DNA from: Clavelina lepadiformis | Lineage: Eukaryota > Chordata > Ascidiacea > Aplousobranchia > Clavelinidae | Direction of reading: 5' to 3' | Length of the DNA: 64,000 nucleotides | Assembly: GCF_947623445.1 (NCBI RefSeq) | Contig: NC_135248.1 | Location: forward strand, 558,001 to 622,000 | Part shown: positions 1 through 64,000 of the stretch, one piece after another | Layout of the letters: every line of letters starts with the position of its first letter | Numbering within the stretch: position 1 is the stretch's first letter | Program-made: the position numbers and the translations under genes | The notes under the pieces: model-generated | The model's database searches: none | What the model was told of the DNA's origin: nothing | What the model saw: only the letters and a program-made list of their open reading frames with translations

Positions 1-1784
1 CTGAATTGGAATTTCACTATAATTTCAAAACAATACAGAAAACAATAATAAAGCATGATAATATAAAGCTAACATTTTGGCTGCCATGAAATAGAAAAGC
101 TAATAAATGTGATTAATTTGCAGATCTTAGTTTACTCACAATTTAACCTAAACCTACTGGTGTTATGGCATCTTAGAAGAAAAAGTTTAATAATGAAAAC
201 TGCTCATGAAAATTGTTTAGGTGCTACTTACTACGAGTCCGTGTTTTCAAATATGAACTTGGCAAGGAACAAGTTTCAAACCTTTTATGACAAATGAAAA
301 CCTTCACCTCTGTCATCGACTTTTAACTGGACCTGCTGTGTATCCATTCACCAGATTTGGTGTAAATTTCTGTTACATTCTCATTTCATTTTTTTGTTAG
401 AAAAATCATGTTATATTTCTATGGCTTCATGGGAATGAAGAGATGCCAAAAAATTTTGACGTTGGACCACAACACTGGACCTTTGCTTTAAATAGTTCTG
501 ATAGCTCTGATCTACATTATAAGTATTACGTTGGTACGGCGCAAATTTAGACATTAAATTTATTGGTGCATTCGTCAGCTGCACCAAAACTAAACAGAAA
601 TTGTCCAGTTAGCCAGCACAGACCATCGTGGAAAGTGTGACACCTACGCGCAAAATGTTCATCATCATGCTGACATGCACGCAGAATATTTTACGCATCA
701 TTCCAAATTATAAAAATTAAACAAAGAATTTAAGCTTCAGTGCCCTCCTTCACGCCAAAATTTGCGTGTTTGCACGCACCAGTTCTCGTCGACAACTGCC
801 GTACTTTCCAGTCGGGATTCTAACTCTCAAAGATTCTTCATAGAAACTTCAGGTCTACGTTAAATATTTTCACATCTTTGTTCCAAGAACTTTATAAAAT
901 ACATATAAAGCCTTGTGCTAACTGCGCAAAGTTATATTATATATGATATGGAACTAACGTATCTGTAAAAATTCCCGCATTTGTCTAAACCATTGTTATA
1001 AAAGATGAGCTTACGTTAGAGTTTCGCAATAAAAATAAGACAATAATTCATTCTTTTGCAATGTTTCAAATATTTGATTTGAAGCGAAAATTCTAATATA
1101 AATTTACAAAAACGCGTTCTAATGTGTTTATAGAAAGTTTCATTTTACAGAAATGCAAAGTTTGCAAAAGAAACCTTCTTTCTCATCCAATCTAATAATG
1201 ATTCTATCCAAAACAAATCTGGAACGTCCCTTGTCTCCCTCTAGTGAGCAAATGTTTTACGTTGCTTATCAACAAAACTTTACTTAATTATCATTAAAGA
1301 TTACGTCAGATCGAAATCTCATCACAAATTGTTTCCACGGTTATAGCAAAGCTCACATTTCTTTGAAAAGTTTGTTTGGTACGAACCTGCCAAAAGTTAT
1401 TGCTCAATTCAAGGATTGTTTTGCGTTTAAAGAATTCTTTTATAGTTTTTAAATTTGCTGCATGAGCTGGCGCATTGAGTCTTCTACGTTTCACTTTGAT
1501 AATTTACAAGATTATTTATCAATGAAATTCTGCTCTATGAGGCCGTTAATCAACAGAGGGTGAATTTATTAGAATCAACTAATCTATAATCACGTGAATA
1601 AACGATGTTCAAATAATAAGATATAATTCCACAGTGAACAGGATTCGTGTTTAAATATTCAAAGTGAACAATAAAATAGAAATATTTCCGCGCACAAAGT
1701 AAAAACTTATAAAAATTAAAAACAATGAGCACACAAAGGGCTGCGGCTGAGACGTGAAGTAAATTCCACATCGACCTGGAAGCT
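1..1784. other. AT-rich intergenic region, no supported gene
   Basis: Open frames here are short, lack domain motifs and are broken by A/T runs. The only structure I can support is an old dispersed repeat at about 620-825. The 3' end of the minus-strand gene CC2D2A lies at 1785, so the right edge probably holds its 3' UTR. Confidence 0.5.
620..825 (+). repeat. Dispersed repeat family R1, copy 1
   Basis: This stretch shares an ordered series of words with about 12940-13080 and about 25000-25310: GGAAAGTGTG, then an AAACAAAGAATTT-like run, then CTTCAGTGC, then ACGCCAAAATTTG, then AACTGCCGTACTT. Order and spacing are kept and the words between have diverged, as expected of an old interspersed repeat. 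A fragment is also seen near 23260-23315. No coding frame or polymerase III box was recognised, so the class is unknown (MITE or SINE-like). Confidence 0.5.
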
Positions 1785-4700
1785 TCAGAGATTGTGTCTG
1801 CGTCTGTTGACGATTGCAGCTACGTATATCCACACGGCTAGAACGGATGAGGGGTAGGGATGGACGTAGACGGCGAGGGAGAACTCGACATCCGGGTCCT
1901 GCATCTTGTGCACCTCCGTGCTCCTCACCGCTGATACGACCCCGTCCATGTCTGTGAACGGTAGGTCCATGGGGAATCCCGTGAATTTGACGTCACCCAG
2001 TTGCCGTAGCAACTGTTCTCCGTGATTAACCTCGCCTTGATGATGAAACAATAGGTAAATTATGAGATGACAAAAGAAATCACGGTGCAAACTGCACCAA
2101 CCTTGGTTCCTCTTGTTCAAATTTTGTTCCAGGTTTCTCAGGATCTGGAGGAGCAGCGAGTTGCAAGTCCTGTTCCATCTGGTCACGTGCCTCGGCCGCC
2201 ACGCCATTATCTTTTCCTGGATATAAAGTTGGAAGTTTTACCAAAAATTACGAAATATCTTGCACAATATTCCTTCAGCAACCTTCAGTGTCCGCTCGAT
2301 GCTATCTGTCAGTCGTGAGACGTAAGAACGGTCGGTTGTGACGTAGAAGAGGGAGTCTGGTTGCACGGACTGCATGGTAGGTGGCCTGGGGAACTTGCTG
2401 GTGAAAAATGGTTTCCAATCTGCACCTCTCGTTAGCTGGAACGATGCAGAGAAATATTGGAATAATTCGGCTGGATCAACTCCGAGTGGATTTGGCGACA
2501 GAAATGTTTTGAACAAAGCAACAAACCTCGAATCTAACTTTGGATGGTTGGTCGTGTGGTTGGATGTTGAACCAAATGTTGTCGCCATTGACCAGGCAAC
2601 CAATACTTTTTAATGGTGACAGGTTGTCTGTGGCGAGGTAATGCTGGCCCGTGTTCGCGTTCCACACAAAATATTCCTGGAAACATCTCGCTGCGTTAAT
2701 ATCTCATCAACTATTTTATGGAAATTTATCGCCAGAGTCAAACCTACCCTGGTGGTCTCCTCTACTGTGAGGACATAAGCGCTGTTTCCTTCCGGTACGG
2801 CGTTGCCTAGCAACAGGTAAGCCCGCTTGCCCAGGTGGAGGAAGTAGTTGAGGAGGAGGACGGCGTGCTCCTCTTCATCCCCGCACAGCATGTGCAGGAA
2901 CTGCATCATAATAGGGCTTTGTTACGTCACAGCAACAGATACACAGATGCTGTTGCTGCCACTCACCTGGTCGCAGGTTCCCCAGAGGTCGCAGACTCCG
3001 ACGTAGGCGACGTTGTCGGACACGAACGGGATCAAGGAAACAAACCGCGCCACTTTCTCCGCGGTTGCTAAGGAACCGGGGTCCGACCCCTCCGTTAATT
3101 CCAGCGGTGGCTGGAGGGGGTGAACGTACCTGTGACGTAATGAAAAACATGGGTCGTGGAGGAGTCAAGATGCAAAGAGTCGGAGCTCACCTGGTGACGA
3201 GGACGGACTCGCCCTTCATGTCAATCACCGTCGTCTTCACGTTCCTCTGCGGGTATTTCCTGTTGCACAGTGACAGGTAGGTGGCGCTCATGTGAAGGGT
3301 GAGCTCGTCTTCCTGGCTGGCAAATTTCTCGCGGACGGGGTCCATCGGCTTCAAAGTGGGTTCCAGGGTGATGAAAAGGGTCAGGTACGTGCCTTTGCCT
3401 GACTCGTTCAACGGAATATCGAGTCGGTCTCTAGGGTCAATCGGGGTCATCTACAATGGTGGAAAATATCAAGTTTTTCAGAAACTGTTCAAAGTATCAA
3501 CAATGAAGACGTGAAAAGACAAGGCAATGAAGGGGAACCACCTGCTTTTCAAGCTCGTATCCGAGCAGAACTGGAGGAACCTTCATCTTGAAAGTCCCCT
3601 CCACCTTTCCTCGCTGGTACACTGTCGAGAATGGAATCCTAGATGAACCAAGCCAGTGGTTCTGCATCTTGCGTGTGGTGATCGAAGAATCCTCCTCTGA
3701 TTGGCTCTCCTCCACAATTCTGCCCATTATGAGGTAATGCCATTATGAGAAAACAATGCATTCGATAAATATAACTGTTGCCTTTGCCCAGATGAAGCCC
3801 ACATAGAAAATGTGAAAAAATCTCAAATTTATATGGCTTCTATGATTTAACTCGCCTTGCCATGCTTCTATGATCTAACGTACCTGTCAAACAGGTGCAA
3901 ATATATGATGTCATCAACAGTTTGCAGGCTGCTGGGGCTGTAATCGTTGTTAGGGGCAAAGAAGGGGACTTGCAGCTCCTCGTTCCAGCTGGGGCTGGGT
4001 CCTTGCGCCACACTCGACGTCACCACATTGTCCTGGAATGAGATTGCGACAAATGGAGCAACTAGGAACGATTTTGATGCCTGGTTGTGGCCAGGGAGGG
4101 TCGGATTCGTGGTTCCTGAGTCTTAAGATAAAAATCTTTGACGTTTTCAAACCATCAATTACTTTAAAACCTAAACAACCACTTTGTGGGATAAGCTGAT
4201 CATTATCCTACAGAAAAGAAGAACTTTATGACATCATAACCATACCAGTTGTGACATCGGATGGAGTTTGTCGGGTCGGGATGTTAATCCCTCTCACGAG
4301 GTTCACTAGGATCTTCACGGATCCCTCGCTGAGCGTCTGCGCCGTCGCTTTCTTGCGTTCCTTGCGGATCGGTTTCAGTGGTCTGCGAGGTTCCACCAAC
4401 TTTCCGACGCTTGCACCTAGCGTACCAATATCAGGTACCTGGTCCTCGTGTACCATGTCCTGCGCCAAGCATGCCCCACATTAAACACATGATACTGCCA
4501 GCTTGTGGCGAAATTAACAGCTTCTCAACCTTTTCAACACGGCCCCACAAACTCAGAAGACAAAATTTTACTGACATTTTCTTGGCACGTTATTGAAACA
4601 AATCAAATTTAAAAGAATGTTTTCAGAAAGTGTGATCACAATTGCCCCACTTTGCGGCGATCGCTTTTGTACGGTGACATGCTGGCATGCTTTGTGGACC

Positions 4701-7700
4701 ATGAGGGGCCACACACCGGTTGAGAAGCGTTGACGTACAAAATAAGTACCAGGAAGGTGTAGTGATGCCTGGACGCGTAGAACCTATGCAGGACCGCATC
4801 CTTCACCCTCTGTCGGAATCGAAGAACTTCGAGACGATGTTCACTCATCATGCCTGGTGAGATAGACATCATATAACGAACATGTTAAAATATTTAAACT
4901 CTTAAAATATATGCGACAGACTTCATGTTTTATTAACGACTAAATTGTTTCGAACGAGACACTGGTCCTTTCTGAGAGAATAAACCACTAAATACACGAC
5001 GATTTCATCAAATGTCATCCAACTTAGCTTAGTAGTTTATACTCTGATGAAGGGCCAGTGTTTGGCCTGAAATATGTTAGTAGTAAATAAAATGTGAAGC
5101 GTGTTGCATTTTTTGTAATTCTTGCAACTACTTGGCACAAGAAATCTATGTCATCCCTCATCAAGTTATGCTTAAAATATACTTTTATAAATAGAGAAAA
5201 ACTTGGTCCTGCTTTGACAGAACACAAACATGACGCAATAAAGTATTGGAATTGTCAGATATAATAATTGTATTGTAGAAAGTGAGCATTGCTATTCTCG
5301 CCACTACATTTCATGGACATCAAAATATCTTCGGAGAACTTCAAGATTGCACAAACCTCTATCGAGCTTGCGGTCAGCAATGACTTGCAACGAATCTTTC
5401 TCTCTCAGCCGTCGTTCGTAAACCGTGAAAGCTGAGTCCATCACCTCGTGCTCCTGGGATGGGATCATTGTCATATTCCGGAACTCATTCACCTCCTCGT
5501 TTCGGAGCTGCAGGATGCGCAGACGATTCATCCGGGCAAACTCTTCGTCAGCGATGAAGTTGAACTCCTCCTACATAGACATCATATCTATGAAGTTCAC
5601 ACCTCTCAATGCAAAGATATTCGTTGCCGCACCTGAAGCTGCTCGAGCCTGAAGTAGTCCGGGGCATAAAGGAACCCATGTCCGTCCTGTCTGCTCTCCA
5701 TGAATGGAATGAGGGCTGCATTCTCTGGGTCATTTGGGTCAAGTCGAGAATCCTGGACCCATTTTGAGAGAGATTCTGGATTCTGGATCCCCTCCGCACC
5801 GATGGCACTAACAGGGTCCACGTTTTGTGATGGGTTGATTACATTTAAGGGGTCAGCAGCATTATTGGTAAGTCCTTTTGGGGCAAGAACATGCCCCTCT
5901 CCATCTAACCCCCACGACACGCTGCATATCAATTGACCCTTGGTGCTTATTGATGTGGGGTTGGTATCATGTTGACGGAGGGTGAACGGGGTACTGCTGC
6001 CCACCCCCTCGTGCTCAAATGTCTCCACCCGCTCACTGACGAAGGGGACCATGCCCAGCTGCACGTTCCCAGAATGCACGGTGACATCAGGAACCTTCAA
6101 GAAAGTTTCGCTGAACGTCGTGTTTCGAACAAGACCTGCTTCCAGGAACTGAACCTGGATTGGAAGAGAAATGACGAAATGTAAGTAAAATGACGGAGGC
6201 ACCCGCATTAGGGACAGCCCCCACCTTCAGACTCTCCGGCCACTGAGCGATGCGGACCCTGAAGATCGATCCGAAGTGAAGTTTGAAATCACTCGTCAGT
6301 GTTTTCGGCTCCGTGAGGAAAACGTCTTTTCCGTTAAAGACGATCTTGAGGATGATCGCGGACTTCTGCATCGCCTTCCTCCTCGATGACTCTCCTACTG
6401 GTACGCCACCTACTGGTGTGATGTTTGCGGTGTTGGTCAGTTGGAGCGAGATTCGGTCCTCACCTGTGTATTAGAGGACACTCATGGTTGTATATCGCAG
6501 CTCTGAGAAGTTTTTCTGCCTCTCACAATCAAATAACAATTGGTTGACATTAAGCTGCATCACAATACATGAACATCGTGAAAATATGTCGTTTCAATCA
6601 GGCGCATTTTAAATATTTTTTCTACTGCAAATGTCATGGACATGCCATGTTTTGATGACACGAGGAAAGTGGTGGCATTCTATCAACGCTCATCTATCAC
6701 AATCACTCATAGCAAGCAATCTGCCCTGATCTGCCACTCATCACCACACCTGGGTTCCTCCTGTGCTCTAGGAGCAGGTTCTTCACTTCGATGCGGACTC
6801 TCTCCTCATTAAACGCCTCGGGCTTCTCAGGTTTCTGAGGTTTATCGACGTTTCCACTGATCATGATCTCGCCCTCGTCATCTTCGTCACCCTGCAAACA
6901 AATTGTGATGTCATAATGGCATGGACACATGGTGATGTCATAATAGCTCGATAACTTCTTCTAACCTCAACTGCATCGAGAAGATTTTCTTTTGAGCCGC
7001 GTTGATCTCTTCGTCGTTGTTGTTTGATCTTCAACCGATTCCTCTTCCACTCCTGGAGGATAAAAACTTCCAGTTGAAGCGAAATGAAACAGGAGGTTGG
7101 CAATCTTAGTAACGCTTCAAGCAAGCAGTGGTGATACAGACATCTTATATGCAAACCACGAGACCTGTAGTTGCGCTTGATACTTCCGATGCCTCTCTTT
7201 GTAAGGAGCAACGATTGTGACATCATACTCTTCCTTCTTCTCTCTGACCTCACTCTCCACCTCCTGGTCCCATCTTTGTTGGTCCTGATGCTGGTTCACC
7301 TGGAAAGGAAAGTTGAATAAATTGTGAATGAAATATGGCATCAGATGAAGAGTTATCGTTAAACAGACAACTCGAGATTCTTGTCACTTGATCATCCTCA
7401 GCACAGAGTGAATATTTTATGCTCATTATGGTTGATATTTCGTTGAGAAACAAAATCAACACGAACAATAAGAAATCTATTCTTGACACCTCCTCTCGCT
7501 TCACGGTGAGCTTCGTGGTTGTGTTCGTGAAGTCTTGGAGCTCTCGGAGTGACTTTATCTCACCCCACTCAGCGATGATCCCCCGCATCAAGTCACGCTC
7601 CGACGACTCTGCGGTGTTCAGTTGCTGTGAAGTTCTTCGGATCTCCGCCGTGAAATCATTGATGCGTGTCTCGTGCGCCTCGACCCCGGCTGGAAGATAA

Positions 7701-10700
7701 CCAGATGATGTGACCTTCGACCTTACCGATGAGATTATCGGGATACTCACCAGAGTTGGAGATCAGCATCGATGAATCCTTCAACGAGGAAACGGCGCTC
7801 CTGAGTGCGGCGAGCTTATCCGTGTAGAAGTTAACGTAATTCTTCTGTCGTTTCTGAAGATACTCGTCATAGAGTCGATTTATGTTGGATGCGAGAACGT
7901 GCTCCCTACTCATCAGTGGATGGTGGTGAAAGACGACTGTCCCGATGTCGATCTGGAGCTCATTCTCCTCCGATCCCTGTGATGAGGAATTAAAATGAAC
8001 ACCGATTCCTCTCATACCATCTTCATAAATGTTATAACCGACGTGAAGTGAAAAAATAATGCTATTAGACATATTTCACTATCACTTCACACTGGCACGG
8101 CTTTATTTCCTGGCCCGGACATCAAATCGAATTAATTGTTAAATCTCCACCAGTAGTAAATTCTTGTTTGAACATCTACGTTCTGTTTGTTTGGAAATGA
8201 AATTGGAGATCAAGGGTTAGTGACAGAGACGTGGAATGTCTCAGTTTGCGTTTAAGCAGAGTTGTGAGTTGTTTTTGTCTGACTTGAGTCAAGTCAAAAA
8301 CTTTAACTTTTGTTAGTAAAGTTCCATATCTTTGTGATCATATCTGTTATACAATGTAAGTCGAGTCAAGGGAGTCATTAAAGAGTGCGACTCAATTTAC
8401 CACTGCACTGCTCCCACGAATGTCAACCGACATCATTTAATCGACCGAAGGGTCAATGCATGCACAATTGCAAATGTAAAAAGGTCACAGGTCAAAGTGA
8501 CGCTTGCCTCATAATAACAACAAGCCACCTTTAAATACTTGGACTGGGCGTCTTCCTCACAAGCTTTTGTGTAAATCGTCACCAAGCTTCCATCGACGTC
8601 TTCTATCGATTCCACCCACGGCTTCGTCGAGGATTTCTTCACCGGGTTGGGGAGTGATTCCACCTCCCCATCAGCCCCAAACCAGCTCTTACCCAGGTCT
8701 GGTTGCCGTAGAAACCTATTCTCGAGGATGTTCTTGTTTTTGCTCAAGACAAGGGGTTTTTCCCCAACATAGAACCCTTCATCTTCCAGATATCTGTCGA
8801 AAGCTATAAACTGTGACTCAACAACTCACCTCATTATGATGTCAAAATAGATTATGATCCTCATGAAGCTACACTGACCTGGGCTGGGTATTCGAGTCGA
8901 CTTTCTTTGTTATATCGGTTGGGAGGATGCTTGGAACAAAATAAGTCAAGCTTTCTCTCTCCAGCTGTGCATGGTATCCTGGGTATGAGGCAGCGGTGAT
9001 GTGGAACAGCCTCCAATCAAGCTCATTCGGGATGACGTCGCTGATCAACTTTTTCTGATCATCTTCAACTTCATCTTCTGCATCCTCCTCTGCAGGAGAA
9101 ATAAATTGAGAATAAGGTTAGCCTGAGCTATCCACAGACATCTTACCACCGGTGGGAGGTTGCTCTTCCGGAGGGAGAGTTTCTTCTTCTTCTGTTCTCT
9201 CCTCATCCACTCCTTCCATCTGCTCCTCTCGAGCTGGTTCTTCTTCCACTGCAACATCCTCGTACTGCTTTGTGAAGAAATCATAGCAATCCACATCCGA
9301 TGGTTGGCCAGTAGATGCTCTACACAACATTGTCGAGTCATCAAGCGATATATGATGTCATTTATCAAGACTTACCTTGCTTCTGTGATGGCGTGCTTCC
9401 ATTTTAACTTTGACTCAATTCTCTTCAACAAGACTTCTTCTTCCATGACTGTGTGCTGCTTCACCGTCTCTGTGAATCTGGAGAACAAATAAATTCATAA
9501 ATGATCTCTATATTTCACAGTCATATGATGTGCATGAGGAATCATGACATGATAATAAGTATTAATGAGCAATATAAATTGTTAATATAAAAATACTCAC
9601 TCACAACATACTCATAACACAAAAATCTGGTTTTAACCATTCAACTCATTCCAAAAATTCAGAGAGATGTGATCTCTCATCAAGACGTATCACAAACAAG
9701 AAAAGTGTTCATAACGAGCATATTTGGATCATCTCCGAATAATGATCGTGACTACCACCTGTTGGAGAGATCCATTCGGTCTTTTAATCTTCGAGAACGA
9801 GGAGGTTTAGAAGTTTCACCGCTTGGTGACCCTGCACGCTTTGCAGCTTGCAGTTTTGCTTGCAAGCGATTTCTTAACGCTGAATGCTGGCCAACTCGAG
9901 CTCGTGGGGTACCATCCGTGCTCATCGTGTCATCTCTGGGACTATAACAATGAGGATGAATACATATCATTGTTACCTCAAAAGTGCACAGTGATGTAAC
10001 AATGAAGATGATTTTGCAACCTTGTTATTTCATTAGATGCAGGTGCTTGTGGTCTTGGTGATGATAGAAGTTCATCAACAGCATTCTGTATAAAACGATC
10101 ATAATTTTAGGGGTGTTTAATATGTGCAACTAATAGGGATGGAATTACTCAGATTTGACAAGTTCAAGCGATCTAAGCCAGTTTTGTGGTGAGGTCAAGT
10201 ATTCAGTTATGATGTGACAATATTATTCAATGACTTTGCTTAGTCATGCATATCAAAATAAACGTCTTGAGTGTTTCTTCCCCTCGATGAAGAGTGGGCC
10301 AACAACACGTAGGTCCATCGGCAGCATTAAGTGCACCCCAGCATCATAGATGGCTTGATACCACCGATTACTACGACTACGTTCTAGATCATAATACAAT
10401 GACCCGTAGATTTTTGATGATGGGTTTATCTGATTTTGGACGAGGACAAGAAAGCAATGCAGTGGCATAGTGGTTGACGATGGGGCTCACATGCTGGAGG
10501 TTTCAGGTTCGAATCTTGGAATTGTTTCATTTCTTGTTTTTGTCCAAATTTTTATTTGATCAAATTTTATCATCATCATCAATTATTATCGTTTTAAGTT
10601 GATAATTAGTATACATTTCAATTGACTGACTAGCGTAATTTTCATTTACCGTATTCATATTTTCCTACTTCGGGAAACGGCGGCCTATAAAATAACTGTT

Positions 10701-11211
10701 TACCGGTCGCAATTTACTAAAGTAAAAAAATACCAATTGTTTAACTGTCTAGCTGTTTCCGAAGTAGCTTTTTCAAAATTCAGTAAGGCAGCTGGTGAAA
10801 TAGACATTGCCATTTAAAAATACCAGAAATCTGTCAGACCTGAATTCGATCCATCCCATAAATTGTTCTGCTCATAAAGAATTGACAGAAAGTGAAACTT
10901 CCTAGTCATAAAAATTCAACCGCAACCACCTGGTCTTCGAGAGCATCCAGTAAAGTCTCATTTGTTGCCTCCTCCTTTTCCCTCTCCTCCAACTTTCTTC
11001 TTGACATCTCTCTCCTTGATGCAAGAACGGATCGGAACGTTTCCTCATCTTCCTCCTTATATTCGTCTGCCATGGAGCTCCCAACAGTCAGTTCCTCGAT
11101 TCCAGTTGTTGTGTTTTCACTCACAGATGTGTCCGGTGCATCGGACTTCATCGTCACATTCATAGCTCTTCGACGAGCACGCAGCTTCTCCCTCAAAGTC
11201 TCTGCATCCAT
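1785..11211 (-). CDS. CC2D2A: CC2D2A, coiled-coil and C2 domain ciliary transition-zone protein (multi-exon)
   Basis: In its family CC2D2A acts at the ciliary transition zone as part of the MKS module that gates membrane proteins into the cilium. Minus-strand exons follow the human protein in order. The 5' exon (11211-10906) opens [18 protein letters not shown] after an in-frame stop. Basic or coiled-coil exons follow (9752-9947, 9.0-9.4, 7.2-8.0 and 5.3-6.4 kb). The C2 region starts at 4226-4400 ([20 protein letters not shown]) and continues at 3500-3727 ([25 protein letters not shown]) and 3187-3450 ([18 protein letters not shown]). The peptidase-like C-terminal part has [20 protein letters not shown] (2780-2890), [16 protein letters not shown] (2560-2625), [11 protein letters not shown] (about 2190) and ends [16 protein letters not shown]. 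Exon borders in the N-terminal half are approximate. A minus exon at 10253-10440 with well-formed coding sequence ([15 protein letters not shown]) may belong here but I could not place it. Introns hold a tRNA-derived SINE and a hammerhead-like repeat. Confidence 0.93.
4946..5076. repeat. Inverted pair of hammerhead-ribozyme-like tails in a CC2D2A intron
   Basis: The plus strand at 5044-5072 reads CTGATGA, a 6-bp stem (GGGCCA with TGGCCT) closed by a 5-nt loop, then GAAA. This is the conserved core and stem II of a hammerhead ribozyme. The arm at 4946-4991 is a diverged inverted copy: its reverse complement shares TTATNCTCT, AAGGNCCAGTGT and CGAAA/TGAAA in the same order, but the CTGATGA box has decayed. 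Stem I is only partly pairable and stem III is not convincing. Hammerhead motifs are known in terminal repeats of Penelope-like retroelements, so a Penelope-type remnant is the leading inference. Confidence 0.42.
8262..8402. repeat. Decayed GAGTCAAGTCA-type repeat
   Basis: This carries the words GACTTGAGTCAAGTCA and GTCGAGTCAAG, the same vocabulary as the hAT-type element at 14070-14330. Terminal repeats and target duplication are no longer clear. It lies upstream of the exon ending near 8072, in a CC2D2A intron. Confidence 0.35.
10450..10560 (+). mobile_element. tRNA-derived SINE in a CC2D2A intron
   Basis: An A box (TGGCATAGTGG, 10463-10473) and a B box (GGTTCGAATC, 10506-10515) stand 32 bases apart, the geometry of a type 2 polymerase III promoter. 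The flanks do not close a seven-base acceptor stem, so it is not a functional tRNA gene. The tail after about 10516 is T-rich. The element is antisense to CC2D2A. Confidence 0.55.
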
Positions 11212-17788
<6,577 letters not shown>

Positions 17789-18311
17789 CATCATTGTTTC
17801 ATCATGCAGTGAACAATGAATGTGTGGTGCAGCGAATACGAGAGCAGAATCAGCCGAACTTTGAGTCAATAAACAACTGGATTTATCAAACTGGATAATA
17901 TCAAGATGGAATTTTTATGAAACAGAAATAGTCAAAGTGGAATTGGCCAAAGTTACCGAAAAGGTTTTCAAGAAACAAAATCGTATCAAAATGTGCATTT
18001 TTTCTTTTCTTGTTTAGTAAATTCTGTTTCTGAATATTTAAATTTTGGTTAATTCTGTTTTTTTTATTTTCTGCGCTGACATTTTATGTCGCTGATGTCC
18101 AGGTCTTTTGCTGAATTTTAAAGTCTTTTTGCGTTGCACGTTTTTATTCATTTTTATTACGTCATGACAGCAACTGTGATAACCTGCTCCTTAGAATCAG
18201 CTGACCAGTGTTTAATTTTTTGGCCCCTTTTGTAATAAACAATGTACTGTGACATAATAATTTAACAGGTCAAACGCTTCGTTTCAATGAATGCGAACTC
18301 AGACTAGAGTC
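17789..18311. other. 3' flank of the ZNF474-like gene
   Basis: It contains the probable poly(A) signal AATAAA at 17868-17873, then A/T-rich sequence without a supported gene. Confidence 0.5.
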
Positions 18312-18841
18312 CAGGCATGTGCAACCTTTTTCACTGGAGGGCCAAATACAAAATTTTGAATGACAACGCGGGCCACATGATTTTTTCAGAAAAAATTAGT
18401 GTCGTAAAACGACTTTCCTATGCAGTTTATGTAGTTAAGAAATAGATTTAATGCAGTCCATGACACACTTGTGCAACAATTTATTGAAAAACTGTGAATA
18501 ATTGTCGATGGAAGATGAGGAAACTAAATTCAGTCAATGTAGTCACATCTATGTAGCACCAACAACTCCATCAAGTATGAACTGCGGTACTGTACAATGC
18601 CACACAGCTTTTTCAAAGTGCTAATCTCGCATTGCGAAATTATGCAACGCAGCATTGTTGCATCACAAAGGGCAATATTTCTATACACAGCGTGCGAAAA
18701 TTTCCATTGCTTTGATGTAAACTGCATGAAATAGTGATGGCTAGTATGAAGTTCTAACATTTTGCTGAGCACCACGCGGGCCGCACGGAACAACCTGGCG
18801 GGCCGCAGTGCGGCCCGCGGGCCACTGGTTGCACATGTCTG
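18312..18841. mobile_element. hAT-type element, about 530 bp, non-autonomous
   Basis: The left end CAGGCATGTGCAACC and right end GGTTGCACATGTCTG are inverted repeats with one mismatch. GACTAGA occurs just outside both ends, consistent with a slightly eroded target duplication. The interior contains GCGGGCC and CGGCCCGCGGGCC words common in hAT/Charlie-like MITEs. A minus-strand ORF at 18530-18862 has no transposase motif I recognise. Confidence 0.65.
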
Positions 18842-19749
18842 GACTAGACCGTTCTGACACATGGTAACACTCTAATATCTGTTCATCTGGTGCAGCATTA
18901 AGCAAGACATTTATAGGACATTGACTGACCACGTCAGTTGTCAGTTAGTCTCAAAAATTTCCTCTGCATGCGTTCTTTGTCTTTCCGTCACTGTATCATC
19001 ATTGATACATCGACATCATTGATATGCCGCTGTCCGAAATCTTCCGATGACGAAGTTCTGGTCACGTGATGCACTGCGAGACAGTTTGAACGTTGCAAGA
19101 ATCATTGTAGGCTTTGAATAAGAAGCAGCAACGTCGGTCATGAGGATGATTTTAGATATTAATTGATGATTATTTATAATTAATGATGATCTGGATATGC
19201 TCAAAATCGGGAACTTGAGCACTCTCCTGAGCATATTTCATTGAAACAATGTTCATCACACACAAAAAACATTTACGACAAAGTTTGCTGGCAAGCCATT
19301 TTGAGTTGCTAAATGTTTTGCGATTATTAATTAATTAACTTTTTTTTGAAACTTTCTGCAATTTATTGACCTGGCCTTGTATTTTGTGGCAATCACGTGA
19401 CGAAGGCACAGACAGTTTTACTTTTGTCGTCGAGTGTTTGTGCAATTTGGCAAATTAAATGTTTCCTGCCAACAATCTTCTGATGATCAATTCTTATAAA
19501 ACTATCCGTACAAATTACAATGCTATAACTCAAGAATGTATTGAACACAGCATTGTCTTTTCAGCGGTCTTGCGTAAAAATCTTTTGGTTACTCAACGAG
19601 CAACTCCGAAGAGAAAGTTTTAAAATGCAAAGGTTTTGGAGAAATTCCCCAAAAGATTGTGGAATGAACAAAAGAGTTTCTTGTTGATGACTAAGGATTT
19701 AAGCCTATCATGTTTGAGTAGCCTTTTATACTGAGCGAGTTGTTACTAA

Positions 19750-20211
19750 ATGATGCTTCAAGTCAGTGGCGTAGCCAGAAAAAAAATGTCGTTGCAGGAT
19801 ATTGAGATTTTCTCGACTGAGACTGATGCCACATTTACTCTCATGTCAAATGATGATTTTCTTCAGTTAGAGAATGAAGGAAATACAACATTCGATGGTG
19901 ATGTTGTTGATTCTGAAAACTTAAATAAAAGAAACTCAAATGTGGAATACAACAAATTGGCTACGAAATTTCCTGATAAAAACATAACAATAAGTAAGAG
20001 CAATACTAGAGAGATTCAGTGTTCAACAATTGTTGAGAATCACAAAATAAAGCATTTCTGTTGCACTGTTTGTGATAAATCTTTCACACAAAAAGCAAAC
20101 ATGAAAATTCATTTAAAGAATCACATGAGTATATGGTTGTACCAATGTCGAGTTTGTTGCAAATCATTTTCACAAAACAGCAATTTGCAGCGTCATATGA
20201 AAGTCCACTAA
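19750..20211 (+). CDS. Small protein with two C2H2 zinc fingers (single exon)
   Basis: The 153-aa uninterrupted frame has an acidic N-terminal half. Its C-terminal half holds two C2H2 fingers: CCTVCDKSFTQKANMKIHLK followed by NH, and CRVCCKSFSQNSNLQRHMKV followed by H. The protein stops right at the last histidine. Intron-less structure and an abrupt end suggest either the last exon of a longer zinc-finger gene or a truncated copy. The first methionines follow AAGTCAGTGGCGTAGCC, a phrase often found at repeat ends, so the true start is uncertain. A DNA-binding role is expected from the finger family; targets are unknown. Confidence 0.55.
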   Translation: MMLQVSGVARKKMSLQDIEIFSTETDATFTLMSNDDFLQLENEGNTTFDGDVVDSENLNKRNSNVEYNKLATKFPDKNITISKSNTREIQCSTIVENHKIKHFCCTVCDKSFTQKANMKIHLKNHMSIWLYQCRVCCKSFSQNSNLQRHMKVH

Positions 20212-20702
20212 CTCTGCATCGACACGATCAGACAGGATGTGACGACACGTGCGATCATGGGAAACAAACAAAACTTATTCCAAGATACTGAGATATTCCA
20301 GTATTTATTGCGAATATTTCACCATAAAATTTATTAGCAAGCTTAAAAGTGCTATTAAGTGTTTTTTGCAACTTTCTAAAGAAAAAACAAAAACCATCAT
20401 AAATAAAAACTTCAATGTTTTACAACAACAGGAAAGAGATATAGTTGGTTAATAAAGGACTGGAACAAAAGCACAGTTACCTTCAAAATAAGTTTCAAAC
20501 AAAACTATTTTAAGATAAATAAAGCAAAGCACCGCGCAAGATAAAAACTTGAAACCAGCGACAAAACAGAGCTTACCACAAATTTACCTGGTACGGATAT
20601 AAACAAAGAGCGCGCTTAATCACGTGACCTAAAAGCAAAATAAGAAGAAAACAGACGTTACCCAGCGCAAGTGCAATAGTTTAAGATATCAATCACGTGT
20701 TA

Positions 20703-22598
20703 TCACATCTGATTTAATGAATTATGTGAATATTTATCGTGATGTTCACGTGAACCGCTACGTAGTAATCCGAGGAGAGTGACGACGATGATAACGGCGA
20801 TGAAGATGTAAGAACTCACCATCAAATGCGAGTGGACCATCAGCCGTGTCTCCTGCAAAATCACAACCATATTGGATCATCACATTATCAAATGCACAAG
20901 CTTTTGTGTTCTCAAGTTCAATGTGAAACAATTATTGGCGACCAGCTATCATATTAATCGAGCAAAAGTAAAAAGCAGTGACGTCATCACCAGATTCAAC
21001 ATGACGACTAATTTCTTGTCTTCGTCATGATTTATCTTCACCAGTAGATGGCAGTCACTCGATGTGAAATCGCTTCTCGGAAGCTCTCCGATCAACCTGA
21101 TTGAAGAAGTGTGACTTCGGTTCATCTGAGCTGAACAAGCTGGCAGTTGTCTGCAAAGACAAAAAGTTATTCACTAAAAACTTGAATAATAACCACAATG
21201 CAGGCAACGCAACAAGGCACAGATGTTCAAAAGCTATGGTAAGTTTTTCGTTGTTCTAAAATTTTGCGAGGACGAGTCGAGGTAAAAACAAATAAACTTG
21301 AACTGCAAAGCTTACAGTGCAGGAGGAAATAAGAAAGCTGGAGCAAAAATGTTGGTGCACGCTACAATGTCTTTCACACACCCAGCACTGTTGTCGCATC
21401 TCAAGTTTAAAGGTTCATAGAAATCAAACAGCACAAAGAGTGAAAGATTACTTGCGAAGCCTGCAAACATATTAATTGCAAATCATTCATCACAGAAAGG
21501 ATGTGGAGAAATGGACGATCTTGACAGTGAGATTACTTTGACTGCCGACCTGGAGCATAATTGTTTGGCGATTTGACGTCATCAACGAAACAATTAATTA
21601 ATTATTATTTTATTATATATAGTGAAATTATAAATATATTAAATTGTTATTATGTTTAATATTAATTTAAATCTAAATTTAAAATTAAATCTTAAAATTA
21701 TTTAAATTTAAAATTCGTTATTAAAATTAAATTAAATAACCATGGAGAATAAATTTTAAGTTATTTTATTTTTTTAAATTTTAGTTATTTGTGAGGAGAA
21801 CAAAAAGTAAGATTTCAAATTTTGGCATTTCAGCATGGGTGATTTCACGCCAGTTGCCAAACTAGGTTTTTGGTCCCTGAAGTGGACATGCACGTGAATT
21901 CTGAACAGGTTTTGGGTTAAGACAATATCTAACCGAGAAACATCGATGTGCAGCTTATGCTGGTGAAATGTTAGATGCTGTAGGATTTGTACTGTATGTC
22001 ACATAGATTAGAAAATGATAAAAAAACATTCTTAAAATGACTTAAAGATTGCAGATTTGCAGGATTTTATGCGTCTATGCACCACAAAAATGCAACTTGT
22101 GAAAACACAATCTATTATAAGACAAAACTTTAGAATTCAGAATACCTGAAAATCCAAGCAAAGAAGCATGTATTGTGGATGACATTGACGAAACAAGTTC
22201 ATCCACATTCTTAGCTGGCATAAAGATGGTGGTTTCCAGCTTGGTCGACACATTCTTATACAATGGTTGGGTTCCGTGTGCAAAGTGAGTGACATTTAAT
22301 TGTAAAGATGAATAATTTTGCGGCTCGTTGCAGAAATTAATTTGTGTAGCATTGTACAGAAAAGTATTCCAATCCTAAGAAGGAGAAACGCTGTTAGAAA
22401 ATAAACTTTTAAGCTAAAATGACTTAAATTTTCTGAACTTACCCTCGCCACGTCGGGGTTTCGCACGTTGTTCAGTTTCACGTAGTATGCAAATGATATA
22501 AAAGCTACCGTCGTCATTCCAATACAAAATATAAACACCACTAGGGGGGGTCGAGAAGAGAGGAATACTCGAACTCTGTTTAAGGAACCACTCGCCAT
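20703..22598 (-). CDS. TMEM248: TMEM248, two-pass transmembrane protein (5 exons, 279 aa)
   Basis: Exons 22598-22443, 22374-22146, 21460-21316, 21150-20991 and 20852-20703 (minus) join in phase to 840 nt including TGA. Human TMEM248 is 314 aa. The N terminus LNRVRVFLSSRPPLVVF runs into the first membrane helix (about residues 17-40), then NPDVAR-DWNTFLYN and a luminal region. Exon 3 carries LRCDNSAGCVKDIVACTNIF, matching the family's paired-cysteine block. Exon 5 gives HSHLMVSSYIFIAVIIVVTL, the second membrane helix, aligned to LHLMHTSYFLFVMVI of vertebrates. The short tail is basic and hydrophilic. Function of the family is not established. Exon 5 is also open in a second frame, but only the TMEM248 frame joins correctly with exon 4. 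Confidence 0.9.
21595..21790. repeat. AT-rich low-complexity tract in TMEM248 intron 2
   Basis: Nearly pure A/T sequence made of ATTAAATT, TTAAAATT and TATATA variants. It is simple sequence with no recognisable terminal repeats. Confidence 0.7.
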
Positions 22599-23359
22599 TT
22601 TAATGACGTTTCAACAACAAACAGTTCTTTGATTGGTTGAGTAATTCATGAACAGATGACCGAATGAGTGCAGTTAGAACTATGCTGCCATTCTACATCG
22701 ACCTTGAAATAATGAAAGTTTACTGCATATTACATAGAAGCACAATGACAGAGGCACGCAATGTAACCGCGCAACCTGTTTACGTGGCCCACCTCACGCA
22801 CAGACTTCATCAAGTAAAGGCAATTATTATAAATACTTTTAACTGTTGTCCGGCCCTCAGCATCATTACACATGCATGCTGTGGCCCATTGCGATAAACA
22901 GTTGCATGACCCTGGTCTATAAACCAGTCACCTTAAACCTCTCAACTTGGGTACAGCTTAGGCACTTTTCATCATATGTAAAGCCCTAAATAAGCTATTT
23001 AGCAACTAAAAACACTATATGCCACATTTAAACTTGAGCTGGTTCATCACGTAAATATTTCAGGTTAAATTTAAATTGTGGTGAAAGCTTGAGTGTTAAA
23101 TCTTGTAACATTTGTTCATGGATGGGTTATTTTGTATTTTATTAAAATTACCCAAAGGGCAACTAAACACCTATGCAATCAATTGTTGAAAGCGTCGTAT
23201 GCATCGAACACTCATCAACATACAAGCCAAACTTTTACATTTATGTCACGCCTATTTATAACAAAGAATTAAAGCTGCATTGCATACCACCAGTCCACCA
23301 CACCAAAATTTGTATGTTAGTTGGTTGTACACTACATGGTGCTACATGCACGGTAGTTG
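22599..23359. other. TMEM248 upstream spacer
   Basis: No supported gene. It includes a fragment of the R1 repeat vocabulary near 23260-23315. The TMEM248 promoter should lie just above 22598, but no TATA box is obvious. Confidence 0.4.
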
Positions 23360-24012
23360 ATCAACTGAGTGACACTTCATTTGAGTGACAGCTCATTTGA
23401 GTGACACATTCTTTTAACATTCATTTGAGTGACAAATAATTCATGCTCAACTGAGTGACAGTTCATTTGAGTGACACATTGGTGAGTACTGTTCAAACTA
23501 CAGTAATGGTTGAGAAATGCATCAGCATGCAGCATCATAGAGTTTCCCAAGAACTCTTTCGCCTTGAATTTGGTGGATCGACATCATTGCGCCGATCGCG
23601 TATGACAAGGCAAAAAGAAGCCCGATTCGGAAATTTGTTTTATCAGCAAGAAGACCTTCCACAGGAAGTATTCCTCCGCCGAATTGCGCGTAATTTGAAG
23701 ATCGGACCAACTGCGGAACTATCAAAAGAATTGGACGAGATGGTTGAGGATTCTTAGTTGTTTTTTTGTAGATTTTACTCTAAACTTTGTTTTGTGTGTG
23801 TTGTCATCTGTGCACTTACTAATTAACAGCAACTTATACAACAAATGTCAATCTGTCACTCAAATGAATTACACAGTCCTTATCAATGTGTCACTCAAAT
23901 GAATTAAACAGTACTTATCAATGTGTCATTCAAATGAACTATAATTATGTCACTCAAATGAACTGTCACTCAAATAAACTGTCACTCAAATAAACTGTCA
24001 CTCAGATGATAT
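23360..24012. mobile_element. DNA element with oppositely oriented iterated subterminal repeats
   Basis: The left end (23362-23480) has six spaced copies of ATTTGAGTGACA or ACTGAGTGACA. The right end (about 23855-24010) has seven copies of the reverse complement TGTCACTCAAATGAA and variants. The ends therefore form a long inverted repeat made of small units. Between them lies one ORF (23506-23757). Outside, GTTGTA-like words near 23325 and 24010 may mark outer inverted termini. The arrangement resembles transposons whose transposase binds arrayed subterminal motifs. No clean target duplication was found by eye. Confidence 0.6.
23455..23757 (+). CDS. ORF inside the iterated-repeat element; possible transposase C-terminal remnant
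   Basis: The 100-aa frame begins inside the left repeat array. The more likely methionine is at 23506 (MVEKC). The product is basic, with HHRVSQELFRLEF and RRIARNLKIGPTAEL. The spacing of an arginine-rich stretch followed by LP-x-E-x-FLRRIARNL recalls the C-terminal tail of animal MULE transposases, where a basic stretch precedes a LRGIAHNI-like end. This is a weak resemblance. No DDE core or zinc finger is present, so the element is non-autonomous. Confidence 0.35.
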   Translation: MTVHLSDTLVSTVQTTVMVEKCISMQHHRVSQELFRLEFGGSTSLRRSRMTRQKEARFGNLFYQQEDLPQEVFLRRIARNLKIGPTAELSKELDEMVEDS

Positions 24013-24809
24013 ACAACCACATGCACAATTTCTTGCTAAAAGCTGCCAGATCCAGGGCTGCCTTCCAGTCAGGAACAATGTTGCTGTCAAACTGACGGAG
24101 TTGGGCAATAGCGCACTCAAGTGTTAATGAGTTAATGAGCACAATTATGTGCACTTTGCTGAATTTTGTAAGCATTTGATAAATTTTGGTCTCAGTTTTT
24201 ATGCATTTTGACAGGATTCATAGCAAGTTTCTCAGCAAACAGGCTGACAGGGGCTTGATAAAGCATCAAAGCCAGCACCTGGCAGCCTGTGAATGTGCAA
24301 TTTAAGTGTCAGCGTTCACCATTACTTCTTTTGCCAACTTTAGATCTTGTCGAAAAAAGGCCAAAAAATGCACGGAAAGATTAATTACATGATTAATAGC
24401 AAGCTTTTCATCATACAGAAGATCACTCAAAACCAGCAGCTGGTAACCTGTGAGTGGGTTCTTAGTTTTTTTGCGCATCCAATATCTTGATTAAAACAGC
24501 CGAAAAATGCAGTCGGCAGAGTTGGTCAATCAAGCACTGTTACCATTATTTGCTAATATGGAAACAGATGAATTTATCGTTATCAACAAATAAATCTACG
24601 GCACACGCTTAACTTTTACACACCATTAATCAGCGATCCTACTTTCAGAGCATCGGATAAATATGATCTCAGTAAAATCTCAACTGTTTCCAACAACTGT
24701 TTGCAGCAACTGTTTCCCAGTCAGTTAAGACTGGAATCCAGGAACAGTGGAAAGTTAATAATATTAAATTTTTATGATCTCCCTAAAATCCTGAAAGGGC
24801 TGAAATGAA

Positions 24810-25440
24810 GAAAATAGGCCAAGTTGGGAAACACTGTTTTCAATTTCAACCCTTTCAGGCCGTTAGTGTGTCCTCAATTTTATTCCATTTGCAAACGTAT
24901 CCGCAAATTTTAAAAAACAACCACAAACTTGATCTTTGATATAAAATTGGGAAAGTTTGGCTTGTCTGCACGTATGGTAGCCTGATCATGTACGTGGCCA
25001 AAGTGGAAAGTGTGGCACCTAAACTTGCCAGACTTAGCAATGTAGGTTCTAGTGCAGAAGTGCACAACCAGCTGACGTCACCATTAGAGTAGCTGAGGTC
25101 TAGTATACAAATGTATCCTGTGGTTGTGCACTTCTGCACTAAACCCGCTATGTCCATTTGTTGCAAACAAACAAGGCAAATTAGCGTGTTTGAACACCAA
25201 GTTGGAATAAATAAACAAAGATTTGATGCTTCAATGTCACCATCAGGCCAGAACTTGTGTCTTGGTTTTCTGTAAAAAACTGTCGTACTTCCCAGTTGGG
25301 GCTATTACACTTACGCACTCCGAATTTAAAGCTTGAATGGGAAGAAATTATGGCATTAAAAATTCATCTCGATTTTCGCACATTTTTTTGGAAAAATAGG
25401 CCAAGTTGGGGAACACTGTTTTCAATTTCAACCCTTTCAG
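24810..25440. repeat. Composite repeat: direct repeats around a 20-bp-arm hairpin and an R1 copy
   Basis: A word beginning AAAATAGGCCAAGTTGGG and ending CAACCCTTTCAG occurs at 24811-24858 and 25393-25440 in the same orientation. Between them a perfect 20-bp inverted repeat, AGTGCAGAAGTGCACAACCA, has arms at 25051-25070 and 25121-25140. A third copy of the R1 word series spans about 25000-25310. The hairpin centre is related to that inside the MITE at 42410-42680. Confidence 0.55.
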
Positions 25441-27113
25441 CTTTTTATAGCTTGTCCTGATAAATGCACCAATAAATATAATGATGCCAGGATTTGCGCC
25501 ATACATGTACCTAAGTTACACTTATGACTTTCAAGCAACTGTTAATTTTTGTTTAACTGTGTTATTTATCTGAATGGCAAAGTAAATTCTTTCCTTCTTT
25601 CGCCAAGATAATACTTATAATATTGAATCTGGGCAAAACGGCAATTCTGCGCAAGAAAGACTTTCTACACCGGAGAACTCCGACATAGAAATTTTCCAGT
25701 AGGGGCCAGCATAAGGTCACTTACAAAAGAACAGACTTAGAAGTCACACCAATAAGTGACCTCCTCGGTTAATTTCAAAACAGTTTAGCCTGTAAGCTGT
25801 AAGCCTATCTTGATACCGCAGCATAATTGCAACCGGCTATTAACAGGGAGGTAAAAACCTGGCGGTCCGAATCTCCCAGTGGTAGTTGCAAATAGGTAGA
25901 GGTCGTTTTGCCATTAATTGCAAATTACGAAAAGACCTTTTTATTTTAGATTTAAAATAATTTTTTTAACTACGCCGTTGTATGAAAACTGCGTAGCATA
26001 GATGATGAAACTTTTCGAGATCAGATAGAGAAACGGCAACACGTCTTTCAAGAACAGTTAGCAAAGGAATTTTTACGAGTCTATTTTATCTGAAAATTTT
26101 TTATATATTTCATTTAAAATCAACCTTCGAATCTGAACAACACAAAGTGCAATCGTTCAATCAACAGGAACAATTTTGTATGATAAGTCAACATTGTCAA
26201 AATACTGAATGTATACTTGCATTGTCATTCTATAAGCGACTGATTAAGCGAAACTGTGATCTGATTCTGTCTAACTTATTATTCTGTATAACTGATTAGG
26301 TAAACGACATATTAGGCCGAGACTAATAGAAAGTTGTTTTTTATTCACAGTTTCTTTTAATATTGCAAAACAAAAAAGTTGTCTTTGTTCGTCAAGTTTT
26401 CATGATTCTAATTCTTTTCAAAGTTTATCTGTTGACTCTTTGTTACTATGATTAAATCACCACCAAAAAAATTAAACCTTTGCAAACGATTGTTATAATT
26501 CATGTGCTCGACCTATTAGGCCTTGGTCGAAATAGGAATAGAATGTAAATATAAGAATTATTGATTTACAACAATTTATTTGCAACAGACAATCATTCGA
26601 TGATAACGAAACAAAACAAAAACAACAACGATGACGATGTTTTACTGTAATGGTGACGTCACGTGGCCATGCGCTTTCAACACAAGCAGGTTGGATCCAG
26701 CGATAACTTTGACAACAAGCAGTGTCCTTGCGATCCATCACAGCCACTTGCGATCCTAGCGGCCATAACAGTGTCCAGCTATTCGAGTAAGAAGGCATAG
26801 TACACTACGTATTGGAGGCATCCCATATAATCAATTATATTGAAAAGGAATTTGATTGTACGCAGCGACATTTTTTTTTATTTCGGGAGTGATATACGAT
26901 TTTCTTGGTATCATTAACTTTTATGTCAAGGACCAGGAATTTACACACAAAATGGCGCTCAATCTTTGCTGCCACCGATCTGAAAATACAACGTGGATCA
27001 TAGACATCCTATGATATATTTGTAGTAAAAAACACATCTAGTGGTACAGTCGACCGCTTTGGATATGGCCGCGTGAGTGCGCTCGACAAGGTTTCAAGTA
27101 AAACGCTCTAGAG
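25441..27113. other. Intergenic region, no supported gene
   Basis: A/T-rich with scattered short frames. A minus frame of 101 codons at 26493-26798 has no recognised motif and no splice context that links it to a neighbour. Confidence 0.4.
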
Positions 27114-27310
27114 CAGGGATGTCCAACCTGCGGCCCGCCTGAGATTTTTGTGCGGCCCGCTAGTCATTTTCACTCCGAATACTTTGATGACCGATATTGT
27201 TAAAGTAGTTAATTTCATCAATTTTTCTTGAAAATTAATAGGTTCTGTGGCCCATTGAATTATTTCAAGTGACAATGCGGCCCACTGTAATAAAAGGTTG
27301 GACATCCCTG
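27114..27310. mobile_element. hAT-type MITE with perfect ends and perfect 8-bp target duplication
   Basis: The inverted termini CAGGGATGTCCAACC and GGTTGGACATCCCTG are identical. The 8-bp duplication CTCTAGAG lies at 27106-27113 and 27311-27318. The 197-bp interior contains TGCGGCCCGC words. Intact ends and duplication point to a relatively young insertion. It lies just downstream of the UNC13D 3' end. Confidence 0.88.
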
Positions 27311-27552
27311 CTCTAGAGTTTCTCATTTATAGTAAATTATTAGCGGTGGAAGGGAATTCCTCGGAATTATTGATGACTTTATGATAAAATGATTTCACCA
27401 TTGTGACGTATGACCAGGAATCGAAGCACAATGAAAATCACTTTAAATACAAAATCTTTTGTATGTTCTCAAATGCAACGTATCATTAGACCAACTGCGA
27501 GTTTTTACAGTTTGATGTAATCGTTGATGTAGCTGATGATATCACTATGACG

Positions 27553-30500
27553 TCAGACGTCCATATTCACAATTTTGTCTTCTTCCACCGCGTTTTCTTG
27601 TTTCTTCCGCATTCTGCAAAACTCGTCTGCGTCTTTGTCGTATGACGTGCGACCTTCCAGCAACAATAGAGGGCTTATGACGTAAGAGCTCTCATAGTCG
27701 AGGTCATAATCATTCAGGTTTTCTTTTGAGAAATTTCCCAAGGGGTTTGCCCCGTCCACCGAGGTCAAGTTGAAGTTGTTGTTTCCATTCATCTGAAAAT
27801 GAAAAAAATTCAGACTTCTTTGCGGCACTCATGACCTTGGGAAAAATTTACCTACCTTTCCCTTCGTTCTTCCGTATTTAACCGGAAGTGTCAACGGAAG
27901 GGCAAATACTCGCCGGGGCTTCCCCTTATCCGTTGCACTGCAAAAATCAAAATGTGCGTTATGATTGAACAGTCACCAATGATGTCACAATGCATAGGCC
28001 ACTCACTCAGTCATGCCGTCCAGCATATTTAGGGGAAGTACCGCTTCCCCTTCGAGATCGTTTGCGCTGATGACGTCATGATCTAAAACGGAAAAGCAGA
28101 GCATGGTTCCCTCTAGCGCCGCCAGTGATGGTTGCACAGAGAAGACGAAAGATTCGTCTTTGAAGATGGGATCGAGTGTCTTCTTGACTACCAGGGTCTG
28201 CTGGGAGTTCTCCTTCTTAAACAACATCCTTGGCACCAACCTGGGGGAAAACCGCTTTATCATCGGGGTATTTCAACAAACATCGCGCGTTCTTACCTTA
28301 TTTGGACAAAAGGATCGCTTAAGCCGTTCAAGTCCAGAGGCAGCAATTTGTTGGCGCTTATGACGTCAAGATGAATCTCGTCTTTTGATTGGTCGAAATA
28401 TGCATGTACGTTAAGGTAACCATAGACTGGGTTTGACGTCATCAGACTTTGTTGATCGAACAACTAAACCGAAGTAAAATTTTACCAACGCAATTCTAAT
28501 ATTTCGTAGCATTGATGATTATCTGACTACGACATCACGTAGCTCTATTGTGACGTGATAGCGGACCTGCATGTAGAAGAGCCTTATGAGGTCTTGAGTT
28601 CGAGCGCATCTCATCTTGAGCTCAGACTCAAGACGCTTGAAGGAGGTTGATTGGAGAGCTGCTTCAGATATCCCGTCTCCATCCGCGTGGAAGAAGTCGA
28701 AGAAGTGATGATTCAACACATGCCTGTGTGACGTCAACAATATGTTTAAAATGATTTTTACGTCATATTTGAATGTCCTGACGTAAAAGTCTGTACCGGC
28801 ACTGGTAGTAGAATTGGGGTTTCCCCTCTGCGAATTCCTCGAGCGAAATACTCGTCAAACTTGACAAAGAAACTTTCCATAGAACTTCGAGGATGCGACG
28901 AAAGTTCGGCTGCAACGAAAAGAATGTCTATACTTACGTCATAATGTCGTTATCACATCAATCATACCTCACAAAGCCAGTCGCGAAGCATCCTGATGTT
29001 GTTGTCAAGGTAACTCATCAAATCCCGAATCGCGTGGTCCGCCTTCTTGCCCAGATCTCGCCGCATCCCGCCGTCGCTGTTTTCATGGAAACCGGCGCCG
29101 CTTCCACTTTGTGTCACTTCCTGCGCGAAAGCCCTCAAATATTTGAGAACATCCGGCTGTGAAGAGAAAGTTGTTGAAGCCTTTTCTCGATCTCGGGCAT
29201 TCCCCTGAATACTTTATAACGTCACCTTCATCTTGGCCCCGACTTGGGAGGTGACGGAGTTAATTTTCTTCCTCATCCCGATCTGGGCACTCTTCATCAG
29301 GGATGAAAAAGTTTCGGTCACCCGTTCTTCTCCCGGACCCTCCGGATGTTGCCCTGCGATGCAGAATTGTGAGGAATGATTCCACCCTATCTCATCAAGC
29401 GCACTCACCTACAAACCGCGCCATCTCGGCAAATCCCATCTTGTCTGGCAGATCGTCCAGGAACGACTTCACGTACTGCGTCACAATGACGTCATTACGT
29501 ATTGATAGCGTCACCACGAACTTTCACACCGACTCACCTGCAGGTTGTTCAGCGCGAGACAAAGCTCTTCTGTGACGTCAAACTGGCCTTCATCATCGAA
29601 GAACCCAACCGAGCTCAACTTCCTGTGGATGAGGTCTGCGTATGACTCAATTGATGACGCCATGTCGTCAGTCAGGCGTAACGCGATTGTGTAAGCATCA
29701 ACCGGGTCAGGCCACTGAAGGTTGCTCCAAAACGTCACCACGTGTTGAAAAATATTTTATATGACGTTCAAAAGGGGCGACAAAACACGCTAAATAATTT
29801 CGAATTATGATGTCATAAAATACTTATCCCAGTGAGACAACCAATGGTGTCGACGGCTGATGACGTATGCTTGACGATGTCGTCCAATCGCGTCACGGAG
29901 TCGAGTTCGACGGCTTTCGTCATCAACCTTCGCGTTCTGTTGCGCGACATCTGAAGCCATCTGAGAAGCGCAGGCCGGAACCAATCCTGGTACTGCGACG
30001 TGCTACTCGACGACACTATGACATCATAAAATGAAATGTTGAAGCTCAGTTATGTCATAAAGGAAGGAGGAGCAAGCGACTCACGACTGATCTTTCCACC
30101 AGAAGCTTCAATGATCTCTCGGATCTTCACGTAAAGGTGAAAGAGCGACGAACTCCTCCTCTCTGTATCAACCTCGTTTGGATCTATATTGCGTCATAAT
30201 ATACACTTGTGACATGTGATCTACGTCATTTATTACGGAAGGTCTCAAAACACTTACGCCGGCATAACCCAACAAGAAATTGCAGCCATGAGAATAAAAT
30301 TTTGTGGGCAATTGCAATATTTTCTGAAGCTTTTAAAAGATAATATTTTATATTCATTGTATTCATCATTCTAATCTCCGAGTTTGGATCGTCCTGGGCA
30401 AGAAACCAGGTCATTATGACGTAATCACCTTTGACGCGACTGATGTGCTTGTTCACTTCGCTCATCGTTTTATCAACATCAAGTGACAGCACCTTTCCTA

Positions 30501-33500
30501 TGACGTCACAGACGACGGAGAGGTAATCGATGTTCAGCACCTTGTAGAAGACACCGTGGTAGACTGCCTTCGCGAGAAGAATGTCTTTGTGCAGCCGTTC
30601 AACCACTTTGATCAGATGTTTCACCTCTCTACCTATGTATGACGTCATGATGATGTTATAATTACAATTATTTGTGTGTTCTAGATCGTGTCAATGGTTG
30701 CTAAAGACAATGACGTCACAATGAAATAAAACGAGTTCAAACGGTGTACCCTTATTTTGTTATCATATTACATCCATCTGCTTCGATAGAAAGAATATTA
30801 AGTATCAGGTAGCTCCAGGCTGATTTTAAGAGCAAACTGGAGACAACCGATTGTTCAAAAAATGAACGTTAGAGCCAAGAAATTAGTCCTGAAATTTTTT
30901 TATTTGCCGAAGTGTCCAGTTAAAATCAAACCAATACTAACTAACTCGAAACGTCTGCAAATAAAGGCTTCAATTGTTTTCGCGCTGATTATGGAGTCCG
31001 CATGCACGGTGAAATTCTTGCGCGCATGGTTCTACTGCGTACCAACCTCCGAAGTCGTCATTCTCCTCCTGTTGATCTTCCGCGATTTCCAGCATCATGT
31101 CGTTGTGGATGGTGACGTAATGCACCTCAGTTCCGCCCTGCAGCGCCACAGTGACGGCATAATTAACTTCCGGTAGCAGGGTGGGGTTGACGATCCGCAC
31201 CATCCGGTACAATCCCATCCCGTGCAACTTCTTGAACAAGAGCAGTTGACTTCCCAAGTGGATGACGTAATTCTCCTGCGGGGAATCCCGGTCAGATAAG
31301 TACGTCACAAAGCATAGTAATTGAATACGAGTTTGTTACCTGTTTCAAGGAGAAGAGTCGCCTGTGGTCTTCTATCTTCTTGCACTCGGACTTGATGAAG
31401 GAGGCGAAGGATTCCTGGAGAGAGTCGACCGAGAAGGTGGGTGCAGGACCGAGAGGAGTCGAGCTCTTGCTGTCCAGCTCAACCAGAAGGCTTTCCAGGA
31501 ACACGCTCTCGAGTCCCGGGGTATTCTGGAATGTCCAAGCAAATTTATTTACACAGACCCTGACGACTTCCTGTATGCGTTGAGCTAATCGCAATCCACC
31601 TCGAGGTGAGCTTCGGTGTACACTTCCCACCGCATGACGGCGGCTGAGAGTGGGTGCATGTAATGTTGTTTCTCAAATTCGTGGAGCAGAATTTTGGCGG
31701 ATGGTGAGAGTTTTCCATCCCAGTATTTCGCTTTTTTATCTGCTCCCTGCAAGATATTCATAAATTCAAAACCTGCGGAAAAGCACGCTTCGCAGAATCC
31801 GCTCTTTTCTATTGCCCGCGTTCGAACACTTCCTGTAGTGTTTGACCGTAGAGTCGTAGACCCTTTAAAACTTTGAGCGAATTACGCTGTTTATGGGGTT
31901 TATTGATGTCATCAGGTACCAGGTTCCTTTTGTTACATCATAAAGTGATTGAACCCAAGTCAACTTTAAGCAAAGCGCGCGTCAGCTTTCGTTTCCAAAT
32001 GAGGTAGTTATCTTTCCTTGTTACGTCATCCATCGTTTATAAAACAAAATTTCGTAGAAGGAAGTTGTTGATATATGACGCGATTTAAAGCGGTTCATCG
32101 CGCACAGCTGATTGTTAAGTCACTCAACCAAGTAACTAGTGCGGTTAATAATCAACCAAATGTCTCAATAGAACGATAATCTCGACCAAATATATCGGCA
32201 CCATGGTCAAATGTCGCCAGATTTGACGACGCCTTTATGACATAATAAATCGATCACCTGACTTCGATTGTTGAAATGTTCTCGAACAATCTCTCGAAGT
32301 AATCCGGCGTATATGACGTCATCAGAATAGTCCAGAGCCTGGTGTGGTTTATCCTTGCGGACCGATAAATTCAACTTAAGTTTGATTCGTCCCGACACGT
32401 TCTGAAAGCGAATATAAGTATTATGACATCATAAGTACAATGAAACAACGTCGGGTCTGACCTGAAGAGAGTGCGAGGTTCGAAGTTTGAGCCAAGTCTC
32501 GACGCCAGACGCGGGAACACTCGAGAGGGGGATCGAATTGAATCCGAGGAAATCGTCCTTTTCGCTCCGCAGCGTCACAGACTGCGCGATTTCTGTGACG
32601 TATCTGCAAATAAATCAATTACGTCATAAATCACAATTGCCGGCGTGTTAGAATTATTTGCCTGAAAATTTAAATCGAGACGGACGTGGCGAGCCGAGGC
32701 ATTTACCGAAGCTACCAGTTGATTACTGTCGATATTTTATATTGTTACGTCATTTCACGCGGAAGTGCTTTTATGAGTGCGTTCTAAGCCGGAAAGCAAA
32801 TGGCGTTAAGCGCGATCATAAGATAAAAAGCGTGAAAACTTCCTGTAATATGAGTCAAAACATGCTGAATATTTGCAAAACATTTAGCCGAGTGGAGACA
32901 GTCAGCCTGAACATGCATGGCTGCCTGAATTAGTTTGATATCTCCTGATAACTTTAGATAAGAGCAGATTTGTCATCAAAGATTTGTTTGTGAAGAATCT
33001 GTACCTGCCCACACCTTTCATTCCTTTCACCTTCTTTTCTGTTTCGTCACTATCCCAAACTTGAACTTGGAGATACCTATCCTTGATATCATCTCGGTGA
33101 ATTTCAAGTTCAAAGCTTTCTTTCCATTCCGGGTTCAAGTTCGATGTCGCCACAGACGTTTGTTTTATGACGTCATGTTTATTAGGTTTAAAAGTTTGAA
33201 ATTGGCCATTGCTGACAACGGACAGCAAGCAGTAGGGGTCTGACGATCCATCGACATCTTTTATCGCTAAATTTTCCGCCTTTTCGACGACGACTTCAAG
33301 AACGCAGCGATTGGACAAAGTTTTCTCACAAATCTTGTTGACAAGTCCTTCATGTTGGTTGTCCGATATTTTAAACAAATTCTTCGCGTAAAGCAGTAGT
33401 GTTCGCTCGGGTAAATCTTTCGCCTGACTTTCAATTCTGTTCAAAATCACGTCCAAACTGCTCTGATAAACCTGGCTTCGATAATTCTTCGAGTTGCCGA

Positions 33501-33866
33501 TTTTTTTCATCAAACTTGCATAATTTTCTTCTTCGGCCATCTTATCTTTCCGACGCCTTCGAAATGCAGATTTTTGCCCGCGTTGCCTGCCATACTGCAA
33601 TTTGGTGTGTTCTGACTCCAAATTGCTCTTCGCCTCCTGAAGATAATAAAGGAAACAAAGGAATTCATTTGGCGCTCACACTTTTTGTCACGAGATTAAC
33701 TAATATTTGCATAACTAGGGTGTAGTTGAAGTATTGTACCAAATATTTCCAAAGTAATCAAACTAAACCACAGACAACACAAATGTCACAATCACAGTAA
33801 ATGTGCAAAATTGTATGACCAAACAAAGTAAGTTTTATTTAACAAAGCAATTACCTGTGACGTCAT
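27553..33866 (-). CDS. UNC13D: UNC13D (Munc13-4), C2-MUN-C2 exocytosis protein
   Basis: Munc13-4 primes secretory granules for calcium-triggered fusion by opening syntaxin through its MUN domain. Minus exons follow human UNC13D. The putative start is a 12-nt exon (33866-33855, MTSQ) that joins in phase to EAKSNLE at about 33636. Next come VYQSSLDVILNRI and the first C2 domain (IKDVDGSSDPYCLLS, NPEWKESFELE, VWDSDE), at 33003-33600. MUN-region landmarks are WFRPALLRWLQ and HTSSAVDTIGCL (29813-30000), WPDPVDAYTIALRL (29560-29720) and FFHADGDGISEAALQSTSFK (28600-28720). The second C2 domain has KLLPLDLNGLSDPFVQ (about 28300-28360) and SVLDHDVISANDLEGEAVLP (28010-28090). The tail LLEGRTSYDKDADEF matches the family end. 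Choosing UNC13D over BAIAP3 rests on the MUN-region matches. Aspartates of the C2 calcium loops are present in both domains. Some MUN exons are approximate. Confidence 0.9.
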
Positions 33867-36364
33867 GAAACAATATGAATATTTCAAAATTGACTTTCAA
33901 TATCTTTCCATATCTGCTGCACCATAAACTGAGGATATTTTTGATTCCAGCAAAATGTTAGGTTATATTTTTGTTACTGTTTGTGTGTGAGAACATATAT
34001 GTCGCATATATACCTATCTACAATTGGTATAACTTCGCTGCAGAGATAAGAGACATTATGTTAAGTTTTCTGGTTAATTTATTCACTTTTAGCTGCTTTA
34101 ACAAGCGGTATTTAGGCTGGCGGTTTCCTCTATCAAGTCATGGTACAGTTCATGCAAAATAGTTGTTGCACAGACCAGCAAGGCCACTAACACCGGCTTC
34201 TTCAGCAACATTGAAAGCAATGTTTTACATAGTTCAAGTCTAACCGTACCGTACTACAAATTGACTCGAAACTTCTCCGTAAGCCTAGTTCCTCACTCTT
34301 TAACACGCAGCAAACACACAGAAACGGTCGCATTTCAAACTTGAAACGCAGAGAAGCGGAACACCACCATGGTGTTCATCAATCTTACACCATGGCATCC
34401 GTGAGGTCGATGGTCACGTGACATGACGCAAAGGGTGGGGGAGAAAGTGGAGGCAGGGTCGTAAGCAAAAGGGCGGGTGCTGCAACTTGGAGTTTTCCTA
34501 TTGCACTCTACTATTGCTTGCTGCTCAGTGACTGACAGGTTGCTTTTGGTGACGTAATCAATAGCGGTATAGGTTTTCAGCGAAGTGAGCAGCTGATGTG
34601 GATTTTTCCAATAAAAATATACATTGGTTTTAAGAAGAGAAGTATTTATAGTTTGGTTGTGTGGGCGCTGATATTGTAAGTTATATTTACGCCTTAAATA
34701 CCTTTGATATTTTAAGCTTTATTGCAGTTTTCAGCAACCAACAGCAGGTGCTCCTCGAGCAATCACAGTCTACTGTTCATTACGTCACCAACAGCAGCCT
34801 GGTGCTACGTTTGAAACGAACATTGTCTGGTCATTGTTTTCTCATAATCTTTTTATTACAGATGAATATAAGGCGACCTTAGTTTCTTAGTTTTATTTCG
34901 TTTGGTGCCTGAGGAGGCTGTTGATACATGTTTAGTTTTGTTCTCAATTTGTTGTATTGACTTAATTTTGACGAATGATGACTTGATGAGTGTTCCTTAA
35001 GCAAAGTTCCCAATCCAGCCTTCACCGGCCTATCTTCTAAGCTATACGTGCGCTTCTGCTTACATTGACTTAACGTGATTTTCCTTGGAAATCTCAACGA
35101 CTAGTTTTATTCGTTCTCCACGGATGACCAGGCAAGCTTATTGACTCGTTTCTTCCAGCTGGCTAAAAGGTAATGCTGTCAACCTATCCCACTTCAAAGT
35201 TATTGATACTGCCGGCCTTTTCACACGTTTTGTGAAACTGTGGGTGTTTCCTCATACGTCACAATAATTGTTACCAAACCATCTATTTACATAAACCTTA
35301 CAGCTTCCGCGAATATAGGAAAAAAGATGCAAATATGTTATAGTGAAGATTTAATCTATTCAACAGTAGGTTGATGTAGATTCTACTTGCACTCTGTGAT
35401 GCTACAAACGCAACTATGACATCATACTCTAGAGAGGATGAAAAGCTTTTTGCCAACTTGAATTAAACACGACACAGTCGACTACCACCTACTGCTTCCT
35501 GTGTCTTGTTCAGGTCAGCGAGGGATGTGTTTGATAAATGTCTCTGTTCTGTCATAATGCCACCACCTGTTTTGCAAACAAACCTCTTATAAAGGCGATG
35601 GAAGTTGCTGTTTGGCTGGTCGGGATCGAGTTTACGGTTTACACAAAGTTTTGCGATGAATGGCGTCACATAAAATCGCTTTGTGTGTTTCTCACCAATA
35701 GGCCTACTTCATCTCTTGCTTTCCTTTCTGTTTGCTCCGAGCAAATATATGACGGTAAAAATAATAAGCCCTGGTGCTAGGACACCTCGCCACTCAATCT
35801 CTGCTTGGATATAACTAGTTTCCCGGTAACCTTTTCAAACTATAAAGTTCGAAATATCGTGAAATTCAAGTTCAAATTCCAGCTGTTTTCGAGCTTAGTG
35901 TAAAACTACTTGCCTCGAAAAAATATTTACGGTATAATCCACGGAAATATTCGGGTAAGTTTTGACACCAATGTAGACCTATGGACTAAACCAGAACCTT
36001 GAACGAAACACATATACGCTGGTATTAAAGCTTGGACTTGTAGAGCGTTAATACATTAATTTCCTAACTTTTGTACAACACATTTTATCCAGTTGTCTGC
36101 TAAGAAAGCAACGCTGTATTCTACAAATCTGCACCTTTGCCTGTTGTATTCATACCCACTTCTACACAAGTTTCTTTTATTACAAAACGTGTCATCTTTT
36201 TGTTAATTTGATATTTTAAACGGGATTGGAGAGCAGATTATTTTGAATCAGATTAACTCAATTTAAGATGTCGAAGAAACTTTTCTCGAAGCAGGGGAAG
36301 TACCGTTGGAGAGGGCTCGAATGAGAAGAAGTCTGACGGTTGACTCGAGCTGGTAGTAGCCTAC
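33867..36364. other. Spacer between UNC13D and caspase
   Basis: The two genes diverge here. A GC-richer patch at about 34350-34560 has CACGTG (34415 region), GGGCGGG and TGACGTAA words and could be a promoter or enhancer. Short frames elsewhere (for example 33971-34162 and 35538-35780) have no motif support. Confidence 0.4.
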
Positions 36365-38350
36365 ATGAAGCCTGCTGGTGACGTCAGTTTACAAGAACAC
36401 GATCAGTTTACGATGAAAGCAGGTAATTATGAGTTAACAATTAGTTTAATGTGTTTAGTTTCGTTTAATTTGGTGTTTGGTGGAATTTTAAAACTTCGCT
36501 GGTTACTGTGTGCTGCTCTTCACTAACGCTGAACCTTTACATACGAAGCGGACACGTTAAATTCGCTCGCTGCAGATTTCACAAACTCAAGGTCGTCTCC
36601 TCCTGATGAGGCCTCAAGGTAATATGAAGTCACAATGGGCATTGTTAGTTGTCTCTCGATAATGGTTGAAGTAAATCTGTTTTAGCTCGAATGACGTCAC
36701 TGATGGAAATCCATTCGAAGAACCAACTTCCGGTGAAGGCGTTGAACTCGGCGATGGTCGCGGGGACTTCTTCTACAACATGAACCACGCGCACCGCGGT
36801 TGCTTCATCATATTTAACCAGAAGGTGACCATTTAACCAGTACTGGTCTACGGCCATCTTAAATGGTGGATAGAGAGACGTTGGATTGTCAAATACAGTT
36901 TTTCATTTCAACGGATGCAGATTTTTGAGAAAAGCCTCAGATTAGGGCGAAGAGTGGGTTCCAACGTCGATTATTTTGCACTCGAGTCTTCGGCCAAATA
37001 TCTAGGCTTTGAATTTGTGAAAACTTTTCATGACTTGACCAAGCAACAGATTCAACTCGTTCTTGAGAGAAGTAATTTCCGTTAAATTTTTGTGCTTTTC
37101 GTTCCTGGGTCACTGACTCCGTTTCCTCCCAGTCTCAGCATCGAATCATGCTTCCTACGACTGCTTTGCTCTCTCCATTCTCACTCATGGTGAGGAGGGC
37201 GATGTGCTGTTTGCAAGAGATGGAAAAATGAATCTGAGTGAATTTATCGACCCCTTCACAACTGGCAACTGTCCAACTTTAGCCGGGAAACCCAAATTTT
37301 TCTTCATTCAAGTACGCAGTGGTGTAATTATATAATACAACGCACGTGACCTGGTGCCAAGCAACATTCAGGCTTTCTTTTGTTTTTTTGTGATGACGTA
37401 GGCTTGCAGGGGGAGGGACTTGGACCGGGGTGCCCGGGTGCAATCTGACAACGGAGATGCACCTGGCGACCAAGAAGAGAATGTCACGGTGTTGCCGAGT
37501 CATTGTGACGTCGTAGTAGCCCACGCCACTCCACCTGGTGAGTGTTTCTAACCTCATATGTGGGTGATTGTGACATCACATATGTGGAATTATTGCGTAG
37601 GTTACGCGGCCTGGAGGAACGAAACGCACGGAAGTTGGTTTGTGCAGTCGCTCTACAACGTCGTCCTTAAACACGGGAGGTCGCTAGAACTCATGCAGGT
37701 TAAAAAGTCCTTTTATTATAGATTATGACCAAATAATGCAAATCCCACTTTTTAGATTGCGATATTGTTGTTTGCCTAAATACAGTATCTTGTTAGAAGC
37801 GACGTCATAAAGAAACATTGTCTTGTATCAACGCTTTGTTTCCACAACAATAAAAATTGTTCAAGCTGGTTCTTTTGTTTAATATTTTTTCTGGGCAGAT
37901 CATATTACGTACTATAGACATCTTCTAATTCTGTGGACGGTATGAATCAGACGCTTTGTGCTCATTTCGCGTCACTGTGGTCATAATGGGGAACATGATC
38001 ATTATTACGCAATAATAAGCAATTCAGATACAAAGATGTGAAAACTTTCAGATAATGACGCGAGTCAATAACATGGTGGCCACGAAATTCCGCTCCATGG
38101 TCGACGGAAGCAAGCAGATCCCGAGCATTGTGACGCGACTGAGGGGGGAGGTTTACTTCAAGACAAAAGTCTCCCGTGAGCTGGAATCGAACCAACAAGC
38201 CCAACAATGGTGGGTCGCAAACTTATGACAACCCGACATGGTGTTCAATGCTTTCATGACAGCTAAGTTTTACTTTTGCGCAGCTCTCGCGACGTCTCGC
38301 GGCCAGCATATGAAGCGGGCGTCTTACATAAGGTGGAAGCAGATGATTGA
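36365..38350 (+). CDS. Executioner-type caspase (9 exons, 351 aa)
   Basis: A cysteine protease that cleaves after aspartate in apoptosis. Exons 36365-36422, 36549-36618, 36686-36824, 36921-37071, 37133-37311, 37402-37537, 37601-37698, 38052-38209 and 38284-38350 join in frame. The N-terminal region (about 70 aa) has no CARD or DED, so it is a short-prodomain type. Landmarks: FYNMNHAHRGCFIIFNQK; the arginine of RRVGSNVDYF (family RxGTxxD); the catalytic histidine in LSILTHGEEGD; the catalytic cysteine in IQ-ACRG, split by intron 5; GYAAWRNETHGSWFVQSLYN; and the p10 end IMTRVNNMVATKF with KQIPSIVTRL and EVYF. The p10 motifs are closest to caspase-3/7. Acidic DxxD-like sites after QACRG (SDNGDAPGD) could be the linker cleaved on activation. 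All catalytic residues are present. Confidence 0.92.
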
Positions 38351-39557
38351 AAACCAAAAAAGGTTTCCGTTGGATGACGTTTTATTATTTACACAGCCAT
38401 AAATATATAATTGTCATTTGTTTGTATTTACATTGCGTTCAGGTAAAAGGATACGTCAGCGGGTTTGTTAGCAATTTTAAGAATATGTATGCTAATAAAA
38501 GTTACCTATGCTGGTAGTTATGTAATTATGGCCAAAAAAGCGATTGCGTTAATTTCAATTACGAAGCCGTTAACTCTACAGCCTTGCAAGCAGTTGTAGC
38601 GGTATTCAATGCCCTTGCAAATATAACCACACCATGGTAGCTTGCTGCTGGTGCTTTGTAAGGTTCGAAAGTTGTCTCGTCTTCTATTAAAAGGTGTTAA
38701 AACGGTTTGAATATGATAATAATCAAATAACCTTTTATTAATTATTGTCTATGTCACATTTAAACCAACGCAACAAACAACCGTTTGTGCACGTTACAAA
38801 CGAAATAGGTTTGTTAACTATGAGTTGGCCCAACACAAGAATTTTCTAGCTTTGTTGCCGTGTTTTTATAAGAAGATGGGTATAAGATGTCTATGTTGAG
38901 CGATACTAACCCCAGTAGTGACTACCTCAGCACATACATGAAGGAAGCAAAATTAACATGGATCGATATCCAACTATTGCTCTTCTTTAATCGGCCTCTC
39001 TTACCTAATAATCGTGTCAGTTGTTTCGCTGTTGTTGCAAACTATTCAGCTGATAGTTGTTGCCTGAGCAACCGGAAACAAACATTGACGTGATGAACAA
39101 CCTTGTTTGTCACGCCACCGGTAAGTAACGTCACAAAATGTGCATTGTTGAAACTTTTAACCAGGAAGTAGGAAATTGAAACGTGGATTTAGGTGTTTTC
39201 GAAACTCAAATCTTCGCGATCTCATTGGATGTTGGACTCTTTGTGACGCAGCAGGCTACACGAATGAGTAAAAATAAATCGCTTAAATCACGAAATGAAA
39301 TCAATTATGTTAAGTCATATCAGGAAAACGTGTCAAGTAATTCGTATAAAAGAGGATGATGGGGCAGGACAAGCTAATATCGTCGAGGCAGTCTGCGTGA
39401 TAGAAGACTTTATTCCATCTCAATTAACGGAAATCACTGCTAGAGCTGCAATATTTATTGCGTCATAAGCTGCTTGTTTTTTGGTTTTGACACCTTTTGT
39501 CTTATTTTTCGGAATTAGACTAAGTCAGATATTAAAGTCCAGGAGGAAGTTGCCAGG
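38351..39557. other. Spacer between caspase and ficolin-like gene
   Basis: A/T-rich, no supported gene. A 68-codon plus frame at 38887-39093 has no motif. The promoter of the lectin gene should lie just before 39558. Confidence 0.4.
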
Positions 39558-41127
<1,570 letters not shown>

Positions 41128-42409
41128 AAATTTCTGTTTTCGATGACAGCCTATAACTAACTCTCGCTTTTTGTGTTGAATGTTAAAGATTGTTAACTTT
41201 ATATAAGAATCATGAAATTAAAGTTGTGCATAGCCCTACATTGTGCGTAAATAAACTTACTTTTCAATTAACTTGCATTCTCTTAGTTATTGTAGCATTG
41301 ACTACCAACAAAATTACCTTGCCATAAACTTGGAGTGATAAGCAAGTCGTATAAGACTAGTTAGACTTGTGATAAATATATCACTTAATATAATATAAAA
41401 TTGTGTACGACATAGAATTCTCGTCTATCGAATCAGCGAAGCATAACACTGCGTGACGTAATCGATGCTTCCCTCTTACTGTGCGTGCATTTTGATTCAT
41501 TCAGTTTCTTTTGGTTTCTACGTTCAACGCCGCAACATGTCTTTGTGCTGTTGCTGTCACAATGTTCTATCTTGATGTATTCGTTCAAAGAAGCTTCAAA
41601 TATAATCAGATTATACAGTAGTCATTCCTGTGTCTTTATTGCTGAAGTCTATCAAAGTTCACTATTAAGTAATACACAAGGAAACAGACTTTGTAGTGTA
41701 AGTGGGTAAACCTTACAAGTTAAGGTAACATATACCGCTTTTCATTACAGACTAAAAGTTATGAGTTATGAGTTATGACCCTTCTGGTAAGTATAAAAGC
41801 ATGTGATTTTCAATAAGCTTTCACTTCAATTGCACATCAAATATTTGTTTTATGTTTGCACCATTGCAAAATTTCCATTTGCAACCAGTGTTCACTACTG
41901 AATACAAGTGCAGTACAATATTGATTGAATGTACATCTCTGGTCTTTCGTACGTTGCTTGATTTACGCGGTTGTTATCACTTTAATCAATCATAAGATGT
42001 CTGTAGACCATTTCCAAGACGAGTTTGATTTTCATTCCACTTTGTTAGAGGCCAGGTTGAAGACGTTCGGCTGTTTTTGTGCTGTAACAGTTAGACTGAC
42101 AACTGTGCAAAATTTTGAAGCCTGTTCATTTCAGCGTCTTTTTACTTGTAGCACAGTAATAGGTAGAGTATGTCTACAAGCGTTTAGGTAGTGTACCAGT
42201 GTGGCTTGGCCAGTTAAGCATACAGAGTGGAAGATTTGTAGTTGATCCGATCCGAGGCTTTTATGGAAAGTGCGCTTTCAGTGGACTGGATAAATGCGGC
42301 AGTCAATATAATGGCAAAATTTGCGCCTCTACAACGTTATACTTGGACTATTAAATATACAGGGCAAAACGGCAATTCCTGTGCCCAGATACTTACTACC
42401 TTAATTAAG
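41128..42409. other. 3' flank of lectin gene and spacer
   Basis: It contains the lectin poly(A) signal (41250-41255) and A/T-rich sequence. A frame at 41925-42191 has no domain I recognise. Confidence 0.4.
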
Positions 42410-42680
42410 CTATTTTTGATCATATTTTAAGCCTTTTTCGGCTCTGTCACTTTTTCCCATTCATTAGCGCGTACTAGTAGTAACTGGCGGGCTTAGCATA
42501 CAAGTGCACAGCCAGATGACATAACAATTTGAGTAGCTGGAGTCTAGTATACAAAGGCATCCTGTGATTGTGCACTTGTGTACTAGGCCTAGTGTAGAAC
42601 CGCCATTTGCTAGTAGGACTCGCCAATGAATGGGAAAAAGTGACAAAGCCGAAAAAGGCTTAAAATATGATCAAAAATAG
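42410..42680. mobile_element. Long-hairpin MITE (about 80-bp inverted arms) with a nested second inverted repeat
   Basis: The left arm from 42410 starts CTATTTTTGATCATATTTTA. The reverse complement of the right arm (ending 42680) starts with the same 20 bases, and the match continues with few differences for about 80 bp. Inside, a second inverted pair, ATACAAGTGCACAGCCA against TGATTGTGCACTTGTGT, is related to the 20-bp-arm hairpin at 25051-25140. No coding capacity; the target duplication is unclear. Confidence 0.75.
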
Positions 42681-43196
42681 ACTAAGTTTTCGTCCCCACT
42701 GTGCCTTTGACAAAAAATAAAATGGTTGATTGACTGGAAAGTACAACTGCTTTCAACAAAAAATTGTATTTGCTTGTACTGAAAAATCAATTCTTTGTTT
42801 ATTTATTATAAATTGGTGTTTAAACAACCAACTTTTTATTTGTTTAATATGAATCGTCGTGAAGATAAAAAGTATTGTGTGGACATAGATGAATCTCGTG
42901 CGTGCAGTATCCACCCTTTTCAATATTGATTACGATGAAATGGGGATGGGGTGAAGTGGTTTATGATTGACTTGCCTGGTCAACACCTAATTTATGGAAA
43001 TCACATTTCTGTCTGTGACAGCTTTGCATAAGAGGATTACTTGCTTATGTATGTTACTTCCAGTACCATATATTCGGAGATTAGTGTTGTCTTGTGTTAG
43101 TGTATTTTGAGTTGACTATTTGACTTAAATAACAGTTTTTAAGAAACGTATTAAGCAACTAATTTTATGAATAAGTAGATTGAATAATTTCTGATC
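42681..43196. other. Upstream region of RSRC2
   Basis: No gene seen. It should contain the RSRC2 promoter and 5' UTR; no TATA box is evident next to the start. Confidence 0.4.
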
Positions 43197-46100
43197 ATGG
43201 CAAACACTGGCGTTCGTCCTGATGGTTGGACTCCGAAAAATGACTGGGAAAATCAATCGAAAGAAAACGCTGAAGGTAAAAAATGATCTAGGCATTGACT
43301 TGATTGATGACCTGTGTTTTGTGTTCATCATCATCTTTGCAGAAACTCAACTACTGGTTTTCAACTCATTGTCACAGTTCTGTGAGCAGATTTGTGAGCC
43401 ACATTTCATTCACAAATTTTGTAATATCGCTCTTTTTTCTATAGAAAAGTCTCTTTTACTTTTGCACTTCTGTGTCAGGATCGAGTTTTGAGGAATCATT
43501 ATAGCATGAATTCTTTTCTATTACCTCATAACTCCTTCCTATTCAGGCCTTCAAGTCATAGTAAAAAAGTATGAGTGACTAGGGCCAATTTGCCAATACT
43601 TAAAATTTCGTGCAATTTTAGAGTCTGGACCTTAAGGTCTGATTTCCTTTATAATACCAATGTCTGTGATACCAAGTATATATAGTCTGAAATATTAACT
43701 GAATGGCAGCGATGTTCCACACTATCTCAGAGATGTGTGGTATAGCATTTCTGAACCAACCTCATTTGGAGTAGCAACTTCCTCCATAGAAATTTGTGTG
43801 CCCTTTTGTATGCATGCAGCCTGTGTCTTAGTGTGGCTGTGATTTTGAACTATTTGATACTTTGAACCCGTATTGAATATTTTTATAATTTTTTTTCCAG
43901 ATGAAGAGAGGAATGTTGAAGAGGAAGATAATAATTTGGTATGTGTGCAAACCACAGGGTGTATGACTTACTTTTGATGTGTTAGGCTCTTGTGTTATAT
44001 TGGTCTTCGCCCATGCAAGTTGAAAGCAGTGAGCTTGAGTCAAGTAAGAGGTTAATTGACCCCTTTCCAAGCTGAAACACAAATCTCATGAGTCGACGTT
44101 GAATGTGTTTCATGTAAAAACCATCGTTCCCTCAAATCTGAGTAATATTATGTCAAAGTCTGTTCTCATTGAAACATATGATTCTCAAATAACTCAGTGG
44201 ATTTTAAATTTTCTCTCACTACATGTGGCAATATTTCATGAACCTCGTTCGTTCATTGCTTTCTACTTCATAGCATGATTAATTAGCATTGGCACCAATG
44301 CTTGGTGTTGGTGGTTTCATGGCATTGTGGGGTTTAAATTTTGAAAAAGTGGTGGAACTAATAAAAACTGGAGTACTCTCATTGCATTTGTACAGGCCAC
44401 ATCGGTCCTCCCGTATTCAAGTTGAAAACATTGTAAAAAGTAAACCCAGTAAAATGAGAGTATGTTGGTATTGGTTCTGCATCAACTTATTTTTACTGGA
44501 AAAGCTGTTTTGGTAATATTTGAAAAATTTTCACCAAATACTAAGCTTGCAAATATTTAAGTCATTTTGTGCTCATTTCATATTTAGTAAATTAAATTGG
44601 AAAAATTCGACATTGATACTTCATACCACCACCAACACCCACGTGCCCTTAATATTGACGACAGGATCATATAGCACGGGTAACTAGGTCTGGTTCGCAC
44701 AGGAAGTGATATGTTTTTCTGCTATTTTATACAATTATGTGCTAAGCTATCCACTGTAAGCATTAGTGTATTGCATTCTTGTTTCAATATTATTGTGACA
44801 TGGAGCCAATGTAACACGTCTGAATGAATAAATAACTCAGCTTATGACGCCTCCTGAACGCTCGTGGAAAGATCGCGAAGAACGGCAGCAAGCGATCGAG
44901 TTATCTGACATTGCGTGCACTTCCTGCAGCTAACTGTACGCACTTCTTGTTCTTGACCAGGGTTTTTGTGCATTTTCGTGTATTCTTTGTGACTTGAAGC
45001 AAAAGCCTTAAATTTGATGATAATACCAAACACATTTTATTTTGTCTTCATTGGTTTTCATAGACATCAATACCTTAACTTAATGCACAAAAACCTTGCC
45101 GGTAAGTTAACAATAATTCAGAGAGCTTCTGTCTATTGAGCATCAACTTATTTTACAACTTATTTTGGAACTTCAATGAATTAAACAAGACAAAGTGCTC
45201 AAGTTGATTGTATTTGTTGGTGTTAACTTTTAAATCACTTCAAAACAAAACCACAGTTTTCTATCTCTGAATTATTATGATGGTTCTGATCAATCGAAAC
45301 TTGCACTAGAATGTGCCGGTCCTGTGCTCAATGTGTTCACTTCTTTGAATACATTTATTGTGAAGGTCATTAAATTTCTTCGCCAATGCGTACAACTTCA
45401 CTTTATTCTGGCTGGATTGTCAAACTCAATAAAACGTCATCAAACATTTCTCTTTTCTTTTTCATGTTCGTTGGTTGATCGACATTGTCATTTCACAACA
45501 CACAGAAGACTGGAAATGAAGAGAAAGTTGTTGAGGCGAGTATTTATGTAACTACACACACACATGCATGCACACACACGCGCATGTACGCACACACATG
45601 CAGCTCATTAAGTTTTGGTTGAATTTATTTTGCTTTCTGTGTAAAAGTAATTTGCACAAAGGGAGCAAGTGGGAATTTCTTTGTGACAACACAATGTAGT
45701 CTTTGTTATGTTATTCTTTTATTATGCTCAGAAGGTCAAAGGTCGATCGTCGAGTCGGAGTGAGAGTCCGAAACCAGTCAAGTTCAAGAAAGCGAAACGA
45801 GACCACCTTCGAAAGTGAGTCGCAAATCTTGCAGATTTTTTAACCCATCGTCTAAATATGTTTGATATTGACATAATTGGTGACGTGTGGAGAGTCAAGA
45901 GACTTGAACAACATGCTCGTATGACAATGAGGTTTTGTGACATCACAGTGCTCAAGCATATTTAAATGCACAGTCATGAAGTTAATAGAGAATAATTTAG
46001 CATCCTTGTGCATTGTTAAACTTGAACTTGTCAATGACAGGCGAAGTTCTGACGACAGCGACGACGAGAAGCGAGAGAAGAAATCGCGCAAAGGAGACAA

Positions 46101-49100
46101 AAAGAGAAGATCAAGGTGTGTAGCTGCTGCTTCTTCTCACTCTCCATCTTTAACCTTGGTGTTGTGAACGTATACAGGATGCAAAGTTTTGTGATTTATT
46201 CAGAAATATTTCTTTCTTTGTAGTTTTTTTGAAATTTGAAGCAGTTTTTACCTTTCCTGCCTCTAGTGAAGATGGCAATTGTGTAATTCATAATAATTCG
46301 TGCATCTTTGAAAATATGACTTTTATTAAAATATCCCAATTCCTGAATGACACGACTAAGCAATACTAGGTCTCCACGGCGACGAAGAAGTGCAAGTCAA
46401 CATCGCCATGACGACAATCGAAGCAGAAGAAGACGCAATGGCAGCAGAGAGCATCGTCGTAGGAGCAAAGAGAGAACACGAAAAAGGTGAATTTTCTAAA
46501 TTAAAGATATTGTCGAGTGAACATTTCATCAACGCGGAACTTAGCAGTGGCGCTTATTTCATTGGCGCCAATTTTTTACTATTTTCGACTCATTTTCGTT
46601 GCCATTGTTTTCAATCTACCTTAATCTGTTAAGGATATGGTTTGATCTATAAATTAACAATTGCTCTTGTGGCCATGCTGTTGTAATAATTATCACAGCA
46701 GCGATGTGATATAATCGCATTGAATAATAATATGTTGCTGCCACAAGTTGACGTCATAACAGCTGATTGTGTTCAAAGGTCACGATCTCGTAGCAGACGA
46801 AGATCATCGAGACACGACTCCTCATCACCCAAGCGAAGAGGGAAGTCTCGGAGGTATCTCCTGCTCAGCTTTTAGCTTAATTGTTAAAGCGATTGTTTGA
46901 AATTAATTTTTATCCTCAAGGTCACGTTCCAGGAGCAGGGATGGCAATAAATCGGATGATGAGAAGAAATCCTCCCCGAGGTAAGATATTTCTCGTAATC
47001 ATGTGGATGCGGATTATTAAACTTCTTGCTCAATTATGACATCACAGGAAGACAAAAGCTCGCTCGAGGTCTCGAAGCAGGAAACGATCCTCATCTCGGA
47101 GCAGGAGAAGAAGATCAAGATCCCGGGATCACAAATCGAGAAGGTTCGTGCTCGCCCATTGGTCTTTCATTTTTCTTGAGAGCAGGAGTGGTCGTTCTAC
47201 GGCCCGCAGGCCAGATCCAACGGGCAACATTAATTTGTCCGGCCCGTCTCACTGAATCACAAATGAGCTTATTGTATGGTAGTTTACTGAACAAAGTGGG
47301 AATTTGGCCCGTGATTGCGTTTTATGATTATATGGTCTTTTGTGAAAAAAGTTTGGTGACGCCTTCTCCAGAGGAAACGAGTAGTTTTGATCTCTATGGC
47401 AAACTAGCATCGCATGTGTGAAACCTGTCGTGCGTTTGTCAAAGTTTGCTTTGGCATCTGGCAAAGGAGTGTATCAGCCTTCTTCCCCTCAGATAACAGC
47501 AAAGTTATCAATACATTTGTGTGTTGTTCTTTCCACTAAAAAAGAATCAAAAAGTTATTGATCTCGATGGAACAAGTAAGCGTAATATTTACCCCACCTT
47601 GGAAACCAACCCCAGAGGAATGTGCTGGAATCGTAAGACTGTCTATGACGTGATAAACTCATAACATCATGACAAGGGCTGTTTGTTCTGGTCACTTTAA
47701 TGAGATGGCAGCTGTGAACTTGAACTTCATTGTTTGCTTTCAAGGTCACGGTCAAGGTCAAGGGGTCGAAGAAAGAAGGAAAGGTCAAAGTCACCACAGA
47801 GAGCTCCCTCCAAATCTCGAAGGTTTTTATCCAGAATATTTGACAATGATGTCACACATAGACATATAATAACCTAAAGAGGTGTTAAGATTTTGCAATC
47901 ACGTGACTCAACCTTGTTGTGTAGAAAAAGAAGTCGATCGGGATCGCCGTATCGCTTCGGGATGAACCAGGCGATGGATGCGCAGGAGAGACTCGCCAGG
48001 AGGTTGGAGAGAGCCAAGGAGCTCACCAAGATCAAAAAAGAAGAAGAAAGGAAGAAAATAGCCGAGAACTCCCTCCTAGGACTTAAAGACGACAAGTTGA
48101 AAGGTTAGTCAGTTCTATACTTGTGTTGAGTGTTCCACGACACACATCCTGCAAGCTGTTATCTTATCAGCGAATCGCAACCAAGTTCTTTAGTTTTTGA
48201 TAAAAGTAAATGTCTGTCGGTCAAACACATGCATATGACGCACAACCTGCACATTATCTTGTTATTGCAAATCCATCCTCGTGCCAACTCCATCCTTGAA
48301 TATTTCAGAGGCGATAGAGAAAGCGGCAAACCAGATTGTTGCCTCAGCCACTGGCCAGATAACTCCTCAGACCGTGCTCAGTGCTCAGGTAATGTGACTC
48401 GTATTGACTCATGCTGGCACGTTGTGACTTTCTTTTCACTACTTGTGTGCAAAGTAGGATGTTTGAAGCATGAAGTCTTGAAATGTATAGGACTTGCTCA
48501 TTTTTAAGCAATTTACTGATTTGCAAAATCACATAACTTGCCCTCCCTTTGACATTCAACTTTGATTTATCTCGCGTGTGATGGTTCCAGGCGGCTGCTC
48601 AGATGGACGCGCTGAAGAAGCAAGCGGAGGCAGAGACGGGCATCTCAGTGCCGTCCTACTACAACCCACTGGTGGTCAACCCCATGCAGTATGCCCAGCA
48701 ACAGGCGAAGAGGAAGAAGCTGTGGTCCAAGAAAGAGGTGACACAACTTGTGATCGTACGCCATTGTCTTTCTATTTAGAATTGTTGCAACAACACATGC
48801 GGTAATTTAAGGCTTGTGTGTGCAATTTTATACCATACCATAGATAGTAGGCGTGACCTATTACTACAATAAAGACCCTTATCGCTTATGGTGAAAGCCA
48901 CCTGGAATAAAATATATAATCATAACTCTGAGGTGGAAAAGTTGAAGTTTTGACTTTTCAACCAACCACACATGACATGTTGCTGTAATGTGACTTGCTG
49001 TGAGACTATGAACTACGTCGTTCTGCTCGTTTTGTCTCTTATACTGAGTTATGTCCGGTTTATTTATGTTGGTTGAGTTAAAACTTTGATGTGGTTCACA

Positions 49101-49838
49101 CAGGACACCGAGGTAGAAACGACGAGCAGCAAGGAACCAGGTGGTACTGGCATCTGGAGCAAGATGTCCCTGGGTGACAACAAGAGCGATGAAAAATTCG
49201 CCAAACTCATGGGAATCAAACACCAGGAGCAGGTAAGCTTCCGAATGCTTTTATGCGACAGCACTGTGATGATGTCAACGTCTAATCCAGAACATCTCGT
49301 ATCTCGATTATATCACCACCATGTCCATAACTCCTTCCTACACGAGTTACACAATACTTTGCGCCATATGACATATGACGTACGCTCAATTTTATCAGGA
49401 CATTTTGAAAAACTCGTCTAATGCCGCCCACATAGTGCTCCTGTGTCGCGGTTCATAACAAAACTTTGCATCCACTTAATTTTTACGTCATCACACAGAG
49501 TCCAGGAGAGAAAGTGGCAGATGAAGAAGCGAAGAAGAGGCAGGAATTGTTCTCCAACCTCGACCAACAATACGAGCAAGCCCGCGTCGTCACTCACACT
49601 CAGGTATGACGTCAGCTCACACACCGGGCTGCTCATTTACCGCGTATAGGCCGTGGCGTTGCGCGGAAGGTTTTCGTTATGTTTGCATTAGAAGAATTTG
49701 TGGTTTTGCTTCATAATATTTACGATTATTGCGTCACAGCGCGGCGCTGGACTCGGGTTCGCGTCGACCAATCCGAATACGTTGCTCGCTCAACAAGCCA
49801 ATCAGCAGCTCAATACGAATCTTCAGAACACCACGTGA
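43197..49838 (+). CDS. RSRC2: RSRC2, arginine/serine-rich coiled-coil protein 2 (multi-exon)
   Basis: A nuclear SR-like protein of the splicing machinery. The start MANTGVRPDGWTPKNDWENQ (43197-43275) is followed by an acidic exon (43901-43938). One or more 5' exons are unresolved (a candidate at 45506-45539 does not fit in phase). SR exons run 45732-45814, 46041-46115, 46370-46486, 46779-46853, 46921-46980, 47048-47143 and 47745-47822. The conserved part starts at 47925 (SGSPYRFGMNQAMDAQERLA) with a coiled coil RRLERAKELTKIKKEEER. It continues in 48309-48388 (ITPQTVLSAQ), 48591-48737 (GISVPSYYNPLVVNPMQYAQ, KRKKLW), 49104-49232 (KMSLGD, KFAKLMGIK), 49499-49603 (NLDQQYEQARVVTHTQ) and 49740-49838 (RGAGLGFAS). 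These match human RSRC2 blocks in order. Introns flanking the SR exons are all phase 2 inside an arginine codon. Confidence 0.9.
45553..45602. repeat. CA-type alternating purine-pyrimidine microsatellite
   Basis: About 50 bases of mixed ACAC, GCAT and GCGC steps, almost strictly alternating purine and pyrimidine, in an RSRC2 intron. Such tracts can adopt Z-DNA. Confidence 0.8.
47183..47300. mobile_element. hAT-type element fragment (CAGGAGTGGTCG end)
   Basis: It starts CAGGAGTGGTCGTTCTACGG and continues with CCCGCAGGCC and a later CCGGCCCG, the standard left end of a Charlie-like hAT MITE. I could not locate the matching right end or target duplication; the element may extend to about 47500. 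It lies in the RSRC2 intron after the exon ending 47143. Confidence 0.5.
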
Positions 49839-50639
49839 TGGTCCATCTTAAGCGTTACGCTTCACTGCCCACGGACTTGGCTGACCTCGTTTTAGCTTCT
49901 CGTTTGTCCATGGCGCCCTTTAAGTGCCACATTTGGACGCCACATGGATTTGAACAGTCACGTGTTTTGCGCAATATGTGCTGAGAATCAGCTTTTTACA
50001 AAGTTTTATTGTAAATGTCAGACGGAATTGTTCCGATGTTTTATGATGAAAAGGTTGTCGCAAGTAAAAGCATGATTTAAGTCTGTATTAAGCGATCTCG
50101 TCCTGCCTTCCCGGAAATGACGACATTATTTTCGTGTTACACATTCTACCGGAAATCAGTTTTTCCTCGAAAAGGAGGAACCGGCTGACTCCAATTTGTT
50201 TCCGAGAAGCGACAGATGTCTATGTGGCTGGAAGCTGTTCCTTCCAGGCCATATGGGAGCATAAGCTGCGTATATCAGGGCACAAAGGCTGAGTTAATCT
50301 CAATGTCTCTGCTTTCTCGTTCAATGGTGATGATTGGTTGGTGGCAGCAGTCAGTGTGTTACGTGAAATGGTTGAGTTTAGTGTAAACCGAGGTTAATTA
50401 GATTTGTAATTCTGCAAATGTATTAGGTTACTTATTTGTAAATGAACATTTACGCAGTAACACTGAGTATAAATACTAACATGCGCAATTGTCGAGTCAC
50501 TCACTGATTTTTCTTGTTAAATGTTCGCTCATAATTCTTGTGATGTCACAATAGAAAGCTCAGTTGAAGCCTGACTGAGTATTCACCAATTATTTATTGG
50601 TGTGGTGACCAACAAGATATTTCTAATTCTTCGTATTTT
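49839..50639. other. RSRC2 3' flank
   Basis: No supported gene. The stretch 50165-50255 weakly resembles 51525-51620 (shared GACNGATGTCNATGTGGC), hinting at a further decayed unit of the thiamin pyrophosphokinase cluster. Confidence 0.35.
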
Positions 50640-51140
50640 TTACGGAATGAAGAGTTACAGAAAGCAAGAAAATATCAACGATGTTTAATAAATTCTTACA
50701 TTCCGGTAGTGAGTTCTCACATCCAACCACCGAAGCTTTTACGGTATCTGAGACTAGTCTACATGGTTTCTAGGACAGCGTCATATGTATTATCAATTCA
50801 TTGTTTCAAGATTTTTACTGCGACAAAAATGATCAGAGCATCAATATAGCCTACAAAGCTTTGTTATCTGCCGTGCTTGGGCAGTCGTACGTTTGCGTTC
50901 TGCCAAATGGACGTCACGAAATGAACATTGGTCAGAGTTATGATGGAGAGTGATGTGGCACCATTCCACTGGCCGGGCCAGCAACAATCTTTACAACCGG
51001 TCTGCATTGGAATGTCACCAATTCTCGGATGAAATTTGGCGAACTTATCAGTTCTAGCAACAAGTTGGATGGCTCGGGAAAAGTAACAATAACCACAGAC
51101 AACAGCATTGTTTGGACAATGGATGTGGAAAAAATACCTG
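50640..51140 (+). pseudogene. Decayed copy of the first TPK paralogue (5' flank joined to C-terminal domain)
   Basis: From about 50861 to 51140 the sequence is close to 53326-53600, the thiamin-binding C-terminal domain of the gene at 52850. It retains GQSYVCVLP, GLHWNVTNSRMKFGELISSS and DGSGKVTITTD. The frame carries a stop in the GEWCG motif. Upstream, 50640-50840 resembles the 5' flank at 52680-52850, so the N-terminal half of the gene is deleted between the two homologous pieces. No intact product is possible. Confidence 0.85.
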
Positions 51141-51411
51141 ACATTATACAATATACAGACAAAGTGGCGACTGACCAGGCGATTTTATTTTAAAGTTCAT
51201 TATGGTTCAGTTATGCATATATGCAAAATTTCAAGAAAACACATCCACAATACGTTTGTGTTGCCAAGGTCACCAATTTTGCCTGCTTGGTCTTAATATC
51301 TATGTGTGTCACTTACATGGTCACATTCTATTCTTCCCGGCATGGGCATTATGCTTTGTCATTTCTTTCTATGATAATTCAACTTGTTAACCGATTTGAA
51401 AACAGTTAACG

Positions 51412-51620
51412 AACGAACATCTTTCACGCCGTAAAGAAGAACTTTGCAAACGTAGGAAAGAAGTTCACTCATGGCTTGATCAGCGGTGATTTTGACTCAT
51501 TGAAATGCCATCAATTATAGCAAGAATTTTCAAAAAAGGAGAAAACAGATTACGTGTTTCTTTCTTGGAACGTGACGGATGTCGATGTGGCGGGAAATTG
51601 TTTCTTGTCAAATTGCCCTT
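51412..51620 (+). pseudogene. Decayed copy of the second TPK paralogue (N-terminal piece)
   Basis: This aligns to 54083-54180 of the gene at 53907: it reads IFHAVKKNFANVGKK and then GLISGDFDSL, retaining the GDFDS motif, before stops. The spacer 51140-51410 also resembles 53600-53880. Together with the preceding pseudogene, the whole two-gene cassette was duplicated here and then lost large parts. Confidence 0.75.
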
Positions 51621-52849
51621 TAGTGCTGTCAACCAGTGTGTCAGACCGGTGTCTTCTCAAATTGTGGCCCCTGCTAAATATTGACCCCTTTGTGACGTAA
51701 TAAATTTATGCGTTCAATACGCAATGAGTTCTATACAGTACACAAGTAGCCTACAGAACTTCCAGACAGAAGTAGGCCAGCAACTGTAGCCAATAGCTAA
51801 CGGTATTTTGTTTGCCAGTTTACACGCGTTCAAGAAAAAGTTAGAGTATCATACAATTCAGCCACTGAATAGGGGTACGTTTTCTTCTGAGTCAAATCCT
51901 TTATCAGACAATCGATCTACGACGTCACCGAGGTGGGTCAATATTTGGCACTAACCGGAAATGAATCTTAACCTTTAAAACGGTTTGAGCGGATGTTTTT
52001 TGACCCAAACCAAACCGGAGTCCAATCTTTCTCCATTGAAACTACTTTTTCAGTACAATAATTTCGTCCAAGACTTATAGAAATTGTGTATCGGTTTGGT
52101 TATTTCAATACATAGAAAACCTAAATTAAAAAGTATCCACTCATGATGAAATTCCATGAGTTAACGGATTGCTACTTGGGCAATGTGGTTGAAGAAATGT
52201 ACAAAAGTAATTAGCTATAGGCCTAGATGATGTCATTCTAACCAGGAGCAAACCTCATATTAGCGAGCTTGCTGAACCTAAACCAGCAGCGGAATGAATG
52301 TTTGCACTCGACGTTTGCACTTTTGTACCAATGACACAAACCTGAGCCGGAGTTAAATCGTTTCCCACTGTGATTCTCGCGCTGGGCAGTTTTTTGATGT
52401 TGTTTTTCTTATTCTAATGTTGTAAAAGCAAAAATAGATCTTTCCACTATAGATTGAAGTAACGGTTTTTCATTGAAAACCTCTGACAATGTCCAGCTTT
52501 TTAGCATTGAAATTGAGTTTTACTCACTTTAAACTTTAAAGTATACTTCTAATTCGCATGACTTCATTGCTGGTAAATCTGGCTACAGCCCAAACACTTA
52601 TTTTTGTTTTTCGTCCTAATGTTAACAATAGAATTTCGGTGGACTTATTCTTGAATGAAAAAGTGAAAGTAAAAATTGAGGAATTACAGAATTTAATAAA
52701 AATATAAACCAATATCATGATATTCAATAACTTATTAAATTCTCACATTCCGATAATAAAAACTCTATAGAATAGGGGATATGATCTTCAGTGTTAAGTG
52801 ATTGGATATCACGTAATTTATTGCTTCAAGATCTTAAAATTATGCAGAA

Positions 52850-53605
52850 ATGGAAAATGACCAGAGAACCAATCAACAAGACAGTTGTGAAGATAAAAGG
52901 ATTTTTTCTCCACTTTCTTTCTTAGAAGATGATTCTGGAAATGACAAATTTCTTTCTGTTCTTGTTGGTGATGTTACCACCACTGGAGCAAGTGAAAGAT
53001 TTTCTAAACTTGTACGAAACGTTTGGAATAAATCGGGAATTAGAGCTTGTGTCGGATCTGGACAAAAATTTCTTTTCACTGATTCTGAAGAACCAATGCT
53101 GCCCTCTAACAGCAGTATTACTCAGGAGCCAAATGAAATGTTCTCGGAGAAAGACAATGAAATATTCTTACATTTGGAAACACTGATTCAACAAAGTCCC
53201 AAAGATTCAAGAAAGTTTTCAAAGGTCATAATCTTCAGCGACATGAACCTTCCATTGTTCAACCTCCTCATTTATATGCAGAGCATGCTAAGTTGCTCAC
53301 AAAAATGCCAGCACCCTCGTTTGTTGTTATCTGCCGTGCTTGGGCAGTCGTACGTTTGCGTTCTGCCGAGTGGACGTCACGAAATGAACATAGGCCAGAA
53401 TTATGATGGAGAGTGGTGTGGCATCATTCCACTGGCCGGGCCAGCAACTATCTCTACAACCGGTCTGCATTGGAATGTCACCAATTCTCGAATGAAATTT
53501 GGTGAACTTATCAGTTCTAGCAACAAGTTGGATGGCTCGGGAAAAGTAACAATAACCACAGACAATAGCATTGTTTGGACAATGGATGTGGCAAAATATA
53601 CCTGA
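52850..53605 (+). CDS. TPK paralogue A: thiamin-binding domain kept, catalytic motifs lost (251 aa, intronless)
   Basis: Thiamin pyrophosphokinase transfers pyrophosphate from ATP to thiamin. The C-terminal third is a well-kept TPK thiamin-binding domain: GEWCGIIPLAGPATISTTG, LHWNVTNSRMKFGELISSSN, DGSGKVTITTDNSIVWTMD. It includes the tryptophan of TTGLxWN that stacks on thiamin. The N-terminal domain is TPK-like only in outline (FLSVLVGDV, GIRACVGSGQKFLF). DGG reads VGSG, GDFDS is absent, TPDQxxTDF is absent, and GGLxGRxDH is replaced by FSDMNLPLFN. A stretch rich in Asn/Glu/Ser replaces the catalytic loop. The 251-codon frame is open without introns. As an isolated subunit it should be inactive. 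It lies 301 bases before paralogue B on the same strand. Confidence 0.85.
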   Translation: MENDQRTNQQDSCEDKRIFSPLSFLEDDSGNDKFLSVLVGDVTTTGASERFSKLVRNVWNKSGIRACVGSGQKFLFTDSEEPMLPSNSSITQEPNEMFSEKDNEIFLHLETLIQQSPKDSRKFSKVIIFSDMNLPLFNLLIYMQSMLSCSQKCQHPRLLLSAVLGQSYVCVLPSGRHEMNIGQNYDGEWCGIIPLAGPATISTTGLHWNVTNSRMKFGELISSSNKLDGSGKVTITTDNSIVWTMDVAKYT

Positions 53606-53906
53606 TATTTTCATAATCTATTATGGTGCAATTATGCAAAGTGAGAAATTCAACTGAAAATATGCAATGCATGTGTTGCCAATTTCTACGATTTTATTTC
53701 AGTCGTACAATATAATACAAAGGCAATTACATTTCCTTTTATTCACCATTGGCATTACGCATTTTTATTTATTTTTTTATGTGTTCAGTTGTGATTAATT
53801 TATTTCATAGCTGTTCCCACAGATATGTTTCCTCATAGTTTCTCCATTTTGAATCCCTGCCATCCATTTGTTCCAGGTTGGTTGTAGGCGCGTGCGCAAT
53901 ATAGCA

Positions 53907-54689
53907 ATGAGCACAGAACTTGTTACATTTAAGTTTTTGGATTCTTCGCTTGATGACAATGTTGTTCTCGTTCTCTTGAACCAGACATGGGTGTCACCAG
54001 AAGATGGCGATAGCGCATGCTACAGCAGATTTAAGAGATTGTGGGATAACGCCGTGTTCAAAGCTGCCGTAGACGGCGGCACAAACATCCTTCACGCCGT
54101 GAATAAGAATCTTGCGAACGGAGGAAAAACGCTTATTCCTGACTTGATCAGCGGTGACTTTGACTCGATTGATGTTTCTTTGCTCGATTTTTATCAGAGT
54201 CAGGGTGTAGAAGTCGTGCGGACACCAGACCAAAACTTCACAGACTTCACAAAGTGCATCAGAATTATCGCCGAGAAATACGACAGTGGTCAGATCCCAG
54301 CAAGTGTAACGGACATTGTTTGTTTATTGGGGCAGGCTGAGCGCTTTGACCACACGATGGCGAACATTAACACATTGTACGAAGCAAATTCATTGTTGCC
54401 AAGTTCTGTTCGTGTCACTTTACTCTTGAAAGACTCGTCTGTCTGTTTGCTGCGTCCCGGACTCACAACAATTCAGAAACCTTGCAATGGCGCCACCCGA
54501 TGTGGACTATTTGCAGTTGGAAACCCTGCAGATGTCTCAACGAATGGGTTTAAAGTGGATCTGAGGAGCGCTTCCCTAAACTTTCACTCACTGATGAGAA
54601 ATTGGTTTGAATTTGACCAAGAGATGGCGACAGTGAGCACTGATAGTGAGTTGGTTTTAGTTTTGCCGCTTTGTTGTAACGACACCTGA
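53907..54689 (+). CDS. TPK1: TPK paralogue B: catalytic aspartates kept, thiamin-binding half diverged (260 aa, intronless)
   Basis: The start MSTELVTFKF is chosen over the upstream in-frame ATG at 53868, whose extra 13 residues (rich in Arg/Cys) do not look conserved. The N-terminal Rossmann-like domain keeps family motifs in order: FKAAVDGGTNIL (DGG), PDLISGDFDSID, RTPDQNFTDFTKC and LLGQAERFDHTMANINTLYE (RxDH). The C-terminal domain is recognisable (CGLFAVGNPADVSTNGFKVD) but has lost the TTGLxWN tryptophan, the SxSN motif and the terminal LLWT. Those positions read TNGFKVDL, RNWFEFD and LVLVLPL. The frame is uninterrupted and single-exon in an otherwise intron-rich region, which suggests origin by retroposition. 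Whether it is active alone is doubtful. Confidence 0.87.
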   Translation: MSTELVTFKFLDSSLDDNVVLVLLNQTWVSPEDGDSACYSRFKRLWDNAVFKAAVDGGTNILHAVNKNLANGGKTLIPDLISGDFDSIDVSLLDFYQSQGVEVVRTPDQNFTDFTKCIRIIAEKYDSGQIPASVTDIVCLLGQAERFDHTMANINTLYEANSLLPSSVRVTLLLKDSSVCLLRPGLTTIQKPCNGATRCGLFAVGNPADVSTNGFKVDLRSASLNFHSLMRNWFEFDQEMATVSTDSELVLVLPLCCNDT

Positions 54690-55217
54690 TGCTGTTTTAA
54701 GTAAAAACTGGTTTATTTATTAAATGTATAAATTTTGTAGCTTGTCCTATTTCACATTATTCGTATCATGTCATTATCCTGCTGTCATATCACGCCTTTA
54801 CTCTTCTATTTGCATTGCGTAATTATCACTGCTAGCTACACAACTTAGAAGTTATCATTGTGCTTGCCAATTTGCATAATATTGACGACAATTATTTATT
54901 AATATACCATGTTACCATTAAGCATCATGCTTTGTAAAAGGCTTGTATAATTGCCATTATTTTTGCTATCGCAAAGAAAATATGCAGCAAAGTTTCACTG
55001 AATTTAAAGTTCTTTTAACTTTTAGCTGAACCAAGGTTAGTGACGTCACACTTTGTTAATTTTCCAGCAATTCAACATTAAAAATCGTGAGTTTCATCGG
55101 TTTCTTGATCTAAACAACATTTTTCGTCGTCTCATTGAACAAGCAAGTTTGTCAAATTTTTATCATGACCTGTCAATCAGGAAGATTCTTTCTTCATCTT
55201 CGATGACTCCTCCGTTG
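54690..55217. other. Spacer between TPK paralogue B and tetraspanin gene
   Basis: A/T-rich; the two genes converge here. The plus-strand frame 55053-55367 is largely the antisense of the tetraspanin 3' exon. Confidence 0.45.
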
Positions 55218-56718
55218 TTAGGTGATGTGTACTTGTTGCCTCCGCGGCAAACTTCGCGATATTTTTGCCAGACCAGCTATCAAGGCAAAGTCCATAGCGA
55301 GGAGAGCGATCGTCGTCCACATCGCAGACTTGAGCGCGTTAAGGAGGAGCAAAAAGTAGACTTGTGAGCACGGATCAGCGTGAATATAAACAGCGTCGTC
55401 GACGTTGCACCACGTGACAATTTCGAAGTCGATCAACGCGATATAGTCTCTGTGCCTCCGGCGTGGGGCAACGCGAACCGCGTGGCAAGTTCCCGAGCTT
55501 GAAAATCTGTGACGACACGAGACTGGCACGATGGACTCGTTGTCCTTGCGGGGAATACCCTCCGCCCACTTGCTCCCGAACCAGTCGGTGAAGTTTAGCG
55601 CTCCGCAGCATAAGTTATCTGTCTGCAATCTGTCCCACTCCGCCTTGTACGCACTCCCCTTACTGTTCCAGCTCGAATAGCGTTCCGACAGCGTTTCGTT
55701 TAACCCGCTTTTAACGTCACTCTCAAAGTCCTTGTGAGTAAAATGCGAGAACATGATCGCAGCGATGACGTCAAAGACACTGATGTAAAGCAATCTGCAT
55801 GACGTCATAACAATAAAATCGTTAAGTTTTAAATCTATGAAAGCCATGACGTGAGTTTATCGCCGTTAACATGTTGGAGAGATGTTTACGTCATGGCTCT
55901 TTTAGTCGCCCGGTTATAAAACAGGAAACTACGTCACAACGAAAATAGAAAACGGACAAAACACATCACGTGAGAACGTAAATATATAACCATAGTTCGA
56001 TTATTGCCAAATAAGGCTGGAATCGCCAAATCCTTTGTCGCGTCGTTCGCTTGTAACAAACTCACATGAACATGACGGTGTTGATTTGACTGGACGTCGC
56101 TTTTTTTACGTCACCGGAGAAGACAAGCGTACGGAGCAGCCATGCGGAACACAAGAGGGAAGACACTCCTGCAGCAATCTGTGTGAAAATAAAATAAAAA
56201 CAGCAACTGGTTTGAGGATGGTCAACGGTATGACGTCATAAACTCTGACATGGGAGATTGCTCGAATATTTATTGAACTCTGTCGTAGAATGTTTGAACT
56301 GACCGACCAATAATTAACTTACAGCTTAACAAGGTGTTTCTATCACAAATTTCGCAATTCGCTCACTTCAATCACTCGGATCTAATTATGAACAAATCTG
56401 TCTCAAACTCACCAGAAACACAGCGCCCAGTCCGAACTGTCCGTTCTTGGCCAGGACCTGAGCTCGATTACCGTCCACTGTGGTCCAAGTGCCCAGAATC
56501 ACTTTGAATATTCCAAACACGACCACGAAAAGGATTTTCAGAGTCAGCAGGAAATATTTTCTCTCCTTTCTGATGGCACAGTCGTAGGTGAAGTCTTCGC
56601 TTGTATCTACGTCATAATCGCGCTCTTCGTCCTCAACTTCAAATCGAACTCGTCGCGGCGATTCGCTCAAGTTGTTTGCAGATGTCCCTGCCGTGACGTC
56701 ACCAGCTGCTGCACTCAT
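55218..56718 (-). CDS. Tetraspanin-like four-pass membrane protein
   Basis: Exon 1 (56718-56413) encodes a long acidic N-terminal tail, then KYFLLTLKILFVVVFGIFKV as the first membrane helix. An exon at 56178-56115 encodes IAAGVSSLLCSAWLLRTLVF, a possible second helix. The last exon (from about 55790 to 55218) has LLYISVFDVIAAIMF (third helix). The large loop carries the CCG signature (DNLCCGALNFTDWF) and four further cysteines. It ends with helix four, VYFLLLLNALKSAMWTTIAL followed by LAMDFAL. CCG plus six loop cysteines is the tetraspanin hallmark. The phases of the exon at 56178 and the last exon do not match directly, so one exon or border is missing. The partner proteins are unknown. The roughly 70-aa N-terminal tail is long for a tetraspanin. 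Confidence 0.75.
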
Positions 56719-57325
56719 CGTTTTCGTTCAACTCAGTGACGTCATAATCGGTTTGACAATCTCAACCTGGTTAGTTCTAGAAATCGCAACAGAATGAACT
56801 GGATTAAAAGGTAAGAAAGATATCGCGGCTAAAAGTTTTAGAAATCATGAAATCGTTTCAAGTTACCGCGTCATAAAGGGAGAGAAACTCTCCTGGGCCA
56901 GTTCACAAAAGCGGGCACGTCATACGATTGTTTGGTCGCAATACAAAGGCAATTGTTATAACAACAATGACATGTGTAAAAGAGATATCTCCTTTGATGA
57001 GCGCCAGCCATCACTGCTCCCGCGTCAAAAAATGGACGGTTTCCATGACAACCACCTAATATCAATCGAATTTAAGTCATGTTGGGCAGGATCTCATTCA
57101 AAATTCGTAAGTTTTTGGAGATCATTCAACGAAAAGTCGGAAAAACTTGTAAATTAAAAAATGTGGACAATTTTTTTGTCATGTCCGCGACTAAAAATTA
57201 TAAATCCAGGCTATAACATAGTTTCCTGTCATTCCGTCAACGACAAGCTGTGCTCCATGCAACAACAACAAATAATTAAAAGTTATAAAAACGGTCAACG
57301 TAGATGAGAAAGAAGCGATCAGTGG
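56719..57325. other. Tetraspanin upstream spacer
   Basis: No supported gene. The tetraspanin promoter should lie just above 56718. Frames at 56871-57157 have no motif. Confidence 0.4.
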
Positions 57326-57565
57326 TTGAAAGGAGCAGTGATGCGTAAAAAAGCCTGGTGCTTGTATTTCTTGGATCGCTTTCAAGAAGCGCTTCAGTTC
57401 ATCGGACGAGTCAAGTCTGAAGTTCTCAACTTGAATTTATTTGACAGTCAGAAATATTCACTTCTCTGTGAACTTGCTTACATTAGTGCTCGGTGTCAAT
57501 ATAAATTGAAAGAACATCAACTCGCTGTGGCGTTTGGATATCATCAAATTAACCAAGTTTTATAA
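57326..57565 (+). CDS. TPR-repeat protein, terminal exon or fragment
   Basis: The frame KAWCLYFLDRFQEALQFIGR is followed by YSLLCELAYISARCQYKLKE and HQLAVAFGYHQINQVL. Together they look like one and a half tetratricopeptide repeats (pattern W-x2-LG/Y-x8-A/G-F-x2-A). The exon may begin at an acceptor near 57322 rather than at an ATG. Its last 13 codons and the 3' flank are duplicated at 61756. It may belong with the TPR exon at 62475-62852, or the two may be pieces of tandemly duplicated TPR genes. Family and partner are unknown. Confidence 0.5.
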   Translation: MKGAVMRKKAWCLYFLDRFQEALQFIGRVKSEVLNLNLFDSQKYSLLCELAYISARCQYKLKEHQLAVAFGYHQINQVL

Positions 57566-57928
57566 TTGACACTTTTAAAACGCGGTTTTTGCATTTTCTC
57601 TGGCTGGAATTAAGTAAATGTTAAAACAGACGTATTTATCGTGTTAATCTCTTATTCAAACAAGAAATTCTGAACCGACATATTTAACGCAGATTGAAGT
57701 GTTTCAAATAGCATTGTTTTACGGCGTAAAGTTTGAAGTGTACTTGATGAAATGTTTGGATGACGTAGATTCGTAGAATAATAGATATTACACACATACA
57801 CGTAGCAACGATAAAATTAACATGGCGTTAGCTGATTGGCTGACGTGTATGATATAAAAGTTTAAGCTTGGTTCAAATCACCCCCTGGATGCTCTGGCCG
57901 GCGAGTCTCTGCAAGGGCTTGTCCCTTC
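57526..57928 (+). repeat. Recent 403-bp duplication, copy 1
   Basis: By eye identical to 61756-62158. It carries the end of the TPR frame, its 3' flank, and a promoter-like segment: ATTGG (57835-57839), TGACGTG and TATAAAA (57853-57859). The identity implies a very recent duplication or gene conversion. Confidence 0.88.
57831..57860 (+). promoter_or_regulatory. CCAAT plus TATA promoter-like segment, copy 1
   Basis: ATTGG, a TGACGTG half-site and TATAAAA lie within 25 bases. The same arrangement occurs at 62061-62090, upstream of a TPR frame. In copy 1 the 2.1-kb transposon begins about 70 bases downstream, that is, within what would be the transcript leader. Confidence 0.45.
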
Positions 57929-60042
57929 CCAGTCGGAAATTATACCAGATTATGTATGGCCATTTGATCACTTATGTCTGATTATAACAGATTATGTGTG
58001 TATTATGTTTGTTCGTCAGAAAGAGTTACATAATCTTACATATATCCTAGTTTATCATAAACAGCCCATCGATGGTTCATGGTACCTTTCTAAACCTTGC
58101 CTCAAGTAAGAATTTCTTGCATAATGTTGGTATAAAAATCGAAATTTTTTATGTACGTTTTATCAAAAATATTGGATTGTTACAGTATTTACGTATCCTT
58201 TTACCAAACTTGAAAGACCTTATTTCTGCATGTCACTGTAAGCCTACCAGGTAATTGGAAACAATTAATTGTGTATGGACTATAGATAATTACCAACATT
58301 GTAGGTGTGAAAATTGTATAATATGATAATGATCACACAGTAGGTACTGTATTGTAATGATAATTGTGGTAGTTCGATATTACAATAAGTGGCGATAAAA
58401 TGCAAGGCGCAAGTAGAACAATTAACCGGTTAACTTAATTATAAATCATTATTATAAGATGGAATGTACATTTTCAAAATTTTATGTAAAAACGCAAAAT
58501 TGTTCCTTTTGAAATCATTTGTAGTTATAAAACCTAACTCACTGCCACGCTTTCAACAGCTCGTACACAATATTCATTTTCAACATGGCGACCAAATCGC
58601 AAACCTTTATAGTTGTTCTCTTACGCCGAAGAGTTCTACGTCATCACTCTACCCATAGTTCTACCGATAAGGTTTTTCCCTTGACCAATCGCGTGGCATT
58701 GATTTATTCCGCGCTTTTTTACGAAATGTAGCCTCATGGGAATTCTTTTTCTTTGTCTTGAATTCCTGTCCTAAGATCTGATGAACCCGTGAGGCCGTGA
58801 CTTGTTCGCTAGTGATAGTTAGCGCTATTCCTATAGTGCTTGTTAGTTAACCCCTAGTTCTTTTGTGTTAGCCTAGCACATCAGTTTAATCCCAGCCAAT
58901 TTAGTATGAATTGGAAGTTGAAAAAAAAATTGGAAGTTATTTAGCTGCAATGTATTGTAGCCTATCAGTCAAGTGAGTACGTAGGCCTAAGTATTAATTG
59001 TTGTGTATGAGTATGACTATACGCAGGTAATACAAATATTGTTTAGTTGGCATTACTGAGACATTTTTGTGAGGTTTTGTAATCTTGTAGCATGTAACTC
59101 GCTAACAGGAGAAACAAAACATCACAGAAATATCATTTTACCCGAAGCAAACCTTTTTGTGTAAACTCATTTAGATTAACGCGACTTACCTGTTCCATTA
59201 TTTTTATTAGGTTTGTATGAAAAGTGCTGCCGATTAGCGTATACTACGCAGCAGTGCTCAACTAGTGAGCCAGATGCTGAGGAATGTAACCAAAATAGTA
59301 GATCACTATCAAGTCTTGTACGAACTGATGATGAAAGGTAAATACTCTTCCATTTACTGTTATCATTGCTGAAAATTACTGGCATTCATTCTTGGTTCGT
59401 GTGTGTTTATTGTAGATGTTTGAAAATGTGTAATTTTTTAGTCTATGTTAAACCTAATGTCAATGTTTAACACCAGTTTGTATTTAGTGGAGTCGGAGAT
59501 TGGGATGATGGGAGGGCAAAGAGGGCTGCAGCTTTGACAATATCCAAAAGACCAAAAGAGCCGCATTAGAGTGTCACATTTCTCACGTTTTGTCTGAGGA
59601 CGAACGAATCTTGCAGCAGTGGGGAAGAAATACACACTCACCTATAAAGAATTCTTATTTTATCTTCGTTTCATTTTCTAATTTCCTGCGTTCTTGCTTT
59701 TGTCAAGTAAAACTTTCAATAAATGTCATTTAAAACGTATACGTTGCATTAAGCCGCAAATGATCGTAGCTATTAGTAATGTTACTGAAAGGGCTTTATG
59801 TCAGGTAAAGACTAGGCCCAGAGAAAAATATAAGATAATTTTTCTCAGGCTCTTGCATGGTTATATAAGGCTTACGATCGGTCGCCATACTTGGGCCAAG
59901 CATTGCCCATTGTCAAATTTCCTGACCTCTTTCTAACATATATCTGTGGCTGTTGAATGGCGGACGTACCTTGGGCCAACTTTGTTCCTAACATGTGCGG
60001 TAGATATCACATAGTAAGGCCAAAGATAAATTTCTGACTGGG
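57928..60042. mobile_element. 2.1-kb DNA transposon with TIR CCCAGTCGGAAATT; empty site preserved at 62156
   Basis: Comparison with 61756-62266 shows that 57526-57928 and 60043-60153 are contiguous in the paralogue, so the 2.1 kb between them is an insertion. Its ends are inverted repeats: CCCAGTCGGAAATT on the left and the reverse complement CCCAGTCAGAAATT on the right. The joint is flanked by TT or TTC on both sides (57926-57928 and 60043-60045), so the target duplication is 2-3 bp. The longest internal frames (58072-58254, 58464-58658, 59694-59936) have no transposase motif I recognise, suggesting a non-autonomous element. The superfamily is unresolved. Confidence 0.75.
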
Positions 60043-60153
60043 TTCAGGACTTGCTAGTACTTCTCTGGGCTCTTGGAAATTCTCTCTTCTCTGAGTTATT
60101 TCCCTTGTTCTGCTGAATTGAAGTTAGTACTGAATTATTATGAAAGTGGGATC
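60043..60153 (+). repeat. Right-hand part of the duplicated segment, copy 1
   Basis: Matches 62156-62266 with about two differences (GTTAGTAC against GTTATTAC; TTATGAAAG against TTAAGAAAG). It continues the 57526-57928 duplication across the transposon insertion. Confidence 0.85.
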
Positions 60154-61755
60154 CCATAAATGGTAACCCCGTCTTTCTTCTGCAAACGAAGAAGAACACA
60201 TGCACTTCTGATAGATTCGATTATAACAGGTGCAAATTGGAGTCAGATTAGGATCGAGAGACAAAATTGCATTCAACCGTCTGTTAGCGAGAAAATTGCG
60301 GCAGACATTTCAAAAATTCTCGAAGTAACCAGTTGAAAGAAATCTCGCTAACGAACAATGACTATCATGCTACTGGCATTATGGATTACGATGATGACGA
60401 CGCTAGCCAACACTAGCCAAATCCAGCAACCAACACAGACCAGCGACAAGCATCGCTCAAAAGAAAAATGGAAGAAAAATCATCAAGAAGAACGAAGTTA
60501 TCAATCTGTTGTGGACACTTCTACATTTGATTCTGCACCCGATTAATTCTTAGCCGGTAAAGTACATTACTCATTTCTAAATACATCGTAGCATGTTATT
60601 GGTGTTATTAGATATTAGCTAGCGCACATATATCATGATTATTAATAACAAAAATATTAAATACGTTTCTTACTCTGATTTTACCTGATAAATTTATGTC
60701 CCCAAGGACAACGCGCATATAAATTCATACTGTAGTTATATCTTATTTGTTCTGCGTAAACCACGCATCATAATCATACTCGAGAAATTCAATTTGAATT
60801 AAAAGTTAATGTATTCCTTATCCCCATGTCGACTTCTATCTATACTTATTTTTCCATATCATGTTTTGTGGTAGATGATTTTTTATTTTATTTTATTTGC
60901 ACGGACACAGGCTAACTAAGCCACATACTTATCAACGGTCACTTTCACCCCATTGTCTACCTACAAAGCATTCTTTTAATCTTTTCTTACGCTAAACACT
61001 TTTAGCTACGTTTTATATTAACCCACCTTTATTGCTTTCATAAATGACTTACATTAAGTACTAGCGTTAACAAAAACGCCGTACGATTATTTTGCCTTGT
61101 TTGTCATCATACCAGGTTGCAAACTGCTATCCTGTATAAGTCAGAATCTGTTGATTTGTAATTATCCCGTAATAACCTCGATTCACAAATGGGTCCACTA
61201 ACTTGCATACGACAAATGCAAGCAGAAAACGAGTTGGGGCGAATCGCGATATTAAGCTTATTACTCAGACTGATCGAACTTTTATTTTCTTCTCCTGCAT
61301 TATGCAAATCCTCTTAACCCTTACCCACCCTTATACTTACATTATCTTGCTATATAAGTTCGGCAAACCAAACGCGTTGTCCGATATCATTGTGTCAAAA
61401 TATTGAAATGCATTTAGTTATAATGGCAATCATTTTATTCAAACTTTGTGTTAGGTTTTGTGTGCAACTACATTTACGATTCTTTTATGTTACTTTGGTT
61501 TATGGTAAAAGTATATAACAAAAACATATCAAAATATTTAAAAACCCTTATATATAACATAGTATTAGTGAAGAATGTTTACTGCTATTTTTTTCTTTTG
61601 CATATTCCATCTGTGTACGTTCGTTGACCGCATCAAAATTCTGGCTGGAGAGAAAACAAATTCTGCATTCACATTGCAAGCTGACAACAAGAAATCTTGC
61701 AACCTGCCAACGCCGACAATTCCTACCTCGAAGCTTTTATGGGTTGGGGGATTTA
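60154..61755. other. Unassigned region after the transposon-bearing copy
   Basis: A 62-codon frame at 60358-60546 opens with a hydrophobic N terminus (MLLALWITMMTTLANTS) and continues hydrophilic. It could be a small secreted peptide or chance. The rest is A/T-rich without motifs. Confidence 0.3.
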
Positions 61756-62266
61756 TGTGGCGTTTGGATATCATCAAATTAACCAAGTTTTATAATTGAC
61801 ACTTTTAAAACGCGGTTTTTGCATTTTCTCTGGCTGGAATTAAGTAAATGTTAAAACAGACGTATTTATCGTGTTAATCTCTTATTCAAACAAGAAATTC
61901 TGAACCGACATATTTAACGCAGATTGAAGTGTTTCAAATAGCATTGTTTTACGGCGTAAAGTTTGAAGTGTACTTGATGAAATGTTTGGATGACGTAGAT
62001 TCGTAGAATAATAGATATTACACACATACACGTAGCAACGATAAAATTAACATGGCGTTAGCTGATTGGCTGACGTGTATGATATAAAAGTTTAAGCTTG
62101 GTTCAAATCACCCCCTGGATGCTCTGGCCGGCGAGTCTCTGCAAGGGCTTGTCCCTTCAGGACTTGCTAGTACTTCTCTGGGCTCTTGGAAATTCTCTCT
62201 TCTCTGAGTTATTTCCCTTGTTCTGCTGAATTGAAGTTATTACTGAATTATTAAGAAAGTGGGATC
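61756..62266 (+). repeat. Recent duplication, copy 2 (uninterrupted, pre-insertion form)
   Basis: 61756-62158 equals 57526-57928 and 62156-62266 equals 60043-60153, joined without the 2.1-kb insert. It carries only the last 13 codons of the TPR frame plus the promoter-like segment at 62061-62090 (ATTGG, TGACGTG, TATAAAA at 62083-62089). Confidence 0.88.
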
Positions 62267-62474
62267 ATGGTGTAAATATTGCTAATTCGATACAACTTAT
62301 TCGGACAATATAACAACTAAACTTTATGAAGTTGGTGTTGGTTTAAGAAGCAATATAGAGACAGTAAACGCAACGGAGTCAAAGACAATTAGCGGAGTCA
62401 ACAGTCAGACTTGGCCTAGGCCAGTCTAAAACTAACACCACCACCCCAAATCCCATATCGCAATCGACCAATTC

Positions 62475-62852
62475 ATGGAGATTTGTGGATATTATGCTCG
62501 TGTCGATCAACATGGTGCGCAGACACAGGAAATTATCAGAGCAGATTGCTTTTATAACATCGGGCTTTGTTTATATGAGCTCGGTGATTATGACGCAGCA
62601 ATATATGAAGCGGAGAAAAGTCTCCAACATTATGAACAACACAATGGTCCTGTGGATGACAGATGTAAATGTTATTCGTTGCTAGGTCGGTGTCATCTTG
62701 AGAGAGACGAATACGACGAAGCTTTAACATATTTTCAAACTGAACTTGATTTAAGGCTTCAGTTCGTTCCAAGCGGGAAACAAGATTCTGATAAAAAAAT
62801 CAAACTCGCCAGAAGCAATATTCAGATTTGCCAAAACTCGTTTACTCAGTGA
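62475..62852 (+). CDS. TPR-repeat protein exon
   Basis: The frame holds three tetratricopeptide-like units: ADCFYNIGLCLYELGDYDAA, then CYSLLGRCHLERDEYDEALT and a final helix IKLARSNIQICQN. The acceptor-like TGCGCAGACACAG just before 62531 suggests the conserved part may start there (EIIRADCF) rather than at ATG 62475. TPRs mediate protein-protein contacts; the family could not be named. It lies downstream of the promoter-like segment at 62061-62090. Confidence 0.6.
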   Translation: MEICGYYARVDQHGAQTQEIIRADCFYNIGLCLYELGDYDAAIYEAEKSLQHYEQHNGPVDDRCKCYSLLGRCHLERDEYDEALTYFQTELDLRLQFVPSGKQDSDKKIKLARSNIQICQNSFTQ

Positions 62853-64000
62853 TATGCGAGAATAATCTGTTGCTGCAGAAATAAATATGAACGTGTATAT
62901 ATTACGAAATGATCCATTGTCTAATTTTATCGTCATACTTGCTTGTGATGCAATAACACTATTCAATATTTTACATCGTTTGTTCAAACTCATCTGCGCT
63001 AAACCTAAAAATCGTTCATCAGCGTCAATACATGTTTTGTGATTTCATAATTAAGCTTTTTTAAACATTGTTCTACTGTAAATATTTCTGGCTCTTTCAC
63101 GCATTTCACTTATTTTCTCATTGGTAATGCTAACTGTATTATGACGTCATAACAACAATTATGTTGAATTACTCCAAAAATTATCCGCATTATCAATTTT
63201 TTAAATAGTTGAAACTTGCTATTTACACGCTATGATTCATGATGATGATGATAAAATCTGCTTTGAAACGTCTGTAATTGGTGATAAATATCGATAGATG
63301 GCCAACAACAAAAGTGCTGGTACCTTACTACAATGAACGGATCACAAGTTGAAATCCTATTAAAATCTGCTTGAGAAGAAAGCATTGTATCAGGTCCTAG
63401 CATAGTGGGACATGTTAAATAATGAATTAGCCAATACTCACAATTTCTAGCAAGATGCTGGCACTTACACGTTTTCGCTTCGAATTCAACTTGGAGCAAA
63501 TTCTGTACTTCTCTAATCAGCTCTGGAATTTGCGCGCGATTCTCGAACCTTCATTGCCAGTGTTCGTCCTTCATTCATTTGCCTTGTGTAGTTAAAGTGG
63601 TTGATTGGTAGTTAAGAGAATGTGAAGAATAATGTGGGTGACTTACAATTTATAAAGTGGGGTTGACTTAAATAGTGTCCAGTAAAAGTTTATTGAAAAA
63701 TGCGTTAAATAATTTACCGTGAACTTAACGTTCTACTACCACACGCGAATATTGGCAACCTTCGTTTTATTTTATCAGGTGTAAAGAAGCAGCCAAGAAT
63801 GTTTCAATTCCGTTAATTGCTGGAGCAGTTAAAACCGTTCTGACATCCATGTTTGATTGTAATTACACGGCGGCTATTTCACCGCATTTATAGGTCGCGC
63901 AGCCTGTTGTTAAAGATAGGAGGTTAAGTTAGGAGAATGGGAATGCAAAAAGTTGATTTTAGCTATTGAAGATTTTATTGGAGTTAGATTAAGATTAGAA
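62853..64000. other. Right-end region, no supported gene
   Basis: A minus-strand frame at 63230-63499 extends past a good donor-like GTGTAAGT at about 63478. The preceding sequence reads IPELIREVQNLLQVEFEAK, which could be a short exon. No domain was recognised and a stop lies close upstream in that frame. Confidence 0.35.

What the first reader, a model, noticed from the sequence alone, without database searches (positions are those of the whole stretch)
52850..54689. Two adjacent TPK paralogues with complementary loss: possible obligate heterodimeric thiamin pyrophosphokinase
Seen: paralogue A keeps the thiamin-binding C-terminal domain (TTGLHWN, ISSSN, VWTM) but lacks DGG, GDFDS, TPDQxxTDF and GRxDH. 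Paralogue B keeps DGG, GDFDS, TPDQNFTDF and RFDH but has lost the thiamin-stacking tryptophan (FKVDL), the SxSN motif and the terminal LLWT. Both frames are open over 250-260 codons, intronless, same strand, 0.3 kb apart. Known: TPK is a homodimer whose active site lies at the dimer interface, with the nucleotide/metal side from one subunit and the thiamin side from the other. Inference: A and B may pair so that one complete composite active site remains, making this a split enzyme formed by duplication and complementary degeneration. Random decay would not be expected to leave both frames open and each missing the opposite half.
Basis: partly seen in the sequence, partly recalled or inferred. 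Interest (0 to 1): 0.88.

Follow-up and report, generated by a model that had tools for sequence, protein, structure and literature searches.

The report
Vitamin B1 enzyme split between paralogues
In what appears to be a sea squirt genome, the enzyme that activates vitamin B1 was found only as two neighbouring gene copies, each missing the half of the active site that the other keeps, so the two proteins probably have to pair to make one working enzyme.

Summary
A (52850-53605) and B (53907-54689) are uninterrupted, full-length thiamin pyrophosphokinase (TPK) paralogues on one strand. B keeps 9 of 9 catalytic-chain residues, A 0 of 9; A keeps 5 of 5 thiamin-domain residues, B 0 of 5, though both keep D222. 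In a published TPK structure the two sides of each active site come from different chains (PMC2515308). Five of five control families were found, though some exons were missed. A's thiamin domain shows a purifying signal against its pseudo-copy (5 of 12 changes nonsynonymous, P=0.016), and neutral decay would hardly leave A's N-half open. Best reading: an A-B heterodimer with one composite active site. Pairing, expression and activity are untested; no structure could be run and no other tunicate searched. Against it: human W202G reportedly loses thiamine binding yet was active in vitro, so B alone may work.

The parts
52850..53605 (+). Paralogue A: full-length TPK-like protein of 251 aa with intact thiamin-binding domain and degenerate catalytic domain
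53321..53602 (+). A thiamin-binding half (TTGLHWN, ISSSN, DGSG, VWTM)
   Evidence: TPK_B1_binding 3.8e-18; residue map
53606..53906 (+). A-B spacer, 301 bp; no AATAAA or ATTAAA (weak variants AATACA 53714, AATATA 53709 and 53898), several acceptor-like CAG sites (ending 53702, 53788, 53822, 53876); compatible with, but no proof of, a trans-spliced operon
   Evidence: motif matches only
53907..54689 (+). Paralogue B: 260 aa TPK with intact catalytic domain and degraded thiamin site
54719..54724 (+). ATTAAA poly(A)-like signal after B
   Evidence: motif match only
50861..51145 (+). Broken tandem copy of A's thiamin-binding half (A-psi), 95% identical DNA, with an in-frame TGA and a 1-base indel; A's first 157 codons have no counterpart in the match
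51413..51503 (+). Broken fragment of B (B-psi) including the GDFDS region, 82% identical DNA

Best explanation
A and B form a heterodimeric thiamin pyrophosphokinase. Shown: the two genes are full-length TPK paralogues with complementary losses, and they are the only TPK-related genes found in the genome apart from broken pieces next to them. Inferred: B supplies the alpha/beta domain that binds MgATP and transfers pyrophosphate. A supplies, across the dimer interface, the beta-sandwich that holds thiamin by its stacking tryptophan and SxSN loop. Each A-B pair has one complete active site and one dead one. The state arose by tandem duplication of a homodimeric TPK followed by complementary degeneration, after which loss of either gene would remove TPP synthesis. 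Adjacency, and possibly a trans-spliced bicistronic transcript, would keep the two subunits balanced.
For: Complementary residue loss. Published structure: thiamine sits in the groove of the dimer, held by strands of monomer B and loops L6 and L7 of monomer A (PMC2515308). Whole-genome searches: one TPK_catalytic match (B); three TPK_B1_binding matches (A, A-psi, B); with B as query at E<=10 only B, the B-psi fragment and A; with A only A, A-psi and B. Controls: 5 of 5 other vitamin or cofactor families rang, one of them (PF08543) by a single lone stretch of 24.8 bits; 5 of 6 exon-sized pieces of mouse TPK score 28.3-50.5 bits, the sixth 21.5. Transket_pyr (a TPP-enzyme domain) matches lie at 5 places, so TPP is presumably needed. 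A's thiamin tract against A-psi: 7 synonymous and 5 nonsynonymous changes (one of them the TGA) in 89 codons, P=0.016 against neutrality. Neutral simulation of an N-half: 0 of 401 runs free of stops at 50% identity; P 0.00085 at 164 substitutions before indels.
Against: No interaction, expression or activity data. No structural model (15 tries answered busy). No other tunicate could be searched, so conservation of the pair is unknown. Human W202G reportedly keeps in vitro activity, so B alone may work. B keeps D222, and its thiamin domain is still over the Pfam cut-off (26.6 bits against 22). A's N-half is not recognised by Pfam and is weak by hhalign (probability 18.6%), so its ability to dimerise is assumed. 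Constraint on A's N-half rests on an open frame only, and its GC3 (0.338) is like the GC of the flanks. The matching test on the B fragment is not significant (9 of 16 nonsynonymous, P=0.084). The genome search misses exons: PF08543, 246 positions, rang at one 48-position stretch only, and the tool scores only the best candidates.
Confidence: 0.6

Rival explanations
1. B alone is the working TPK as a homodimer with a rebuilt or low-affinity thiamin site. A is a thiamin-binding protein with another role (storage, sensing) or a slowly dying duplicate.
For: B keeps the catalytic set and full length; D222 kept; thiamin domain still over the Pfam cut-off. Human W202G was reported active despite undetectable thiamine binding (PMC10446836 passage). 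A's N-half GC3 is like that of the flanks.
Against: B lost five conserved thiamin-domain residues; the aromatic stacker and the SN pair are present in the other 13 of 14 rows examined, A included. A's frame is open and its thiamin domain shows a purifying signal.
Confidence: 0.22
2. A is a prozyme-like allosteric activator: it pairs with B and switches B's own site on, without lending its thiamin-binding residues.
For: Trypanosome deoxyhypusine synthase is activated by a catalytically dead paralogue (PMC3663545, abstract and passages), and so is AdoMetDC (PMC5201418, search listing only).
Against: An activator need not preserve the substrate-side residues, yet A kept 5 of 5 while losing 9 of 9 on the other side.
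Confidence: 0.08
3. An ordinary TPK gene exists but is absent from this assembly or was missed by the search; A and B are side products.
For: Published BUSCO completeness for the matching species is 92.6% (PMC10884593 passages). The search misses some exons.
Against: k-mer completeness 100% and QV 67.4 for that assembly; 5 of 5 control families rang at least once; 5 of 6 mouse TPK pieces score above a lone stretch that was found; no further TPK match.
Confidence: 0.05
4. TPK function has been lost: the animal takes up ready-made TPP from food or symbionts, and A and B are decaying independently.
For: Broken pieces show that decay happens at this locus.
Against: Both frames are open, at a divergence where neutral decay would usually have closed A's; B's catalytic part is 41% identical to mouse with 9 of 9 key residues.
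Confidence: 0.05

Closest known systems
Homodimeric eukaryotic TPK (mouse 1IG3/2F17, human 3S4Y, yeast 1IG0, Candida 2G9Z/2HH9; organisms from PMC2515308 and PMC5740498)
   Same: Both proteins are homologues; same two-domain order; the composite interface site is the published architecture
   Different: There two identical chains make two complete sites; here two non-identical chains could make only one
Trypanosomatid deoxyhypusine synthase DHSc/DHSp (PMC3663545, abstract and passages seen)
   Same: Oligomer with interface active sites whose paralogues, one impaired and one dead, are fully active only together (3000-fold)
   Different: Different enzyme; described by its authors as activation by a dead paralogue; here the losses are split by domain and the genes are adjacent
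SMG5-SMG6 composite PIN nuclease (PMC12923823, passages seen)
   Same: A catalytically inactive relative completes the partner's active site
   Different: Regulated nuclease; SMG6 has weak activity alone

Membership tests
Thiamin pyrophosphokinase (Pfam PF04263 + PF04265) | TPK_catalytic domain over the curated cut-off, in B | tested here: met
   B: 108.4 bits against 30.7
Thiamin pyrophosphokinase (Pfam PF04263 + PF04265) | TPK_catalytic domain over the curated cut-off, in A | tested here: not met
   no match for A nor for its first 157 codons
Thiamin pyrophosphokinase (Pfam PF04263 + PF04265) | TPK_B1_binding domain over the curated cut-off | tested here: met
   A 62.6 bits, B 26.6 bits against 22
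Thiamin pyrophosphokinase (Pfam PF04263 + PF04265) | One chain carries both the catalytic and the thiamin-side residues | tested here: not met
   A 0 of 9 and 5 of 5; B 9 of 9 and 0 of 5
Thiamin pyrophosphokinase (Pfam PF04263 + PF04265) | Transfers pyrophosphate from ATP to thiamin | not testable with these tools
   needs an enzyme assay
Heteromeric enzyme of paralogues with shared active site | Two paralogues with complementary losses | tested here: met
Heteromeric enzyme of paralogues with shared active site | Parent enzyme has interface active sites | not tested
   not computed here; taken from print, PMC2515308
Heteromeric enzyme of paralogues with shared active site | No self-sufficient copy in the genome | tested here: met
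   with controls 21, 22, 54, 89-91; limited to this assembly and to a search that misses some exons
Heteromeric enzyme of paralogues with shared active site | The two chains bind and are active only together | not testable with these tools
   no complex modelling or assay; single-chain prediction was never accepted
Ascidian operon | Same-strand genes less than 100 bp apart or abutting after mapping of transcript ends, downstream gene SL trans-spliced | tested here: inconclusive
   301 bp between coding regions, no AATAAA or ATTAAA between, acceptor-like CAGs; transcript ends unknown. Criteria from PMC2760879 passages

The most novel reading that the evidence does not exclude
An animal's only TPK has become an obligate heterodimer with one composite active site, formed by tandem duplication and complementary loss of opposite halves, with the two single-exon genes kept together as an operon. 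If it is shared by related ascidians it would be a datable example of constructive neutral evolution in a core vitamin enzyme.
Probability: 0.45. Interest if true: 0.85.

Novelty: new variant of a known kind. Interest (0 to 1): 0.72.

Why it matters
A duplicated homodimer with interface active sites can in principle degenerate into an obligate heterodimer. Clean cases in animals, with the two halves lost in opposite copies and no backup gene, seem to be few (general knowledge, not searched). TPK is small, has solved structures, and human TPK1 has been assayed by yeast complementation (PMC5740498 passages), so the idea can be tested directly. It would also mean that vitamin B1 activation in this animal depends on two genes.

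Tried and rejected
Structure prediction was asked for in 15 calls (42 for B; 43, 46, 53, 58, 63, 67, 70, 72, 75, 79, 81, 83, 86, 87 for A), all answered 'busy'; no job ran, so there is no model and no fold search. An earlier count said 'submitted'; that is wrong. Searches for relatives in viral contigs found none. The genome-contig scan gave only bacterial TPKs, 12 of 117 pattern matches confirmed. I had no eukaryote collection other than the window's own genome, so dN/dS across tunicates, phylogeny and conservation of the pair could not be done.

Considered and rejected: A and B as exons of one gene (separate full-length frames; no further thiamin-binding match after B); A as random decay; A-psi as a working gene (in-frame TGA, indel, no N-half). 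DNA upstream of A against DNA upstream of A-psi is 50.2% identical, not above shuffles (maximum 50.7%); the A-B spacer against the psi spacer is 54.5%, barely above (maximum 53.1%).

Papers: searches on TPK structure and dimers (15 of 18 papers listed), TPK with tunicate words (15 of 3,168 listed, each with zero hits for the TPK term), paralogue heterodimers with thiamin (none), TPK with heterodimer, paralog or pseudoenzyme words (20 of 555 listed) and composite active sites (9 listed) showed no report of a split or heterodimeric TPK in the listings seen. Only an open-access library is held, so this is no proof of absence from print.

Limits: the A-psi comparison rests on 12 changes and leaves out the last codons after the 1-base indel; the B-psi comparison uses 28 codons. 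The simulations start from B's N-half as a stand-in ancestor, and the indel rate is my assumption. The flavokinase control is weaker than it looks: its 21.1-bit stretch lies beside a 57.7-bit one and there was one first-look candidate; some searches were added for that reason.

Full report
Observation. Two open frames on the + strand, A (52850-53605, 251 aa) and B (53907-54689, 260 aa from the first ATG), are uninterrupted and 301 bp apart. A matches only Pfam TPK_B1_binding; B matches TPK_catalytic and, weakly, TPK_B1_binding. phmmer against PDB chains puts animal TPKs at the top for both (A 5.1e-25; B 3.7e-36; mouse and human by the entry codes as used in PMC2515308 and PMC5740498). A profile comparison aligns A with TPK over residues 46-246 (98.5%), but its N-half alone gives only 18.6% and no Pfam match.

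Complementarity. Aligned to mouse TPK residues 50-258, A is 20.2% identical in the N-part (21 of 104) and 41.2% in the C-part (35 of 85); B is 41.0% (50 of 122) and 33.7% (28 of 83). At nine catalytic-chain positions (human D46, D71, D73, Q96, T99, D100, K103, R131, D133) B keeps 9 and A keeps 0. At five thiamin-domain positions (W202, S216, S218, N219, W237) A keeps 5 and B keeps 0. D222 is kept by both; T217 is S in A and N in B; L204 is V in A and L in B; B has changed D97 and Q134. In a 14-row alignment with 12 bacterial TPKs, only A lacks GDxDS and RxD[HQ], and only B lacks the SN pair and the stacking aromatic.

Why opposite halves matter. In Candida TPK, thiamine is held by beta-strands of one monomer and loops of the other (PMC2515308, sections 16-18). 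That paper also cites human mutants assigning D71, D73 and D100 to catalysis, Q96 and D133 to thiamine binding, and T99 and R131 to ATP (passage). The match of its serines to the human SxSN loop is my inference. So the two residue sets come from different chains in each site. An A-B dimer can rebuild one whole site; neither homodimer can.

No backup gene found. The window lies in a genome of 209,060,895 bases in 95 contigs. Contigs C1, C8 and C9 are 28,783,666, 19,509,797 and 15,725,681 bases, close to chromosomes 1, 8 and 9 (28.79, 19.51, 15.73 Mb) of Clavelina lepadiformis (PMC10884593, passages). The published assembly is 210,089,204 bases in 102 scaffolds, so the match is close, not exact, and the species is inference. 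Genome search gives one TPK_catalytic match and three TPK_B1_binding matches. B as query at E<=10 gives B, the B-psi fragment and A; A gives A, A-psi and B.

Sensitivity. Five of five control families rang: flavokinase, Transket_pyr at five places, DHFR by two separate stretches of 35.7 and 18.9 bits, CoaE, and Phos_pyr_kin by one lone stretch of 24.8 bits. Five of six exon-sized mouse TPK pieces score 28.3 bits or more, the sixth 21.5. Exons do get missed: Phos_pyr_kin (246 positions) rang only once. A very divergent or unassembled TPK is not excluded.

Broken third copy. At 50861-51145 a copy of A's C-half is 95% identical but has a TGA and a 1-base indel. It is followed by a diverged spacer (best segment 67% over 93 columns; overall barely above shuffles) and a B fragment at 51413-51503 (82%). 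So an A-then-B order existed when these pieces were copied. Synonymous divergence is 0.10 in the A tract and 0.33 in the B fragment (about 7 of 68 against 7 of 21 sites, P=0.018), which points to later gene conversion or a second copying of the thiamin-binding half. In the A tract 5 of 12 changes are nonsynonymous where 75% are expected (P=0.016); in the B fragment 9 of 16 (P=0.084). At least one copy of the A tract, presumably A, has been constrained.

Is A decaying? Simulated neutral decay of a TPK N-half left no stop-free frame in 401 runs at 50% identity, 3 at 60%, 9 at 70% and 41 at 80%. A larger run gives P 0.03 at 80 and 0.00085 at 164 substitutions, before indels. Against this, A's N-half has GC3 0.338, like the GC of six flanking stretches (0.313-0.357), while A's C-half (0.463) and B (0.487) do not. 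Its sequence has drifted far, as would be expected for a domain kept only as scaffold and dimer partner.

Gene arrangement. The A-B spacer has no AATAAA or ATTAAA, and acceptor-like CAG sites precede B; ATTAAA follows B. Ciona operons are abutting, and 60% of their first genes are single-exon (PMC2760879 passages). Co-transcription is plausible and untested.

Against. Human W202G reportedly had no measurable thiamine binding but higher activity in vitro (PMC10446836, passage; primary paper not seen). B could therefore work alone. Pairing, expression and relatives remain untested, and no structure prediction ran.

Verdict. The heterodimer is the best-supported reading (0.6). By working principle it resembles trypanosome DHSc/DHSp (PMC3663545, passages) and SMG5-SMG6 (PMC12923823, passages). 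By descent both chains are TPKs, though neither alone meets the single-chain definition.

Noticed in passing
50861-51503: Partial tandem copy of pieces of the A-B unit, pseudogenised, with the thiamin-binding tract far more similar (95%) than what surrounds it: likely gene conversion, starting near the domain boundary of A.
   Followed up: yes
55218-55844 (-): Tetraspanin open frame (Pfam PF00335, 3.4e-15) convergent with B.
   Followed up: no
5606-6208 (-): CC2D2A N-terminal C2 domain stretch (PF15625, 5.7e-17); CC2D2A is recalled as a cilium gene.
   Followed up: no
19750-20208 (+), 32902-33621 (-), 62475-62849 (+): C2H2 zinc-finger, C2-domain and TPR stretches (5 of 8 stretches tried there matched a family).
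   Followed up: no
52850-53320 compared with 53321-53605: Change inside A from GC3 0.338 to 0.463 near the domain boundary; unexplained, perhaps GC-biased conversion of the C-half.
   Followed up: partly
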